The position numbers and the translations under genes are program-made. From positions 62,001 through 126,000 of the forward strand of contig NZ_JBBIAB010000004.1 of NCBI RefSeq assembly GCF_039634785.1: 64,000 bases of DNA, written 5' to 3'. The notes under the pieces were generated by a model. The model worked only from the letters and a program-made list of their open reading frames with translations, was not told where the DNA came from and did no database searches. This document shows positions 1 through 64,000 of this stretch, piece by piece (position 1 is the stretch's first letter; each line of letters opens with the position of its first letter). The DNA comes from Tistrella mobilis. GTDB taxonomy: Bacteria; Pseudomonadota; Alphaproteobacteria; Tistrellales; Tistrellaceae.

Positions 1-647
1 CGCGCCCCGCCCTTCACCACCACGGCAAGTCCCGCGCCACCCGCCCGCGCCAGGGCGACGTCGTGCAGGCTGTCGCCCACCACGGCCACAACCGAAGCCG
101 GCCGGCCGATCGTGGCGGCAAAGGCGGTCAGCATGCCCGGCCCGGGCTTGGCGCCATGGCCGCTGTCATAGCCGGCGACGAAATCCAGATGGGCGTGCAG
201 CCCGCACTGGGCGACCAGGGCCTCGGCCCCTGCGGCGCTGTCATTGGTGGCGATGCCGAGCCGCAGGCCGCCGGCGCGCAATGCGCCGAACAGTGCCGGC
301 AGATCGCAGACCGGCTGGGCCGCGCCGGCGCCGAAGCTTACGAACATGCGGTCGATCTCTCGCGACAGCCGCAGCGCATCGGGCTGGCCGGGCAGGAAGG
401 GCGACCAGGCCCGCGCCAGGCTGATGCTGTCGCCCATGGCAAACAGGGATCCGGGCAGCACCCGGTCGGTTTCGGGGTCGTGGCCGGCCGCTTCAAGCAG
501 GCGATGAGCCAGACGGAGATCGCCCCGCGCCAGACGCTCGGCGACCCGGCGATTGACAGGGCCCCAGCTGGCATCGAAATCGACCAGCGTGCCGTCCTTG
601 TCGAACAGGATCGCCTCGATCCTGGGCCGTTCCGCCCCGATGGTCAT
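1..647 (-). CDS. HAD-superfamily phosphatase (3' end outside window)
   Basis: A haloacid-dehalogenase phosphohydrolase, resembling phosphoglycolate-phosphatase-like enzymes. Seen directly: motif I near the N-terminus (LFDKDGTLVDF, with DxD as DKD), motif II (ATND), the motif III Lys (GAKPGPGM) and motif IV (VGDSLHDV). The segment between motifs I and II is long and helical, as in a C1 cap. The start is the ATG at 645-647, which gives the usual lead-in of about 15 residues before motif I. The gene runs off the left edge, so only about 215 codons are visible and the C-terminus is missing. The substrate cannot be named. The gene is transcribed away from the MFS gene at 866. Confidence 0.85.
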   Translation of the reverse strand, partial: MTIGAERPRIEAILFDKDGTLVDFDASWGPVNRRVAERLARGDLRLAHRLLEAAGHDPETDRVLPGSLFAMGDSISLARAWSPFLPGQPDALRLSREIDRMFVSFGAGAAQPVCDLPALFGALRAGGLRLGIATNDSAAGAEALVAQCGLHAHLDFVAGYDSGHGAKPGPGMLTAFAATIGRPASVVAVVGDSLHDVALARAGGAGLAVVVKGGA

Positions 648-865
648 GGCAGCTGCCCTCTCCCCCCTGGTTCCCGTCCTGGTTCCCGTCCTGACGCCGG
701 ACCATGCCCGAGCCGGGCGGCGGGATCAAGCCTGCGTCCTGCGCATGGCTGCGGGCCGCCCCCGTCACCGGGCTTGCGATCCCCGCCATGGCCGGCCCAC
801 AATCCCGGGGCATACCTGCCCGGGCGTGACCGTCCGGCACCAACCGCTCCCGGACCCACGCCCCC

Positions 866-2143
866 ATGGCCCGCAACCGGCTGAAGCCGCTTTTCCGTGC
901 GCTCGCCGCACCCGCCTATCGCCAGTATACGATCGGCAATGCCACCTCGCTGATCGGCATGTGGGTGCAGCGCCTCGCCATCGGCTGGATGGCCTGGAAG
1001 CTGACGGGGTCCGGCGCCTGGCTGGGCGTGCTCGCCATGTGCGAGCTGCTGCCGACGGTGATCCTGAGCCCCGCGGTCGGCGCACTGGCCGATCGGCTGG
1101 ACCGACGCCGGCTGATCATCGCAACCCAGGGCCTGATGCTGGTCCAGTCGCTGACCGCCTTCACCCTGGTGGCGACCGGGCTGATCACCATCGGCTGGCT
1201 GGTGGCGCTGGGTCTGGTGCTGGGCGTGGTCACGGCCTTCGGTCAGCCGGCACGTCTGGCGCTGGTGCCTGAGCTGGTGCCGCGCGACGATCTGCCCGCC
1301 GCGGTCGCGCTGAATGCCAGCCTCTTTAACCTGGCGCGCTTCCTGGGCCCGGCGATCGCCGCCCCGCTGCTGGCGCTGGAGGACGGCACGGCCGCTTTCG
1401 CCGCCTATCCGCTGACGCTGATCCTGTTCCTGGTGCAGCTGATCCGCCTGCGCGTGCCGGTGGCGGAAGATGCCGGCAGCGGCCGCGCGCGCACCGCCAC
1501 CCGCCCCGGGCTGATCGCCGATTTCCGCGACGGTCTGGCCTTCGCCCTGCGCCATGGCGGCATCGGCCCGCTGCTCGCCCTGCTCTGTTTCGCCAGCCTC
1601 GGCGCCCGCGCTTTGCCCGAGATCCTGCCGGCCCTGGCCGATGGCCATTTCGGTGCCGGCGCCGGCGGATATGCCGCCTTCACCGCCGCCATCGGCATCG
1701 GCGCGCTGGCGGCAGGGCTGTGGATGGCGATTGGCGCAGGCGAACGACGCCTGGTTCAGGTGGCGGTGGTGGCCACCGCCCTCGGCGCCGCCGGTACGGC
1801 GCTGTCGGCCCTTGCCCCCACCGAACCGGTGGCGATCGCCCTGCTGACCCTGGTCGGCTTTGCCATCACCTCGAACGGCATCTCGATCCAGACCCTGCTG
1901 CAGCTGCATGCGCCGCCCGACCGCCGGGGCCGGGTGATCGGGCTTTATCTCGTCGTCATGCGCGGCGTGCCGGCGCTGGGCGCGCTCGCCATCGGCAGCG
2001 CCGCCGATCTGGTCGGCATCACCCTGCCCCTGCTCGCGGCCGCCCTGATCGCGGCGGCAGGGGCCGCATACGCCTGGACCCGCCTGCCGCGGATCGAGGC
2101 CGGCCTTGCAGAAAGTGCCGCATCGGGCCGGAGCGAGGGCTGA
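866..2143 (+). CDS. MFS transporter, EntS-like MFS_3 type
   Basis: A 425-residue major facilitator superfamily permease with about 12 predicted membrane helices. The N-terminus (residues 1-30) contains the FRALAAPAYRQY and WVQRLAIGW signatures that I associate with the MFS_3/enterobactin-exporter (EntS-like) group, and the loop 2-3 motif ADRLDRRRLI is present at about residue 75. The family mostly exports siderophores or drugs; the substrate here is unknown. A gap of about 220 bases separates it from the divergent HAD gene. It converges with the stress protein gene 20 bases downstream. Confidence 0.85.
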   Translation: MARNRLKPLFRALAAPAYRQYTIGNATSLIGMWVQRLAIGWMAWKLTGSGAWLGVLAMCELLPTVILSPAVGALADRLDRRRLIIATQGLMLVQSLTAFTLVATGLITIGWLVALGLVLGVVTAFGQPARLALVPELVPRDDLPAAVALNASLFNLARFLGPAIAAPLLALEDGTAAFAAYPLTLILFLVQLIRLRVPVAEDAGSGRARTATRPGLIADFRDGLAFALRHGGIGPLLALLCFASLGARALPEILPALADGHFGAGAGGYAAFTAAIGIGALAAGLWMAIGAGERRLVQVAVVATALGAAGTALSALAPTEPVAIALLTLVGFAITSNGISIQTLLQLHAPPDRRGRVIGLYLVVMRGVPALGALAIGSAADLVGITLPLLAAALIAAAGAAYAWTRLPRIEAGLAESAASGRSEG

Positions 2144-2163
2144 GCCTCGCCCCGGTTCCGACA

Positions 2164-3018
2164 TCAATGCGCGAACAGCACCGGCAGCGGCGAGCGGTGC
2201 AGCAGGTCGTTGGTGACGCCGCCGAAGATCATCTGCCGGAAGCGGCTCTGGGTATAGGCACCCTTCACGATCAGGTCGGCGCCCATGGCATGGGCCTCGG
2301 CGATGATCACCTCGGCGACGCTGCGGTCGCCCTCGTCCAGCGTGCGCGCGCCGGCGGCGACGCCGTTGCGGGCCAGATGCCGCGCCAGTTCCTCGGCCGA
2401 GGGGCCGGGCACCATGCCGCCCTTCACCGCCAGCACCAGCACCTCGTCGGCGGTGGTCAGCCAGGGCATCGCCATGGCCACGCATTGCGCGGTCTCGGTG
2501 CTGCCGTTCCAGGCGACCAGCACCTTGCGGCCCAGCTCGGCGCGCGGGGCCTGCGGGGTGACCAGAACCGGCCGGCCGCCATCGAACAGCACCGCCTCGG
2601 CGGTCACCCGCCAGAGGTCGCGCGCCGGATCGTCGGGGCGGGCGACGATGGTCAGATCGAAGACCCGCGACTGATGGCCGACCACCTCGGCTTCCTGGCC
2701 CGAAAGCTCGCGCCAGGATGCGGTCGGGCAGCCGAGTGCGGCACCGCCGGCATCGATCTCGGCCTTCTGAATGCCCAGCCGGGTGACCGTCTCCTCATAG
2801 ACCTTGCGCACCCGCTCGGCCATGTTCTGCCAGCGATTGCCCATCTCGACCAGATAGTCCGACGGGATGACCAGGCCGTCACCGGCCAGGATCTGCGGGT
2901 CGTGGCGGATCAGCAGGGCTTCGATATGGCTCTTGAAATGCTGCGCGACGGAATGGGCGGTCTCGAGCGCCACGGCGTCGCCATCGTCGCCATGCATGGG
3001 GACCAGTATCGTCTTCAT
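2164..3018 (-). CDS. Universal stress protein, tandem UspA type
   Basis: A 284-residue cytoplasmic protein with two Usp-like halves. The N-terminal half begins MKTILVPMHG, a typical Usp strand 1. The C-terminal half has a second strand 1 (RKVLVAWNGS) and ends with the G-x-x-S-rich nucleotide-loop and PVLFAH terminus seen in two-domain UspA proteins of alphaproteobacteria. The open frame continues further upstream, but the ATG at 3018 is chosen because the Usp fold starts exactly there and the upstream codons look non-coding. Members of the family bind ATP or act in stress survival; no specific role can be inferred here. Confidence 0.85.
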   Translation of the reverse strand: MKTILVPMHGDDGDAVALETAHSVAQHFKSHIEALLIRHDPQILAGDGLVIPSDYLVEMGNRWQNMAERVRKVYEETVTRLGIQKAEIDAGGAALGCPTASWRELSGQEAEVVGHQSRVFDLTIVARPDDPARDLWRVTAEAVLFDGGRPVLVTPQAPRAELGRKVLVAWNGSTETAQCVAMAMPWLTTADEVLVLAVKGGMVPGPSAEELARHLARNGVAAGARTLDEGDRSVAEVIIAEAHAMGADLIVKGAYTQSRFRQMIFGGVTNDLLHRSPLPVLFAH

Positions 3019-3533
3019 CGGCCGGCTTCCCTCGTTCCAAGGTGTCAGACGCTCCGGGACCCCGGAACGTCCGGTGTCGCGCGCCGGAGCCCTGGCACCG
3101 CAGATGCACGATCCGCGCGGCGGGCCGCAGGCTCCGGAGCCGAAGTTTAGCGCCCGGACCGGCCCCGCGCCACGGCGGAAGCCGAAATTCGCCGCGGTGT
3201 CACGGATCGATACCGGGTCGTCAAAAAAGCGACACGCAATCGGATTATGGTGCGCCAGATCAGGGAGCGGGACGGACGTCTGACGCAACCGGGAGCAGCC
3301 ACCACCACAGGTGGTGCGGTCCCGACTTTGCGAATGATCGGTGACGTGCGATGCTATCGGGCGCAGCGTACGGCGTTTCGGGGAGCGGGAGAGCCGGCCT
3401 ACACCGGCAGTCCGTCGACGGGAGATCTGCACCGGTCGCGACGTCACCCTCCGCAGCCCCTGCCTGAGAAGCCCTCCGGGTCGGGCGATACGCCCCGGTG
3501 CCGGATCCAGACTGCGTTCGAGAGGAGCCGACG
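3019..3533. other. 515-base divergent intergenic region
   Basis: This long non-coding stretch lies between the stress protein (minus strand) and the polyamine-type transporter operon (plus strand), so it should hold both promoters. A short hairpin (CACCAC-CACAG-GTGGTG) lies at about 3300-3316. A Shine-Dalgarno sequence (GAGAGGAG) ends about six bases before the ATG at 3534. I see no convincing small gene and no clear sigma-70 promoter. Confidence 0.5.
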
Positions 3534-4709
3534 ATGACCGACAAGGTCGATGCCAACTCCGTGGCGGCCGGGACCGCCGCCGCGGCCCGTGCCTTCACCC
3601 GCCGCGGCCTGCTCAAGGCCTCGGCTCTCGGCGGCGCCGCCCTCGCCCTCACGGGCCCGGCGATCCTGAACCCGGCCCGCGCGGCGGGTGGCGAGGTCCG
3701 GATCTTCGCCTGGGCCGGCTATGTCACCGACGAGATGCTGGACGCCTTCAAGTCGGCCACCGGCATCACCCCGGTGCGCACCGAATACGGCACCAATGAC
3801 GAGCTGCTGAACCAGCTCCGCGCCAGCCAGGGCGGCGGTTTCGACATCATCTGGCCGACCGTCGACCGCGTGCCCAACTATGTCGAGTTCGAGCTGGTGC
3901 AGCCGATCGACGAGGGCAAGGTCGCCTTCGACCGCCTGCTGCCCGCCACCATTTCGGGCTCGGCCGGCATGGGCGGCGTGATCGGCGGCAAGCGCTATAT
4001 CGTGCCGGTCGACTGGGGCACCGAGGCGCTGACCTTCCACAAGCAGCAGGCGCCGCTGGAATACGGCAAGGCCAGCTTCGGCGATCTGTGGAAGCCGGAC
4101 TTCGCCGGCAAGGTCACCGTCCGCGCCCATTCGGCCCTGGCCGGCCTGGGTCTCTGGCTCGAATCCGAAGGCAAGCTGCCCGCGCCCTATCGCGACAGCT
4201 TCAAGGACGAGGCCACGATGACGAAGAACTACGACGTCATCATCGCCGAGGCCATCAAGCACAAGAAGAATGTCGGCCAGTTCTGGAGCAACGAAAACGA
4301 GGCCCAGGGCGCCTTCCGCGCCAATGGCTGCGTGATCGGCCAGACCTGGGATTCGTCGTCGCTGGCCCTGTCCAAGGAAGGCCTGCCCTTCGGCTATGTG
4401 GCGCCCAAGGAAGGCGCGCTGGCCTGGATGGAAGGCGTGTGCCTCACCTCGAAGGCGCCGAACCTCGACAACGCCTATGCCTTCATCAATTGGCTGCTGA
4501 CCCCGGAAGCGGGCGCGATGCTGGCCAACCACATGGGCTACAACTCCACCGTCAAGGGCGCCGACGCGCTGCTGACGCCCGAGAACAAGGCCTTCTTCGC
4601 CGCCGCCTATCCGGGCGACGCGCTGGACAAGCTGTGGTGGTGGCCGGTGCAGGAAAGCTGGTTCGTCGCCAAGCGCAACGGCTATCAGGACCAGTTCCTG
4701 TCCGCCTGA
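3534..4709 (+). CDS. ABC transporter periplasmic binding protein, polyamine (PotD/PotF) type
   Basis: A 391-residue solute-binding protein of the spermidine/putrescine class. The N-terminus carries a Tat-type signal (TRRGLLKASALGG, residues about 20-32) with cleavage near NPARAA. The mature protein starts EVRIFAWAGYVTDEMLDAF, the usual PotD/PotF opening, and has the W-rich C-terminal half (KLWWWPVQESW). The start at 3534 follows a good GAGAGGAG ribosome site; an upstream in-frame GTG/ATG region lacks one. It is the first gene of a four-gene importer. The palindrome just after its stop may allow more of this protein than of the membrane parts. The true ligand may be a polyamine or another cationic compound. 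Confidence 0.9.
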   Translation: MTDKVDANSVAAGTAAAARAFTRRGLLKASALGGAALALTGPAILNPARAAGGEVRIFAWAGYVTDEMLDAFKSATGITPVRTEYGTNDELLNQLRASQGGGFDIIWPTVDRVPNYVEFELVQPIDEGKVAFDRLLPATISGSAGMGGVIGGKRYIVPVDWGTEALTFHKQQAPLEYGKASFGDLWKPDFAGKVTVRAHSALAGLGLWLESEGKLPAPYRDSFKDEATMTKNYDVIIAEAIKHKKNVGQFWSNENEAQGAFRANGCVIGQTWDSSSLALSKEGLPFGYVAPKEGALAWMEGVCLTSKAPNLDNAYAFINWLLTPEAGAMLANHMGYNSTVKGADALLTPENKAFFAAAYPGDALDKLWWWPVQESWFVAKRNGYQDQFLSA

Positions 4710-4723
4710 GCCGGAACGGCCTG

Positions 4724-4755
4724 AAGCGGCGCCCCCGGGCCCGGGGGCGCCGCTT
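4724..4755 (+). terminator. Perfect 32-bp palindrome, likely intra-operon attenuator or mRNA-stabilising hairpin
   Basis: Bases 4724-4739 are the exact reverse complement of 4740-4755 (arms AAGCGGCGCCCCCGGG). A very stable GC hairpin therefore forms 14 bases after the binding-protein stop. Only a weak T-tract follows (TTTC), so complete termination is not certain. Its position between the binding-protein gene and the ATPase gene fits partial termination or protection of the upstream message. Confidence 0.65.
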
Positions 4756-4790
4756 TCGGAGTCCACCCACCGGAGACGAAACGGCATCCC

Positions 4791-5888
4791 ATGAGCCACG
4801 GCGTCACCCTTGAACACGTCACCATGCGCTTCGGCGCCGGCCCCGCGGCCGTCGACGACGTCGACCTGACCATTGCCCCCGGCCATTTCTTCTCGATCCT
4901 GGGCCCCTCGGGCTGTGGCAAGACCACGCTGCTGCGCATGATCGGCGGGTTCCTGGAGCCGACCTCCGGCCGGGTGCTGATCGGTGGCCGCGACATGGCC
5001 GGCCAGCGGCCCGAACAGCGGCCGACCGCCATGATCTTCCAGAACCTGGCGCTGTTCCCGCTGATGACCGTGGCCGAGAATATCGGCTTCGGCCTGGAAG
5101 TCCGCGGCATCGCCGCGGCCGAGCGTCGCAAGCGGGTCGAGAAGCTGCTCGACGTCATCGCCCTGCCCGGCATCGCCGACAAGAAGGTCACCGACCTCTC
5201 GGGCGGTCAGCGTCAGCGCGTCGCCATCGCCCGCGCGCTGGCAGTGGAGCCGCAGGTGCTGCTGCTCGACGAGCCGCTTTCGGCGCTGGATCTGAAGCTG
5301 CGCCAGCACATGCGGGCGGAACTTCGCGCCCTGCAGCAGCGCACCGGCGTCACCTTCATCTACATCACCCATGATCAGGGCGAGGCGCTGGCCATGTCCG
5401 ACGAGGTGGCGGTGATGAGCGCCGGCCGCGTCCAGCAGGTCGCGGCCCCGGCCGAACTCTACGACCGGCCGCGCACCGCCTTCGTCGCGGGCTTCGTGGG
5501 CGAGGCCAACCGCATCGCCGGCCGGGTGACCGGCATGGACGGCAACGAGGCGGTGGTCGACACCGCCTTCGGCCCGATGGCCGGCATCGCGCCCGCGCCG
5601 CTGAAGGCCGGCCAGCCGGCCGCCCTGTTCGTGCGCCCCGAACGCATGCGCCTGACCGCCGCCGAGGGGCTCTCCGCCATCGGCGCCCTGCCGGCGGTGG
5701 TGACCGATCAGCGCTTCGAAGGCGCCTTTCTGCATCTGGTCGCCCGGCCCGAAGGCCATGGCCCGGGGCTGCCGGCCGAATTTCTGGCCCAGCTGGTCAA
5801 TGACGGCAATCTGCCGCCGCTGGCGCCGGGTGTGCGCATCGGCCTCGCCTTCGGGCCGCAGGATGCGGTGGTGCTGGCCGATGGGTGA
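4791..5888 (+). CDS. ABC transporter ATP-binding protein, PotA type
   Basis: A 365-residue cytoplasmic ATPase that powers the importer. Visible motifs in order are Walker A GPSGCGKT (residues 38-45), Q-loop FQN (about 83-85), signature LSGGQRQR (136-143), Walker B LLLDEP (157-162) and the switch His in YITHDQ. The C-terminal 120 residues (from about VAGFVGEANRI) form a TOBE-like domain as in PotA/FbpC. The stop overlaps the start of the next gene by eight bases, so the two are translationally coupled. Confidence 0.92.
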   Translation: MSHGVTLEHVTMRFGAGPAAVDDVDLTIAPGHFFSILGPSGCGKTTLLRMIGGFLEPTSGRVLIGGRDMAGQRPEQRPTAMIFQNLALFPLMTVAENIGFGLEVRGIAAAERRKRVEKLLDVIALPGIADKKVTDLSGGQRQRVAIARALAVEPQVLLLDEPLSALDLKLRQHMRAELRALQQRTGVTFIYITHDQGEALAMSDEVAVMSAGRVQQVAAPAELYDRPRTAFVAGFVGEANRIAGRVTGMDGNEAVVDTAFGPMAGIAPAPLKAGQPAALFVRPERMRLTAAEGLSAIGALPAVVTDQRFEGAFLHLVARPEGHGPGLPAEFLAQLVNDGNLPPLAPGVRIGLAFGPQDAVVLADG

Positions 5889-6765
5889 CATGATCCGCCG
5901 GCGCGGCCCGGCCCTCGCCTTCGCCATTCTGGGGATCAGCGCGGTCTGGGTGCTGATCCTGGTGGTGCTGCCGCAGCTCTGGATGCTGGACTATTCGCTG
6001 CGCCCCAACCTGCCGCCCTCGAAGGTCGGCGGGCCGGAGGACATCCGCAGCTTTGCCAACTATGCCGCGCTGTTCTCGAACCAGATCCATTTCGCCATCT
6101 TCATCAAGACGATCTGGGCGAGCGCGCTGGTCACCCTGCTGACCCTGGTCGCCTGCTACCCCATCGCCTATTACCTGGCCCAGGTCGCCACCCGCAGGCG
6201 GGCGGCGACCGTGATGCTGATCCTGATCATTCCGTTCTGGATCAACGAGGTGCTGCGTACTTTCGCCTGGTACATCATCCTGGCGCTGAACGGGCCGCTG
6301 AACGGCCTTCTGCTCGGCCTCGGCGTCATCGATCAGCCGGTGCGCTGGATCGACGGCAACGGCGCGGTGCTGGTCGGCATGGTCTATGCTTATGTGCTGT
6401 TCATGGTCTTCCCGATCTACAACGCGATCGAAAGCCTGGACCGGGCACAGATCGAAGCCGCCCGCGATCTGGGGGCCGGCTGGCCGCGCATCCACCGCCG
6501 GGTGGTGATCCCCCATGCCAAGCCGGGCATCGCCACCGGCTGCATCATGACCTTCATGCTCGCCGCCGGCTCCTATGCCGTGCCGGCCCTGCTCGGCTCG
6601 CCCGGCAGCCGCTGGTTCACCCAGATCATCTATGACTGGTTCTTCGAGGGTGGCAACTGGCATATGGGCGCTGCCTATGCCTTCGTGCTGCTGCTGATCT
6701 GCATGGGCTTCATCATGATCATGATGCGGGTGTTCAAGGTCGGCGTGGGAGACATCGCAAGATGA
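5881..6765 (+). CDS. ABC transporter permease, PotB type
   Basis: A 294-residue inner-membrane permease with six predicted helices. The EAA loop that docks on the ATPase is visible (EAARDLGAGWPRIHRRVVIP, about residues 198-217). The start ATG at 5881 lies within the end of the ATPase gene; an alternative ATG at 5890 would give nearly the same protein. The large periplasmic loop after helix 1, which contains DYSLRPN, is typical of PotB-like first permeases. The stop overlaps the next start by four bases (ATGA). Confidence 0.9.
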   Translation: MGDMIRRRGPALAFAILGISAVWVLILVVLPQLWMLDYSLRPNLPPSKVGGPEDIRSFANYAALFSNQIHFAIFIKTIWASALVTLLTLVACYPIAYYLAQVATRRRAATVMLILIIPFWINEVLRTFAWYIILALNGPLNGLLLGLGVIDQPVRWIDGNGAVLVGMVYAYVLFMVFPIYNAIESLDRAQIEAARDLGAGWPRIHRRVVIPHAKPGIATGCIMTFMLAAGSYAVPALLGSPGSRWFTQIIYDWFFEGGNWHMGAAYAFVLLLICMGFIMIMMRVFKVGVGDIAR

Positions 6766-7586
6766 GCACCGGAACCGCCACCGGCGAAGACCGTCTGGGC
6801 CGCATGATGATGCGGCTCTATCTGGGCCTGTTTCTGTTCTACCTCTTCCTGCCGCTGATCGTGATGGGGGCGGCCACCTTCAACGACAGCCGCCTGCCCA
6901 CCATCACCCCCTGGGCCGGCACCACGCTCAAATGGTTCGACGCCCTGTGGTCCGACAGGCAGATGTGGGAAGGGCTGACCACCAGCCTGCTGGCCGCGGC
7001 CGGCGTGGTCGCGGTCACGGTGCCGGTCGGCACCGCCGCAGCCCTGCTGCTCGACGGGCTGCGCGGGCGGGCGCGCAGCTTCGGCTTCGCGCTGATGGTC
7101 TCCCCCCTGCTGACGCCGGGCGTGATCATCGGCATCTCGACCCTGGTCTTCTGGCGTCAGGTCGAGGTCGGCGGCGGGCTGTTCCTGATCATCGTCGCCC
7201 AGTCCACCTATATCGCGGCCTATGTGATGCTGATGGTCCAGGCGCGGCTGCAGCGCTTCGACCGCGGGCTGGAGGAAGCCGCGCGCGATCTGGGGGCCAG
7301 CCCCTGGACCTCGTTCCGCCGCATCACCCTGCCCTTTCTGGCGCCGACCATGCTGGCCGCCGCCTTCATCGCCTTCCTGCAGAGCTTCGAGAACTACAAC
7401 ACCACCCTGTTCGTGCGCGGCTTCGATACGCCGCTCACCGTCTATATCGCCAGCAAGGTGCGCACCGGTGTCACCCCCGCGGTCAATGCGCTGGGGCTGA
7501 TCCTGATCGCGCTCACCATTCTGGGCGCGGTGATCTGGGAACTGAACCGCCGGCGGGCCGCGAAGCGCATCGCCCCCGCCGGCTGA
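6762..7586 (+). CDS. ABC transporter permease, PotC type
   Basis: A 274-residue second permease of the importer, with six predicted helices and an EAA loop (EEAARDLGASPWTSFRRI, about residue 170). The loop FNDSRLPTI after helix 1 matches PotC/YdcV-type permeases. It is coupled to the preceding permease by an ATGA overlap and ends the operon. It converges with the hydrolase gene 26 bases downstream, with no strong terminator between them. Confidence 0.9.
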   Translation: MSTGTATGEDRLGRMMMRLYLGLFLFYLFLPLIVMGAATFNDSRLPTITPWAGTTLKWFDALWSDRQMWEGLTTSLLAAAGVVAVTVPVGTAAALLLDGLRGRARSFGFALMVSPLLTPGVIIGISTLVFWRQVEVGGGLFLIIVAQSTYIAAYVMLMVQARLQRFDRGLEEAARDLGASPWTSFRRITLPFLAPTMLAAAFIAFLQSFENYNTTLFVRGFDTPLTVYIASKVRTGVTPAVNALGLILIALTILGAVIWELNRRRAAKRIAPAG

Positions 7587-7612
7587 TCGCCCGTCCCGAC
7601 CCCGACCCGCCC

Positions 7613-8653
7613 CTACCCCAGCCGCCACCAGCCCGGGCGGCGGCTGCGGTTCGGGATGTCCTCGTCCAGCGCGCCGGTCATCACATGCAGCATGTCGGCA
7701 CGTACCACGGCATTGTTGCGGAAATACTGGTGGCCGGTCGGGTCGTCCTCCCAGGCGCGATCCCCGGTCAGATTGCGCAGAATGGCCGGCGAGACGTTGA
7801 TCGCGGCAATCTTGGCCGGCAGGGTGTCGGGCCTGAGCGGACCCGACTGGCCCAGCCGGTCGGGATTGCCCATCGCCACATCGCTCGCCTTCAGCGCCAG
7901 ATCCTGCTGATTGTAATAGACCGTCACCCGGCGGCAGCCGCGCAGCAGCGGCGCCAGTTTTTTCGGCGCAGTCAGGGTGTCGTCGTCCTCGTCCGCGGCC
8001 GTCAGGATCACCTCGTCGAACAGCGGCGGAATGTTGTCGCCGACGAAGGTGCGCATATGGCCGATGCCCCCACGCAGCACCCAGTTGCCCATGCTGTGGG
8101 CCAGAAGGTGGATCCGCGCGGTGCACACCGCCCCGGGATCCCCCGCTCCGCCCGGGCCGGCGCGCAGGAAATCGGCGGCCTTGAGCAGCAGCCGGCCGAG
8201 CGCCGGGCCCGACATCTGCGCCCGGCCGCGCTCGTCCCGATAGGTGCGGCCGCTGACCCCGCGGCCGAGCGACGGCCAGGCGAACAGAACCATCACCATG
8301 TCCCGCCCGCCATCGGCCAGCCATTGCTGGATCTGCACGGCCCGCCCCAGCGACTCGCGGAAGCTGTGATTGTAACCATGCACAAACAACAGCACATCGC
8401 GATTGCCGGAAACGGCCTGGCGAATGGCGGCGAAGGCATCGGTGCTGCCCAGGCGATTGCGGGCCAGATTCTCGGGCCGGATCGTCACCTCGGCACTGGC
8501 GGCGACCGCGTCCAGCGGCGCGCGATAAAGCGCGGATCCGTCGAAGCTTGCGGTGCCGAAGCGCAGCTCGTCCGGGTCGTCGTTGAAGCTCTCCGAAAAC
8601 ACCGTCTTCGGTGCCGGTTTGCGGTTGGTCGCGAAATGGATCATGGTCGCCAT
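7613..8653 (-). CDS. DUF900-type alpha/beta hydrolase
   Basis: A 346-residue serine hydrolase-like protein. Features seen are the oxyanion-side motif VLLFVHGYNHSF (about residue 95), the nucleophile elbow LLAHSMGNW (AHSMG, about residue 185) and a late Asp/His region typical of the DUF900 (PF05990) family. No signal peptide is evident. The start ATG at 8653 follows a purine-rich GAGGGGCGAGG; an internal ATG at 8644 is an alternative. Family members resemble lipases or esterases of unknown substrate. It stands alone, convergent with the importer operon, and gives no further clue to function. Confidence 0.8.
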   Translation of the reverse strand: MATMIHFATNRKPAPKTVFSESFNDDPDELRFGTASFDGSALYRAPLDAVAASAEVTIRPENLARNRLGSTDAFAAIRQAVSGNRDVLLFVHGYNHSFRESLGRAVQIQQWLADGGRDMVMVLFAWPSLGRGVSGRTYRDERGRAQMSGPALGRLLLKAADFLRAGPGGAGDPGAVCTARIHLLAHSMGNWVLRGGIGHMRTFVGDNIPPLFDEVILTAADEDDDTLTAPKKLAPLLRGCRRVTVYYNQQDLALKASDVAMGNPDRLGQSGPLRPDTLPAKIAAINVSPAILRNLTGDRAWEDDPTGHQYFRNNAVVRADMLHVMTGALDEDIPNRSRRPGWWRLG

Positions 8654-8775
8654 CAGCCTCGCCCCTCTCCCTGTCGGCCGTGATGGAAGAGAGGTTCAGA
8701 TCGGCGCACATAAAAATCAAGACGTGTGGTGTTGCCGCATGCCGAACGTCAGGGTGGTGCGGCGCGCCTTGGGGG

Positions 8776-9576
8776 CTATGGCGCCACCAGCCGCTGCGGC
8801 AGCAGGGTGACCAGGCCGAAGATCATGGCCGCCGCCACCACCACGGCGGGCCCCGACGGCAGATCCCAGAGCAGCGAGGCGCCCAGCCCCAGCGTCACCG
8901 CCACGGCGCCGGTCAGGGCCGCAATCACTGCCATCGCCTCAGGGGTTGGCGCCAGCCGCCGCGCGGCGGCGGCCGGGATGACCAGCAGCGACGTCACCAG
9001 CAGCACGCCGACGATCTTCATGGCGAGTGCGATCACCAGCGCGATCAGCGCCATGAAGGCCAGTTGCACGCCCAGCACCGGCACGCCCTCCACCCGGGCC
9101 AGATCCTCGTCGACGGTGATGGTCAGCAGCCGGCGCCAGAGCAGCGCCAGCACCGCCAGCACGGCGGCGCCGCCCAGCCAGATCGACCAGAGATCGCCGC
9201 CATGGATCGCCAGGATATCGCCGAACAGATAGGCCATCAGGTCGACCCGCGGATTGCCGGCCAGCGCCATGGCGACCAGCCCCAGCGACAGCGCCGAATG
9301 GGCCAGGATGCCCAGCAGCGTGTCTTCGGCCAGGGCCTGGCGACGCTTCATCATCACCAGCAGCACCGCGACCGACAGGCAGGCGATCACGATGCCCGGC
9401 CCGAAGCCGAGCCCGGTGACGGTGCCGAGCGTGATGCCGAGCAGCGCCGAATGGGCCAGCGTGTCGCCGAAATAGGCCATGCGCCGCCAGACCACGAAAC
9501 AGCCGAGCGGCCCCATCACCAGGGCGAGACCGATGCCGCCGGCAAGCGCCCGGAGCAGGAATGCGTCGAAGATCAT
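8776..9576 (-). CDS. znuB: Zinc ABC transporter permease ZnuB
   Basis: A 266-residue membrane permease with eight or nine predicted helices. Sequence blocks typical of the metal-type ABC-3 permeases are seen, including RRMAYFGDTLAHSALLG near residue 35 and LLVTSLLVIPAAAARR near residue 200. It moves Zn2+ across the inner membrane together with ZnuC and ZnuA. It is the last gene of the zur-znuC-znuB unit and starts 18 bases after the znuC stop. Confidence 0.92.
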   Translation of the reverse strand: MIFDAFLLRALAGGIGLALVMGPLGCFVVWRRMAYFGDTLAHSALLGITLGTVTGLGFGPGIVIACLSVAVLLVMMKRRQALAEDTLLGILAHSALSLGLVAMALAGNPRVDLMAYLFGDILAIHGGDLWSIWLGGAAVLAVLALLWRRLLTITVDEDLARVEGVPVLGVQLAFMALIALVIALAMKIVGVLLVTSLLVIPAAAARRLAPTPEAMAVIAALTGAVAVTLGLGASLLWDLPSGPAVVVAAAMIFGLVTLLPQRLVAP

Positions 9577-9594
9577 CGGGGGGACAGGGTCCGG

Positions 9595-10470
9595 TCAGTG
9601 GTGATGGTGGTGGCCGGCGGCAGCGTGATCATGCGGTACCTCGTCCGGCCCGCAGCCTGCGGTACACCCCCCGGGCCCGTGGACATGGTCGTGCACATGA
9701 TCATGGGCGTGGTGATAGGGCGCCAGCGCATCCGCCCCCAGCGGCCCGAACAGGGCAAGGAAGGCCGGGTCGCGGCTGACGTCGTCGGGGTGGCCCGAAC
9801 AGCAGACATGGCCGTTCAGGCACAGCACATGGTCGGTCGCCGACATCACCAGATGCAGATCATGGCTGACCATCAGGATGCCGCAACCGCGCCGGTCGCG
9901 GATCGCCCGCAGTGTGCGGTAGAAGGCGATCTGGCCGGGCATGTCCAGATGGGCCGCCGCCTCGTCCAGCACCAGCAGATCGGGCTGCTGCAACAGGGCG
10001 CGAGCGAGCATCACCCGCTTGGCCTCGCCCCCCGACAGCTTGTGGAAGGACCGGGTCTCCAGGCCTTCCGCCCCGGCTTCGGCCAGGGCCTCGGCGATCT
10101 CGGACGCCCTGGGCCGGCTGCCATGGACATCGGCGAGCGTCATGAAGCGCCGCGCGGTCAGCGGCAGGGTGCGATCTACGGCGAGCGATTGCGGCACATA
10201 ACCGATCCGCAGCCCCGGCCGCCGCACCACCGTGCCGGCCGACGGCGCCACCAGGCCGAGCGCCGCCTTGACCAGCGTCGACTTGCCGGCCCCGTTGGGG
10301 CCGATCAGGGTGACGATCCGCCCCGGGGCGATGGCAAGGTCGATGCCGTCCAGCAGCCGGCGGCCGTCGCGCTCGACCAGCAGGTTGCGGATCTCAACCA
10401 GCGGCGGCCCTGAGGGCCTGGTCGCCGGGCGGCTGTCGCGGCTGTCCGACATCAGGCCGACCGCGGTCAT
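9595..10470 (-). CDS. znuC: Zinc ABC transporter ATPase ZnuC with His-rich tail
   Basis: A 291-residue ATPase with Walker A GPNGAGKS (about residues 57-64), signature LSGGEAKR, Walker B LLVLDEAA and the switch His (VSHDLH). The start chosen is the ATG at 10470, which overlaps the zur stop as ATGA and supports coupling. After the ATPase core, about 40 residues form an unusual tail rich in His and Asp (HAHDHVHDHVHG, ending in five His). Metal-binding tails of this kind are found in some ZnuC and nickel proteins, and the tail probably binds zinc in the cytoplasm; that is inference. Confidence 0.92.
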   Translation of the reverse strand: MTAVGLMSDSRDSRPATRPSGPPLVEIRNLLVERDGRRLLDGIDLAIAPGRIVTLIGPNGAGKSTLVKAALGLVAPSAGTVVRRPGLRIGYVPQSLAVDRTLPLTARRFMTLADVHGSRPRASEIAEALAEAGAEGLETRSFHKLSGGEAKRVMLARALLQQPDLLVLDEAAAHLDMPGQIAFYRTLRAIRDRRGCGILMVSHDLHLVMSATDHVLCLNGHVCCSGHPDDVSRDPAFLALFGPLGADALAPYHHAHDHVHDHVHGPGGCTAGCGPDEVPHDHAAAGHHHHH

Positions 10471-11024
10471 GCGGCATCCCCTTCGCCGGCCGCGGTGGTG
10501 CAGGCGGGGCAAAGCCCGTGCAGCTCCACCATCTGCCGCTTCAGCGTGAAGCCGGCCGCCCTGGCCAGCGCCGCCAGGCGGTCGCTGGTGCCGGCATCGG
10601 TCACCTCGGCCACGCGGCCGCAGGCATCGCAGATCAGGAACTGGCCGGCATGGCTGCGCCCGGCCAGACCGCAGCCGACAAAGGCGTTCATCGACTCGAT
10701 CCGATGCACCAGCCCCTGTTCCAGCAGGAAATCCAGCGCCCGATAGACCGTGGGCGGTGCGGCGCCGCTGCGCTCGTCCTTCAGCCGGTCGAGCACGTCA
10801 TAGGCGCGCACCGGCTCGTGCCCCTCCAGCACCAGCTCCAGCACCCGGCGGCGCAGATCGGTCAGCCGCGCGCCATTGGCCGCACAGATCCGCTCCGCCG
10901 CATCCAGCGCGGTGGCGACACAGGCGTGATGATCATGGTCGCCCTGCGGAAAAGCCTCCGCCGCGCCCTCGGCGGGTGCGGGATGCGGGCTGGCATGGGC
11001 GTGGTCGTGAGCGTGATTGGCCAT
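10467..11024 (-). CDS. zur: Zinc uptake regulator Zur (Fur family)
   Basis: A 185-residue Fur-family repressor that senses Zn2+. Seen: the winged-helix DNA-binding region (TVYRALDFLLEQGLVHRIES, about residues 92-111), the structural zinc site with two CxxC pairs (ICDACG and LCPACT), and the sensor-site region HAGQFL. The N-terminus has an extra His-rich leader (HAHDHAHASPHP, then DHDHH) of about 35 residues ahead of the fold. It is the first gene of zur-znuC-znuB and is divergent from znuA, so it probably represses both sides. Confidence 0.92.
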   Translation of the reverse strand: MANHAHDHAHASPHPAPAEGAAEAFPQGDHDHHACVATALDAAERICAANGARLTDLRRRVLELVLEGHEPVRAYDVLDRLKDERSGAAPPTVYRALDFLLEQGLVHRIESMNAFVGCGLAGRSHAGQFLICDACGRVAEVTDAGTSDRLAALARAAGFTLKRQMVELHGLCPACTTAAGEGDAA

Positions 11025-11036
11025 CTTGCGCTACGC

Positions 11037-11078
11037 TATAACATTCCGTACTCTGCGGGTTCAGTGAGTTATGTTATA
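11037..11078. promoter_or_regulatory. Candidate Zur half-sites between zur and znuA
   Basis: TATAACAT (11037-11044) and ATGTTATA (11071-11078) are perfect reverse complements in an AT-rich patch of the otherwise GC-rich divergent region. From memory, alphaproteobacterial Zur sites contain an ATGTTATA/TATAACAT-type core. The two copies could be two separate weak sites, one for each divergent promoter. No footprint evidence is available. Confidence 0.65.
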
Positions 11079-11124
11079 TCGATGCCCGGATCATTGCCAG
11101 CCCGGGCAGATCCAAGGAGGGCCT

Positions 11125-12213
11125 ATGCAAGGCATGACGGGTGTGCAGGCAACCGCGGTAGCGGCCCTGCTGCTGGCCGGAACCGCCCTTGGTGGTGCGT
11201 CTTCGGCACGGGCTGACGTGCCGGTGGTTGTGGCGACGATCAAGCCGCTGCACGCGCTGGCGGCCGGCGTGATGGCCGGTGTGGGCACGCCCGACCTGCT
11301 GGTCCAGGGCGCCGCCAGCCCGCATGACTATGCGCTGAAGCCCTCTGATGCCCGCCTGCTCGACCGGGCCGGCGTGGTGATCTGGGCCGGCCCCGGGGTC
11401 GAAAGCTTCATGCCCCGGATCGTCGACGGTCTGGCCGGCAAGGCCCGCACGCTCGCCATGATCGACGCGCCGGGGGTGAAGCCCCTGCCGATCCGCGAAG
11501 GCGGGGTCTGGGAACCGCATGAGCACGCCCATGGTGATCACGACGATCATGATCATGAAGAGCATGGGCATGAAGAGCATGGGCATGCCGACGACGGGCA
11601 TGACCATGACGACCATGCCCACGACGACCATGGGCACGACGACCACGGGCACGACGACCATGGGCACGGGGATCACGACCATGATCACGGCGCCATGGAC
11701 GGCCATGTCTGGCTGTCGCCGGCCAATGCCCGCGCGATGGTGGCTGAAATCGCCCATGTGCTGGCCGAAGCCGATCCGGAGCATGCCGCGCGCTATCGCG
11801 ACAACGCCGCTGCCTATGATGCGCGTCTGGCAAAGCTGGACCAGACAGTCACGGCCGAACTGGCGCCGGTCAAAACGCGGCCCTTCATCGTCTTCCACGA
11901 TGCCTATCAGTATTTCGAAACCGCCTATGGCCTGGCCGGCGTCGGCTCGGTGACCCTCAATCCGGAGCAGCCGCCGGGTGCGCGCCGTATCACCGAGCTG
12001 CGCCAGCGGATCACCGATGGCGGCGTCGCCTGCGTCTTCGCAGAACCGCAATTCGATCCGCGCCTGGTGAAGACGCTGACCGAGGGCACATCGGCCAAAA
12101 GCGCCGTGCTCGACCCGGTCGGCGCCGATCTCACCCCCGGCCCCGACGCCTATCCGGAACTGATCACCGCTCTTGCGCGTTCCATGACCGACTGCCTCGC
12201 CCCCGGCGCCTGA
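11125..12213 (+). CDS. znuA: Zinc ABC transporter periplasmic binding protein ZnuA
   Basis: A 362-residue zinc-binding protein with a Sec signal peptide (residues 1 to about 30, cleaved after ARA). It follows the cluster A-I order: a first His ligand in ASPHDYALKPSD (about residue 67), then a very long loop of His and Asp (about residues 132-191), then the second His in GHVWLSP (about 194), a third in FHDAYQYF and an acidic ligand in EPQFDPRL. The start ATG at 11125 follows AAGGAGG; upstream in-frame codons lack a ribosome site. It delivers zinc to ZnuBC and is divergent from zur. Confidence 0.93.
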   Translation: MQGMTGVQATAVAALLLAGTALGGASSARADVPVVVATIKPLHALAAGVMAGVGTPDLLVQGAASPHDYALKPSDARLLDRAGVVIWAGPGVESFMPRIVDGLAGKARTLAMIDAPGVKPLPIREGGVWEPHEHAHGDHDDHDHEEHGHEEHGHADDGHDHDDHAHDDHGHDDHGHDDHGHGDHDHDHGAMDGHVWLSPANARAMVAEIAHVLAEADPEHAARYRDNAAAYDARLAKLDQTVTAELAPVKTRPFIVFHDAYQYFETAYGLAGVGSVTLNPEQPPGARRITELRQRITDGGVACVFAEPQFDPRLVKTLTEGTSAKSAVLDPVGADLTPGPDAYPELITALARSMTDCLAPGA

Positions 12214-12275
12214 AGCGCCGGGTGGGAGCAGTCGGTTCCTGACGCTTCCGCTTCTGCTCCGCCTGAGCAGCGACT

Positions 12276-12309
12276 GGCCCCGCCTTCCCTTCGGAAGGCG
12301 GGGCCTCTT
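12276..12309 (+). terminator. Rho-independent terminator after znuA
   Basis: A perfect 13-bp stem (GGCCCCGCCTTCC paired with GGAAGGCGGGGCC) with a CTTC loop, followed by TCTTTC. It sits 62 bases after the znuA stop and just before the convergent RND gene end. Confidence 0.85.
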
Positions 12310-12326
12310 TCGTCGGTCTCCGGTCT

Positions 12327-15300
12327 TCAGCCGTGATCATGTCCGCCATGCTCGCGGGCCGCCTGGTTCTCGGCCTGGACGGTCGCCTTCACCTCGGTGC
12401 GCGGCACCCGGAACCACAGCGCATAGATGGCCGGCAGCGCCAGCAGGGTCAGCACGGTGGCACCCATCAGCCCGCCCATGATGGTCAGCGCCAGGGGCCC
12501 CCAGAACACGCTGTGCGACAACGGGATCATGCCCAGAATGGCGGCCAGCGCCGTCAGCACCACCGGCCGGGAGCGGCGCACCGTGGCATCGACGATCGCC
12601 TGGGCGCGGCTGTGTCCGGCGCGGACATCGGCCTCGATCTGGTCGATCAGGATCACCGTGTTGCGCATGATCATGCCGGCGAGCGCGATCAGCCCCAGCA
12701 GGGCGACGAAGCCGAAGGGCTGGTTGGTCGCCAGCAGCGCCCCCACCGCACCGATCAGCCCCAGCGGTGCGGTCAGGATCACCAGGATGAGCCGCGAGAA
12801 CGACTGCAGCTGAACCATCAGGATGGTGAGCATCACGATCAGCATCACCGGCATCACCGCCGCGATCGCCTTGTTGGCCTTGGCGCTCTCTTCGATCGAG
12901 CCACCGGTGTCGATCCGGTAGCCGGCCGGCAGCTCCGCCTTCAGCCCGGCCAGGGCCGGCAGCAGTTCATTGGTGACGTCGGGCGGCTGGACGCCATCGA
13001 TCACGTCGCCGCGCACCGTCAGCACGATCTCGCGGTTGCGGCGCCAGATGATCGGCTCTTCGAAGACATAGTCGATGCGCACCACCTGATCCAGCGGCAC
13101 CGGCACGCCGTCGCGGGTGGCGATCGTCAGCCCCGCCAGATGGTCCAGATCCAGCCGTTCCTCGGGCACCGCCCGGGCGACGACGTCGATCAGATCATTG
13201 CCCTCGCGATACTGGGTGATGGTGTAGCCGTCGAGCAGGGTGCGCAGCGATTCCGAAATGTCGGCCGGCGTCATGCCCAGCGCCCGGGCGCGATCCTGAT
13301 CCACCACCAGCCGCAGGCTTTTCTGCTGCTCGTTCCAGTTCAGATGCGGGTCGACGACCTTGTCATTCTGCAGCATCACATCGCGGACCCGATAGGCGAT
13401 CTCGCGCACCTTCAGCGGGTCGTCGCCCACCACCCGGAACTGGACCGGGAAACCCACCGGCGGGCCGAAGACGAAGCGGTCGACGCGGGCCCGCGCCTGG
13501 GTGACGGCGCCCTCTTCGATCGCCTTGTCGAGCCGCGCCTTCACCCGTTCCCGCGCCTCGGTGTCGCGGGTCAGGATCACGATCTGGGCGAAAGCGGTGT
13601 TGGGCAGCACCGGGTTCAGGCCCAGCCAGAAGCGCGGCGAGCCCTGGCCGACATAGGTGGTGTACGAGAGGATGTCCTCGTCGCCGACCAGCAGCCGTTC
13701 CGCCGTGCGCGCGGCGGCATCGGTCACCCCGATCGCCGTGCCCTCGGGCATGCGCAGTTCGAAGAACAGTTCCGGCCGGGTCGATGTCGGGAAGAACTGC
13801 TGCTGCACCATGCCGGTGCCGACGATCGAGGCCGCGAACATGCCGACCGTCAGCAGGATGACGATGATCCGGTGACCGACGCACCAGCCGATCATCCGGC
13901 GCAGAATGCGATAGATCCGGGTGTCGTAAACCGCATCCGGGTCGTGATGGGCACCCTTCTTCTTCGAGAAATCGGGCAAGAGCTTGTAGCCCAGATAGGG
14001 CGTGAAGATCACCGCCACGAACCAGGACGCGATCAGCGCAATGCCCACCACCCAGAAGATCGCGCCGGCATATTCGCCCGAGCTGGATTTGGCGAAACCG
14101 ACCGGCAGAAAGCCCGCGGCGGTGACCAGCGTGCCGGTCAGCATCGGGAAGGCGGTGGAGGTCCAGGCGAAGGTGGCGGCGCGCGCCCGGCTCCAGCCCT
14201 GTTCCATCTTCACCACCATCATCTCGATGGCGATGATCGCATCATCGACCAGCAGGCCGAGCGCGATGATCAGCGCCCCCAGAGAGATGCGGTGCAGGTC
14301 CATGTCAATCGCGAACATCACCAGGAAGACGATCGCGAGCACCAGCGGCACCGAGAAAGCGACGACGATGCCTGTGCGCAGGCCCAGCGACAGGAAGCTC
14401 ACCGCCAGCACGATCACCAGCGCCTCGATGAACACCTTCACGAATTCGGCGACCGATTCATCCACCACATGCGGCTGATCGGCGATCTGGACCACATCGA
14501 TGCCGACCGGCAGTTCGGCGCGGATGTCGGCCATGGCGCCGGCCAGATTTTCCCCCAGCGTCAGGATGTTGGCGCCGTCTTCCATGGCGACGCCCACACC
14601 CACCGCGGTCTTGCCGCCCTGGCGGACCAGAAAATCGGCCGGGTCTTCATAGCCGCGGCGGACATCGGCGACGTCGCCCAGCCGGAACACCCGGCCACCG
14701 GCCTGGATGGGCGTGGCGGCGATCCGCTCCACCGCATCGAAAGCCCCGGTGACGCGCAGATAGATCCGGTCGGCGGTGGTATCGACCGAGCCCGCCGGCG
14801 CCACGGCATTCTGCCGGGCGACGCTTTCGAAGATCGCCTGGGGGGTGATGCCCAGCGTCGCGATCCGGGTGTGGCTGAATTCCACCCAGACCCGCTGATC
14901 CTGGTTGCCGATCACATCGACCTTGGTGACGTCGGGCACCTTCAGCAGCCGGCTGCGCATGCCCTCGGCCACCTTTTCCAGGGCGGCCGGGTCCAGCCCG
15001 TCGGCGGTGATCATGTAGAGCGCCGAATAGACGTCGCCATATTCGTCGTTGAAGAACGGCCCCAGCACGCCCGACGGCAGGCGGTTGCGGATATCGCCCA
15101 CCTTCTTGCGCACCTGATACCACAGCCCCGCCACGTCGCGCGGCGGGGTCGCATCCGAGAGCGTCACCTGCACGAAGGTGGCGCCGGGCTGGGAATAGGT
15201 GTCCAGCCGTTCGAGATGGGGCAGTTCCTGGAGCTTCTTCTCGATCTCGTCGGCGACCTGGGACTGCATCTCCAGCGTGGTCGCCCCCGGCCAGCGGGCC

Positions 15301-15551
15301 GAGACCACCATGGTCTTGATGGTGAACGACGGATCCTCGGCCCGGCCGAGCTGGATATAGGACCAGATCCCGCCCACACCCAGGATCAGGATCATGAACA
15401 GCACCAGCGCCCGGTGGCTGATCGCCCAGGCGGACAGGTTGAAGCGCACCGGCCCCTGATCCTGGGCAGGTGCAGCATCATGGCCAGAGGGGGAATCGTG
15501 GGTGGAGGGGGCGTCGGCACCGAAGGTGCGGTGCGGCGTCTCTTCGGACAT
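12327..15551 (-). CDS. RND-family efflux pump inner-membrane subunit
   Basis: A 1074-residue resistance-nodulation-division transporter of the AcrB/MexB class. Seen: N-terminal helix 1 preceded by a 30-residue cytoplasmic extension, the large periplasmic loops, the paired Asp of helix 4 in LLVDDAIIAIEMM (proton relay), and a second half beginning near VGHRIIVILLTVGM. The length matches the family. The long cytoplasmic lead and the HAE-like motifs fit drug or solvent efflux more than metal efflux. It is third in the tetR-adaptor-pump unit; no outer-membrane factor gene is present here, so a TolC-like protein from elsewhere is presumably used. Confidence 0.93.
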   Translation of the reverse strand: MSEETPHRTFGADAPSTHDSPSGHDAAPAQDQGPVRFNLSAWAISHRALVLFMILILGVGGIWSYIQLGRAEDPSFTIKTMVVSARWPGATTLEMQSQVADEIEKKLQELPHLERLDTYSQPGATFVQVTLSDATPPRDVAGLWYQVRKKVGDIRNRLPSGVLGPFFNDEYGDVYSALYMITADGLDPAALEKVAEGMRSRLLKVPDVTKVDVIGNQDQRVWVEFSHTRIATLGITPQAIFESVARQNAVAPAGSVDTTADRIYLRVTGAFDAVERIAATPIQAGGRVFRLGDVADVRRGYEDPADFLVRQGGKTAVGVGVAMEDGANILTLGENLAGAMADIRAELPVGIDVVQIADQPHVVDESVAEFVKVFIEALVIVLAVSFLSLGLRTGIVVAFSVPLVLAIVFLVMFAIDMDLHRISLGALIIALGLLVDDAIIAIEMMVVKMEQGWSRARAATFAWTSTAFPMLTGTLVTAAGFLPVGFAKSSSGEYAGAIFWVVGIALIASWFVAVIFTPYLGYKLLPDFSKKKGAHHDPDAVYDTRIYRILRRMIGWCVGHRIIVILLTVGMFAASIVGTGMVQQQFFPTSTRPELFFELRMPEGTAIGVTDAAARTAERLLVGDEDILSYTTYVGQGSPRFWLGLNPVLPNTAFAQIVILTRDTEARERVKARLDKAIEEGAVTQARARVDRFVFGPPVGFPVQFRVVGDDPLKVREIAYRVRDVMLQNDKVVDPHLNWNEQQKSLRLVVDQDRARALGMTPADISESLRTLLDGYTITQYREGNDLIDVVARAVPEERLDLDHLAGLTIATRDGVPVPLDQVVRIDYVFEEPIIWRRNREIVLTVRGDVIDGVQPPDVTNELLPALAGLKAELPAGYRIDTGGSIEESAKANKAIAAVMPVMLIVMLTILMVQLQSFSRLILVILTAPLGLIGAVGALLATNQPFGFVALLGLIALAGMIMRNTVILIDQIEADVRAGHSRAQAIVDATVRRSRPVVLTALAAILGMIPLSHSVFWGPLALTIMGGLMGATVLTLLALPAIYALWFRVPRTEVKATVQAENQAAREHGGHDHG

Positions 15552-15606
15552 CGGGGCCTCTCGACGGCGGGCCTTCAGCAGCGGGTGACGGCGGCGAAGC
15601 GGAGGC

Positions 15607-16755
15607 TCAGCCGTCCTTCAGCGTCCGGACGGCCACGCCGTCTCGCAGCTGGTGAACGCCCAGCGTCACCACCTGTTCGCCGGGCTTCAGCCCGGCTTCG
15701 ACCAGCGCCACCTCTTCGGTGAAGCTGCGCAGCGCCACCTTGCGGCGATGCAGGATCGAGGTATCGGGGTCGACCACGAAGACCGACGGGCCCGAGCCAT
15801 CATTCATCACCGCCGCCAGCGGCAGGCGCGCCACCTCGCCATTGCCCGGCAGGGCCAGCGTCACGGTCGCGGTCATGCCCAAGGCCGGCAGTTCGGCCCC
15901 GGCCGCATCGATGGTGAAGCGGGCGGCATAGGTGCGGGTCACCGGGTCGGCCTGGGGGGCGAGTTCGCGCAGGCTGGCGGGCCAGGCCTCGCCCCGGTCG
16001 GCCCAGAGACTGACGGCGGCATGGGCGCGCCGTGCCTCGGCCAGCCAGCTTTCCGGCAGGGCGACCTCGGCCTCGCGCAGGCCGTCGCGGGCAACCGTCA
16101 CCACCGTCTGGCCGGTCGCCACCACCTGCCCCGGCTCGGCGCCCACCGAGACCACCACGCCGTCGGCATCGGCGACCAGGTCACCATAGGCCAGCTGGTT
16201 GCGGGCCAGATCCAGCGACTGGCGGGCCTGTTCAACCCGGCTGGCGGCGGCGTCCAGTGCCGCCTTCTTGCGTTCGTATTCGGCCACCGGGGCAAACCCG
16301 CGCGAGCGCAGGCTGGCATAGCGCGCCTCGTCGGATTTGGCCTGGGTGTAGTTCGACCGCGCCGCATCCAGCTCGGCCTCGGCGCTGCGCACCTGCAGGG
16401 CCAGATCGGTCCGGTCCAGCCTGGCCACCACCTGCCCCGCCGTCACCCGGTCGCCCACATCCACCGGCCGTTCGACCAGTTTGCCCGCCACCCGGAAGCC
16501 CAGCGCGCTTTCGGTGCGCGCACGGATCACGCCCACGAAATCGCGGGTCTCGGCCGTGGAGGCATAACGCACCGTCGCCACCTTCACCGGCCGTTCCGGC
16601 GGCGGGGCATCGGCACGGGTCTGCTCCTTGCAGCCGGCAAGCCCCACCGCCGCCACGATCAGCGCCGCGGCGGACACGCTGCGAAACAGGACGGCCGGGC
16701 GCCGTGCAGAACGGGCGAGGTCAGGGCGTGCAGGCCCGGTTTCGGTGCGGTTCAT
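15607..16755 (-). CDS. RND periplasmic adaptor (membrane fusion protein), lipoprotein
   Basis: A 382-residue adaptor that links the pump to the outer-membrane channel. The N-terminus has a hydrophobic segment and a lipobox (VGLAGC, Cys about residue 42), so it is probably lipid-anchored. The lipoyl halves flank a coiled-coil hairpin (about residues 120-200: VRSAEAELDAARSNY and the following Ala/Arg-rich helix). The beta-barrel part follows (VARDGLREAEVALPESW). The gene lies directly between the regulator and the pump gene. Confidence 0.9.
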   Translation of the reverse strand: MNRTETGPARPDLARSARRPAVLFRSVSAAALIVAAVGLAGCKEQTRADAPPPERPVKVATVRYASTAETRDFVGVIRARTESALGFRVAGKLVERPVDVGDRVTAGQVVARLDRTDLALQVRSAEAELDAARSNYTQAKSDEARYASLRSRGFAPVAEYERKKAALDAAASRVEQARQSLDLARNQLAYGDLVADADGVVVSVGAEPGQVVATGQTVVTVARDGLREAEVALPESWLAEARRAHAAVSLWADRGEAWPASLRELAPQADPVTRTYAARFTIDAAGAELPALGMTATVTLALPGNGEVARLPLAAVMNDGSGPSVFVVDPDTSILHRRKVALRSFTEEVALVEAGLKPGEQVVTLGVHQLRDGVAVRTLKDG

Positions 16756-16845
16756 GGATCGTCTGGCTCCTCGGCCGCGCTCTGCGGCGGTCAGGCTTTA
16801 TGAACCACGGCCGGTGGGGGGGCGGCCGCAGCGCGAGTCCGGTTG

Positions 16846-17454
16846 TCAACCGGCAGGGCGTCCGGCGGTTGCGAAGCCCGCCAGCAGATAGCGCAACATC
16901 TGCCTTGCCTCGGCATCCAGATCGTCGTCCAGGTGGTCGGCGATCATCATCGGATGACAGAAGCGGGTCCCGGCGCTCAACAAGGCAGAGGCCGCATCTT
17001 CGGCATCCAGGCCCGGAAACTCGCCGCGCCGGACGCCGTCGGCCAGAATCCGGGCCATCACGGTGCGGATCCGGTCTTTATGGGCCAGGATCGCCTGCCA
17101 GTTCTCGCGGATCGCGATCACCACCACATCGTGGATGCGCTGTTCGCGCAGCACGATCCGGCGGTGATAGTCCAGCACGCCTAGCACCAGCGCCTCGATC
17201 CGTGCCGCCGCCGGCTCCGGCCGGTCGGCGATGCGATCGCAAAGCACCACCACCTCTTCCAGATAGCGGCTGCAGATGCTCTCGACGATCGCGCCCTTCG
17301 ACGGGAAGAAGCGATAGACATTGGCCGGCGACATGCCGAGTTCGGCGGCGATGTCGGCGACCGTGGTCTTGGCATAGCCCAGCCGCCGGAACAGCTCTTC
17401 GGCGACGTCGGCGATGCGGACGCGGGTTTCGTCGTGGTCGGTGCGGGGGGCCAT
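16846..17454 (-). CDS. TetR/AcrR-family transcriptional regulator
   Basis: A 202-residue regulator with an N-terminal helix-turn-helix (VADIAAELGMSPANVYRFF, about residues 32-50) and a C-terminal ligand domain similar to regulators placed next to RND pumps. It is the first gene of the unit, 90 bases ahead of the adaptor. A large dyad just upstream of its start is the probable operator, giving autoregulation plus pump control. The inducing ligand is unknown. Confidence 0.88.
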   Translation of the reverse strand: MAPRTDHDETRVRIADVAEELFRRLGYAKTTVADIAAELGMSPANVYRFFPSKGAIVESICSRYLEEVVVLCDRIADRPEPAAARIEALVLGVLDYHRRIVLREQRIHDVVVIAIRENWQAILAHKDRIRTVMARILADGVRRGEFPGLDAEDAASALLSAGTRFCHPMMIADHLDDDLDAEARQMLRYLLAGFATAGRPAG

Positions 17455-17484
17455 GGCGTGCGGGCGAGCCTCAATCTCCGGGTC

Positions 17485-17534
17485 TGACGACTGATTCCTG
17501 ACGAAAGAGATAATTCGTCAGTCTTCAGGCGTCA
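17485..17534. promoter_or_regulatory. Extended 50-bp dyad operator upstream of tetR
   Basis: The core is CTGACGAA (17498-17505), an 8-base spacer, then TTCGTCAG (17514-17521), a perfect inverted repeat. It extends outward to 21-base arms (17485-17505 and 17514-17534) matching at 17 of 21 positions. It lies 31-80 bases upstream of the tetR start, which fits a TetR operator bound by two dimers. Confidence 0.75.
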
Positions 17535-17580
17535 ATGGAGCCGTCGCCGAAATCTCGATGTGTGGTCACCGGGTTGGGGG

Positions 17581-19230
17581 TCAGCGGGTGGGCAGGCCCC
17601 CCGCCGCGCCCTCGTCCAGCAGCTGCGGCGGCCCGGCCTCGCCGGCGGCGATCGCCGCGCGCACGCGCCCGCGGGCGATCTTTCCGGAACTGCCCAGCGG
17701 CCAGTCCTGCACATGCCACAGCATCCGCGGCAGCTTGTGGCGCGCCAGCCGCCCGGCCAGCCGGCTGCGCAGCTCGATCAGATCGACCGGCGGCGTCTCC
17801 GGCCCGGCCCGCAGCACGGCGGCCACCGCCTCGCCCCAATAGGGGTCGGGCACGCCGAAGACCAGCGCCTCTCCCAATCCGGGCAGGGCGGCGATCGCCG
17901 CCTCCACCTCGCCCGGATAGACATTCAGCCCGCCGGTGATGATCATGCCGCCGGCCCGGCCCAGAATGTACAGATGCCCGTCTGCATCCAGCCGGCCCAG
18001 ATCGCCCACCGTGGACCAGCCCTCCTCCAGCGCCACGAAGCCGCTGCCGTCCTCGCCCCCCATCACATATCCGGCCGAAACCATGCGGCTGCGGATGTCG
18101 ATCCGCCCCACCTCGCCCGCCGGCAGCGCCTCGCCCGCAGGGCCGGTGATGCGCAGCTCCACGCCCCGGAAGGCACGCCCGACCGACTCGGCCGGGTCGC
18201 CCCGGCCGCTGCGGGCAAGGGTCACGAAGCTCAGCTCCGACGCGCCGTAATATTCGTGGATCTCGGCACGCGGCAGGGCGGCGCCAAGGCTTCGGGCCAG
18301 CGCCGGCGGCAGCTTCGCCCCGGCCGAGACCACCGCCCGCACGCCCGGCAGCCGGGCGCGCGCCTGGTCCAGCCCCCGCCCCAGCGCCTCGAACATCGTC
18401 GGCACGCCGACCAGCAGATCGGCGCGTTCCGCCGCGGCCACCGCGGCGGCGCGGGTCGCGTCGAACCGGTCCAGCAGCACCGCCGTTGCGCCGGCGGCCA
18501 GCGCCTCCATGGTCGCATAGAGCGACAGGCCATGGACCAGCGGCCCCATCGCCAGAACCGTCTCGCCAGGTGCGATGGCGAATTCGGCGATGCTGTTGTG
18601 GAAGCTCTCGGCCCAGCTCTGGTGATCGCGGATGAATGCCTTGGGCTCGGACGAGGTGCCCGATGTGGTGGCGATCAGGAAGGGTTGATCGGGTGCCACC
18701 GCGGCCGGCAGATCTGCGGTTGCAGGCTGCTCCCCCATCGCCCGGTCGCGCCACAGCCGGTAGGGGCAGCCCATGCCGCCGGTCAGCGCCAGAAATCCGC
18801 CCGCCAGCAGCCCGGCCTCGGGGCTCGACACCCAGCCGGCGACGGCGGGGTCGTGGATCACCAGATCCGGTGCCAGCCGCTCGAACAGTTTCAGCCCCTG
18901 GGCGGTGGTCAGCTTGGGGTCGACGACCAGCACCACCGCGCCGGCCATGACGGTGCCGAGAAAGGCTTCGACGAACTCGATCCGGTTGCCGGCGACCAGG
19001 GCGACCAGCCGCAATGGACGCAAAGGGCGCGGCCGCCGCGCCATGGCAGAGGGCGACGGCCGCGGCAGGCCGGCAATGGCGCCCGCCACCGCCAGGCCGC
19101 GGCTCAGCAGGCGGCCATAATCCAGCCGGACCTGGCCCAGCACCAGGGCCTCGTCGGCAGGGCGGGCCCGGGCGCGCTCCACGAAGGCCTGAAACATGGC
19201 GTGGTGCCGTGTGTTGCCGCTGGCCCGCAT
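17581..19230 (-). CDS. AMP-forming acyl-CoA synthetase (ANL superfamily)
   Basis: A 549-residue ligase that activates a carboxylic acid to its CoA thioester through an acyl-AMP. Motifs seen are the P-loop IATTSGTSSEPKAF (about residue 200), the A5-like EYYGASE, the A7-like STVGDLGRLDADGHLYI, the hinge/lysine region GRAGGMIITGGLNVYP, and the catalytic C-terminal Lys in PLGSSGKIAR. The start is the ATG at 19230; an internal ATG at 19197 is equally possible. It is the last of a five-gene co-directional acyl-CoA operon. The acid substrate is unknown; a LvaE-like role is suggested by the neighbours. Confidence 0.85.
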   Translation of the reverse strand: MRASGNTRHHAMFQAFVERARARPADEALVLGQVRLDYGRLLSRGLAVAGAIAGLPRPSPSAMARRPRPLRPLRLVALVAGNRIEFVEAFLGTVMAGAVVLVVDPKLTTAQGLKLFERLAPDLVIHDPAVAGWVSSPEAGLLAGGFLALTGGMGCPYRLWRDRAMGEQPATADLPAAVAPDQPFLIATTSGTSSEPKAFIRDHQSWAESFHNSIAEFAIAPGETVLAMGPLVHGLSLYATMEALAAGATAVLLDRFDATRAAAVAAAERADLLVGVPTMFEALGRGLDQARARLPGVRAVVSAGAKLPPALARSLGAALPRAEIHEYYGASELSFVTLARSGRGDPAESVGRAFRGVELRITGPAGEALPAGEVGRIDIRSRMVSAGYVMGGEDGSGFVALEEGWSTVGDLGRLDADGHLYILGRAGGMIITGGLNVYPGEVEAAIAALPGLGEALVFGVPDPYWGEAVAAVLRAGPETPPVDLIELRSRLAGRLARHKLPRMLWHVQDWPLGSSGKIARGRVRAAIAAGEAGPPQLLDEGAAGGLPTR

Positions 19231-19271
19231 TGCGCATCTCCCCTCGGATGGGGCAGGCCGCGCGGGCGATG

Positions 19272-20276
19272 TCAGCCGCCCGTCAGCAGGATCTTGCCCC
19301 GACGGTCGCGGCGCCCGGCCGCGGCCAGCGCCGCCCGCCAGTCGTCGAGCGCGAAGGCCGCCTCGGCCGGCAGGCACAGATCGCCCGACCGGATGGCATC
19401 GAAGATCTCCGCAAAGCCATCCCGCCAGGCATCGGCGCCGGCCTGATCCTGCCAATGCCGCAACCAGAACGGTCTTACCGTTACACCGGATGCGACCTCT
19501 CCGGCAAGACCGGCCCCAAGGCTGCGGCCGGAAAGCAGGCCATAGAAGCGGAACGCGCCGCCCGGCGACACGGCAAGCGCCACGCCCGTCCCGATCTCGC
19601 CGCCCACGGCGTCCAGCCCGGCATCGATCCGCCCGCCCGCGGCCCGGCGCAGCCGGACCGCCAGCTCCACCGCCGGCTCGCCCGCTTCGGTCACCACCAC
19701 AGCGGCAGCGCCGGCCGCCTGCAGGGCACCCGTTCGTGCCGCCGCCGTGGTCACCGCCACCACCTGCCAGCCATGCCGCCGGGCAAAGGCCAGCACGCAG
19801 GCCCCGAAGGCCGATCCGGCGGCGTCGATCGCGATCACCGCACCGGCCGGCAGGGCCAGTTCGTGGACCAGCAGCGCCCAGGCGGTCAGCGGGTTGATAT
19901 AGGCCTGGGCCGCGGCCTCGTCGGGGATGTCCGCCGGCACGGCCACGCAGAACGATGCCGGCGCCGTCACCCGGCTGGCCCAGGTACCGCTGCCGCGCAG
20001 CGCCAGCACCCGGTCGCCGGGGGACAGGCACGATCCGTCCGCAGCCCGCTCGACGATGCCCACGCCCTCGTATCCGGCAATGCGCGGTGGCGCCACGCGA
20101 TGGGCATAGGCGCCGGTGATCGGGATCAGGTCCGACGGATTGATCGAGCGATGGGTCATGGCCACCACCGCCTCTCCGACAGCCGGTGCCGGTGCGGGCT
20201 GCGCCTCCAGCGCCAGCACCTCGGCCGGGTCGCCGAAGCGTCGGAAGATCAGGGCCCGACCCGTCATCGCGGTCAT
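19272..20276 (-). CDS. MDR-family oxidoreductase, enoyl-CoA reductase (MECR/ETR)-like
   Basis: A 334-residue NAD(P)H-dependent medium-chain reductase without the zinc ligands of alcohol dehydrogenases. The blocks INPSDLIPITGAY, IAGYEGVGIVE, LSPGDRVLAL, GSGTWASRV and YINPLTAWALL follow the order of mitochondrial trans-2-enoyl-CoA reductases. The nucleotide site is IDAAGSAFG (about residue 150), where the usual Gly pattern is altered. It overlaps the thioesterase gene by four bases (ATGA), so it is co-translated. A role in reducing or rearranging an unsaturated acyl-CoA is inferred. Confidence 0.8.
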   Translation of the reverse strand: MTAMTGRALIFRRFGDPAEVLALEAQPAPAPAVGEAVVAMTHRSINPSDLIPITGAYAHRVAPPRIAGYEGVGIVERAADGSCLSPGDRVLALRGSGTWASRVTAPASFCVAVPADIPDEAAAQAYINPLTAWALLVHELALPAGAVIAIDAAGSAFGACVLAFARRHGWQVVAVTTAAARTGALQAAGAAAVVVTEAGEPAVELAVRLRRAAGGRIDAGLDAVGGEIGTGVALAVSPGGAFRFYGLLSGRSLGAGLAGEVASGVTVRPFWLRHWQDQAGADAWRDGFAEIFDAIRSGDLCLPAEAAFALDDWRAALAAAGRRDRRGKILLTGG

Positions 20277-20749
20277 GCGCCGCCCGGCAGAAGCGTGGGT
20301 TCAAGCTTCGCGCGCAGGCTGGCCGGCAGTTCGGCGCTGCGGCCGGTGCTGCGATCCACCGCCACCCAGATCAGTTCGCCCCGGGCGCGTGGCACATCCT
20401 CGCCCGCGCCGAACACCTCGAGCGCGAAGGCCAGAGAGGACCGGCCGAGCTTCGCCATCCCCACCCCGACCTCGATGCTGTGGCGGAAGCGCACGGGGGC
20501 CAGGAAATCCACGGCCGCCCGGCGCACGAAATAGACCGGGGCCGCCGGATCGGCAGCCCCTGCATCGCCCTCCCCGCCTTCGGTACCCGTCACCGCCAGG
20601 ATCTCGTCGCAGCCGCGCGCCACCAGAAAGCCGGTGACGGCAGTGTCGAAGAAATCCAGATAGCGGCCGTTGAAGACATGCCCATGCATGTCAACCTCGG
20701 AGAAGCGCACCTCGAAGGGGTGGACATATGTGTAATCGGCCCGTGACAT
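20273..20749 (-). CDS. Acyl-CoA thioesterase, 4-hydroxybenzoyl-CoA thioesterase (hotdog) family
   Basis: A 158-residue hotdog-fold protein. The motif FSEVDMHGHVFNGRYLDFFD (about residues 15-34) contains the active-site Asp and the V-x-N-x-x-Y-L segment of the YbgC/4HBT group, and VRFRHSIEVGVG follows. The start ATG at 20749 is right after the upstream SDR stop (11 bases). It would hydrolyse acyl-CoA to free acid and CoA, either to recycle CoA or to release the product of the operon. Confidence 0.85.
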   Translation of the reverse strand: MSRADYTYVHPFEVRFSEVDMHGHVFNGRYLDFFDTAVTGFLVARGCDEILAVTGTEGGEGDAGAADPAAPVYFVRRAAVDFLAPVRFRHSIEVGVGMAKLGRSSLAFALEVFGAGEDVPRARGELIWVAVDRSTGRSAELPASLRAKLEPTLLPGGA

Positions 20750-20760
20750 GGGACCAGAGA

Positions 20761-21540
20761 TTACGCCAGACCGAAGCCGCCGTCGACGGTGACGACCGAC
20801 CCGGTCATGAAGGCCGAAGCATCCGACGACAGCAGCAGCAGTGCGCCGTCCAGATCGACCGCCGCCCCCAGCTTGCGCTGGGCCACCTTGCGCAGCAGCT
20901 TCTGGCCGCCCTCGGTCTCGAAGAACGAGGCGTTGATGTCGGTTTCGATATAGCCGGGGGCGATCGCATTGACCCGGATGTTGTAGCGGGCCAGCTCCAG
21001 CGCCATCGCCCGGGTCATGTGGTTGACGCCGGCCTTCGACGCGCAATAGGGCACCAGATTGCCCATCACCTCGGTTCCCAGCACCGAGGCGATGTTGACG
21101 ATGCTGCCGCCACCGGTCTCGACCATCCGCTTCGCCACCGCCTGGGCGACCAGGAAGGCGCCCTTCAGGTTGGTGTCGACCGTCGCATCCCAATCCTCTT
21201 CCGTCAGCTTCAGGAAGGGCTTGGACACGGCGATGCCGGCATTGTTGATCAGCACGTCGATCCGCCCGCCCAGCTTCTCCGCGGTCTCGGCGATCGCGGC
21301 ATCGATGGCAGCGGCGCCCGAGATCACGTCCATGGCCACGGTTGCGGCACTGCCGCCGGCCGCCTCGATCTCGGCCTGAAGCGCTTCGAGTTTCGCCACC
21401 TGGCGGGCGGCAAGCACCAGCTTCGCGCCATGGGCCGCAAGCGTGCGGGCGAAATTCGCCCCCAGCCCCTGGCTGGCGCCGGTGATCAGGATGCCGCGGC
21501 CGGCGACGTCGAAGGTGTTGCGGGTGGGCGTGGTCATCAT
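20761..21540 (-). CDS. Short-chain dehydrogenase/reductase (SDR), 3-oxoacyl reductase-like
   Basis: A 259-residue NAD(P)H-dependent oxidoreductase of the classical SDR type. Seen: the cofactor motif TGASQGLG (about residues 19-26), NNAG, the catalytic Ser in NIASVLG, YCASK (Tyr and Lys) and the C-terminal FMTGSVVTVDGG. The start at 21540 (MMTTPTR) is preferred; an upstream ATG at 21585 would add 15 residues. In levulinate-type pathways an SDR reduces the 4-oxoacyl-CoA to 4-hydroxyacyl-CoA, which fits this operon, but a beta-ketoacyl role is equally possible. Confidence 0.85.
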   Translation of the reverse strand: MMTTPTRNTFDVAGRGILITGASQGLGANFARTLAAHGAKLVLAARQVAKLEALQAEIEAAGGSAATVAMDVISGAAAIDAAIAETAEKLGGRIDVLINNAGIAVSKPFLKLTEEDWDATVDTNLKGAFLVAQAVAKRMVETGGGSIVNIASVLGTEVMGNLVPYCASKAGVNHMTRAMALELARYNIRVNAIAPGYIETDINASFFETEGGQKLLRKVAQRKLGAAVDLDGALLLLSSDASAFMTGSVVTVDGGFGLA

Positions 21541-21588
21541 CGGTTCCCGGGTCTGGTCGTTTTGGAAAGCGGAACGCATAGGCAAAGG

Positions 21589-22629
21589 TCAGCCGCGCGC
21601 CTCGATCAGCCGGCGGCCGACATCGGCCACCAGCCGGGCCTTGCGGCCGCGTTCAAGTGCGTAAGGCGACGAGGCGTTGCCCTGCAGGGCGCGGGCATAG
21701 ACCCCCTGCAGGATGCCGACCGAACGGAACAGCGCGAAGGCGACGTGGAAGGTCCAGTCGTTGATCGCCGGCCGCCCTGTCAGCCGGGCGTAATGGTCCA
21801 GCAGCTCGGCCTCAGCCGGCAGGCCAAGGGCTGCGATATCGATGCCGACATAGCCGCCGAAGTCATCCGCCGGCATGTAGTGGTGCATCAGATGATAGCC
21901 CAGATCGGCCAGCGGCTCGCCCAGCGTCGACAGCTCCCAGTCGAGCACGGCGCGGATCCCGGAGCCGTCTTCGGCCGCGATGCAGTTTTCCAGCCGGAAA
22001 TCGCCATGGACCAGGGTGGTGCGCTCGGGGTCCTTGGGCATATTGGCGGGCAGCCAGGCGATCAGGGCTTCCATACCCTCGATCCGGTCGGTCTCGGCCG
22101 CGCGGTAATTGCGGGTCCAGACCGCGATCTGCCGCTCGTAGAACCCGCCCGGCCGGCCGTAATCGCCCAGCCCGACCGCCGCCACATCCACCTCGTGCAG
22201 GGCGGCGAGCGTCTCGATCAGTCGGAAACACACCGTGCGGCGCTGATCAGGCGTCAGCTCCGGCAGGCGCATATCGCCGAAGGTGGCCCCCGCCACATGC
22301 CCCATCAGATAGAAGGGCGTGCCCAGGATCCCGGTATCCGTGCAGTAATGCAGCGCCGCCGGCACCGGCACAGGCGTGGGCCCCAGCGCCGACAGCACCC
22401 GGTACTCGCGATCGATCTGGTGGGCCTTGGGCAGCAGCTTGCCGGCCGGCTGCTTGCGCAGCACATAGGACCCGCCATCGGTATCCAGCCGGAAGGTCGG
22501 GTTCGACTGGCCATTGGTGAAGCGATGCAGGCGCACGGGGCCGCGAAAGCCGGGCACCGCCTGTTCCAGATGGGCGGTCAGGCGGTCCTGCACCTCTGGC
22601 CGGGCCAGGTCGAAGGGATCGGCGGTCAT
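21589..22629 (-). CDS. ACAD10/LvaA-like APH-fold phosphotransferase
   Basis: A 346-residue kinase of the aminoglycoside-phosphotransferase fold, in the subgroup that is fused to acyl-CoA dehydrogenase in animal ACAD10/11 and is called LvaA in Pseudomonas putida levulinate degradation. Motifs: RFTNGQSNPTFRL (about residue 36), YVLRKQPAGKLLPKAH with the ATP-binding Lys, the catalytic loop LVHGDFRLENC and the Mg2+ site VLDWELSTLGEPLADLGY. Its likely reaction is phosphorylation of a hydroxyacyl-CoA. It is the first gene of the operon, behind a palindromic operator. Confidence 0.85.
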   Translation of the reverse strand: MTADPFDLARPEVQDRLTAHLEQAVPGFRGPVRLHRFTNGQSNPTFRLDTDGGSYVLRKQPAGKLLPKAHQIDREYRVLSALGPTPVPVPAALHYCTDTGILGTPFYLMGHVAGATFGDMRLPELTPDQRRTVCFRLIETLAALHEVDVAAVGLGDYGRPGGFYERQIAVWTRNYRAAETDRIEGMEALIAWLPANMPKDPERTTLVHGDFRLENCIAAEDGSGIRAVLDWELSTLGEPLADLGYHLMHHYMPADDFGGYVGIDIAALGLPAEAELLDHYARLTGRPAINDWTFHVAFALFRSVGILQGVYARALQGNASSPYALERGRKARLVADVGRRLIEARG

Positions 22630-22715
22630 CGACGGGCATTCCTCCGCTGGGCGGCCGCCTCGGCCCGCCCGGCGGGCGGATGCCCTGCCGGAAGATGCGC
22701 GGCGGCTCTGTCATT

Positions 22716-22738
22716 CAGACGTTCGTTCAAAACGTCTG
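22716..22738. promoter_or_regulatory. Palindromic operator upstream of the acyl-CoA operon
   Basis: CAGACGTT (22716-22723) and AACGTCTG (22731-22738) form a perfect 8-bp inverted repeat with a 7-base spacer, 87-109 bases upstream of the kinase start. TetR-family repressors of acyl-CoA metabolism bind sites of this shape. The cognate regulator is not adjacent. The site differs from the tetR dyad at 17485-17534. Confidence 0.65.
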
Positions 22739-22790
22739 TCCGCGCATATTGCCCGACAGCTGAGCCTGCGTCGACTGATCAAGCGCAGGG

Positions 22791-24818
22791 TCAGGCCGCC
22801 GCCGCCTCGGTCCAGGCCATGCAATGGCCCAGGAAATCGTCATAGCCCTCGAATTTTTTCGGCAGTTTCAGGCCGCTCTCGGCATAGACCCGGCCGATGC
22901 CGTCGATCATCTCGGCCTCGCGGGCAAGTGCGCCGCGGACCTTGATCAGCGCCTGATCGATTGCCGACGCATCGACCGTCGACAGCCTGGGCAGCCGGGC
23001 GGCGAAGTCGGTCATCTGGGCCTCCGACAGGAACAGCCGCGCCACATACGGGAACAGGCTGGTGGCGGGATGCGACCAGTGCCGCTCGCACAGCACTTCC
23101 GACAGGGTATAGATCCCGTCGACCGCCTTGCGGCTGAGCGGCGCCCAGCGTTCGGCCCAGCTGTTGCAGGCGGCGCATTTCGGCCGGCCCTGCTTCATGA
23201 CCATGGCATCCTCGGCAAGTTCGGTGCGGCAGCGCTTGCACCACCAGCTCTGGGTGTACTGGAACGGGATGTTGATGAAAAAGTCCCACGCCTCTTCCGG
23301 CACCACCTCGATACCCTCGGGCGGGGTGTGGATCAGCGGTGCGCGTCGGGCCAGCTGAAAGCGGGTCGGCTTCACGGTCAGCACGTCCCGCCCCTTCTCG
23401 GTCAGGAAGCGGAACAGCGGCAGGACATGATGGATGGGCTCACCCGGATAGCCCACGATGAAGAAGACATGGTTCCAGATGCCCGCCGCGGTGGTGTTGG
23501 CCAGGCTGCGGGCATATTCGTCGGGCGTGTTGCCCTTCTTCATCGCCTTCAATGTGGCGGGCGCGATGCTCTCCAGCCCGAATTGCAGGAAACGCCCGCC
23601 GGCCTCGCGGATCTGCACGCAGGTATCGGGCTCCAGATAGGCCCGCTCGAACCGCGCATAGGCTTCCCAGTGGATGTCCGAGAGTCCGCGCCGGGCCAGA
23701 TGCTCCCCCAGTTCCAGCATTTCCGAGACCCGGAACCATTCATCGGTGAAGCTGAACCGGGTGCGGCCGGTCTCGCCATGCCAGACCGCCAGATCCTCGG
23801 CCACCATCTCGATCGGCCGGAGGCGCTTGCGGAACTTCACCTTCACCGCCCCGTCGGGCTGGGTCTCGTGGGTGACGCTGTCATAGCCCTCGTTAATGTC
23901 GCAGAAGCTGCAGATCCCCGAGTAATAGCAGCCGCGATAGATGTTCAGCGCCGTCACCGGCTCGGGCGTCCAGGGCGCATAGGCCTCGGGGTCGGGCCGC
24001 GGCAGGCGGTCGAGCGCGATCGGCATGGAAGGCGGGCCGGAAACCGGCCGGGCGCCGTCGAAGCGGATCACCTGCGGCACCGGCCGGTTGGCGACCCGGC
24101 CATGGACCAGTTCCTGAAGCAGCTGGTCCAGCGGCTGTTCACCCTCGTGATGGATGAAGCTGTCGACCACGGAATAGAGCGCCGCGGTCTCGGGCTCGTC
24201 GGCTTCCAGCGAAGTCTTCAGTCGCGCGATCAGATTGCCGCCGATGGTGATATGGGTGTCGGGCAGCGCCTCGCGCAGCATCGAGGCCAGCACCATCGAC
24301 GGGATCAGCTGGTGATGGTCGTTCACCGACAGCCCGACAAGCCGCGGCTGCAGCGCCCGGATCGCCGGCACCTCGACATCGCGGTAATAGTCGTGGAAGA
24401 GATGGGTTTCGCGGTCGCGCACCGCCGCCATCACCCCCGCCCGCCGGCGGGCATCATGGGCCGAGATGTATTGCAGCGTGTTGCGGAAGATGCGGAAGGT
24501 GTCGGGCACCGCCGCATCGATCACCAGCGAGGCCTGTTCGATCACCTGCTTGGCGGCGAGATAGGGTTCAAGCGCGTGATGCGCCTGCCAGTCGCGCATG
24601 GTGGCGAGCGCCGGGCCGATCCCCGACACCAGTTCGGCCGGTGCGCCGGCACGGGCCAGCGCTTCGGGGCGCAGCACATGTTCGATCGCGGGGATGTTGG
24701 CGTCGCGCTGCACCACCTGCCAACCGCGCGACCGCAACCAGGCGGTGAGGTGCGACAGGCCGGGCGCCACGAACCATGGGTAATAGGAGGGCGGGAAGAC
24801 CAGCACGGCATCGGTCAT
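22791..24818 (-). CDS. Radical SAM protein with N-terminal B12-binding-like region and C-terminal Cys4 site
   Basis: A 675-residue protein. Residues 1 to about 210 resemble the B12-binding-type Rossmann region found in many radical SAM enzymes (VGLSVNDHHQLIP and THITIGGNL). The radical SAM centre is at C297, C303 and C306 in GCYYSGICSFCDI, i.e. C-x5-C-x2-C rather than the common C-x3-C-x2-C. GLESIAP, FFIVGYPGE and nearby segments follow the core strands. A C-terminal pair of CxxC motifs (C527/C530 and C548/C551) looks like a zinc ribbon or an extra cluster. The reaction and substrate are unknown. It lies downstream of the tRNA-like gene on the same strand. The open frame runs on through the tRNA, but the start at 24818 is the first plausible one after it. 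Confidence 0.82.
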   Translation of the reverse strand: MTDAVLVFPPSYYPWFVAPGLSHLTAWLRSRGWQVVQRDANIPAIEHVLRPEALARAGAPAELVSGIGPALATMRDWQAHHALEPYLAAKQVIEQASLVIDAAVPDTFRIFRNTLQYISAHDARRRAGVMAAVRDRETHLFHDYYRDVEVPAIRALQPRLVGLSVNDHHQLIPSMVLASMLREALPDTHITIGGNLIARLKTSLEADEPETAALYSVVDSFIHHEGEQPLDQLLQELVHGRVANRPVPQVIRFDGARPVSGPPSMPIALDRLPRPDPEAYAPWTPEPVTALNIYRGCYYSGICSFCDINEGYDSVTHETQPDGAVKVKFRKRLRPIEMVAEDLAVWHGETGRTRFSFTDEWFRVSEMLELGEHLARRGLSDIHWEAYARFERAYLEPDTCVQIREAGGRFLQFGLESIAPATLKAMKKGNTPDEYARSLANTTAAGIWNHVFFIVGYPGEPIHHVLPLFRFLTEKGRDVLTVKPTRFQLARRAPLIHTPPEGIEVVPEEAWDFFINIPFQYTQSWWCKRCRTELAEDAMVMKQGRPKCAACNSWAERWAPLSRKAVDGIYTLSEVLCERHWSHPATSLFPYVARLFLSEAQMTDFAARLPRLSTVDASAIDQALIKVRGALAREAEMIDGIGRVYAESGLKLPKKFEGYDDFLGHCMAWTEAAAA

Positions 24819-24912
24819 CGGGCACGTTCCTCGAAATCGACGCAGGGGTGCCCCATCGGCCGTCGGCAGGACGGCACAATCATCAGGGCAGCACTTGAGC
24901 GGAAGAGGAAGG

Positions 24913-25013
24913 TGGTGCCGGAGGCAGGACTTGAACCTGCAAGGACACGGAGGCCCCGACGGAAGAACGACCAGGGCCGCACTTCCGGTGTCTGCCAGTT
25001 TCACCACTCCGGC
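24913..25013 (-). tRNA. tRNA-Leu-like gene with abnormal anticodon arm
   Basis: Read on the minus strand from 25013, the sequence has a 7-bp acceptor stem (GCCGGAG with CTCCGGC), a class II D-arm (GTG, AAACTGGCAGA, CAC), a long variable region, a perfect T-arm (GCAGG-TTCAAGT-CCTGC) and an encoded CCA. These features match tRNA-Leu. The anticodon arm does not: the only 5-bp stem (GGAAG with CTTCC) encloses 16 bases instead of 7, with no Leu anticodon in register and no clear U33. Total length is 101 bases with CCA, longer than a normal tRNA-Leu. It may be a pseudo-tRNA or a specialised tRNA-like RNA. Confidence 0.6.
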
Positions 25014-25161
25014 ATCAGGTCCGATGGCGCATGATGGTCAGCGGTTGACCGTTGTCGTCTTTGGCGCGACAGGCCATCGTCTTGGGATGATGATATTTTG
25101 AATCACCAATCACCATCAACCAAAAATTGCAGAATCTTTGCAGACATATCGCAGTTCAAGA

Positions 25162-26442
25162 TCACCAGACCACCAGCCCCACCACCGCGCCGGTCATGCA
25201 GGTCGCGATCGTGCCCGACACCAGCGACAGCGGCGCCAGCCGGACGATGTCGGTGCGGCGTTCGGGCACCATGGCCACCATGCCGCCGATCATGATGCCC
25301 AGGCTGCCGATATTGGCGAAGCTGCCCAGGGCATAGGTCAGGATCAACCGGGCCCGCGGGCTGAAGGCCGAGGGGTCGGCGGTGAACTGCAGATAGGCGA
25401 CCAGCTCGTTGATCACGACCTTGGTGCCGAGCAGCGGGCCCGCCGCCAGGGCTTCGGGCCAGCTCATCCCCATCGCCCAGGCGACCGGCGCCATAATCCA
25501 GCCCAGCATCCGTTCCAGCGTCAGCGGCGCGCCCCAGACGTCACCGGCAAGGCCCAGGATCATGTTGGCGAGGGCGGCGAGCGCGATGCCGGCGATCAGC
25601 ATCGCCACCACGCTGATCAGCAGGTTGACGCCGTTGATCACCCCCATGACCGCCGCTTCCAGGCTGGTCGCGGCATCCGATGGCGGGGCGGTCGCATCAT
25701 CGTCCACAGCCCGGGCGCCGGCCACCGGCGGCATCATGACCATCGCCACCACCAGCGCCGCCGGCGCCGAAATCAGCGATGCCGTCAGCAACTGGCCGAT
25801 CGGGTCTTCGACCGTGCCGGTCAGGAAGGCGGCATAAAGCACCATCATATTGCCGGCCAGCGTGGCAAGGCCCGCCGTCATCACCATGAACAGCTCGGGG
25901 TTCGACAGCCGGGCCAGATAGGGCCGCACGAACAGCGGCGCCTCCACCATGCCCACGAAGACATTGGCCGCGGTCGACACCCCGACCGCACCGCCGATGC
26001 CCATGGTCCGGCGCAGCAGCCTGGAGAAGGCGCGCACGAAGAACGGGATCACACCCCAGTGATAGAGCAGCCCGGCAATGGCGCCCACCACCAGGATCAG
26101 CGGCAGGCCCTGAAAGGCGAGCACGAAGGAATTGGCCGGATTGGTCGCCTCGAACGGGGCCGCACCGCCGCCCAGATAGCCGAAGACCACCGAGGTGCCG
26201 GCTTTGGTGGCGGCGACCAGGGCCGAAACCGCCTGATTGATCCAGACGAACACCGCCTGCACCGGGGGCAGTTTCAGCAGGATCAGCGCGATCACCACCT
26301 GGATCACAATGCCGATGCCCACCGCCCGCCAGGGCACCCCCTTCGGCGCCCGGCCGATCATCCAGGCCAGCGCCACCAGCGCCAGCACCCCGAACGCGCT
26401 CTGCGCAACGCCGCCGAACGACGCTCCGGTCACTCCGTCCAT
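25162..26442 (-). CDS. Concentrative nucleoside transporter, NupC/CNT family
   Basis: A 426-residue inner-membrane symporter that imports nucleosides with H+ or Na+. About ten membrane segments are seen, with family blocks such as GVSTAANVFVGMVEAPLFVRPYL (about residues 165-187, where the family's E-A-P motif lies), LTASLISAPAALV and TKVVINELVAYLQF. The start ATG at 26442 is used because the predicted N-terminus then begins just ahead of helix 1; the open frame continues upstream without a ribosome site. It is followed, across a gap, by the abnormal tRNA on the same strand. Confidence 0.9.
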   Translation of the reverse strand: MDGVTGASFGGVAQSAFGVLALVALAWMIGRAPKGVPWRAVGIGIVIQVVIALILLKLPPVQAVFVWINQAVSALVAATKAGTSVVFGYLGGGAAPFEATNPANSFVLAFQGLPLILVVGAIAGLLYHWGVIPFFVRAFSRLLRRTMGIGGAVGVSTAANVFVGMVEAPLFVRPYLARLSNPELFMVMTAGLATLAGNMMVLYAAFLTGTVEDPIGQLLTASLISAPAALVVAMVMMPPVAGARAVDDDATAPPSDAATSLEAAVMGVINGVNLLISVVAMLIAGIALAALANMILGLAGDVWGAPLTLERMLGWIMAPVAWAMGMSWPEALAAGPLLGTKVVINELVAYLQFTADPSAFSPRARLILTYALGSFANIGSLGIMIGGMVAMVPERRTDIVRLAPLSLVSGTIATCMTGAVVGLVVW

Positions 26443-26576
26443 ATGCCCCTGCCCCCACTGCCGTCGTGTCTTGTGCCAGCTCTGCGCCCGGCCCCCAACC
26501 GAAACGCGAGACACCCCGTCATGGAGCCGACTCTAGGCGCAAACCGGCCCGGCGGTCCACAACCGTGCGGGGCCGG

Positions 26577-27488
26577 TCACGGCGTCTCGTCCAGCCCGCG
26601 GCCGATCAGCAGATCCTGTTCCCGGCGGACCAGATCGCGGATGTATTCGGCGACCGTGCGCACCCGCACGATGTCGCGCAGATCGGCATGGGTCACCAGC
26701 CAGAAGCTGCGCTGGATGCTGGTCTCGCGCGGCATCACCGGCACCAGGCCGGGCACGGTCGCCGCCACGAAACAGGGCAGGATGCAGAGACCGAGCCCGG
26801 CCAGCGTCGCATCGCGCTGCACCACCAGGCTGGTGGATCGCATCACCACCTGCGGCGCCCGGACCAGCTTGTCCAGATAGCGCAGTTCGGGGGCGAAGAT
26901 CAGGTCGTCGACATAGCCGATGAAATCATGCCCTTCCAGCTCCTTCAGCGTGCGCGGCGTGCCGGCGCGCTCCAGATAGGCGGGCGTCGCATAAAGACAG
27001 AGGCGATAATCGGTCAGCTTGCGCGCCACCAGCCGGCCCGAGGTCGGCCGGGCAAGCCCGATGGCCAGGTCCGCCTCGCGCTTCGACAGGCTGAGATACC
27101 GCGGCGCCGCCACCAGATCGATCTGGATGCCCGGATGGCTGGCGAAGAAGGGCTGCAGCCGGGCCCCCAGAAAGGCGGTGGCGAAGCCTTCCGGCGCCCC
27201 GACCCGCACGGTGCCCGACAGATGCAGATCCTGGCCCGCGATGCTTTCCTGGATCGCGAAGGCGGTGGTTTCCATCGCCTCGGCATATTCCACCAGCTGC
27301 GCGCCCGCCGGTGTCAGGCTGTAGCCTGCGGGGGTACGATCGAACAGCTTGGTGTTCATCCGCTCTTCCAGGGCCTGGATGCGCCGACTGACGGTGGTAT
27401 GATCGACCGCCAGATGACGCGCAGCGGTCACCAGCCGGCCGCGGCGGCTGACTTCCAGGAAGAAGCGGAGGTCGTTCCAGTCGAACAT
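26577..27488 (-). CDS. LysR-family transcriptional regulator
   Basis: A 303-residue regulator with the N-terminal winged helix (FLEVSRRGRLVTAARHLAVD, about residues 10-29, followed by HTTVSRRIQALEERM) and the periplasmic-binding-like effector domain from about residue 90. It is divergent from mmsA (227-base gap), the usual position for a LysR activator of the neighbouring gene, and is also upstream of the nucleoside transporter. The target cannot be decided from sequence; mmsA is more likely because of the shared promoter region. Confidence 0.88.
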   Translation of the reverse strand: MFDWNDLRFFLEVSRRGRLVTAARHLAVDHTTVSRRIQALEERMNTKLFDRTPAGYSLTPAGAQLVEYAEAMETTAFAIQESIAGQDLHLSGTVRVGAPEGFATAFLGARLQPFFASHPGIQIDLVAAPRYLSLSKREADLAIGLARPTSGRLVARKLTDYRLCLYATPAYLERAGTPRTLKELEGHDFIGYVDDLIFAPELRYLDKLVRAPQVVMRSTSLVVQRDATLAGLGLCILPCFVAATVPGLVPVMPRETSIQRSFWLVTHADLRDIVRVRTVAEYIRDLVRREQDLLIGRGLDETP

Positions 27489-27715
27489 CCGGGCCTCGTG
27501 TCAGGTGTGCATCCGCGCAGACGGCCTCTGCGCGTTTTGGGCTGGCCGTGCAGTTTTACATCGTTATCGTAGCGTCACCAAGCCGTCCGGACAGAGATTG
27601 TCCGGGTTACCGGCGGCGTCACAATCAGGGCGGTGCGGGCCCGAAAGCCTCACCCCCCGTTCAAGCCGGGGAACGGGCTCGGTCCTACACCCTCGCAACG
27701 TTGGGGAAACGCGGG

Positions 27716-29212
<1,497 letters not shown>

Positions 29213-29240
29213 TCGCCCGTCGCGTCCGGCTTTCGCCGCA

Positions 29241-29277
29241 CCGCCTCGCGGACCGGATCTTCCGGATCGCGGGGCGG
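29241..29277 (+). other. Stable hairpin between mmsA and the dehydrogenase gene
   Basis: CCGCC-CGCG-CCGG on the left pairs with CCGG-CGCG-GGCGG on the right around an ATCTT loop, with small internal mismatches. No T-tract follows, so it is more likely an RNA-processing or stabilising element than a terminator. Confidence 0.45.
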
Positions 29278-29309
29278 TGGGGTGCAATAAGATCGTGGAG
29301 GTGACATCC

Positions 29310-30461
29310 GTGGATTTCTCCCTGACCGAAGACCAGCGCGCCTTCCAGGAGATGGCCCGCGGTTTCGCGACCGACCGGCTGGCCCCCGGGGCCGCGGAGT
29401 GGGACGCGAAGAAGATCTTTCCCGAGGCGGAGCTGCGCGAGGCGGCCGCCCTCGGTTTCGGCGGCATCTATGTCCGCGACGACGTCGGCGGCTCGGGCCT
29501 TGCCCGCCTCGACGCCGCGATCATCTTCGAGGAGCTGGCCGCCGGCTGCACCTCGACGGCGGCCTATATCTCCATCCACAACATGGCCGCGTGGATGATC
29601 GACCGCTTCGGCAATGACGAGCAGCGCAACCGCTTCCTGCCGAAGCTGTGCTCCATGGAGCATTTCGCCAGCTACTGCCTGACGGAACCCGGCGCGGGCT
29701 CCGATGCGGCCTCGCTCCGCACCCGGGCGGTGCGCGACGGCGACCACTATGTCCTCAACGGCTCCAAAGCCTTCATCTCGGGCGGCGGCCGCTCCGACAT
29801 CTATGTCGTGATGGTCCGCACCGGCGGCGACGGCCCGAAGGGCATTTCCACCCTCGTGGTCGAAAAGGACACGCCCGGCCTGTCCTTCGGCGCCAACGAG
29901 CGCAAGCTGGGCTGGAACAGCCAGCCGACGGCGGCGGTGATCTTCGAAGACTGCCGCGTGCCGGTGGAAAATCGCCTCGGCGAAGAGGGCGACGGCTTCA
30001 AGATCGCGATGATGGGGCTGGATGGCGGCCGCATCAATATCGGCGCCTGTTCGATCGGTGCCGCACGCGCCTCGCTGGACGCCGCGCGGGAATACGTTCA
30101 GGGTCGCCAGCAGTTCGGCAAGGCACTGGCCGAGTTCCAGGCCACCCAGTTCCGCCTGGCCGACATGATGACGGAGCTCGAGGCCGCCCGGCTGATGATC
30201 CGCCGCGCCGCCTGGTCGCTGGACAGCCAGCACCCCGAAAAGACCGCGATCTGTGCATCGGCCAAGCGTTTCGCCACCGATGCGGGCTTCCGGATCTGCA
30301 ACGAGGCGCTGCAGCTGCATGGCGGCTATGGCTATCTGATGGACTATCCGATCGAACGCTATCTGCGCGACGCCCGGGTCCACCAGATCCTGGAAGGCAC
30401 CAACGAGATCATGCGTGTGATCATCGCCCGCCGCCTGCTTCAGGGCATGGCGATCGATTGA
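29310..30461 (+). CDS. Acyl-CoA dehydrogenase, isobutyryl-CoA dehydrogenase type
   Basis: A 383-residue flavoprotein that oxidises isobutyryl-CoA (or a similar short branched acyl-CoA) and passes electrons to electron-transfer flavoprotein. Seen: [17 protein letters not shown] (about residue 120), [11 protein letters not shown], the C-terminal [20 protein letters not shown] and [12 protein letters not shown], where the Glu of EGTNE is the catalytic base. The start is a GTG at 29310, eight bases after GGAGG; another GTG at 29301 lies on the ribosome site itself. It lies between mmsA and mmsB, supporting a role in valine breakdown. Confidence 0.9.
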
Positions 30462-30508
30462 GCCTGGCCCGCACCGGACCGGCGCGACCACAGGCTGCAC
30501 GACCTTAA

Positions 30509-30545
30509 AGATCAGACAAGATCGACCCGATCACACAAGATCGAC
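30509..30545 (+). repeat. Imperfect 18-bp tandem repeat in the mmsB leader
   Basis: Two copies (30509-30526 and 30528-30545) match at 16 of 18 positions and share ACAAGATCGAC. They end about 24 bases before the mmsB start. It may be a duplicated protein-binding site or a slippage product; no function is shown. Confidence 0.6.
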
Positions 30546-30568
30546 GACTTCAGGGAGACGTTCCGAAG

Positions 30569-31468
30569 ATGGCGACCATCGGTTTCATCGGCCTCGGCAA
30601 TATGGGCGGCCCCATGGCGCTCAACCTGCTCAAGGCCGGCCATGCGGTGAAGGGCTTCGACCTCTCCGACGAGGCGGTGCAGCGCATCGTCGATGCCGGC
30701 GGCAGCAAGGCGGACAGCGCCGTCGCGGCCGCGACGGATGTCGACGTGGTGGTCTCGATGCTGCCCGCCGGGCGCCATGTGAAGGGCGTGTATCTGGGCG
30801 ATGCGGGCATCATCGCCGCCTCGCGCCCCGGCACCCTCTTCATCGACTGCTCCACCATCGACGTCGACAGCGCGCGCGAGGTGATCGCGGCCGCCGAAGC
30901 CGCCGGCCGGCCGATGGTCGACGCACCGGTCTCGGGCGGCGTCGGCGGCGCGGCCGCCGGCACGCTGACCTTCATGGTCGGCGGCACCGGGGCCGCCTTC
31001 GCCGCGGCCGAACCTTACCTGCAGAAGATGGGCAAGAAGATCGTCCATGCCGGCGGCGCCGGCAACGGTCAGGCGGCCAAGATCTGCAACAACATGCTGC
31101 TCGGCATCTCGATGATCGGCGTCTGCGAGGCCTTTGCGCTGGCCGAAAAGCTGGGCGTCGAGCACCAGACCCTGTTCGACATCTCGTCGACCGCCTCGGG
31201 CCAGTGCTGGTCGCTCACCACCTATTGCCCGGTCCCGGGCCCGGTGCCGACCTCGCCGGCCAATAACGACTACAAGCCGGGCTTTGCGGTCGACATGATG
31301 CTGAAGGACCTGAAGCTCGCCCAGGACGCCGCCGGCTCCTCGGGCGCCGCGACGCCCTTGGGCGCCGCCGCCGCAGCCCTCTACCAGCAGTACTCCGACG
31401 CCGGCCAGGGCGGCGCCGACTTCTCGGGCATCGTCCGCATGCTGCGCGAGATGGCCGGCAAGGCCTGA
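30569..31468 (+). CDS. mmsB: 3-hydroxyisobutyrate dehydrogenase
   Basis: A 299-residue NAD+-dependent beta-hydroxyacid dehydrogenase that makes methylmalonate semialdehyde, the substrate of MmsA. Seen: the N-terminal cofactor motif IGFIGLGNMGGPMA (GxGxxG), DAPVSGGVGGAAAGTLTFMV (substrate loop), the catalytic Lys in GNGQAAKICNNML and the YKPGFAVDMMLKDLKLA C-terminal signature. The ribosome site GGGAG precedes the start. It is the last gene of the valine unit and is followed by a strong terminator. Confidence 0.95.
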   Translation: MATIGFIGLGNMGGPMALNLLKAGHAVKGFDLSDEAVQRIVDAGGSKADSAVAAATDVDVVVSMLPAGRHVKGVYLGDAGIIAASRPGTLFIDCSTIDVDSAREVIAAAEAAGRPMVDAPVSGGVGGAAAGTLTFMVGGTGAAFAAAEPYLQKMGKKIVHAGGAGNGQAAKICNNMLLGISMIGVCEAFALAEKLGVEHQTLFDISSTASGQCWSLTTYCPVPGPVPTSPANNDYKPGFAVDMMLKDLKLAQDAAGSSGAATPLGAAAAALYQQYSDAGQGGADFSGIVRMLREMAGKA

Positions 31469-31491
31469 TCCGGATCCTCCTGCAATTCTGC

Positions 31492-31529
31492 AATGCGGCC
31501 CTCCCCGAACGGGAGGGCCGCATTTTTTT
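31492..31529 (+). terminator. Rho-independent terminator after mmsB
   Basis: A perfect 14-bp stem (AATGCGGCCCTCCC paired with GGGAGGGCCGCATT), a CGAAC loop and a run of seven T bases at 31523-31529. It ends the valine unit 24 bases after mmsB. Confidence 0.95.
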
Positions 31530-31632
31530 CACGTGTCCCCCGGGGCCGTGGGGCGTAGAACTCGGATGTGCGGGCGATGCTGCGTTGCGGGACCGCCGCA
31601 CCTCAGAACCAGAACCGGCCACCGGTTCGCGA

Positions 31633-32325
31633 ATGTCCGGAGTATCCGTCTTGGCTGCACCTGCCGATATCACCGTCCTGCTCGACATGGACGGCACGCT
31701 GATCGATTCCCACGACGCCGTGGTCCGCTGCATCCATATGACCATGGAGGAAATGGGCCATCCGGCGGATCGGACCGAGGATCTGGGCTGGACGATCGGG
31801 CCGCCGCTGACCGACACCATGGCACTGCTGCTGGGCCGGCATGGCGACGACCGGGTGGCGGAAGGCGTTGCCGTGTTTCAGCGCCACCATGACGAGCTGG
31901 TGCTGGCGGAAAGCCCGCTCTTCCCCGGCATCCGCGAGGTGCTGGACCGCTTCGGCGCCGAGGGCCGGCGGCTGGTTCTGACCACCTCCAAGGCCCTGCC
32001 CGCCGCGCGGATGATCCTGGAACGCCATGGGCTGATGGGGCTGTTCGCCGGCACCTATGGCGCCAATGCCGACGATACCGGCGGCGAAAAACCCGAGGTG
32101 ATCGCCCGGGCGATCGCGGGCGAAGGGATCGATCCCGCCCGCGCGATCATGGTCGGCGACCGGCGCTACGACATCTCGGGCGCCCATGCCAACAAGGTCA
32201 GGGCGCTGGGTGTGCTCTGGGGCTATGGCGGACGCGAGGAGCTGGAGAGCGCCGGAGCCGATGGCCTGGTCGATGAGCCCGGAGATCTGGCCGAGGCGAT
32301 CGATGCGATGGCACGCCGGCTCTGA
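31633..32325 (+). CDS. HAD-superfamily phosphatase, phosphoglycolate-phosphatase-like
   Basis: A 230-residue cytoplasmic hydrolase. Motif I is LLDMDGTLIDS (about residues 17-27), motif II is LTTSKALP, motif III Lys is in GGEKPEV and motif IV is VGDRRYDISGA. A helical C1 cap lies between motifs I and II. The ATG at 31633 gives a normal short lead-in; an upstream TTG in the same frame is less likely. It is close to the Gph/PpaX-like group. The substrate is unknown and it stands as a single gene. Confidence 0.85.
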   Translation: MSGVSVLAAPADITVLLDMDGTLIDSHDAVVRCIHMTMEEMGHPADRTEDLGWTIGPPLTDTMALLLGRHGDDRVAEGVAVFQRHHDELVLAESPLFPGIREVLDRFGAEGRRLVLTTSKALPAARMILERHGLMGLFAGTYGANADDTGGEKPEVIARAIAGEGIDPARAIMVGDRRYDISGAHANKVRALGVLWGYGGREELESAGADGLVDEPGDLAEAIDAMARRL

Positions 32326-32449
32326 CAAGTCGTCATTCAAACATTGATCGAAACGGTGAAATAGCGTGAAGACCAGCAATCCGTCGCGTCAAGTTACGGA
32401 TTGCTGTAGTCTGAGCCGCCAACCAGAACACACCGGAGGAAACGTTCCC

Positions 32450-32740
32450 ATGACCCCCAATCTGGTCATCACCGCGATCATCACCGCCGAGCCCGGCCAT
32501 GCCGAGACCGTGCGCGCCGCCCTGGCCGAATGCACGGGTCCCAGCCGCGCCGAGGATGGCTGCCATCGCTATGACCTGCATGTCGACGTCACCAACGACC
32601 ATCGCTTCGTGATGCTCGAGGAATGGACCGACGAGGCGGCCACCGTCGCCCATGGCAAGTCCGACCATTTCCGCGCCCTGGGCCGGGCGCTGAAGGGCAT
32701 CGCGAAGTTCGAGGTGATCCGCCTGAAGCAGATCGCCTGA
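32450..32740 (+). CDS. Antibiotic-biosynthesis-monooxygenase (ABM) fold protein
   Basis: A 96-residue protein of the dimeric alpha-beta-barrel group. It has the usual pattern of a first strand (VITAIITAEPG), the helix with VRAALAECTGPSRAEDGC, then YDLHVDVTNDHRFVMLEEW and a His-rich helix (HGKSDHFRALGRAL). The ribosome site GGAGGA lies ten bases before the ATG. Members include YgiN-like quinol monooxygenases and many proteins of unknown role; no cofactor is predicted. It stands alone. Confidence 0.82.
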   Translation: MTPNLVITAIITAEPGHAETVRAALAECTGPSRAEDGCHRYDLHVDVTNDHRFVMLEEWTDEAATVAHGKSDHFRALGRALKGIAKFEVIRLKQIA

Positions 32741-32780
32741 CCGCAGGCCGGCCCGGTCCGCCTCCCCGACGGCCGGGCCG

Positions 32781-32861
32781 CGTGCTCCTGGAGCACGGCT
32801 GTATGCCCGTGCTCTTAGAGCACCACGATATGCCCGTGCTCTCCTAGAGCACCACGATATG
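32781..32861. repeat. Three tandem hairpin repeats overlapping the DUF1513 gene end
   Basis: Read on the minus strand, a 27-29-base unit occurs three times in a row: 32833-32861, 32806-32832 and a degenerate third copy at 32781-32805. Each contains a small palindrome (GTGCTC, short spacer, GAGCAC). The first two share CATATCGTGGTGCTCT. The first copy contains the last codons and the stop of the DUF1513 gene. The array may act as a bidirectional terminator between convergent genes. Confidence 0.85.
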
Positions 32862-33977
32862 ATTATCCCAAGCCACCGGATGCGTGGCGCGCAGCTTCAG
32901 CCGGAAGCCCGCTTCCGCCGCCGGATCGGCCACCACCGCCAGCACCCGGCCGCGGCCGTCGGTGGCAATGAAGCCCTCGCCATCCGGATCCGCCGCCAGG
33001 CCGCAGATATCGGCGGCCACCAGCGCCGCGCGGAAGCGGCCGGTATCGGTTTCGAACACCTGCAGCCGCCCGCCGACCGGTGAGGTCATCGCCACCAGAT
33101 CGCCGCTGCGGTTGAAGGCGACCGAGCCGGCATAATTGCGCATCGCCGCATGGGCAGGCTCGGGGGCCGCGAGCAGCCGCACGGCCTCGCCCATCCGATG
33201 GAGCATCATCAGCGGCGGGCGTTCATGGCCGTCGCCCTGCCACTGCATCACCGCCGCGCCCAGCCCGTCGGGACGGGTGGCGAGATGGCGGATGCTGTTC
33301 ATGCGCAGCGCCGGCTCGTTCTCCACCGCATCGATCACGGCCCCGTCCGCGACGCGGATCCGGGTCAGATTGGGCTGCATGGTGCCGGGGTTCAGCACCT
33401 CGCGGCCCATGTCGGGATGGGTGGCATTGCCGCCATTGGCGACCAGCAGGGTGGCGCCGCCGGCTTCAAGCCGGATTTCGTGCGGGCCGACCCCGCCCGA
33501 CGACACCTCTCCCAGCCGCGTATAGCCTGCCTCCACATCCCAGATGCCGATCCGGCCGCGCGCGCCCTCGTAATCATTCTCGGGCGTGAAGAAGGTCCGG
33601 CCATCGGCCGAGAAAGCGCCATGGCCATAAAACACCCGGCCCTCGGGCGGGGTGAAGCGCAGCCGCTCCCGCCCTGCGGCACAGTCCACCACCACGGCTT
33701 CGCGGCCGGGCCGGCGGGCAACGGCCACCGCCTCGGGCCGGGCGGGGTGGACGACGCCGCCATGGCCCCGCTGGCCGAGCGGGATGGTGAAGCGGATTTC
33801 GCCGCTCCGCATCAGCCCGTGAAGCGCATGGGTCCCATCGGTGTGTTTCGCCGCCGCCAGGAAGTCAGGGGCGCCCGGCGCCGCCCAGAGCGCATGATCG
33901 GGCCTGAGCACGGCGGCGGCCCCCGCGGCCAGCCCTAGGCCGCGCAGCATGGTGCGGCGGGTGATGGTGCCGGTCAT
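32844..33977 (-). CDS. DUF1513 periplasmic protein of the imelysin locus
   Basis: A 377-residue protein with a Tat-like signal (TRRTMLRGLGLAAGAAA, residues about 6-22). The rest is beta-rich with repeating GxxxVxxxx-type strands, consistent with a seven-bladed propeller (DUF1513, PF07433). Recognisable segments are GVGPHEIRLEAGG, VANGGNATHPD and GYTRLGEV. It follows the second imelysin gene by 15 bases and is the last of four co-directional genes. Its role is unknown; it is repeatedly found with imelysin and di-haem oxidoreductase genes, which suggests periplasmic iron handling. Its stop lies inside the tandem hairpin repeats. Confidence 0.85.
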   Translation of the reverse strand: MTGTITRRTMLRGLGLAAGAAAVLRPDHALWAAPGAPDFLAAAKHTDGTHALHGLMRSGEIRFTIPLGQRGHGGVVHPARPEAVAVARRPGREAVVVDCAAGRERLRFTPPEGRVFYGHGAFSADGRTFFTPENDYEGARGRIGIWDVEAGYTRLGEVSSGGVGPHEIRLEAGGATLLVANGGNATHPDMGREVLNPGTMQPNLTRIRVADGAVIDAVENEPALRMNSIRHLATRPDGLGAAVMQWQGDGHERPPLMMLHRMGEAVRLLAAPEPAHAAMRNYAGSVAFNRSGDLVAMTSPVGGRLQVFETDTGRFRAALVAADICGLAADPDGEGFIATDGRGRVLAVVADPAAEAGFRLKLRATHPVAWDNHIVVL

Positions 33978-33992
33978 GATCCCTCTCCCCCC

Positions 33993-35069
33993 TCAATCGC
34001 CGTCGAAGGAATTGAAGCCGACCCGCACGCCCAGCGCCGGGGCGAGTTCGGCCACCGCCAGCCGGCGGGCGGCGGCAAGCGCGGTCTTCAGCGCCTTCAT
34101 CGCCTCGGCATCGCCCGGGCCGCGGGCCAGGGCCGCATCCGCGGCCGCAGCCGCTTTCTCCAGCGCCGCGGCCATGTCGACCTGCGCCACCTGATCGCCG
34201 GCCGCCGGGGCGAAGACCACCCGTTCGAAATCGATCAGCCCGCCGATGCCGGCGCGGATGTTCTCAAGCGACGCGCCCGCCCGCTCGTGCGCAGCCCGCG
34301 GGCTGCCGCCGGTCTGATCCGCGGTGATGGCCGCCAGGCGCAGTTCCTCCAGCTCCTGCAATGCCCCGTGGAAGGCGTTGAAGAAGGCGAAGGTGGTCTC
34401 GTCGGCCGAGAGATAGATCTGGTTCTCGTCGTCGCCGGCCGTGGTCAGCACATGTGCCGCCCCTTCCGGTCCTTCCCAGCCCTCGCGCGCCGAGACCGCC
34501 ATCCGGGCCAGATTGCGGGCCACCGCCCGGATCAGCCGGTTGCGATACTCGGCCGCAGGCGTGCCGGCGGCGGGCACCGGCTCGCGCGGGCGCAGCAGCC
34601 GTTCCATCGACACCAGGTTCTGCGCCCCGGCCGAGGCGCCGGCAAAGGCCTCCGGATCGTCGACGATCGGGTTCTTCGCCTTGACCAGGGCGCCGATCGC
34701 CCGATAGGCGATGCCGCTGCGCTCGGGCCAGAATTCCAGCCGGAAGCGCCGGCCCTCTTCCTCCAGCGGACCGAAGCGGAAGAACCAGATCCGCATCCAG
34801 GCGTCATAGGCGGCGTCATAGAGCGGCAGCAGCGCCTCGGGGCTCTGGTCGGTCTCGGCCTTGTCGGCAAGCGCCCGGGTCGCCGCCACGAAGCGGTCGA
34901 ATTCGGGGCGGATATAGCCGTCCAGCGCGCGTGCGGTCAGCGCCGCATGGTCCGGACCGGCCGCCTCGGCCGTTGCCGCGGCCGGTGTGTCTGCCGCCAT
35001 GGCAGCAGACAGTGTCGGAGTGGCGGCAAGCACGGCGGCCAGCGTGGCGAACAGGATCGGGCGGCGCAT
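33993..35069 (-). CDS. Imelysin-family periplasmic protein, variant without GxHxxE
   Basis: A 358-residue protein with a Sec signal peptide (residues 1 to about 26). It is an all-helical imelysin-like (IrpA/ICMP) protein with the pattern RLEFWPERSGIAYRAIG and SMERLLRP. In typical imelysins the iron-linked motif is GxHxxE; here the corresponding helix reads GAQNLVSMERLL, so the His is absent. The gene begins on the last base of the preceding di-haem gene stop (TGATG arrangement), so the two are coupled. Function is inferred from the family and locus, not proven. Confidence 0.82.
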   Translation of the reverse strand: MRRPILFATLAAVLAATPTLSAAMAADTPAAATAEAAGPDHAALTARALDGYIRPEFDRFVAATRALADKAETDQSPEALLPLYDAAYDAWMRIWFFRFGPLEEEGRRFRLEFWPERSGIAYRAIGALVKAKNPIVDDPEAFAGASAGAQNLVSMERLLRPREPVPAAGTPAAEYRNRLIRAVARNLARMAVSAREGWEGPEGAAHVLTTAGDDENQIYLSADETTFAFFNAFHGALQELEELRLAAITADQTGGSPRAAHERAGASLENIRAGIGGLIDFERVVFAPAAGDQVAQVDMAAALEKAAAAADAALARGPGDAEAMKALKTALAAARRLAVAELAPALGVRVGFNSFDGD

Positions 35070-36628
35070 CAGAGCGACTCCAGGAAGCGGATCAGGGCAT
35101 CACGATCGGATTTCGGCAGGGCGACCACCGCCTGTTTCGCGGCCTCCGCCTCACCGCCGTGCCAGAGCACGGCCTCCAGCAGGCTGCGCGCCCGGCCGTC
35201 GTGGAGATAGCTGGCCGGTTCGGCAACGCTTGCCGTCAGACCTATACCCCAGAGCGGCGCGGTGCGCCATTCGCGGCCGTCGGCCATGCCTTCGGGCCGG
35301 CCATCGGCCAGGCCCGGCCCCATGTCGTGGAGCAGCAGGTCGCTATAGGGCCAGATCAGCTGGAAACTCTGTTCCGGGCGGTCCTTCAACCGCGCGGTGA
35401 CGAATTTCGGCCGGTGGCAGGCGATGCAATTCGCCTCGACAAACAGCTGCTTGCCGCGCAGCACGACGGGATCGTCCAGGTCGCGCCGCGCCGGCACAGC
35501 CAGATTGCGGGCATAGAAGCTGACCAGATCCAACGCCGCGGCATCGATCTCTAGCCCGTCGGTCCCGGGCGCGTCTCCCCCGTCCGGGGCGGCGCGGCAG
35601 GCGGTCTGGGCAGCGGTGCAGTCGCCATAGCCCGCCGGATGCAGCGGGTTGGAGATACCCATATCGCCGGCGAAGGCATCGGCCGATTGCTGATGCACGG
35701 TGGGGGTACCGGCCTTCCAGCCGAAGCGGCCCAGCATCACCCGGCCGTATTCCGGGCTCCAGGCGAAATTGGGCCGGCCGGAAATGCCGTCGCCATCGGC
35801 ATCGTCAGGGTCGGCGAGGGCCAGGATGTCCTCGGCCGGAATCGCCTCCAGCAGCCCCAGCCCGATCATCGGCGGCGCCACGCGGGGGGAGAGCATCACC
35901 TCGGGATGGAGCGGCCCATAGGCCGGGTCGGCGATGGCATAGCGCGGCCGGCGCAGATGCACCACCTCGCCGCCCGCCAGCTCGACCGGGATCTCGTCAT
36001 AGGTGATCTCCATCCGGCCCTCGGCCGGAATGCCCTGGATCGACATGTCCTGAAGCTGGGTGCCGTAGACCGGTTCCGGCACCACCATCAGCCGGTGGCT
36101 GGCGATGGCCGCCTTCATCTCGTCGGTATCGGCCGGGATCGACAGCCGCAGGAACATCGAGATGCGGTCATCGTCGGGGTTTGCCGGCGGATGGCCGCGG
36201 CCGTCCTTGACATGGCAGCTCTGGCAGGACCGGGCATTGAACAGCGGCCCCAGCCCGTCGGAGGCCTTGGTCGAGGATGGCGAGGAGACCCAGAATTTGC
36301 GGAACAGCCCGTTGCCGAGCTTGAAGTCCATCTCATGCGCAAAGGGCATGTTGGCCGAGAACTGCGAGAAGACATCGCGATTGACGGCCGCCCGCGTCGT
36401 GGCCGCCCCCCCCATGTTCAGCTCGTAATCTTCCGGCCGGGTAAAATCGCGGGTCGGTTCCACGACCGTCAGGATGCGGGCACGTTCTGCCGCCGTGCGC
36501 GGCACCTGGTTCAGATGCGGGTCGGGCTGTTCCAGCACATCGGACGGAATTGCATCCCCTGCCGATGCATCGCTCGCCACGGCCACCCCGGCCAGCACCG
36601 CCAGAGCGACCAGTCCGGTCCTCACCAC
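35069..36628 (-). CDS. Di-haem oxidoreductase (DHOR/DUF1111), cytochrome c peroxidase-like
   Basis: A 519-residue periplasmic protein with an N-terminal signal (VRTGLVALAVLAGVAVASDASAG). Two haem c motifs are visible: CQSCH (residues 135-139) and CIACH (401-405). The DHOR family (COG3488) is also called thiol oxidoreductase and resembles MauG/peroxidase. The GTG at 36628, preceded by GGGGAG, is chosen because it puts the signal peptide at the N-terminus; the frame also has a TTG at 36685. It is the second gene of a four-gene unit between two imelysins and may oxidise iron or a protein in the periplasm. Confidence 0.85.
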   Translation of the reverse strand: MVRTGLVALAVLAGVAVASDASAGDAIPSDVLEQPDPHLNQVPRTAAERARILTVVEPTRDFTRPEDYELNMGGAATTRAAVNRDVFSQFSANMPFAHEMDFKLGNGLFRKFWVSSPSSTKASDGLGPLFNARSCQSCHVKDGRGHPPANPDDDRISMFLRLSIPADTDEMKAAIASHRLMVVPEPVYGTQLQDMSIQGIPAEGRMEITYDEIPVELAGGEVVHLRRPRYAIADPAYGPLHPEVMLSPRVAPPMIGLGLLEAIPAEDILALADPDDADGDGISGRPNFAWSPEYGRVMLGRFGWKAGTPTVHQQSADAFAGDMGISNPLHPAGYGDCTAAQTACRAAPDGGDAPGTDGLEIDAAALDLVSFYARNLAVPARRDLDDPVVLRGKQLFVEANCIACHRPKFVTARLKDRPEQSFQLIWPYSDLLLHDMGPGLADGRPEGMADGREWRTAPLWGIGLTASVAEPASYLHDGRARSLLEAVLWHGGEAEAAKQAVVALPKSDRDALIRFLESL

Positions 36629-36719
36629 CCCTGCCTGCTCCCCAAACCTGCCTCTGTCCCTGAACGCCAATGGCCGGCGACGCAAAGCGCCGCCGGCCGT
36701 CTGGCTGGACGTGGGTCGC

Positions 36720-37997
36720 TTACTTGAACACGGCCGTCGGCTGGTCCAGGCTGTCCGACCCCTCGATCGCCACCGGCTCCAGCTTCAGCGCCGTCACCGC
36801 GCGCTCGATCGAGCGGGTCTGCTGAACCAGGGCGTCGATGGCGGTGTTCAGCAGCGCCGCGCCGGCATCATTGCCGGGGGCGAGCAGCTGGTCGTAATGG
36901 GTGCCGGCCTCGGCCGTCGCCTTCACCGAGCCCAGCGCCGCCAGCGTCGCCGCCATATGGGCGCGGACATCGGCATCGACCTTCTGGTCCGCCGCGGCCA
37001 CCAGCGACGACAGCGACGGTCCCTCGACCACCGAGCCGTCGATGCGGACATAATGGCCGGTATAGACGTTCCACATGCCCACGGCGTCGTAATAGTGAGA
37101 GTTGTGGGTGTTGTCCGAGAAGCAGTCATGCTCCTCTTCCGGGTCGTTGAGCAGCAGGCCCAGCTTCATGCGCTCGCCCGCCAGCTCGCCATAGGACAGG
37201 CTGCCGAGGCCGGTGAACATGGTGCTGAGGCCGGCTTCGGGGCTGACATCGGCCAGCGCCTTGCGCGCCTCGCCATCCTTGCCCCACTGGGCGGCCATCC
37301 ACGACAGATCCTCGACCAGCAGGTCGGTCGCCGCCTGAAGATAGGCGGCGCGACGGTCGCAATTGCCGCCGGTGCAGTTGGCGGTGTCGTAATCGGTCCA
37401 GGGGCGGTTGCCGGCGCCCGGGCCGGTGCCGTTCAGATCCTGGCCCCAGAGCAGGAATTCGATGGCGTGATAGCCGGTGGCGACGTTCGCCTCCTCGCCT
37501 TCCGCCTCGTGCAGCGTGCGCAGCAGGTCGGGGGTGATCTTCGAGGCGTCGACCGTCTTGCCCGAAAGCGTGAAGCTCTTGTTGGCGATCACGTTCAGCG
37601 CCGCCGCCGCATTACCCTCGGCACCCATATACGAGCTGTCGACATAGTCGATCAGGCCCTCGTCGAGCGGCCAGGCATTCACCTGCCCCTCCCACTCGTC
37701 GACGATGGCATTGCCGAAGCGGAAGGCCTCGGTCTGCTTATAGGGCACATTGGCCGCGATCCAGGCGGCCTTCGCCGCCGCCAGCGTCTCGGGGCCGGGC
37801 TTGGCGATGAAGGCCTTCACGGCCGTCTGCAACGTCTTCGCCGCGGTCAGGCTGTCGCCATAGGCCGCCTCGGCGATGTTCGCGTAATTGGTCACCACCG
37901 CGCGGGCGTCACCGCCCGTCGCCGCCAGCGCCGAACCGGAGGCGAGCAGAACGCCCCCCAGCAGCATGCCGCCCAGCCTGCCCGTCTTGCCCACCAT
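36720..37997 (-). CDS. Imelysin-family iron-regulated periplasmic protein (IrpA-like)
   Basis: A 425-residue protein with a signal peptide (MVGKTGRLGGMLLGG, cleaved near ALAA). The imelysin motif GYHAIEFLLWGQD contains GxHxxE (about residue 180). Two small Cys pairs are seen, NCTGGNC and the single DCF. The start ATG at 37997 follows GAGGGAG. It is the first gene of the iron-linked unit and lies behind a Fur-like palindrome. IrpA proteins are iron-regulated outer-membrane or periplasmic proteins in cyanobacteria and other bacteria. Confidence 0.88.
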   Translation of the reverse strand: MVGKTGRLGGMLLGGVLLASGSALAATGGDARAVVTNYANIAEAAYGDSLTAAKTLQTAVKAFIAKPGPETLAAAKAAWIAANVPYKQTEAFRFGNAIVDEWEGQVNAWPLDEGLIDYVDSSYMGAEGNAAAALNVIANKSFTLSGKTVDASKITPDLLRTLHEAEGEEANVATGYHAIEFLLWGQDLNGTGPGAGNRPWTDYDTANCTGGNCDRRAAYLQAATDLLVEDLSWMAAQWGKDGEARKALADVSPEAGLSTMFTGLGSLSYGELAGERMKLGLLLNDPEEEHDCFSDNTHNSHYYDAVGMWNVYTGHYVRIDGSVVEGPSLSSLVAAADQKVDADVRAHMAATLAALGSVKATAEAGTHYDQLLAPGNDAGAALLNTAIDALVQQTRSIERAVTALKLEPVAIEGSDSLDQPTAVFK

Positions 37998-38042
37998 CTG
38001 TCGCTCCCTCGGTCCATGGTGCCGTCCCGCACATGCCATTCC

Positions 38043-38065
38043 GCAAGTGCGAATGACTTGCATTC
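38043..38065. promoter_or_regulatory. Fur-family-like iron box upstream of the imelysin operon
   Basis: Two overlapping dyads occur 46-68 bases upstream of the imelysin start: GCAAGT (38043-38048) with ACTTGC (38056-38061), and GAATG (38051-38055) with CATTC (38061-38065). The segment TGCGAATGACTTGCA resembles the Fur/Mur-type sites of alphaproteobacteria. It fits the expected iron control of imelysin genes. Confidence 0.6.
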
Positions 38066-38127
38066 CTACACCGGAGGTGGGGGTGACGTCCAGAGCGGTG
38101 ACGGCCGGTCCAGGGATTTCGGCCCCG

Positions 38128-39525
38128 TCAGAGCGGCGGCCGCCGGTTTCGCATCGGGCTTAAGGCTTCCAGCTGCCGGCCCGCCGCAAGCAGCCGGTCT
38201 TCCCGCCACCAGGGGGCCACCAGTTGCACGCCGATCGGCAAGCCTTCGCGGCTCAACCCGAACGGCAGCGACAAGGCCGGCAGGCCGGTCAGATTGAAGG
38301 GCACGGTGGCGCGCATCACATGGCGGGCCGGGACCTTTGCCCCCGCCACCTCGTACCCGACCTGCCCCGGATAGGGTGCCGTCACCGGCAACACCGGGCA
38401 GAGCAGCAGATCATGGGCCCCGAACCAGCCGGCAAAGTCATCCCGCAGCCCCTGCACCGCCTGTTCCGCGGCGACGTAATCCGCCAGCGACGGCTCGGGC
38501 CGGGTGATGACATGACGGATCACCGGATGCACCTCGTCCATTCGCCCGCCGACCACCGCCCGGAAGAGCGGGCCGATCTCGGGCGCGTGCAGCACCGCAC
38601 TCGCCGCCGTCCAGTCGTGCTCCGCCAGCGCCGGAATGCCGGCGGGCGCCACCCGGTGTCCGGCCGCGGCCAGGGCTTCGGCGGCCAGGGCGACCGCGGC
38701 GACGATTTCGGGATCCACCGGCCCGAAGCCCTCTGCCGCCATCCAGCCGATCCGCAGGCTGCTGGCGTCGCCGCGTGCCAGGGGTGCCGCCCGTGCCGCA
38801 TAGCCGTCGGCACCATCCGGCCCCGCCAGCAGATCGAGCGCCAGCGCGAGGTCGCGGACACTGCGCGCCATCGGTCCGACATGCCACCAGCGCCGAAGCC
38901 CCGGCCAGTGACCGGTGACGGGGATCCGGCCATGGGTCGCCTTCAGCGCCAGGATGCCGGTCATCGCCGCGGGCCCGCGTACCGAGATCGCCACATCGCT
39001 GCCCAGCCCCAGCGGCGACAGCCCGGCCGCGATCGCCGCCGCTTCGCCGCCGCTCGATCCGCCGGGGATGCGGCGCCTGTCCCAGGGGTTGCGGGTCGGC
39101 CCCGACAACGGGTTGTCGGTCTCGGTCCAGTACGAGAATTCGGGCAGATTGGTCTTGATCAGCGGAATGGCACCCGCGGCCTTCAGCCGCGCCACCACGG
39201 TCGCATCACGGCCGGGCACCCGGTCGGCAAACAGCCTGGAGCCGCGCCGGGTCGGTACGCCTGCGGTGTCGATGCAATCCTTGATCGAGAACGGCACGCC
39301 GTGGAGCGGCCCTGCCGCCTCCCCCACCATCACCGCCGCCTCGGCGGCACGGGCGGCGGCGCCGGCCGCCTCGGCCATGACCTCGACGGCGGCCCCCAGC
39401 AGCGGATCGACCCGCGCGATCCGCTCCAGATGGGCCGCGACCACCTCGACCGGCGAGACCTCGCGGGCATGGATCATCGCGGCGAGCGCGGTCGCGTCCA
39501 GAAAACAGAGATCGGTGGCGTCCAT
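38128..39525 (-). CDS. Amidase-signature family amidohydrolase
   Basis: A 465-residue enzyme of the amidase signature family, which uses a Ser-cisSer-Lys triad. The Lys is in PFSIKDCID (about residue 81), the bridging Ser in [14 protein letters not shown] (about 155) and the presumed nucleophile Ser in [12 protein letters not shown] (about 178). The usual GSDxGGSxR is changed to GSDVAISVR, so two Gly at the oxyanion hole are replaced by Ala-Ile. Its substrate is unknown. The start ATG at 39525 gives a normal N-terminus. A divergent or neighbouring LysR gene lies upstream on the same strand. Confidence 0.85.
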
Positions 39526-39639
39526 GGCGGGGGCTCCCGGGCAGGTGGTCACGGCCTGCCGATCCTGGGCCCCGCCATATGTCGCCACAATTCGCTTTGC
39601 GGCCGCGGGCCTTCCGGAAAGCTGAAGGCGCCCGGCCGC

Positions 39640-40518
39640 TCAGGCGGCGCTGCGCGTCATTTCCGCCCGTAACCAGTCGCGCACCACCCGCACCGGCGGT
39701 GCCGGCCGGCTGGCGGTCAGCAGATGGATGCCGCGCGAACTCGCCACCCGATGATCCAGCGGCGCCACCAGTCGCCCGCTCTCGATCCAGGGCCGCACCA
39801 GGTGATCCAGCGCGATGGCCACACCCAGCCCATGGGCTGCCGCTTCATACAGCATCTGCAGGCTGTCGAAGCCCCGCACCGGCGGCAACAGGGCGGGGTC
39901 GATGCCGATCGCCCGCGCCCATTCGGGCCAGAATTCGGGCCGGTGGGCGGGGCCCAGCAGCGGCAGATGCAGCAGATCCTGCGGCTGGCCCAAAGGCAGA
40001 TCGGGGCTCGCCACCACCACCAGATGCAGCGGCATCGACGCCACCCGCATCACCCCCGGCCAGCCGCCCTCGCCCAGGCGAAGCGCCAGATCGGCGACAC
40101 CGGCGCCGGGCTCGACGCAGTCGGCCGAGCCGTGCAGATCAAGCCGGATGCCCGGATGGGCCACCTGAAAGCCCGGCAGCCGCGGCAGCAGCCAGGTCAT
40201 CGCAAGGGTCGGGATCAGGCTGATCCTGACCGCCCGGCGATCGGCCTGACGCGCCCGCTCGGTCGCCTGGCGCAGGGCATCGAGCGCCGGCAGCAGCTCG
40301 GCGGCATAGGCGGCCCCCCGGGCGGTCGGCACCACGCCGCGCGGCAGCCGCTCCAGCAGCGGCGCGCCCAGATGCTCTTCCAGGATTCGGATCCGCCTGC
40401 TGAGTGCGGGCAGCGACAGCCCCAGCGCCTCGGCGGCCGCGGTCAGGCTCCGCAGCTCCACGGCGGCGGCAAAGGCCTCGATCGATCGGAAGGGCGGCAG
40501 GGGTTTCATCGGCGGCAT
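39640..40518 (-). CDS. LysR-family transcriptional regulator (GcvA-like)
   Basis: A 292-residue regulator with the N-terminal winged helix (FAAAVELRSLTAAAEALGLS, then LPALSRRIRILEEHLG) and a LysR substrate domain from about residue 90 (VRISLIPTLAMTWLLPRL). The pattern LRSLTAAAEAL-LSLPALSRRI and the TWLLPRLPGF segment are typical of GcvA-like regulators. It may control the downstream amidase gene 115 bases away or the divergent rhodanese gene. Confidence 0.87.
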   Translation of the reverse strand: MPPMKPLPPFRSIEAFAAAVELRSLTAAAEALGLSLPALSRRIRILEEHLGAPLLERLPRGVVPTARGAAYAAELLPALDALRQATERARQADRRAVRISLIPTLAMTWLLPRLPGFQVAHPGIRLDLHGSADCVEPGAGVADLALRLGEGGWPGVMRVASMPLHLVVVASPDLPLGQPQDLLHLPLLGPAHRPEFWPEWARAIGIDPALLPPVRGFDSLQMLYEAAAHGLGVAIALDHLVRPWIESGRLVAPLDHRVASSRGIHLLTASRPAPPVRVVRDWLRAEMTRSAA

Positions 40519-40624
40519 CCGGATGCAGGATCCCCGGACCTTAGCACCGCCCGTCGGTTTATCGAAGCCCGGCCGGGCATGGACGGGCTATGCTGCGGGC
40601 ACGGAAACACCAGGAGATCCCCCG

Positions 40625-41026
40625 ATGGCGCTGAAGAAGACCGTGAAGCAGATGGTGGACGAGGCGACCGCCCGCATCCGCACCATCCCGATCGACGAGG
40701 CCAAAACCCTGCTCGACGACCCGGACACCCTGTTCGTCGACATCCGCGACGTCCGCGAGCTGGAGCGCGAGGGCATGATCCCCGGTGCCTTCCACGCCCC
40801 GCGCGGCATGCTGGAATTCTGGGTCGACCCCGAAAGCCCCTATCACAAGCCGGTCTTCGCCTCGGGCAAGAGCTTCGTGCTCTATTGCGGCGGCGCCTGG
40901 CGTTCGGCGCTGGCCGCCGACACCCTGCAGCAGATGGGGCTTGAACCCGTCGCCCATCTGGAAGGCGGCTTCGGCGGCTGGAAGGCCGCGGGCGCGCCGG
41001 TGGTGCCCCGGCCGGCCAAGGGCTGA
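40625..41026 (+). CDS. Rhodanese-like sulfurtransferase
   Basis: A 133-residue single-domain rhodanese. The active-site loop is LYCGGAWRSALAAD, with Cys as the sulfur carrier (about residue 90), preceded by LFVDIRDVRELEREG and followed by HLEGGFGGWKAAG. There is no signal peptide, so it is cytoplasmic. The start ATG at 40625 follows a purine-rich AGGAG. It converges with hrpB 22 bases away. The sulfur acceptor is unknown. Confidence 0.87.
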   Translation: MALKKTVKQMVDEATARIRTIPIDEAKTLLDDPDTLFVDIRDVRELEREGMIPGAFHAPRGMLEFWVDPESPYHKPVFASGKSFVLYCGGAWRSALAADTLQQMGLEPVAHLEGGFGGWKAAGAPVVPRPAKG

Positions 41027-41048
41027 TCCGTCCCGGGTCGCGCGCGGC

Positions 41049-43643
41049 TCAGCTGCCGCGCGGCTTGGCCCGATGGGTCGCGACCGCACCGGTCGGATCC
41101 TCGGGCCAGGGATGTTTGGGATAGCGGCCGCGCAGCTCCGACCTGACCTGGGCGTAGCTGCCGGTCCAGAAGCCGGCGAGGTCGGCGGTCACCTGGACCG
41201 GCCGGCCCGCCGGCGACAGCAGGTGGACCAGCAGCGCCACCCGGCCGTCGGCGACCCGCGGGCCTTCGGCCGCGCCGAACATCTCCTGCAGCTTCACCGC
41301 CAGCACCGGCGGATCGCTCGCATAGTCCACCGCATGGCTGCGGCCCGACGGTACGGTCACCCGCTCCGGCGCCGCCTGATCCAGCCGGCTGCGCTGGCGC
41401 CAGTCCAGCAGCCTGAGCAGCGCGCCCTTGAGGTCGATCCGGGCAAGATCGTCCAGCCGCCGCACCCGCCCCAGATCCGGCCCCAGCCAGTCGTCGAGCC
41501 TCGCCAGCAGGCCGTCATCCGACACATCCGGCCAGCCGGCCCCGGGCCCGTCGATCCGGGCCAGGAAGGCGATACGGGCCCTCAGCGCCTTCGCCGCCTC
41601 GCTCCAGTCCAGCCGATCGAGGCCCAGCCCGCGCACCCCTTCGGCCACCGCCGCGGCATGATGCTCGGGCGCAAGCTTCGCCAGCGGCTTCGCATCGATG
41701 ACCAGCTGGCCCAGCCGCCGTTCGCGTGCCGCCACCAGGCCGCCGGATCGCTGGTCGAATTCCACCCGGTCCACCGTGCGGATCTCGTCGGCAAAGCTCT
41801 CCACGATCTCAGCCGGGGTGATCCGGGCGGCGAGAAAGGCGCGAACGTCGCCCCCACCCTGCGCGCCCCCCCCACCCTGGACACCACCGCCGGTCGTTGC
41901 GACCGCAAGCCAGTCTTCCGCCGCCAGCGGGTCCAGAGGGTCGAGCGCGACACCGCCGCCGCCCATCAGCCGGAACACCGCATCGCGCCCGCGCGCCTGC
42001 GCCAGCCGTTCGGGATAGGCCAGCGCCACCAGCTGGCCAAGCGAGGGCGGTTCCGCCCCATCCGGCACCTGCGGCTTCGGCAGTCGCCGCTCCAGCGCCC
42101 GGGCACCATCGCGCAGCCGGGCAAGCGTGCCACGGTCGACCACCGCCCCATCGGCACCGCCCATCGGGTCGCGGCCTTCCGCCACCAGGGTCAAGCGCCG
42201 GGCAAGATCGGCATCGGCGCGGGCGCGCTTGAACGGGTCGCGTTCGGCCAGGATCTGGGCCAGGCGCGCCGCCTCTCGCCCGGCCCCCCGCCTGGCCCCC
42301 TCGATCGCCAGATGGGCAAGCCGCGGATGCAGGCCCAGCTCGGCCATCGCCCGGCCATGGCCGGTCACGCGCCCGGCCTCGTCCAGCGCCCCCAGACGGC
42401 CCAGCAGCTCCCGCGCCTGGCCCCAGGCGGCCGCCGGGGGATGGTCGGCAAAGGCCAGGGCGCGGGTATCGTCCACGCCCCAGACCGCCAGTTCCAGCGC
42501 CAGCGGCGCCGGGTCGTCGACGGTGATCTGCGGGGCGGCAAAGCCCGCCAGGGCGCGGGTCTCCGCCTCGGGCCACAGCCTCAGGCAGATCCCTTCGGCG
42601 ACACGGCCGGCGCGGCCGCGGCGCTGCTCGGCCTCGGCGCGCGACACCCGCATCGTCTCCAGCCGGCTCATGCCGGTCGACGGGTCGAAACGCGGCCGGC
42701 GGGCGAAGCCGCCATCGATCACCACGCGCACGCCTTCGATCGTCAGGCTGGTCTCGGCGATCGCGGTCGCCAGCACCACCTTGCGCCGCCCGGGCGCCGA
42801 AGGCCGGATCGCCCGGTCCTGCGCCTCGGCGGTCAGCTCACCCGCCAGCGGCAGGATATCGACCGCGGGCCCGCCGGCGCCGGCCAGAAGTTCGGCGGTG
42901 CGCGCAATCTCTCCGGCCCCCGGCAGAAAGGCCAGGATGTCGCCCGGCTCCGCCGCCAGCATCCGCCGCACCGCCCCCGCCATGGCGGGGGCCAGGTCGC
43001 GCAGCTCCGGCCGGCGGTCGTCATGGATCACCGTCACCGGGAACATCCGGCCCTCGGCCCGCAGCCGTTCGGCCCCACCGATCAGCGCCGCCACCCGTTC
43101 GGCATCCAGAGTCGCCGACATGGCGATCAGCCGCAGATCGGGGCGCAGGGCCTGTTTCGCCTCCAGCGCCAGCGCCAGGCCCAGATCGCCGTCCAGGCTG
43201 CGTTCGTGAATTTCGTCGAAAATCACCGCCGCCACGCCCTGAAGCTCAGGGTCGCCCTGGATGCGGCGGGTGAAGATGCCCTCGGTCACCACTTCGATCC
43301 GGGTCCGGGGGCCGACCTTCTGGTCCAGCCGGACCCGGTAGCCCACCGTCTCCCCCACCGCCTCGCCCAGCATCGCGGCCATCCGTGCCGCCGAGGCGCG
43401 TGCCGCCAGCCGGCGCGGCTCCAGCATCAGGATGCGCCCCTCTGCCGCCCAGGGGGCATCCAGCAGCAGCAGCGGCACCGCGGTGGTCTTGCCGGCACCC
43501 GGCGGCGCCTCGATCACCAGATCGCGGCCCTGATGGAGGGCCTCGCGGATCGGGCGGGCAAGCTCCGCCACGGGCAGCGACCGGATCGCACGGGCGATCC
43601 GGTCGGGCAGTGAGAAATCAGGCAGGGGCGCGTCCGACGTCAA
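41049..43643 (-). CDS. hrpB: ATP-dependent helicase HrpB
   Basis: An 864-residue DExH-box helicase. Motifs: I APPGAGKTTAVP (about residues 42-53), II DEIH (about 145), III SATLD, VI QRRGRAGRVAEG. The HA2 and C-terminal HrpB-type domain follow, ending with PWPEDP, the PRYPKHPWPEDP-type tail that marks the HrpB family. There is a Gly-Gly-Val-Gln-rich low-complexity insert near residue 590. HrpB is a broadly conserved RNA helicase of unclear role. Confidence 0.93.
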   Translation of the reverse strand: MTSDAPLPDFSLPDRIARAIRSLPVAELARPIREALHQGRDLVIEAPPGAGKTTAVPLLLLDAPWAAEGRILMLEPRRLAARASAARMAAMLGEAVGETVGYRVRLDQKVGPRTRIEVVTEGIFTRRIQGDPELQGVAAVIFDEIHERSLDGDLGLALALEAKQALRPDLRLIAMSATLDAERVAALIGGAERLRAEGRMFPVTVIHDDRRPELRDLAPAMAGAVRRMLAAEPGDILAFLPGAGEIARTAELLAGAGGPAVDILPLAGELTAEAQDRAIRPSAPGRRKVVLATAIAETSLTIEGVRVVIDGGFARRPRFDPSTGMSRLETMRVSRAEAEQRRGRAGRVAEGICLRLWPEAETRALAGFAAPQITVDDPAPLALELAVWGVDDTRALAFADHPPAAAWGQARELLGRLGALDEAGRVTGHGRAMAELGLHPRLAHLAIEGARRGAGREAARLAQILAERDPFKRARADADLARRLTLVAEGRDPMGGADGAVVDRGTLARLRDGARALERRLPKPQVPDGAEPPSLGQLVALAYPERLAQARGRDAVFRLMGGGGVALDPLDPLAAEDWLAVATTGGGVQGGGGAQGGGDVRAFLAARITPAEIVESFADEIRTVDRVEFDQRSGGLVAARERRLGQLVIDAKPLAKLAPEHHAAAVAEGVRGLGLDRLDWSEAAKALRARIAFLARIDGPGAGWPDVSDDGLLARLDDWLGPDLGRVRRLDDLARIDLKGALLRLLDWRQRSRLDQAAPERVTVPSGRSHAVDYASDPPVLAVKLQEMFGAAEGPRVADGRVALLVHLLSPAGRPVQVTADLAGFWTGSYAQVRSELRGRYPKHPWPEDPTGAVATHRAKPRGS

Positions 43644-43651
43644 GGCGGGGG

Positions 43652-44386
43652 TCAGTCTTCCAGGAAGAAGTCGATGGTCGTCACCACCCGCACCGTCTTC
43701 GTCACCTGGCGGTTCTCGGGCATGTTCGGGATGTCGGTGGCGGGCAGAATCTGGAACAGCCCCTGAGAGGCATTGCGGATCGCGCCGACATGGCTGCCGC
43801 TGTCGGTCGCGAACTGCGCGGCACCGTCGCGGGCATTGGCGGTCGCCTCGGCGATCATCCCGGGCTTCAGATCGTTGAGCTTCGTGAAGATATAAGACGG
43901 GCCGCTGCCCCAGGCGCCCATGTCGTTGGACAGCACCACCCCGGCCTCGACCAGATCGCCCACCTTCTGCGATGCGGCCTCAACCTTGTCGACATCGGTG
44001 GTCCGCACCGACACCGTCTGCGCCACGATATAACGCACCTCGACCGGGCCCGAGCGATAGAGCTGCGCGTTCTGGTCGGTCACCTCCAGGCTCAGCATCT
44101 CGATCGTCTCGGCCGGCAGGCCGGCATCGGTGAAGAAGCGCTTCACCGTCTCGGTATCGCGTTTCAGCTGGCCCAGCACCTCGTTCAGATCGTTGCCGGA
44201 AGCGACATAGCGCAGCGACCAGACCGCCAGGTCGGCCTTCACCTCACGCTCCGCCAGGCCCTTCACCTGGACGGTGCGGTTGCCGAGCCGCGCCTCGACC
44301 ACACCCTGGCCGACCAGCCAGCCGCCGGCGGCAATGCCCACCGCGATCACCGCGGCACCGGCCAGTCCCAGAACGTCCATACGCAT
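43652..44386 (-). CDS. SIMPL-domain protein (DUF541)
   Basis: A 244-residue protein with an N-terminal hydrophobic segment (LAGAAVIAVGIAAGGWLVGQ) and a SIMPL (DUF541) domain: GNRTVQVKGLAEREVKADLAVW, the SxxxVxxQxxxLYRSGP segment and the C-terminal VTKTVRVVTTIDFFLED. The family is poorly understood; members such as YggE affect stress tolerance. The ATG at 44386 is chosen; a second ATG at 44380 is nearly equivalent. It ends eight bases before the hrpB start, so the two are probably transcribed together. Confidence 0.85.
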   Translation of the reverse strand: MRMDVLGLAGAAVIAVGIAAGGWLVGQGVVEARLGNRTVQVKGLAEREVKADLAVWSLRYVASGNDLNEVLGQLKRDTETVKRFFTDAGLPAETIEMLSLEVTDQNAQLYRSGPVEVRYIVAQTVSVRTTDVDKVEAASQKVGDLVEAGVVLSNDMGAWGSGPSYIFTKLNDLKPGMIAEATANARDGAAQFATDSGSHVGAIRNASQGLFQILPATDIPNMPENRQVTKTVRVVTTIDFFLED

Positions 44387-44708
44387 CGGCAGATCTCCTG
44401 CGCAGAAATTCGGCCCCGCGGGGGTTGCGGGCAGCCGTCGTCCCTCCTGCGCCGGAGCCTGCGACGCGCCGCGGCCTGCGTCAAGCACGGCCGCGACACC
44501 ATGCCGACACGGGGGAGGCCCGATCCGGCCCTTCTGACATCGCCCGCTCACAGCCGGGGGCTGCTTCATCATCTTCTACCAGTATTCGAAGACCAAACCT
44601 CACATGATTATGCCACAGCGCAGCACTTAACAATTTTCGCTCAAGTTCCCAGATCATTGGAGAAGGCAAGAGAACTTGCCGGATCGCCGAACACAGGAGT
44701 AATTGACC
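44387..44708. other. 322-base divergent intergenic region
   Basis: This AT-richer gap lies between the SIMPL gene (minus) and the PRC-barrel gene (plus). It holds the ribosome site AGGAG at about 44695-44699 for the latter. The stretch 44574-44660 is noticeably less GC-rich than its surroundings and is a likely promoter area, but I cannot place a clear -35/-10 pair. I see no small gene. Confidence 0.45.
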
Positions 44709-45296
44709 ATGTTCAAGTCCATGCGCGGCACGACCTCGGCTCTTGCGATCATCGTCGGTCTGGGCGCCGTCCCCCTCGCGGCCGGCAGCGCACTGGCACA
44801 GGCCGCCTCGCCGGGTGCGGCCCCCACGGAACAGCAGGCCCCGGCCGGTAGCGGTATGGGTGCCGGCAGCGCGGCGGCCCCGTCGGGTGCGATGCCCGCA
44901 ACCCCGCCGGCCAGCGGTGGTGACACGGCCGAGGCCGAGGATCCGCAGCCCTCGGATACCCTGCTCTCCAGCGACACCGTCGTCCGGACCCCGGATGGTG
45001 AGGAAGTTGCCGAGCTTCAGGGCGTGATCTTCGGCACCGACGGTCAGATCACCCATGCGGTGCTCGCCTATGGCGGCGTGCTGGGCTTCGGTGCCAAGGA
45101 AGTGATGGTGCCCTGGGATCAGCTGAAGGCAGAGCCGGCCGAACAGGCCCTGGTCGCCTCGGTGACGCCCGAGCAGCTGGAGCAGATGCCGGCCTTCAAG
45201 TCGCAGGAAGCCGTGAAGAGCGATGCTGATGCCGCCACCGGCGCCCAGCCGATGAGCACCACCCCCGCCCCCACCACCGCCCCCTCGGGCGGCTGA
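44709..45296 (+). CDS. Exported PRC-barrel domain protein
   Basis: A 195-residue protein with a signal peptide (residues 1 to about 31, cleaved after ALAQA). A long Ala/Pro/Gly/Ser-rich linker (to about residue 75) precedes a PRC-barrel (VVRTPDGEEVAELQGVIFG, then LGFGAKEVMVPWDQL). A second low-complexity tail of Thr/Pro closes the protein. PRC-barrel proteins of this kind occur in the alphaproteobacterial envelope and are often stress-induced. Function is unknown. It stands alone and ends at a strong terminator. Confidence 0.85.
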   Translation: MFKSMRGTTSALAIIVGLGAVPLAAGSALAQAASPGAAPTEQQAPAGSGMGAGSAAAPSGAMPATPPASGGDTAEAEDPQPSDTLLSSDTVVRTPDGEEVAELQGVIFGTDGQITHAVLAYGGVLGFGAKEVMVPWDQLKAEPAEQALVASVTPEQLEQMPAFKSQEAVKSDADAATGAQPMSTTPAPTTAPSGG

Positions 45297-45394
45297 TCCG
45301 GGCCGACCGTGAACGACGACCATGACTGACTGACGACGGTCTTCCCCTGGACCACCGACGTTTCCTCCCGAACGTCTCCCTGCCTGATCACTTC

Positions 45395-45434
45395 GGGCGC
45401 CATCCTCCCCCCGCGAGGATGGCGCCCTTCTTTC
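45395..45434 (+). terminator. Rho-independent terminator after the PRC-barrel gene
   Basis: A perfect 13-bp stem (GGGCGCCATCCTC paired with GAGGATGGCGCCC) with a 7-base loop, followed by TTCTTTC. It separates this gene from the cobalamin riboswitch unit. Confidence 0.9.
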
Positions 45435-45474
45435 GTGCCGCTTGCCCCGGGGCATCCCGGTCTTTATGGTGCGG

Positions 45475-45673
45475 GGCGACGGTTCCGTGCCGCCTTTCCC
45501 CGGAAAGGCGGCCGGCGAAGAGGGAACGCGGTGCGGCGCCAGGGCGCCCAGGCCGCGGCTGTACCCGCAACTGTAGGCGGTGAGCCCACCCCCATGACAG
45601 CCACTGGCGGTAACAGGCCGGGAAGGCCGGGGGTCCGGGCCTGGACCCGCGAGCCAGGAGACCTGCCGTCGCC
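45475..45673 (+). ncRNA. Cobalamin (AdoCbl) riboswitch
   Basis: A 199-base leader element with the classic cobalamin-aptamer landmarks. P1 closes with GGCGACGG (45475-45482) and CCGTCGCC (45666-45673). Inside are the conserved segments CCCGCAACTGT, GCCACTGG and GGGAAGGC, and the B12 box AGCCAGGAGACCTGCCG (45652-45668). It lies just upstream of a TonB receptor gene and cobQ-cobC, so cobalamin probably represses uptake and late synthesis. Confidence 0.95.
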
Positions 45674-45789
45674 ACCCCGCGTATCGCGCGGTCGTCGGGC
45701 GGGCATGACCGGCGGCAGGGAGATCCGGACAGGTGCCGGCCATCCCGTTCGCGTCGGTGCGCCAGCCATCGCGGGACCACGCCAGACCC

Positions 45790-47685
45790 ATGACCGCCGC
45801 CGTCCGCCTGTTTCTGCTCGGCACCGCCCTTGCCGCCACCACCGGTGCCGTCCCGGCATTCGCCGATGACGAAAAAACCCGTCAGACCCTGACACCGCTG
45901 GTGGTGACCGCCACCCGCACGGCCGTCGACCCCGCCACCGTCGGCAGTTCGGTCACGGTGATCGACGGCGAGGAGCTGCGCCGTGCCGGCACCGTCTTCG
46001 TGGTCGATGCGCTGCGCCGCGCGCCCGGCGTGTCGTTCAGCCGCACCGGCGGCCCCGGTGCCGCGACCAATCTCAGGCTGCGCGGCACCGATGACAGCCA
46101 GACCAAGATCCTGATCGACGGGGTGGAGGTGAACGACCCGGCCAGCGCCAGCGGGGCCTTCGATCTCGGCCGGCTGCTCGCCGACGATGTCGACCGGATC
46201 GAGGTGCTGCGCGGCCCGCAGAGCGCGCTTTACGGCGCCGATGCCATGGGCGGGGTGGTCAACATCGTCACCCGTCGCGGCCTGCGCAATGGCGGCACCG
46301 GCGTCGAGGGCGATGCCTCGGCGGAATACGGTGCCTATCGCAGCCGGCGGCATTCGGCGGCGCTGCGCGGTGCCGGCGAAGGCTGGGACGGCGCCGTCTC
46401 CATCGTCGACTTCCGCACCGAGGGGTTTTCGCGCCTGGAAGGCGGGCGCGAGGATGACGGTTTCACCGGCACACAGATCGGCCTCAGCGGCGGGCTGACC
46501 CTGAGCGACCAGTTCGCGATCGAGGCCACCGGCACGGCCGCCCGCACCTCGGCCGATTTCGACCCGTCGCGTAAGCCCGAGGCACCGGGCGAGAACGAGG
46601 CCGACAGCCTGAGCGGCCGGGTGACCGCCATCGCTACCCTGTTCGACGGCCGGGTTGAAAACCGCACCACCCTCTCGGGCTCGCGGCTCGACCGCAGTTC
46701 GAAGGACCCGACCTCGCGCTTTTCGGTCCGCACCGATTTCGACGGCCGGCGGACCGGGATCGAGAATCAGACCGACATCACCGTCGACGGCCATGACGAC
46801 GTGGCCACCATCGGCCTCTCGCGCGAGCACGAGGCCGCCTCGATCGGCGATGCGAAGGCGGCCGGTGATCCGGTGATCAACACGCTCTCGGCCGATGCCG
46901 ATACCACCGCGATCTTCGGCCAGTACCGGGCCGGGCTCTGGGACCAGCTCTATCTGACCGCCGGTGTCCGCCGCGACGATCATTCGGCCTTCGGCGCCCA
47001 CACCACCTGGCGCTTCACCGGCGCCTGGATCGTGCCTGGCACCGGCACCACGCTGCGCGGCAGCTGGGGCACCGGCTCCAAGGCGCCGTCGCTCTACCAG
47101 CTCTATCACCCGACCTATGGCGATGCGGATCTGGAGGTGGAGAAAAGCCGGGGCTGGGATATCGGCATCGAACAGCGCCTCGTCGACGACGCGCTGACCC
47201 TGGGGCTGACCTGGTTCCGTAACGACATCCGCAATATGCTGAGCTTCGATTCCGCCGCCAGCCGCTACCGCAACACCGCCCGCGCCCGCACCGAGGGGCT
47301 GGAGGCGACGGCGAAGGCGGTGCCGGCCGACTGGCTTACGCTTCAGGCGGCCTATACCTATCTCGAGACGACGGATCTGGAGACCGGCGCGGCCCTGCCG
47401 CGCCGTCCGCGCCACACCCTGTTCGCCGCCGCCGATGTCTATCCGCTGGACGGCACCCGGATCGGCATCGAGGCATCCCATGTCGGCGCCCAGGTCAATT
47501 CCGCCAGCCGGCCGACCAAGATCCGCCGCTATACCATCATGGGGATCAATGGCGACCACCGCCTGACCGACGCGGTCACCGCCTATGCCCGGCTCGACAA
47601 CGTCTTCGACGTGGACTATCAGGAAGTGGACGGCTACGCCACCCCTGGTCGAAGCCTCTATCTCGGCCTGCGGGTCGCCTTCTGA
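45790..47685 (+). CDS. btuB: TonB-dependent vitamin B12 receptor BtuB
   Basis: A 631-residue outer-membrane receptor. It has a signal peptide (TAAVRLFLLGTALAATTG), an N-terminal TonB box-like stretch (LTPLVVTATRT), a plug domain (SSVTVIDGEELRRAG to about residue 150) with IEVLRGPQSALYGADAMGG, and a beta-barrel ending in the family-type YLGLRVAF. It imports cobalamin. The start at 45790 fits the signal peptide. An upstream in-frame GTG at 45733 has a better ribosome site (AGGGAG) and would add 19 residues; which is used is undecided. It is under the cobalamin riboswitch. Confidence 0.92.
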   Translation: MTAAVRLFLLGTALAATTGAVPAFADDEKTRQTLTPLVVTATRTAVDPATVGSSVTVIDGEELRRAGTVFVVDALRRAPGVSFSRTGGPGAATNLRLRGTDDSQTKILIDGVEVNDPASASGAFDLGRLLADDVDRIEVLRGPQSALYGADAMGGVVNIVTRRGLRNGGTGVEGDASAEYGAYRSRRHSAALRGAGEGWDGAVSIVDFRTEGFSRLEGGREDDGFTGTQIGLSGGLTLSDQFAIEATGTAARTSADFDPSRKPEAPGENEADSLSGRVTAIATLFDGRVENRTTLSGSRLDRSSKDPTSRFSVRTDFDGRRTGIENQTDITVDGHDDVATIGLSREHEAASIGDAKAAGDPVINTLSADADTTAIFGQYRAGLWDQLYLTAGVRRDDHSAFGAHTTWRFTGAWIVPGTGTTLRGSWGTGSKAPSLYQLYHPTYGDADLEVEKSRGWDIGIEQRLVDDALTLGLTWFRNDIRNMLSFDSAASRYRNTARARTEGLEATAKAVPADWLTLQAAYTYLETTDLETGAALPRRPRHTLFAAADVYPLDGTRIGIEASHVGAQVNSASRPTKIRRYTIMGINGDHRLTDAVTAYARLDNVFDVDYQEVDGYATPGRSLYLGLRVAF

Positions 47686-47703
47686 CATTGGGAGACGCCG
47701 CCG

Positions 47704-49176
47704 ATGGCAAGCTGCCTGATGGTGATGGGCACGGGATCCGACGTCGGCAAATCGCTGCTGGTGGCGGGGCTTGCCCGCATCGCGGTGCGCCGCGGGCTGA
47801 AGGCGCTGCCGTTCAAGCCGCAGAACATGTCGAACAATGCCGCCGTCACCGCCGATGGCGGCGAAATCGGCCGCGCCCAGGCACTGCAGGCCCGTGCCGC
47901 CGGCGTGCCGCTTTCGGTCGACATGAACCCGGTCTTGCTGAAGCCGCAGACCGATATCGGCGCACAGGTGGTGGTGCAGGGCCGCATGGCCGGCACGGCG
48001 CGCGCCGCCGAATATCGGGGCTGGCGCGACCGGCTGATGCCGAAGGTGCTGGAAAGCTTCGCCCGTCTCGCCGCCCGGTCCGATCTGGTGCTGATTGAAG
48101 GCGCGGGCTCGGTCTCGGAGGTCAATCTGCGCGCCGGCGACATCGCCAATATGGGCTTCGCGACCCGCGTCAGGGCGCCGGTGGTGCTGGTGGGCGACAT
48201 CGATCGCGGCGGGGTGATCGCCCAGATGGTCGGCAGCCATGCGCTTCTGCCGGAAGATGAGCTGTCGCTGATCAAGGGCTTCATCATCAACCGGTTTCGC
48301 GGCGATGTCCGCCTGTTCGACGGCGGCCTGACTGAAATCGAGACCCGCACCGGCTGGAAGAGTTTCGGGGTGGTGCCCTGGCTGCCCGCCGCGGCGCGGC
48401 TGCCGGCCGAAGATGCGGTGGCGCTGGACACGCCGCGCGATCCGGGGCCCGGGGGCCTGAAGATCGCCGTGCCGATGTTCGCCCGCATCGCCAATTTCGA
48501 CGATCTGGATCCGCTGAAGCTGGAACCGCAGGTGGCGCTGACCATGGTGCCGCCCGGCCAGCCCCTGCCGGTGGCCGATCTGATCGTGCTGCCCGGCAGC
48601 AAGGCGACGATCGCCGATCTCGCCTTCTTCCGCGCCCAGGGCTGGGATGTCGACCTTGCCGCCCATGTCCGCCGCGGCGGCCGGGTGATCGGCATCTGCG
48701 GCGGCTATCAGATGCTGGGCCGGGTGATCGAGGATCCGGACGGCATCGAGGGGCCGGCGGGCGCTGTGCCGGGCCTCGGCCTGCTCGACGTCGAAACCCG
48801 GCTCGGCGGCGACAAGGCGCTGATCGAGACCACGGGTACGGAGATCACCACCGGCGCGGCCGTGCGCGGCTATGAAATGCATGTCGGTGTCACCACCGGC
48901 CCCGGCACGGCGCGGCCGATGCTGCGTCTGGCCGACGGCCGCCCCGACGGCGCCACCGGCCATGACGGCCGGGTCGCCGGCTGCTATCTCCACGGCCTGT
49001 TCGGCGCCGACGGCTATCGCGCCGCCCTGATCGAGGCGCTGACCGGCCGCCGGCCGGTGCCGGTCGACTATGAGGCGTCGGTCGAGGCCGCCCTCGATGC
49101 CCTCGCCGACCATCTGGAAGCGGCACTCGACATCGAGGCCCTGTTCGCGGCCGCAGCCCGGCCGGTGCTGCCATGA
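47704..49176 (+). CDS. cobQ: Cobyric acid synthase CobQ
   Basis: A 490-residue amidotransferase that amidates the b, d, e and g side chains of adenosylcobyrinic acid a,c-diamide. Seen: the P-loop-like [12 protein letters not shown] (about residues 8-19), the KPQNMSNNA motif, and the glutaminase part with catalytic Cys in [10 protein letters not shown] (about residue 335) and YLHGLFG near the C-terminus. The ribosome site GGGAGA is eight bases before the ATG. It lies 18 bases after btuB and overlaps cobC by four bases. Confidence 0.95.
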
Positions 49177-50246
49177 CCGCCGCGCACCGCGATCACGGCG
49201 GCCGGCTTGCAGCCATGGCGGCCAGCCATCCCGCGGCGCCCAGGCCCTGGATCGATCTCAGCACCGGCATCAACCGCGACCCCTATCCCTTTGATCCAAG
49301 AGATATCCCGGCCGATGCCTGGACGCGGCTGCCCGATGGCGACCTGATCGGCCCCTGCCTCGATGCCGCCGCCCGCTTCTACCGCGCCCCCGGCCCCGAC
49401 CATCTCTGTGCCGGCCCGGGATCGCAGGCGCTGATCCAGGCCCTGCCCTTCGCCGTGCCCCGGGGTCGGGTCGCCGTGCTCGGCCCCACCTATAACGAGC
49501 ACGGGCCTGCCTGGGAACGCGCCGGCCATGCCGTTATGGTCGAAACCGATCCCGACCGGCTGACGGCACCCGGTATCGACACCGTGCTGATCGTCAACCC
49601 CAACAATCCCGACGGCCGGGTGACCGGCCGCGACGAGCTGCGCCGGCTGGCGCGGCTGATGGCCGATCGCGGCGGCCGGCTGGTGGTCGACGAGGCCTTC
49701 GCCGAGATCACGCCCGATGCCTCGGTCGCCGATCTGGCCGGGCCCGGGCTGGTGGTGCTGCGCTCTTTCGGAAAATTCTTCGGTCTCGCGGGGTTGCGGC
49801 TGGGTGTTGCGATCGCGGATCCGGCAACCGCCCTGCGCATGACCGATCATCTGGGCCCCTGGGCCGTCTCGGGCCCGGCACTTGCGGTGGCCGCACGCGC
49901 CTATGACGACACGGCCTGGATCACCGGGACCCGGGCCCGCCTCGCCGCAGGGGCCGACCGGCTCTCGCGCCTGCTTCATCGCAGAGGCCTTGTCCCGGTT
50001 GGCCAGACCGATCTTTTCGTCACCGTCGATGCCGGCAGCCGGGCGCGGGCGGCGGCGATCCTGGACCGGATCGCCACCCGCCACGGCATCCTGATCCGCG
50101 ACTGGCCGGGCCCCGTCACCCTCCCGGCCCAGGCCGGCTGGCTGCGCTTCGGCATCCCGGCCGAAGACGACGCGCACGGCCGCCCCGGCGAATGGGCGCG
50201 GCTGGAAGGCGCGCTCGCCGATGCCGCGTCACACACGGAAGGCTGA
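49173..50246 (+). CDS. cobC: L-threonine-O-3-phosphate decarboxylase CobC (CobD-like PLP enzyme)
   Basis: A 357-residue aminotransferase-fold PLP enzyme that makes the aminopropanol phosphate used in the lower-loop attachment of cobalamin. Seen: [12 protein letters not shown] (about residue 29), [17 protein letters not shown], the VVDEAF Asp, and the PLP Lys in [14 protein letters not shown] (about residue 200). It is translated by an ATGA overlap with cobQ. The gene ends the cobalamin unit. Other cobalamin genes must lie elsewhere. Confidence 0.92.
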
Positions 50247-50329
50247 CAAGACACCCGGTTTCGGCTAACGATGTTCGGTCGGGGCGCATGGTCGGTCCTG
50301 CCCCCGCCCTTTAGGAGAACTGCCGAGCG

Positions 50330-52006
50330 ATGTCGTCGCGCCTGATCGGACTGGTCGCCTTTGTCGTCACCGCCGCGATCGCCTGGGGCTTCTGGTCATG
50401 GGCGAATGCGCCCGTGGAGCTGCCGGACGTTCCCAACGCTCACGTCGCCTGCACCTCCTATGCCCCCTTCCGGGGCCGCCAGACGCCCCATAACGAAAGC
50501 TTCGTGGCCCCGCCCGAGCAGATCGCCGAGGACATGGCGATCCTGAAATCGGTCACCGACTGCGTGCGGCTCTATTCCGCCCGCCAGGGGCTGGAAGAGG
50601 TGTCGGTGCAGGCCGCCCAGCTGGGCATGAGCGTGCTCCAGGGCATCTGGATCGGCGCCAATCCCCAGAACAACCAGATGGAGATCGACGCGGCGCTCGA
50701 CGTCGTCGCGCGCAATCCGCAGGCGGTCAAGGCGGTCATCGTCGGCAACGAGGTGCTGCTGCGCCGGGAACAGTCGCCGGAGAACCTGCGCAAGCTGATC
50801 CGCGAGGTGAAGGCGCGCACCGACAAGCCGGTGACCTATGCCGATGTCTGGGAATTCTGGATGAAGAATCGCGACCTCGCCGACGAGGTCGATTTCGTCA
50901 CCGTCCATATCCTGCCCTATTGGGAAGACGAGCCCGTCTCGATCGACGATGCCATGGCGCATCTCCGCCGGATCATCGACGAGGTCAAGGCCGCCTTCCC
51001 GAACAAGCCGATCATGATCGGCGAGACCGGCTGGCCCAGCGAAGGCCGCACCCGCGGCCCTGCGGTGCCGAGCCTGGTCAATCAGGCGAGCTTCATCCGC
51101 GACTTCATCCCCCTCGCCCGCAATCTGGGCGTCGATTACAACCTGATCGAGGCGTTCGACCAGCCCTGGAAACGGGTGCAGGAAGGCACGGTCGGCGGCC
51201 ATTGGGGCCTGGTCGACGAATATCGCGAGCAGAAATTCCCGCTGACCGGCCCGGTGGTCGAGATGCCGAACTGGCACTGGCTGGCGGCCGGCGGCATCCT
51301 GGTTGCCGGCCTGCTGATGATCGCCGCCGGCCGGCGGATCCCCGATCACGAAATCGACGAGCATCTGGGCCGCGAAATCGCGGGCTGGGTATCGGCGGTC
51401 ACCGCCGCCCAGCTGGCCGGCGCCACGCTGCTGCTCTCGATCGATCATCTGTCGCTGGTCAATCGCGGCCCGGTGGAATGGGCGATCGGCATCGGCCTCT
51501 GGCTGGTCTCGGCGGTCACCGCCGTGGTGCTGGCGCGCCGCTGGGCCGGGCCGGCCGAAGCCCGGATCCAGCCGGCCCCGGTGATCGAGGTGCTGCGCGC
51601 GCTGCGCCGCCCGCTCGGCATCGACTGGCTGGGCGCGGGCGACGGCCCCCGCGGGCTGCGCCTCGGCCTGCTCAAGGGTCTGGCAGCGGTGGCCGTCGCC
51701 ATCGCCATGATCGGTCTCGCCCTCGACCCGCGCTATCGGGACTTCCCGATCGTCACCTTCCTGATCCCGGCGATCGGCTGGGCGGTGGATGCGCTGATGC
51801 CGGTGGCCGGCCGCGCGCGCACACCGCGGCTGCGGCTGAAGATCGAAGAGGCGCTGCTGGCGCTGATGATCGGCGGCGGCGCGCTTGCGGTCGCCATCGG
51901 CGAAGGGCCCGAGAATGGCGAGGCGCATCTCTGGGCGTTGATCGGCCTGGTTTTTGCCGCGGCGGTTGCCGTGGCGCCGCGCCGCAGCCAGTCCGACAGC
52001 GTCTGA
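50330..52006 (+). CDS. GH17-family membrane protein (beta-1,3-glucan-active)
   Basis: A 558-residue protein with an N-terminal membrane anchor (residues about 5-25), a periplasmic GH17 domain (about residues 40-310) and a C-terminal membrane part with about six helices. The GH17 acid/base Glu is E141 in VIVGNEVLL and the nucleophile is E232 in GETGWPSEG, both intact. Such bacterial GH17 proteins act on beta-1,3-glucan, often as transglycosylases in cyclic or capsular glucan synthesis. The ribosome site AGGAGA precedes the ATG. A paralogue starts at 62829. Confidence 0.88.
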   Translation: MSSRLIGLVAFVVTAAIAWGFWSWANAPVELPDVPNAHVACTSYAPFRGRQTPHNESFVAPPEQIAEDMAILKSVTDCVRLYSARQGLEEVSVQAAQLGMSVLQGIWIGANPQNNQMEIDAALDVVARNPQAVKAVIVGNEVLLRREQSPENLRKLIREVKARTDKPVTYADVWEFWMKNRDLADEVDFVTVHILPYWEDEPVSIDDAMAHLRRIIDEVKAAFPNKPIMIGETGWPSEGRTRGPAVPSLVNQASFIRDFIPLARNLGVDYNLIEAFDQPWKRVQEGTVGGHWGLVDEYREQKFPLTGPVVEMPNWHWLAAGGILVAGLLMIAAGRRIPDHEIDEHLGREIAGWVSAVTAAQLAGATLLLSIDHLSLVNRGPVEWAIGIGLWLVSAVTAVVLARRWAGPAEARIQPAPVIEVLRALRRPLGIDWLGAGDGPRGLRLGLLKGLAAVAVAIAMIGLALDPRYRDFPIVTFLIPAIGWAVDALMPVAGRARTPRLRLKIEEALLALMIGGGALAVAIGEGPENGEAHLWALIGLVFAAAVAVAPRRSQSDSV

Positions 52007-52210
52007 GCCGCACCCGCCGGGCGGGAAACAGTCATCAACCCGTCGCACTTCGCGCTTTCGCCCACCGCGCCTTTTGACGCATCATCGGTTGGGATGGCAG
52101 GGGGGCCATCCGCCGGGGCCGGTTCGCCGGCACCGCAGGGGTCTGCCGGTGGGGATCGGCATCCCCTGGCGGCCGGAAGAACAACGACCCGTTCACCGGG
52201 AGACGTCAGT

Positions 52211-53119
52211 ATGTCTATCATGTCGCCAGCCGAGCGGGCACGCGAACGCGCGGTTGCGATCGCAGTTCTGGCAGACCTTGCCCTTTGCGGGCCGTTCGTG
52301 GCGGTTGCGATCTGGTCGGGCTCGCTCACCATGATCGCCGACGGCGTGCGCGGCACGCTGCTGATCTGCGTGGGGCTGGTATCCTATGCCACGCTGCGCA
52401 ACATCAACCGCCGCCGCACCGGCAATTTCGAATACGGCACCGCCAAGCTGGAACAGGCGGTCTCCATCCTGATCGCGATGATGCTGGTCGTGGCGGCCTG
52501 TTTCATCATCTACAAGATCGCGACCAAGGTGCCGGCAGCGTCGGAAACCGGCAATGCCGCCTATCTCGCCACCTTCTTCGTGACCTTCAACCTGTTTCTG
52601 AACACCGCCCAGATGCTGTCGCTGCGCCGCGCGGCCCGCGATGGCGCCTCGATCATCGTGGTGTCGCAATATCGCGCCCGGATCGCCAAGACCATCGGCT
52701 CGGTGGTGGTGGTCGGCTGCGTGGCGCTGGACCAGCTGGCCGGCGACATGATGCTGTCCTACTGGGCCGATATCGTCGGCTCGACGGTCGTTGCCGTCAT
52801 CATGCTCACCACCACCTATGGCATGCTCAAGGAAGCCATGCCCGACCTGCTCGACCGCTCTCTGGCAGAGCCGATGCAGATGGAAATCAACAAGGTCCTG
52901 GCGCAGTTCTTCGACGAATATGACGACATCATCCGGGTCCGCAGCCGCCGGCTCGGCAATGGTGCCGAGGTCGAGATCACGCTGACCTTCGAAGGTGACC
53001 GCCCCTTCTCGCAGATCGCCGGCATCCTGGACCGGATGCGCGCCGCCCTCACCCAGGCCCTGCCGGGCGCGCAAATCGTTCTGGTGCCGCAGCCGGCCGG
53101 CCATCACGTCATGGCCTGA
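52211..53119 (+). CDS. Cation-diffusion-facilitator-like membrane protein lacking metal ligands
   Basis: A 302-residue protein with five or six predicted helices and a C-terminal ferredoxin-like domain (AEVEITLTFEGDRPF, about residues 255-269) as in CDF transporters. The helix-2 region SGSLTMIADGVRGTLL aligns with the family signature, but the metal His/Asp positions are Arg and Leu. The helix-5 His-x3-Asp is replaced in QYRARIAKTIG. It is thus unlikely to bind Zn2+ at the classical site. It may belong to the COG3965-like branch. The start ATG at 52211 is clear; the 3' end overlaps the convergent AraC gene by 11 bases. Confidence 0.75.
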   Translation: MSIMSPAERARERAVAIAVLADLALCGPFVAVAIWSGSLTMIADGVRGTLLICVGLVSYATLRNINRRRTGNFEYGTAKLEQAVSILIAMMLVVAACFIIYKIATKVPAASETGNAAYLATFFVTFNLFLNTAQMLSLRRAARDGASIIVVSQYRARIAKTIGSVVVVGCVALDQLAGDMMLSYWADIVGSTVVAVIMLTTTYGMLKEAMPDLLDRSLAEPMQMEINKVLAQFFDEYDDIIRVRSRRLGNGAEVEITLTFEGDRPFSQIAGILDRMRAALTQALPGAQIVLVPQPAGHHVMA

Positions 53120-54134
53120 TCGCACGCCCTCGCCCGTCCACGCCCGCTCGCCTGTCCGCGCCCGGCGGATGGCCGAAAAAGGCGGTATAGGCCCGGCCGA
53201 ACGCCGCCTGGCCTGAGAATCCGACCAGGGCCGCCACGTCGACCAGACCATGGCGGCCCTCGCGGATCATCCGCCGGGCCGCCTGCATGCGGTGGCGCTT
53301 GCCATAGTCATGGGGCGTGCAGCCGAAGCGCGCCACGAATCCCGCCGCCAGCCGGTTGTGGCTGATGCCCACCCGTCGCGCCAGGTCGCGAAAACCGGGC
53401 GGGTCGGCCAGTTCCCGCCGCAGGATGTCCGCCGCCCGTTCGATCTGCATCTCGTGGCGGGTCCGGGCCGGCACGCCGTCGGCGGCGCGGCGTGGCCCCG
53501 CCGCGGCCGCCATCACGCCCGCCGCCTCGATCATCAGCTCGTGCAGTTTCAGGCTCTCATAGGCCCGGGCCAGCGCCGCCGGCCGGGGCGGGCCGTCGAT
53601 CAGCGCGTCCATCACCGCATGCATGGCGGGCGTCATCGTCACCGACAGGCCGAAGGGGGCCTCCAGACCCCCGTTCAGCAGATCGGTGAAGGCCGGCAGC
53701 CGGCCGGTGCGGTCGGGGAACAGCACCGCCGCCGCATGGGCGGGCGGAACCCAGAAGGCGGCATAGCGGATCGGCCGCCCTGCCCGCCAGCGCCGGATCT
53801 GGCGGCTGCCGGCCGGAAACAGCCCGATATAGAGCGTGCCGCCGCCATGGCGCTCGATGCCATGGGCGGTGATCCGGCGCCGCCCGCCGCCGGTCTGGAC
53901 GAACTGGATGCTGACGGTGTCGTCCATCACATGGCGCAGGGTCAGATCGGCGGTCAGCCGTCCGTCCAGCCACCAGCCGACGATGCCGCCCGGCATGATC
54001 TCGAACCGGCTCCGCCCCTCGAAAGGGGCCGCTTCCATCAGCGGCATGCCGGCCTCCAGCGCCGCCACCACCGCCCGCTGATCGGTCCAGGGCGTGCCAA
54101 TCCCCGCCGCCATCCACCTTCTCCCGGTGACCAT
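53109..54134 (-). CDS. AraC-family transcriptional regulator
   Basis: A 341-residue regulator. The C-terminal 110 residues hold two helix-turn-helix units: FRDLARRVGISHNRLAAGF (about residue 245) and DVAALVGFSGQAAFGRAY (about 300), followed by the family-type FFGHPPG. The N-terminal part is not a recognisable cupin. The start is ambiguous because a 21-bp duplication gives two tandem copies of ribosome site plus ATG, at 54134 and 54113. It is divergent from the MFS-M24 pair and probably controls it. Confidence 0.87.
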   Translation of the reverse strand: MVTGRRWMAAGIGTPWTDQRAVVAALEAGMPLMEAAPFEGRSRFEIMPGGIVGWWLDGRLTADLTLRHVMDDTVSIQFVQTGGGRRRITAHGIERHGGGTLYIGLFPAGSRQIRRWRAGRPIRYAAFWVPPAHAAAVLFPDRTGRLPAFTDLLNGGLEAPFGLSVTMTPAMHAVMDALIDGPPRPAALARAYESLKLHELMIEAAGVMAAAAGPRRAADGVPARTRHEMQIERAADILRRELADPPGFRDLARRVGISHNRLAAGFVARFGCTPHDYGKRHRMQAARRMIREGRHGLVDVAALVGFSGQAAFGRAYTAFFGHPPGADRRAGVDGRGRAIRP

Positions 54135-54151
54135 CCACCTTCTCCCGGTGA
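54110..54151. repeat. Perfect 21-bp tandem duplication containing ribosome site and start codon
   Basis: The 21-base unit at 54110-54130 is exactly repeated at 54131-54151. On the minus strand each copy reads GGGAGAAGG followed by GTGG-type spacing and ATG, so both the ribosome site and the start codon of the AraC gene are doubled in frame, adding seven codons. Confidence 0.9.
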
Positions 54152-54294
54152 ACTTTGCATCCGGTCTCGTATCAGCGTATGCAGAGGGACGAAATGCAAA
54201 ATCTTCGTGCATCCCTGGAAAGACGCCGGGCCGACCCGCGCGCCACACTTCCCTCAACCCGCCATCAAGGCGGCAGACAGGGAGCACAACGACA

Positions 54295-55599
54295 ATGACG
54301 GCATCAGACGGAATTGCGACTCGACCGACGATTGCACAGGGGGCCGGGCTCGCGCTTGCGCTGCTCGGCCTGATCAATCTTTTCAACTATATGGACCGGG
54401 TTCTGTTCTCGGTCCTGCTGGAGCCGATCAAGGCCGAGCTGGGCTTCAGCGACGCGCGGATGGGCCTGCTCGGCGGCTTCGCCTTTGCACTGTTCTATGC
54501 CGTGTTCGGCCTCGCCATGGGCCGGCTCGCCGACCGGACCAACCGGGTGCGGGTGATCGCGGTATCGCTCGCCCTCTGGAGCCTCGCCACCGCCGCCTGC
54601 GGCCTGGCCCGCAACTTCATCGGCCTTTTCGCCGCCCGCATGACGGTGGGCGTGGGAGAGGCCGGCTGTGTGCCCTCGGCCCATTCGCTGATCGGCGACC
54701 TGTTTCCGCCCGAACGCCGCGCCTGGGCGGTCTCCGTCTTCACCGGCATCGGCTCGCTCGGCAGCATGATCGGCCTGGTGGTCGCGGCCGCGCTGGTCGC
54801 GGAACATGGCTGGCGGATGGTCTTCTTCTATTTCGGCCTGCCGGGCCTGGCCCTCGCCCTGATCATTCCGCTGGTTCTGCGCGAACCGCCCCGCGGCCGC
54901 TTCGACCAGGGCGGCAGCGCCCGCCCCCCCGCGCTCCGACCCCCCGCGCTCCGGCAGGCGCTGGTCGAGCTGCTGGGCTCGGCCGCGGTGGTCCACCTGC
55001 TGATCGCGATCCCCTTCTTCTACGTTACCGTCGGCCTCGCCACCTGGATCCCGGCCTTTTTCCAGCGTGTCCACGGCGTCGGCATCGCCGAATTCGGCCG
55101 GAGCGGCGGGCTGGCCCTCGGGCTCGGCGTGCTGATCGGTACCTTTGCCGGCGGCTGGCTCGCCAACCGGCTGATCCGCCGGGCGCGATCGTGGGAATTC
55201 CGTCTGCCGGCACTGGCGGGTCTGGTCTCGGCCCCGCTTTTCGCCGCCACCTTCCTGGTGGGCGATACCGGCCTCGCCTATGGCCTGCTCTTCCTGGCCT
55301 TCCTGGTCTCGGGCCTCGGCATGGGGCCGTCGATGTCCTGCATGCAGGTCGTGGCCGGGCCCCATATCCGGGCCACCGCCATCGCCTTCATGGTCTTCGC
55401 CACCTCGATCATCAGCTATGGCGGCGCGCCGGCCCTGGTCGGGCTGATCAGCGATCTGGCGCTCGCCCACGGCCTCGCCACCGATGCCGGCGCCTCGCTG
55501 CGCCTGGCGCTGATCGTCACCCTGCTGCCGCCCCTGATCAGCGGCCTGTTCTTCCAGGCCGCGCTCAACCGCCGCCGCCGCATCGATCCGGAGCTTTGA
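54295..55599 (+). CDS. MFS transporter, spinster/ACS-like
   Basis: A 434-residue permease with 12 predicted helices. Seen: NYMDRVLFSVLLEPI in helix 1, the loop 2-3 motif GRLADRTNRVRVI, and VGVGEAGCVPSAHSLI typical of the spinster/organic-acid group. The ribosome site AGGGAG precedes the ATG at 54295. It is followed by the M24 gene after five bases, so the two form a unit. The likely role is uptake or export of the substrate or product of the M24 protein. Confidence 0.88.
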   Translation: MTASDGIATRPTIAQGAGLALALLGLINLFNYMDRVLFSVLLEPIKAELGFSDARMGLLGGFAFALFYAVFGLAMGRLADRTNRVRVIAVSLALWSLATAACGLARNFIGLFAARMTVGVGEAGCVPSAHSLIGDLFPPERRAWAVSVFTGIGSLGSMIGLVVAAALVAEHGWRMVFFYFGLPGLALALIIPLVLREPPRGRFDQGGSARPPALRPPALRQALVELLGSAAVVHLLIAIPFFYVTVGLATWIPAFFQRVHGVGIAEFGRSGGLALGLGVLIGTFAGGWLANRLIRRARSWEFRLPALAGLVSAPLFAATFLVGDTGLAYGLLFLAFLVSGLGMGPSMSCMQVVAGPHIRATAIAFMVFATSIISYGGAPALVGLISDLALAHGLATDAGASLRLALIVTLLPPLISGLFFQAALNRRRRIDPEL

Positions 55600-55604
55600 G
55601 CCTC

Positions 55605-56786
55605 ATGACCGCCGACGCCCGCCCCGCCCCCATCACCGGCGCCCCGCCGCTCTCCGAGATCACCGGCCGTGTCGACCGCCTGCGCACCGCCATGGAGCTT
55701 GCCGGCATCGATGCCCTGGTCCTCACCAACCCCGACAGCGTCTATTACCTCACCCATTTTGCAAACTTCGTCCACGAACGCCCTTTCATCCTTGTGGTGA
55801 CGGGCCAGGGCCCGCTGCGCTTGATCGTGCCGGCGCTCGAAATCCCCCATGTCCGCATCCGCAGCCTGGGTGCGATCGACTGTATCGCCTATCGCGAATT
55901 CCCCGCCCCTGCCGGCCAGGGCTGGGATGATCGCCTGACCGGGCTGCTCGCCCCCGGCCTCAAGGTCGCGGTCGAACCCGACTGCCCGCTCTTCGTCGCC
56001 GGGCGGCTGGCGGCCGCCGGCCATGATCCGGTACCGGCCGCCCTGGTCGAGGATCTGCGGATGGTGAAATCCCCCTGGGAGATCGGCCGGCTGCGCCATG
56101 CCGCCGATCTGGTCTCCGACGCCCATGCCGCCCTGCTCGCCATGGCGCAGCCGGGGCTGAAGGTGATCGAGATCCACGGCGCGCTGTCCCGCCGGATGAC
56201 CGGCGCAGCCCTTGCCGCCAATCCGCATCTAAACCTGCTTGCCTGCAATTTTGCCGCGGTGGCCCAGCCGCCCGAGGTCTCGCACGATCCGCACAACTTC
56301 ACCGACCTGTTCATGGCCCTGGGCCGGGGCGGCCCGCATGTCAGCGTCATCGCCTGCCGGGCCGACGGCTATGCGGCGGAGCTTGAGCGGACCTTCTTCC
56401 TGGGGGAGGTACCGGCCGCCGCCAGGCCCGCTTTCGGCGCGATGGCAGAGGCCCGGGCGCTGGCCTTCGACCTGTTGAAGCCCGGGGCGTCGATGGCCGC
56501 GATCGACGAGGCGGTCAATGCATCGCTGATCCGCGCCGGCCATGGCGATCACCTGCTGCACCGCACCGGCCATGCCTTCGGCGTCACCGGCCACGAGGCG
56601 CCCTTTCTGGCCGAAGGCTATCACCGGATCGTCGAGGCCGGCCAGGTGTTCAGCATCGAGCCGGGCATCTATATCGAGGGTCTGGGCGGCTTCCGCCATT
56701 CCGACACCGTGCTGGTGACCGAAACCGGCTGCCTGTCGCTGACCAGCGCCCCGGACCGGCTGGAAGATCTGGTGGTCCCGGTGTAA
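55605..56786 (+). CDS. M24 (pita-bread) family protein, metal-ligand-poor, creatinase/DoeA-like
   Basis: A 393-residue protein with a creatinase-type N-terminal domain (residues 1 to about 160) and a pita-bread catalytic domain. The usual metal-binding DxG...SDxTRTF pattern is changed: the first Asp is missing and the second is Glu (E259 in AELERTFF). The H of HRTGHAFG and E352 of SIEPG remain, but the last Glu of RxED is Ser (S366 in FRHSD). Creatinase, which needs no metal, shows the same LERT and GGYREHD type of pattern. An amidino- or ectoine-hydrolase-like role is possible; a metal-dependent prolidase role is unlikely. Confidence 0.78.
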   Translation: MTADARPAPITGAPPLSEITGRVDRLRTAMELAGIDALVLTNPDSVYYLTHFANFVHERPFILVVTGQGPLRLIVPALEIPHVRIRSLGAIDCIAYREFPAPAGQGWDDRLTGLLAPGLKVAVEPDCPLFVAGRLAAAGHDPVPAALVEDLRMVKSPWEIGRLRHAADLVSDAHAALLAMAQPGLKVIEIHGALSRRMTGAALAANPHLNLLACNFAAVAQPPEVSHDPHNFTDLFMALGRGGPHVSVIACRADGYAAELERTFFLGEVPAAARPAFGAMAEARALAFDLLKPGASMAAIDEAVNASLIRAGHGDHLLHRTGHAFGVTGHEAPFLAEGYHRIVEAGQVFSIEPGIYIEGLGGFRHSDTVLVTETGCLSLTSAPDRLEDLVVPV

Positions 56787-56883
56787 GCCGCCCGCCGCAT
56801 CGTTTCCATCTGCGCGACGGAGCGTTGCAATTCTACGGTCTTCGGAAACAGTCTCCGACACCCTATCTTGGATCGGGAAGACA

Positions 56884-56905
56884 GGGCGGCGCCGGTGCGC
56901 CGCCC
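56884..56905 (+). other. GC hairpin in the pirin leader
   Basis: GGGCGGCGC and GCGCCGCCC form a perfect 9-bp stem with a CGGT loop (56884-56905), 25 bases before the pirin start. No T-tract follows. It could end the upstream unit by Rho-linked action or affect translation of the pirin gene. Confidence 0.45.
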
Positions 56906-56930
56906 GCAGCCATTCGAAAGGGTGTGCCCG

Positions 56931-57827
56931 ATGACCGCCACCACCACCCTCACCTCCTCGCCCCGGCCCGCGGATGCCACGACCGGTCGCCACGTCACGC
57001 AGGTGGTGGTCGGCCGTGCCGTCTCCGATGGTGACGGGGTCAAGCTCAAGCGGGTGATCGGTCAGCCGTCGCTCGACATGCTCGACCCGTTCCTGATGCT
57101 CGACGAGTTCGGCTCCGACGATCCGGGCGCCTATATCGGCGGTTTTCCCGCCCATCCGCATCGCGGCTTCGAGACCGTGACCTATATGCTCGCCGGCCGC
57201 ATGCGCCATGCCGACAATGCCGGGCACAAGGGCGTGCTGGTGCCGGGCGGCGTGCAGTGGATGTCCGCCGGTCGCGGCATCATCCATGAAGAGATGCCCG
57301 AGCAGACCGAAGGCCTGATGCGCGGCTTTCAGCTGTGGGTGAACCTGCCCGCGGCGGAAAAAATGGCGCGCCCCGCCTATCGCGAATTCGGGCCCGAGAG
57401 CATCCCCGCCGCCGCCCTGCCCGGCGATGCCGGCACGGTCAAGGTGATCGCGGGCGAGGTGTTCGGCACCACCGGCCCGGTGGCCGGCGTCGCCAGCGAC
57501 CCGCTCTATGTCGATATCGAGCTGGTGCCGGGCGGCGAGGTGGAACTGCCGGTCCCTGCCGGCCACACCGCCTTCCTCTACGTCTACGACGGCGCGCTGA
57601 TCGCCGGCACGGGAGAAGCGGCGCGGCCACTCGGGACCGCACGCCTGGCGGTTCTGGGCGGGGATGGCGGGCTCGGCCTCGCCAACGCCTCGGACCAGCC
57701 CGCCCGGGCGATCCTGGTCGCCGGTCGGCCGATCGGCGAGCCGGTCGCCCGCTACGGCCCCTTCGTCATGAACACCGAAGCCGAGATCATCCAGGCGATC
57801 GACGACTACCGTCGCGGCCGCTTCTGA
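56931..57827 (+). CDS. Pirin-family protein
   Basis: A 298-residue bicupin. Seen: the N-terminal RxxGxxLDPFLMLDEFG block, the metal-binding HPHRGFETVTYMLAG (about residues 75-89), HADNAGHKGVLVPGGVQWM and the C-terminal cupin. Pirins bind iron; some are quercetin dioxygenases and some are regulators or redox sensors. Function here is unassigned. The ATG at 56931 is preceded by a weak AAAGGG. It ends four bases before the convergent deiminase gene. Confidence 0.87.
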   Translation: MTATTTLTSSPRPADATTGRHVTQVVVGRAVSDGDGVKLKRVIGQPSLDMLDPFLMLDEFGSDDPGAYIGGFPAHPHRGFETVTYMLAGRMRHADNAGHKGVLVPGGVQWMSAGRGIIHEEMPEQTEGLMRGFQLWVNLPAAEKMARPAYREFGPESIPAAALPGDAGTVKVIAGEVFGTTGPVAGVASDPLYVDIELVPGGEVELPVPAGHTAFLYVYDGALIAGTGEAARPLGTARLAVLGGDGGLGLANASDQPARAILVAGRPIGEPVARYGPFVMNTEAEIIQAIDDYRRGRF

Positions 57828-57831
57828 TCGG

Positions 57832-58962
57832 TTACGACCGGCGCCCCCGGCGCGCCGGCACCTGCTGGGTGATGCAATGAATATTGCCGCCGCCCAGCAG
57901 GATTTCGCGCCCGGGCACGCCCAGGATCTCCCATCCCGGACAGGCGGCGGCGATCGCATCGGCCGCCGCCTGATCGCGTGCGGGATCCAGCAGCGGCATC
58001 ACGATCCGCCGCCGGCCCGATGCCGCCCCGTGGGCCATCAGGAAATTGACGTAAGACCCGGCCAGGCGATCGCCGGCCCGGCGCGGCTGGCTGCCGGGCA
58101 CGACATCCACCCCCGCCGCTTCTTCTGCGATCAGGACAAGGGGGCCCGGCTGATGCACCCGGTGCACGGTCAGTCGCTGGCCGCGTGCATCGCGTGCTTC
58201 GGCCAGCAGCGCCTCGGCCTCGGCCGAGCGTTCCCATTGCGGATCACCGCGATCATCGGTCCAAGTCAGGCACACCACGCCCGGCGCCACCACATGGATC
58301 AGGTTGTCGACATGGCCGGTGGTTTCGTCCAGGAACACCCCGCGCGGCAGCCAGATCACCTGCTCGGCGCCCAGCGCCTGGCCCAGCGCCGCCTCGACCG
58401 CCGCCCGCCCGTCGGGGCCGTTGCGGCCGGGGGAGAGCAGGCATTCGGCGGTGGTGAACACGGTGCCCTCGCCATCGCTGTGGATGGCGCCGCCCTCCAG
58501 CACCACCGGCGCCCGCCAGCTGCCATCGGCATCGATCTCCGACACCTTGGCCGCCACCAGATCGTCCTGGTCCCAGGGGAAATACAGCCCGTCATGGAGG
58601 CCGCCCCAGGCGTTGAACCGCCAGTCGATGCCAAGCCGCCCGCCGGCACCATCGATCACGAAACTGGGGCCGACATCGCGCATCCAGGCGTCGTTGGTGC
58701 TCATCTCCACCAGCCGGACATGGCTCGGCAGCCGGGATCGGGCGTTCGACCACTGCCGGGCCGAGACCACCACCGTCACCGGCACCGCCCCGGCGATCGC
58801 CGTTGCGACCGCGGTGAAGGCCGCCTGGGCCGGCTTGGCGCCCAGCCGCCAGTTGTCCGGCCGCTCCGGCCAGATCATCCAGCAGCCATCCTGCGGCGCG
58901 AATTCGCCGGGCATGCGGAAACCGCGCGCCGCCGGCGTCGGACTTGCCTGGTCGCCGGTCAT
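57832..58962 (-). CDS. Agmatine deiminase family protein (peptidyl-arginine-deiminase fold)
   Basis: A 376-residue guanidino-modifying enzyme. Landmarks are MIWPERPDNWR (about residue 28), DVGPSFVIDG, the catalytic His region TTGHVDNLIHVV (about 215), and the C-terminal GGGNIHCITQQ with the nucleophilic Cys. Agmatine deiminase makes N-carbamoylputrescine. A partner N-carbamoylputrescine amidase is not seen nearby. The polyamine importer at 3.5-7.6 kb would be a natural partner but lies far away. Confidence 0.87.
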   Translation of the reverse strand: MTGDQASPTPAARGFRMPGEFAPQDGCWMIWPERPDNWRLGAKPAQAAFTAVATAIAGAVPVTVVVSARQWSNARSRLPSHVRLVEMSTNDAWMRDVGPSFVIDGAGGRLGIDWRFNAWGGLHDGLYFPWDQDDLVAAKVSEIDADGSWRAPVVLEGGAIHSDGEGTVFTTAECLLSPGRNGPDGRAAVEAALGQALGAEQVIWLPRGVFLDETTGHVDNLIHVVAPGVVCLTWTDDRGDPQWERSAEAEALLAEARDARGQRLTVHRVHQPGPLVLIAEEAAGVDVVPGSQPRRAGDRLAGSYVNFLMAHGAASGRRRIVMPLLDPARDQAAADAIAAACPGWEILGVPGREILLGGGNIHCITQQVPARRGRRS

Positions 58963-59024
58963 GGCGTCCCCCTTCCGCTTCTGGTCCCCTCGGTCAATCT
59001 GGCCCCCTCGGTCAAAGGGCCCGG

Positions 59025-60119
59025 TCAGTCGAAGACCGGCCCCGCCTCCCGTGCCGCCACCGCATCGGCGATGCCGGTCAGCCCCGCAAAGGCCAGATCG
59101 TCTCCGGCCGGCGCCAGTTCCAGCGGCACATTCGCGAGATAGGCCGAAAACCTGCCCTTGGCCCTGAACCGCACCGCCGCCCGCCGCCGGTCGAACAGCC
59201 CGCCCAGCCGATGCAGCAGATCGCCCGAAAGCACCACGCCCCCGCGCGCGCCAGTCGCGATCGCCAGATCGCCGGCCACCGCGCCCGCCCAGCCCGAGAA
59301 CAGTTCGAACGCCTCCCGTGCCCCGGCATCGCCGGCAAGGGCCGCCTCCGTCACCGCCTCAGCTTCACCGCGGACAGGGGCCAGGCCGCGCACCGCGGCC
59401 ACCGCCGCGGCCAGCCGCGGCAGGCCATGGCCGGAAACGAGATCCTCGGCCGAGACGTGATCATTCACCCCGGCCGTGCCGGGCAGCGGCCGCGCCGCCT
59501 CGATCACCGCCCATTCGGCGGCAGTTTCCGCCGCCAGCGTCACATGCCCGCCTTCGGCCGGCACCACCTGCGGCAGCCCGCCACGCCCGGGCAGGATCAG
59601 CGCGGTGCCGAAGCCGGTGCCCAGCCCGATCAGCAGCCGCGGTGCCTCGTCGTCGGGCGTGCCCGGCGCCACCATCTCGCGCGTGCCGCCCGCCCCCAGT
59701 GCCAGCCCCATCGCCTGGGCCGCCAGATCATTGACCATCGCAATGCCGCGCAGGCCCAGCGCCCGTGCAATGGCGGCGGAGGAGATCGCCAGCGCCGGAT
59801 GATTGGTCAGCCGCGCCTGTCCCGCCCCATGATCGATCGGGCCCGCCACGGCGATGGCCAGCGCCGCCGGCACCCGGCCGGCCGCCTTCAGCCAGACCCG
59901 GCGCAGCAGATCGGGCAGATCCCCGATCTCGTGGGTGGCGAAGCGGCCGAGCAGGACGGTCCGGCCGCGGCCGTCACGCCGGGCGATGCGCAGATTGGTA
60001 CCGCCCAGATCCGCGATCAGCAGATCGGGCTGCGGCCGTGGTGTCGCTGGCCGCTCCGTCTTCGAACCGCCCCGCTGCGGGCGCCCCGGCTGCGAGGGGC
60101 TGCCGTCGGGAAAGCGCAT
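59025..60119 (-). CDS. glk: Glucokinase (Glk family)
   Basis: A 364-residue bacterial glucokinase of the hexokinase fold. Seen: the phosphate motif LIADLGGTNLRIARR (about residue 30), a glucose-site segment INDLAAQAMG-like (MVNDLAAQAMG), LIGLGTGFGTALI and VLSGDLLHRLGG. It phosphorylates glucose to glucose-6-phosphate. The N-terminus has about 30 extra Ser/Pro/Arg residues before the fold; an internal start is possible. It is divergent from the RTX gene, with a palindrome between. Confidence 0.88.
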   Translation of the reverse strand: MRFPDGSPSQPGRPQRGGSKTERPATPRPQPDLLIADLGGTNLRIARRDGRGRTVLLGRFATHEIGDLPDLLRRVWLKAAGRVPAALAIAVAGPIDHGAGQARLTNHPALAISSAAIARALGLRGIAMVNDLAAQAMGLALGAGGTREMVAPGTPDDEAPRLLIGLGTGFGTALILPGRGGLPQVVPAEGGHVTLAAETAAEWAVIEAARPLPGTAGVNDHVSAEDLVSGHGLPRLAAAVAAVRGLAPVRGEAEAVTEAALAGDAGAREAFELFSGWAGAVAGDLAIATGARGGVVLSGDLLHRLGGLFDRRRAAVRFRAKGRFSAYLANVPLELAPAGDDLAFAGLTGIADAVAAREAGPVFD

Positions 60120-60212
60120 CGCATCAGATCCTTCTTGAAAGCGCCGCCACCCGGCCCTTCATACCCTGCCACCCCGGCACTGCCTAGCCCGGAAGGCCGT
60201 GGACCGGGTGAT

Positions 60213-60232
60213 TGACGTTTACGTAAACGTCA
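60213..60232. promoter_or_regulatory. Perfect 20-bp palindrome between glk and the RTX gene
   Basis: TGACGTTTACGTAAACGTCA is its own reverse complement. It is 94 bases from the glk start and 86 from the RTX start. A possible promoter (TTGACC at 60233-60238, 18 bases, TAACAT at 60257-60262) begins right at its edge. From memory the core resembles LiuR/MerR-type sites of branched-chain or fatty-acid control, but this is unverified; a LacI or TetR family protein could also bind. Confidence 0.7.
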
Positions 60233-60317
60233 TTGACCGCGCCGAGGCCCCGCCTCTAACATAACCTTTGGTTGATAAAAAGACGCCGGACCCCCTGGTC
60301 ACGGCTGAGGAGGGGAA

Positions 60318-62123
60318 ATGCCGATCTTCACCTATAAGGGCGAGGACGCCCGCGCCGATATCGAGACCGCCTTCGGTCTTGCCCGCAATGCCCAGTTCGC
60401 CGCCTTCAATGCCCTCGCCGGCGTCATCGGGGTGGTGGCCGAAGCCGGCGGTGGTGATCCCGACCTGCCCGCCGGCTGGCGCGCCGTCACCGCCGCCGAA
60501 CTCGGGCTTTCCGCCGATCGGGTCGATGCCTATGGCAACTTCATCGGCCAGACCTCCAGCAGCCCGCAGGCCCGCATCCTGGCCGAGACGGCGGCTGATG
60601 GCAGCATCACCCGGCTGGCGGTCGCCTTCGCCGGCACCAGCGATGCGGGGGATGTGGTCGACTATCTGGATCTGGTCGATGCCGCCTATGTCGATGAATT
60701 CGCCTATCTTCTGGAGGCCACCGCCGGTTTCGCGGGCGATATCGGCCTGACGGGCGCCGACGTGCTGGTCACCGGCTACAGCCTGGGTGGCGCGGCCGTG
60801 AACAATCTGGCCGAACGCCGCGGGGAACTGGCGGATGGCTTCTATGCCGATGCCGATTATTTCGGCTTCTCCTCGCCGACGATTTATGACGACCCGGATG
60901 TGGTGCTCAATTTCGGCGCCGAGAACGACGTGGTCTACCGCATCATCGGCACCTCCGACGGCTCGGTCGGCGAAGGCCTGCTCGAAGCGCTGATCAACGA
61001 GGATCAGAGCTTCGCAAGTTCGGCCGACAACATCGTGCTGTTCAACGATTTTTACGCCAACCCGCTGTCGCCCTACGGCCCCTTCGGCATCCTGAACATC
61101 GCGGGCGGCTGGAACGCCCATGTCACCGGCATCCTGTCGGAACCGGCGGTGAGCGTGATCGGCCGGTCGAGCTTCTATGATCAGATCACGACCGACAGCG
61201 TGGTGGTGATCTCGCAATTGAGCGACCTGCTCCGCGGCACCGTCTGGGTGGAGGATGCGCCGCGCGCCACCTCGGATCACCACGGCGCGCCCGCCTTCAT
61301 CCTGGGCACCGATCAGGCCGATCGCCTGCGGGACGGCCGGGGCGGCGACTTCCTCGACGGCTTCGGCGGCGATGATCTGGTGGCGCTGTCCACCGGCAAC
61401 GACACGGTCGCGGGCGGCGCCGGGACCGACCGGGTGGAGATCGCGGGCGACGCGTCGGACATCACCGCGCTGCGCCTCGGCGACGGCACCGTCTTCCTCT
61501 ATGACGAAACCGGCACGCTCGGGCTCAAAGAGTTGCGCTCGGTCGAGCGGGTGGATTTCGACGGCTGGTTCCAGTCCTTCGACCTGGGCGCGGACGGGCT
61601 CGACAACCGGTCGTGGTTCGGGGCGGATATCGCCTGGGCCGGCCATAGCGAGGGCAGCGGCACCGCCGACACCCTGGCGGGCACCGCCGGCACCGACCGG
61701 ATCTTCGGCCTGGCCGGCGACGACGTCCTGGCGGGGCTCGGCGGCCGGGACCTGCTCCATGGCGGGGCCGGCGGCGACCGGCTCGACGGCGGCGCGGGCG
61801 ATGACGCCCTGTTCGGTGCCGCGGGCGACGACGTGCTGATCGCCGGCACCGGCAATGACCGGCTGTCGGGCGGCACGGGCAGTGACCGTTTCGACTTCTC
61901 AGCCGGCATCGCGGGCGTCAACCGGATCACCGATTTCAACGCCCATGCCGACGATCACGATCTGATCGTGCTCGACGCCGATCTCTTCGCCTCGGCCGAG
62001 GCCGCCCGCGCGGCCTTCATCCGCCTCGGCGGTGATGCCGTCCTCGTCACCGCCGCCGGCAGCATCATCCTTGACGGCGTGCAGCCGGGCGGGCTGACCG
62101 CGGCGGACTTCCTGCTGGCATAA
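60318..62123 (+). CDS. RTX-type lipase-like exoprotein
   Basis: A 601-residue protein with an N-terminal alpha/beta-hydrolase region and a C-terminal calcium-binding repeat region. The nucleophile elbow VTGYSLGGAAV has Ser155 (GxSxG). RTX nonapeptides (GGxGxDxLx type) are seen at about residues 340-375 and 460-530 (GLAGDDVLAGLGGRD, GGAGGDRLDGGAG). There is no N-terminal signal, and the C-terminal region ends in AADFLLA, as in type I-secreted lipases of family I.3. No ABC exporter is nearby. The ribosome site GAGGAGGGG is very strong. Confidence 0.87.
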   Translation: MPIFTYKGEDARADIETAFGLARNAQFAAFNALAGVIGVVAEAGGGDPDLPAGWRAVTAAELGLSADRVDAYGNFIGQTSSSPQARILAETAADGSITRLAVAFAGTSDAGDVVDYLDLVDAAYVDEFAYLLEATAGFAGDIGLTGADVLVTGYSLGGAAVNNLAERRGELADGFYADADYFGFSSPTIYDDPDVVLNFGAENDVVYRIIGTSDGSVGEGLLEALINEDQSFASSADNIVLFNDFYANPLSPYGPFGILNIAGGWNAHVTGILSEPAVSVIGRSSFYDQITTDSVVVISQLSDLLRGTVWVEDAPRATSDHHGAPAFILGTDQADRLRDGRGGDFLDGFGGDDLVALSTGNDTVAGGAGTDRVEIAGDASDITALRLGDGTVFLYDETGTLGLKELRSVERVDFDGWFQSFDLGADGLDNRSWFGADIAWAGHSEGSGTADTLAGTAGTDRIFGLAGDDVLAGLGGRDLLHGGAGGDRLDGGAGDDALFGAAGDDVLIAGTGNDRLSGGTGSDRFDFSAGIAGVNRITDFNAHADDHDLIVLDADLFASAEAARAAFIRLGGDAVLVTAAGSIILDGVQPGGLTAADFLLA

Positions 62124-62127
62124 GGGG

Positions 62128-62502
62128 TTATCCCCGGCTGCGGAACAGCCGCAACAGGGCGAAGACCGCGGCCGGGGCCGCAGCGCCGGCATTGTAGAGC
62201 GCGAAGGCGAAGATCGAGAGCACCAGCCCCGCCAGCGCCAGTTTCTGGCCCAGCGGATGGGCGATGATCAGGGCTGCGATCGACACCACAAGGGCGGCGC
62301 CGCCGATCACGCCCATGTTGAAGGCTTCCAGCAGCAGCTGCCGGGGGCCGCACCACAGCGGGCGCGCCTCGGCGGCGCAGGCCCACGTCAATGCCTCGGG
62401 CTGGACCACTTCCACCCTCAACCACAGGGCCAGAAGGATGGTTGCGGCGATCCCAAGACCAGCGAGGGGCAGAAACAGGGCGGAGGGATGTTCGCGGGAC
62501 AT
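62128..62502 (-). CDS. Small membrane protein of unknown function
   Basis: A 124-residue protein with three predicted helices: ALFLPLAGLGIAATILLALW, MGVIGGAALVVSIAALIIA and LALAGLVLSIFAFALYNAG. Between the first two lies a periplasmic loop with two Cys (WACAAEARPLWC). I do not recognise the family with certainty. The start at 62502 is chosen; an ATG at 62514 would add four residues. It ends five bases from the convergent RTX gene. Nothing around it gives a function. Confidence 0.65.
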   Translation of the reverse strand: MSREHPSALFLPLAGLGIAATILLALWLRVEVVQPEALTWACAAEARPLWCGPRQLLLEAFNMGVIGGAALVVSIAALIIAHPLGQKLALAGLVLSIFAFALYNAGAAAPAAVFALLRLFRSRG

Positions 62503-62533
62503 ATCTTGACACATGGCTATGCACGTTCCGCTG

Positions 62534-62563
62534 TTGTGTGGCCCGGGGCGGAGCATATATAAC
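62534..62563 (+). promoter_or_regulatory. Weak sigma-70-like promoter for the GH17 gene
   Basis: TTGTGT (62534-62539) and TATAAC (62558-62563) are separated by 18 bases in an AT-rich patch. This would start a transcript near 62570 with a leader of about 260 bases. The -35 match is poor, so this is only a candidate. Confidence 0.35.
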
Positions 62564-62569
62564 TCGTAA

Positions 62570-62701
62570 CCGACGCGGGGCTGCGTCGGAACTAAAAAAG
62601 AAACGAGGACAGGTCGGGCGTGGCGAAGCCCGGTTTCCTTTGAGGTAAAGCTGGAAGTGGAAGGAACGACGCAAGCCGTCTAAAAAGACGCATGTCGTTC
62701 C
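62570..62701 (+). other. Structured leader upstream of the second GH17 gene
   Basis: Two hairpins are visible: CCGACGC (62570-62576) with GCGTCGG (62583-62589), and GGAACGAC (62663-62670) with GTCGTTCC (62694-62701), the latter enclosing an inner GTCT-AAAA-AGAC stem. A/G-rich single-stranded segments lie between them, and 62702-62828 shows no gene. It may be a post-transcriptional control region; it matches no riboswitch I know. Confidence 0.5.
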
Positions 62702-62828
62702 GTCCGGTGATCGAAAGAGATCAGCGGGCGCAGCCTTCAAGTGCACTCAAAAGACAAATGGTTGGCTCGTGGCGCACTCCATTCCGGGGCGCGCCGTTTT
62801 TCCGTGGCATCACTTGGGACGCAAGATC

Positions 62829-64000
62829 GTGCCGAACGACATGCCTGCTGAACCGACCAAGAAGACGCGCGGCAAGACGCGCGGCTGGATCGGCGCCATT
62901 GCCGTCACGGCCGTCATCGCGCTTGGCAACGTGGCCTTCTGGGCCCTCCCCAATCAGCACGAGCGGGAATTGCCCGCAGTGACCGAGCCCCTGCTCGGCG
63001 CCGCCTATTCACCCTTTCGTCCGGAGAATGATCCGAAGGCCGGCGAGGAGCCGACCGTCGATCAGGTCCGGGAAGATCTGGCGCTGGTCGCCACCCGGTT
63101 CCGCGAGATCCGGACCTATTCGGCCCTCGGCATCCAGGGGGCCGTGCCGGCCCTGGCGCGCGAGCGCGGCCTGAAGGTCACCATGGGCTCGTGGCTGGAC
63201 AAGGACGAGGCCAAGAACGATCGCGAGATCGAGGCCCTGGTCCAGGGCGCCCGCCGGAACCCCAACGTCACCCGCGTGCTGGTGGGTAACGAGGCGATCC
63301 TGCGCGCCGACCAGACGCCCGAACAGATCATCGCCCGCATCCGCCAGGTGAAGAGTCAGGTCCGCCAGCCGGTGTCGACCGCAGAGCCCTGGCATGTGTG
63401 GCTTGAACATCCCGAACTCGGCCGTGCCGCCGACTTCCTCGCGGTCCATATCCTGCCCTATTGGGAAGGCCTGACCGTCGAGCAGTCGATCGACCACACG
63501 GTCGCTATGTACAACCGCCTGAAGCGGATGTATCCGGGCAAGCCGATCCTGGTTGCCGAGGCCGGCTGGCCGTCGGATGGCCGTGCCTTCAACAAGGCCG
63601 TGCCCTCGATTGCGGAAGAAGCCAAGTTCATCCGCCAGCTGGTCGCGCGCGCCAGGAAGGAAGGCATCAATTTCTACCTGATGGAAGCCTTCGACCAGCC
63701 GTGGAAGCGGTATGACGAGGGTGGCGTCGGTGCCTATTGGGGCTACTGGAATGCCGACCGTCAGCCGAAATTCGACCTGACCGGCCCGGTCGATCCGCTG
63801 CCGGCCTGGCCTGCCATCGCGCTGGCCGCGGCGCTGATCGCCCTGCCGCTGAACCTCACCTTCCTGGCGCGTCGTCGTGACATGTCGTGGACCGGCCGGC
63901 TCTCCTTCGTGGTGCTGGTGCAGGCTGCGGCAGCTCTGGTCGCCTGGGTCGGCTATCGCTTCGCCGTCCAGTACATGGACGTCTCGGGTGCGGTCGCGGG
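62829..64000 (+). CDS. GH17-family membrane protein, second paralogue (3' end outside window)
   Basis: An incomplete protein, 390 residues visible. It has an N-terminal cytoplasmic segment rich in Lys/Arg, a membrane anchor (WIGAIAVTAVIALGNVAFW), a GH17 domain, and the beginning of a membrane region after about residue 310. Catalytic Glu residues are in VLVGNEAIL (about residue 155) and VAEAGWPSDG (about 244). The GTG at 62829 follows GGGA; the ATG at 62841 has no ribosome site but is possible. Family members of this length often continue into further helices or a GT2-type synthase domain. It is a paralogue of the gene at 50330. Confidence 0.85.
   Translation, partial: MPNDMPAEPTKKTRGKTRGWIGAIAVTAVIALGNVAFWALPNQHERELPAVTEPLLGAAYSPFRPENDPKAGEEPTVDQVREDLALVATRFREIRTYSALGIQGAVPALARERGLKVTMGSWLDKDEAKNDREIEALVQGARRNPNVTRVLVGNEAILRADQTPEQIIARIRQVKSQVRQPVSTAEPWHVWLEHPELGRAADFLAVHILPYWEGLTVEQSIDHTVAMYNRLKRMYPGKPILVAEAGWPSDGRAFNKAVPSIAEEAKFIRQLVARARKEGINFYLMEAFDQPWKRYDEGGVGAYWGYWNADRQPKFDLTGPVDPLPAWPAIALAAALIALPLNLTFLARRRDMSWTGRLSFVVLVQAAAALVAWVGYRFAVQYMDVSGAVA

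Follow-up and report, generated by a model that had tools for sequence, protein, structure and literature searches.

The locus raises a simple question: why would a bacterium keep a gene with the body of a leucine tRNA but no anticodon for leucine? The gene lies in a 64,000-nucleotide stretch of Tistrella mobilis DNA (contig NZ_JBBIAB010000004.1, positions 62,001–126,000), referred to here as the window. On the minus strand, positions 25013–24913 hold a 101-nt tRNA-Leu-shaped gene with an encoded CCA, in the order GCCGGAG-TG-GTG-AAACTGGCAGA-CAC-[CGGAAG TGCGGCCCTGGTCGTT CTTCCG]-TCGGGGCCTCCGTGTCCTT-GCAGG-TTCAAGT-CCTGC-CTCCGGC-A-CCA. The 5' strand of the acceptor stem (GCCGGAG, 25007–25013) forms seven perfect pairs with 24917–24923, and the 3' strand continues into the discriminator A73 (24916) and the CCA (24913–24915), so that this end spans 24913–24923. 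The D arm (24988–25004) consists of a perfect 3-bp GUG/CAC stem and an 11-nt Leu-type loop containing A14, A15, G18 and G19. The T arm, GCAGG-UUCAAGU-CCUGC (24924–24940), has a perfect 5-bp stem and is found both by the RF00005 match and by constrained folding.

Searched alone, the stretch matches RF00005 with 32.1 bits (cut-off 29), the centre of the gene being an unaligned insert. A whole-genome search with the same model also recovers the gene above the cut-off, again with its central part unaligned, while the gene is absent from the listing of an Rfam scan of the entire window at the gathering threshold. The copy in a second Tistrella genome, G001, reaches 33.3 bits. Other class II tRNAs in the same genome as the gene, including the Leu set, score ~50–63 bits. 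The reading made from the sequence alone had described acceptor, D and T arms and an encoded CCA typical of a good tRNA-Leu, and the search with the tRNA model that it called for bears this out. ARAGORN gives no call with default settings. When introns are allowed, it reports the same gene ends, with 11 nt assigned to an 'intron' and an Arg anticodon that has no meaning here. No other Rfam family was matched to the gene.

The central arm departs from a normal tRNA. Directly after the D arm, a 6-bp stem, CGGAAG/CUUCCG (24960–24987), encloses 16 bases (UGCGGCCCUGGUCGUU, 24966–24981) in place of the 7-nt loop on a 5-bp stem that characterizes RF00005 members. The sequence-only reading took these bases for a 16-base anticodon loop; they are indeed enclosed by the only anticodon stem, but they are predicted to pair with each other (CGGC-CCUG-GUCG), forming an inner stem with a CCUG tetraloop (24967–24980). 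This stem has 5 bp in the window copy, where a basal G.U pair is added, and 4 bp in G001, where the G.U is lost. For the 28-nt arm the predicted folding energy is −14.7 kcal/mol, with a z score of ~−3.9, and only 4 of 1000 dinucleotide shuffles are equally stable. Because the 16 enclosed bases pair among themselves and the fold is unusually stable relative to shuffled sequences, the anticodon arm in the modelled structure is an extended hairpin and not an open or floppy loop.

The hairpin offers no leucine anticodon. Every Leu anticodon (NAA or NAG) has an A at position 35, and the 16 bases lack A in each of the three Tistrella genomes. A Leu-decoding tRNA can therefore not arise by any excision within the loop, and none of the folds examined contains a 7-base loop with a Leu anticodon. 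The earlier statement that no Leu anticodon stands in register thus holds, and the normal 7-base loop that would have spoken against it did not appear. A mini-intron in the loop, removed by splicing to give a decoding tRNA-Leu, would explain the 11-nt 'intron' of ARAGORN and has a parallel in the short loop insertions of some viral tRNA-Leu(UAA)-like genes. We reject it as next to negligible: the lack of A means that excision cannot leave a cognate 7-nt Leu loop, and the anticodon that ARAGORN assigns to this Leu body changes between genomes (gcg or tcg).

When the whole RNA is folded, the constrained cloverleaf has energies of −42.5, −42.2 and −40.2 kcal/mol in the three genomes, compared to minima of −46.7, −46.5 and −46.5 kcal/mol. 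The resulting gap of 4–6 kcal/mol compares with 0–5 kcal/mol for the normal Leu tRNAs of this genome. For two rival centres, built on GACAC/GUGUC or on GGCCCUGG/YCGGGGCC, the predicted stability slightly exceeds that of the cloverleaf. Under the cloverleaf constraint, the class II variable arm takes the canonical form GGGGC-CUCCGU-GUCCU (24942–24957), followed by U48, with a single C to T substitution among the genomes in its loop. The cloverleaf is preferred over both rival centres since the D-loop and T-loop residues are invariant. It is improbable that the gene encodes a structured small RNA of tRNA descent that no longer mimics a tRNA and consists of the acceptor stem and a long central hairpin. 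Unconstrained folding is indeed dominated by the acceptor stem and central helices, with low pair probabilities for the T and D arms; however, misfolding in silico is also seen in normal tRNAs, with gaps up to 4.8 kcal/mol, and outside a tRNA fold no clear role is apparent for the unchanged T-loop, D-loop and CCA residues.

The three available Tistrella genomes (the window genome, G162 and G001) share the gene and its position, each with the abnormal anticodon arm. Coding identity among these genomes is 92–97%. As a yardstick for the neutral rate we used the upstream NupC-type nucleoside transporter gene (25162–26514, minus strand; Pfam), whose fourfold-site divergence is 0.19 from G001 and 0.084 from G162; the radical SAM gene on the other side gives 0.216 and 0.097. 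Between the window and G001, the gene body carries 4 changes in 101 positions where ~19 would be expected at 0.19 (P ~9e-6), and the outer-arm and stem positions carry none in 72 (P ~3e-7); these P values treat sites as independent, come from three genomes only and, for the 72-position set, from positions chosen after the changes were seen. Two of the four substitutions are at the base of the inner hairpin, one is at position 45 and one in the variable loop. All fall outside the cloverleaf stems, except for the one lost G.U pair. The comparison covers three genomes of one genus, with a neutral divergence of at most ~20%.

This pattern bears on the possibility that an insertion into the anticodon arm inactivated a tRNA-Leu gene, which now decays slowly, the likeness of the three copies reflecting recent common descent. 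The gene is redundant beside the normal Leu set, no close copy is found elsewhere and the Tistrella genomes are close to one another, all of which would suit a decaying gene. Neither the neutral substitution rate nor the broken stems of a pseudogene are seen, however: the changes are too few for neutrality, and a promoter-like block upstream is invariant although the adjoining spacer has diverged by 26%. As judged from these alignments, random decay is unlikely, because neither the outer arms and stems (0/72) nor the upstream block (0/52) have changed against a neutral divergence of ~19%. The earlier view of a gene that is retained rather than lost is therefore supported by its relatives, in which the locus and its unusual loop were the proposed point of comparison.

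The invariant upstream block (25088–25139, minus strand) contains a promoter-like site found by promoter scan, TTGATG-18-TATCAT (25119–25090). None of its 52 positions differs from G001 (P ~2e-5 at the neutral rate), while the spacer immediately above it has diverged by 26%, in keeping with the neutral rate. The block is unique in the genome, allowing up to three mismatches, and a promoter element common to other genes was discarded on the basis of this single occurrence. Between the block and the gene lies a putative 5' leader (25014–25087, minus strand) with an inverted repeat, GGTCA-ACCGC-TGACC. The leader has 9 changes in 74 positions compared to G001, which is not significantly below neutral. 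We set aside a structured leader RNA on this near-neutral divergence and a fold z score of only −1.8. A coding leader was also rejected, since a stop codon in the aligned G001 sequence interrupts the 20-codon open reading frame whose end lies directly ahead of the gene.

Downstream, a gene for a B12-binding-type radical SAM protein (22791–24818, minus strand; Pfam PF04055, with PF02310 below its cut-off and NCBIfam matches only below cut-offs) starts ~95 nt past the CCA. This proximity suggests a possible cis-regulatory reading. The tRNA-shaped element could sit in the radical SAM leader, where RNase P and 3' processing, or a switch between folds, would set the 5' end or expression of the mRNA. 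The two genes share a strand, no terminator-like site was found between them on that strand, the ~31 nt following the CCA are well conserved (1/31 changes) and three folds compete. On the other hand, the remaining spacer up to the radical SAM ATG is not significantly conserved (8/60 changes), and a simple cleavage signal would not need the leucylation elements, all of which are retained. We consider this role quite unlikely. Next to the tRNA-Leu-like gene no dedicated partner gene came to light, and its present neighbours, the transporter and the radical SAM gene, give no pointer to leucine transfer. Further along the window, the plus strand carries a cobalamin riboswitch at 45463–45684 with a strong match to RF00174 (99.1 bits).

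Outside the genus, only rare analogues of the gene were found. A scan of the genome collection gave a sole match, in NC_017956.1 of Tistrella mobilis KA081020-065, and no copy was found in phages or plasmids. A pattern of Leu-type D and T arms around a long centre was matched in only Tistrella, G054 and G169 among 385 alphaproteobacteria, and once, by the window itself, among 398 sampled Pseudomonadota; as the pattern fixes the sequences of the D and T arms, both surveys under-count. The G054 matches have normal 7-nt loops and long variable arms. The alphaproteobacterium G169 (L067, from C23:102178 on) and a prophage contig (L075, IMGVR_UViG_2600255076_000002, 4432–4545) each contain a tRNA-Leu-like gene in which a closed hairpin of 42–44 nt, with a common TTGCCTAA...TTTAGGAA core, replaces the anticodon arm. 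The G169 gene adjoins a gene for a DUF3800-like protein; the prophage gene is located between structural genes. Like the Tistrella gene, both keep their Leu-type outer arms and CCA intact around a long closed hairpin, but the Tistrella hairpin is shorter (28 nt) and unrelated in sequence, so that only the architecture is alike. Their settings would suit a decoy of mobile-element origin, directed against tRNA-cleaving toxins or phage defence, which it would bind or resist. For the Tistrella gene we regard such an origin as very improbable, as no mobile genes are seen beside its locus, flanked by the transporter and radical SAM genes, and phages and plasmids have no match.

Several other tRNA genes of unusual form were observed. 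In G054 (L189, G054:C1:1514000-1524000), near-identical tRNA-Leu-bodied genes, ~206 bp apart, form two groups at 1298–1605 and 6308–7028. Their anticodon loops read CUCGCAA, UUGCCAU, CUCGCAC and UUCGCAC, with apparent CGC or GCC anticodons unsuited to a Leu body, and their long variable arms differ. In two viral contigs, L081 (~6617–6740) and L152 (~12710–12840, minus strand), tRNA-Leu(UAA)-like genes are interrupted in the anticodon loop, after U34, by a conserved insertion slightly longer than 30 nt that forms a GAACATCTGC...GCGGGTGTTC hairpin; their anticodon stems show compensatory changes, and the insertion may be a short intron of a bacterial or phage tRNA. In the tRNA-Leu-like genes of viral contigs L141 and L153, a common sequence, CACATGGCTTGGT...GAGCCTGT(TA)AATTAAGAT, stands in place of the anticodon and variable arms, and the two copies differ by changes that seem to be paired. 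On a 7.3-kb contig, nine closely packed tRNA genes (L049, G000:C48:6192-7134) look like a mobile tRNA array; a cluster of this type is absent from the match list of G001, which has 50 tRNA matches against 58. Finally, a low tRNA match of 30.3 bits (L053, G000:C14:1835-1908), not accepted by ARAGORN, has a counterpart of equal score at C4:848505-848578 of G001.

What, then, could maintain the Tistrella gene? In both species examined, the Leu anticodons UAA, CAA, CAG, GAG and UAG are all carried by normal isoacceptor genes elsewhere. As these five are encoded as normal genes, decoding does not need the additional one, and a stand-in for a missing isoacceptor was rejected on the same ground. The gene shares U8, A14, A15, G18, G19, U48, U54, U55, C56, A58, A73 and the CCA with the five genomic Leu tRNAs. 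In E. coli, leucine identity is set by A73 and the tertiary core and not by the anticodon, and the anticodon arm of tRNA-Leu is dispensable for aminoacylation but needed for editing (PMC9976931). The elements of a LeuRS substrate listed in that work (A73, U8, A14, A15-U48, G18/G19 and the T-loop residues) are all present in the Tistrella gene.

With the Leu set supplied elsewhere, the core leucylation elements kept and the anticodon arm dispensable for charging in E. coli, a non-decoding leucyl acceptor is the simplest reading. On this comparative evidence, the gene probably produces a working RNA with a task outside decoding. More specifically, we estimate a probability of about one half that selection maintains it in the genus Tistrella as a non-decoding derivative of tRNA-Leu, which acts as a leucyl-acceptor RNA off the ribosome. 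Use outside decoding had already been suggested by the sequence-only reading; given five isoacceptors elsewhere and no possible Leu anticodon, this is a reasonable proposal, plausible rather than proven. The RNA would probably be transcribed from its own promoter, probably be trimmed like a tRNA and fold into a leucine-type body with a closed extended hairpin for an anticodon arm. Charging by LeuRS, an enzyme that ignores the anticodon, is the most likely mechanism, and the product would not pair with codons in the ribosome. It may instead donate leucine to a transferase away from the ribosome, or compete for LeuRS or a different tRNA-binding protein, or act as a sensor for one of these.

The Leu/Phe-tRNA-protein transferase family is present in all three Tistrella genomes and is one possible user of the leucyl-RNA; the user might also be some other partner. 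As to a cyclodipeptide synthase that uses leucine, the three Tistrella genomes gave no match, and the positive control was likewise empty. A bolder version of the leucyl-acceptor reading is doubtful, and we offer it tentatively: a leucyl carrier tRNA that is dedicated to this task and devoid of an anticodon, that ordinary LeuRS would charge and the closed hairpin would keep off the ribosome, and that selection would preserve for leucine delivery or sensing outside translation. Its analogues in other alphaproteobacteria and in prophages would be independent.

A conserved non-decoding leucine-acceptor tRNA of this form is not described in the literature searched. Transfer RNAs that act outside decoding normally keep their anticodon. 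If the leucyl-acceptor reading is true, a conserved bacterial tRNA with a closed decoding end would provide a clean genetic split of charging and decoding, and would allow LeuRS-based sensing, or the use of leucyl-tRNA away from the ribosome, to be tested directly. Counts of such RNAs may be too low, since default ARAGORN misses the Tistrella gene.

Gene finders would flag the gene as non-canonical, as they do tRNA gene fragments and pseudogenes (PMC9897764); in contrast to these, it is untruncated, has intact outer arms and changes more slowly than neutral sites. With bacterial class II tRNA-Leu it shares the layout of acceptor, D, variable and T arms, A73, the CCA and the tertiary core residues, but it has a 28-nt closed hairpin where the 7-nt loop and any possible Leu anticodon would be. 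It resembles tmRNA in its tRNA-like end with CCA and, in one alternative fold (B), in a long helix that replaces the D and anticodon arms. The acceptor of tmRNA is Ala-type, whereas that of the 101-nt Tistrella gene is Leu-type, and an identity as tmRNA was rejected because neither Rfam nor ARAGORN gives a tmRNA match. Comparable in function may be peptide aminoacyl-tRNA ligase and cyclodipeptide synthase pathways, which are not known to use any but ordinary tRNAs. Both have been reported from T. mobilis and share with the proposed role the use of charged tRNA outside translation: the ligase of the tmo cluster uses charged tRNA away from the ribosome (PMC9303977), and a bicyclomycin-type cluster is of the kind in which cyclodipeptide synthases use charged tRNA (PMC5930311). 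The characterised tmo enzyme adds Cys, while the Tistrella gene is of the Leu type.
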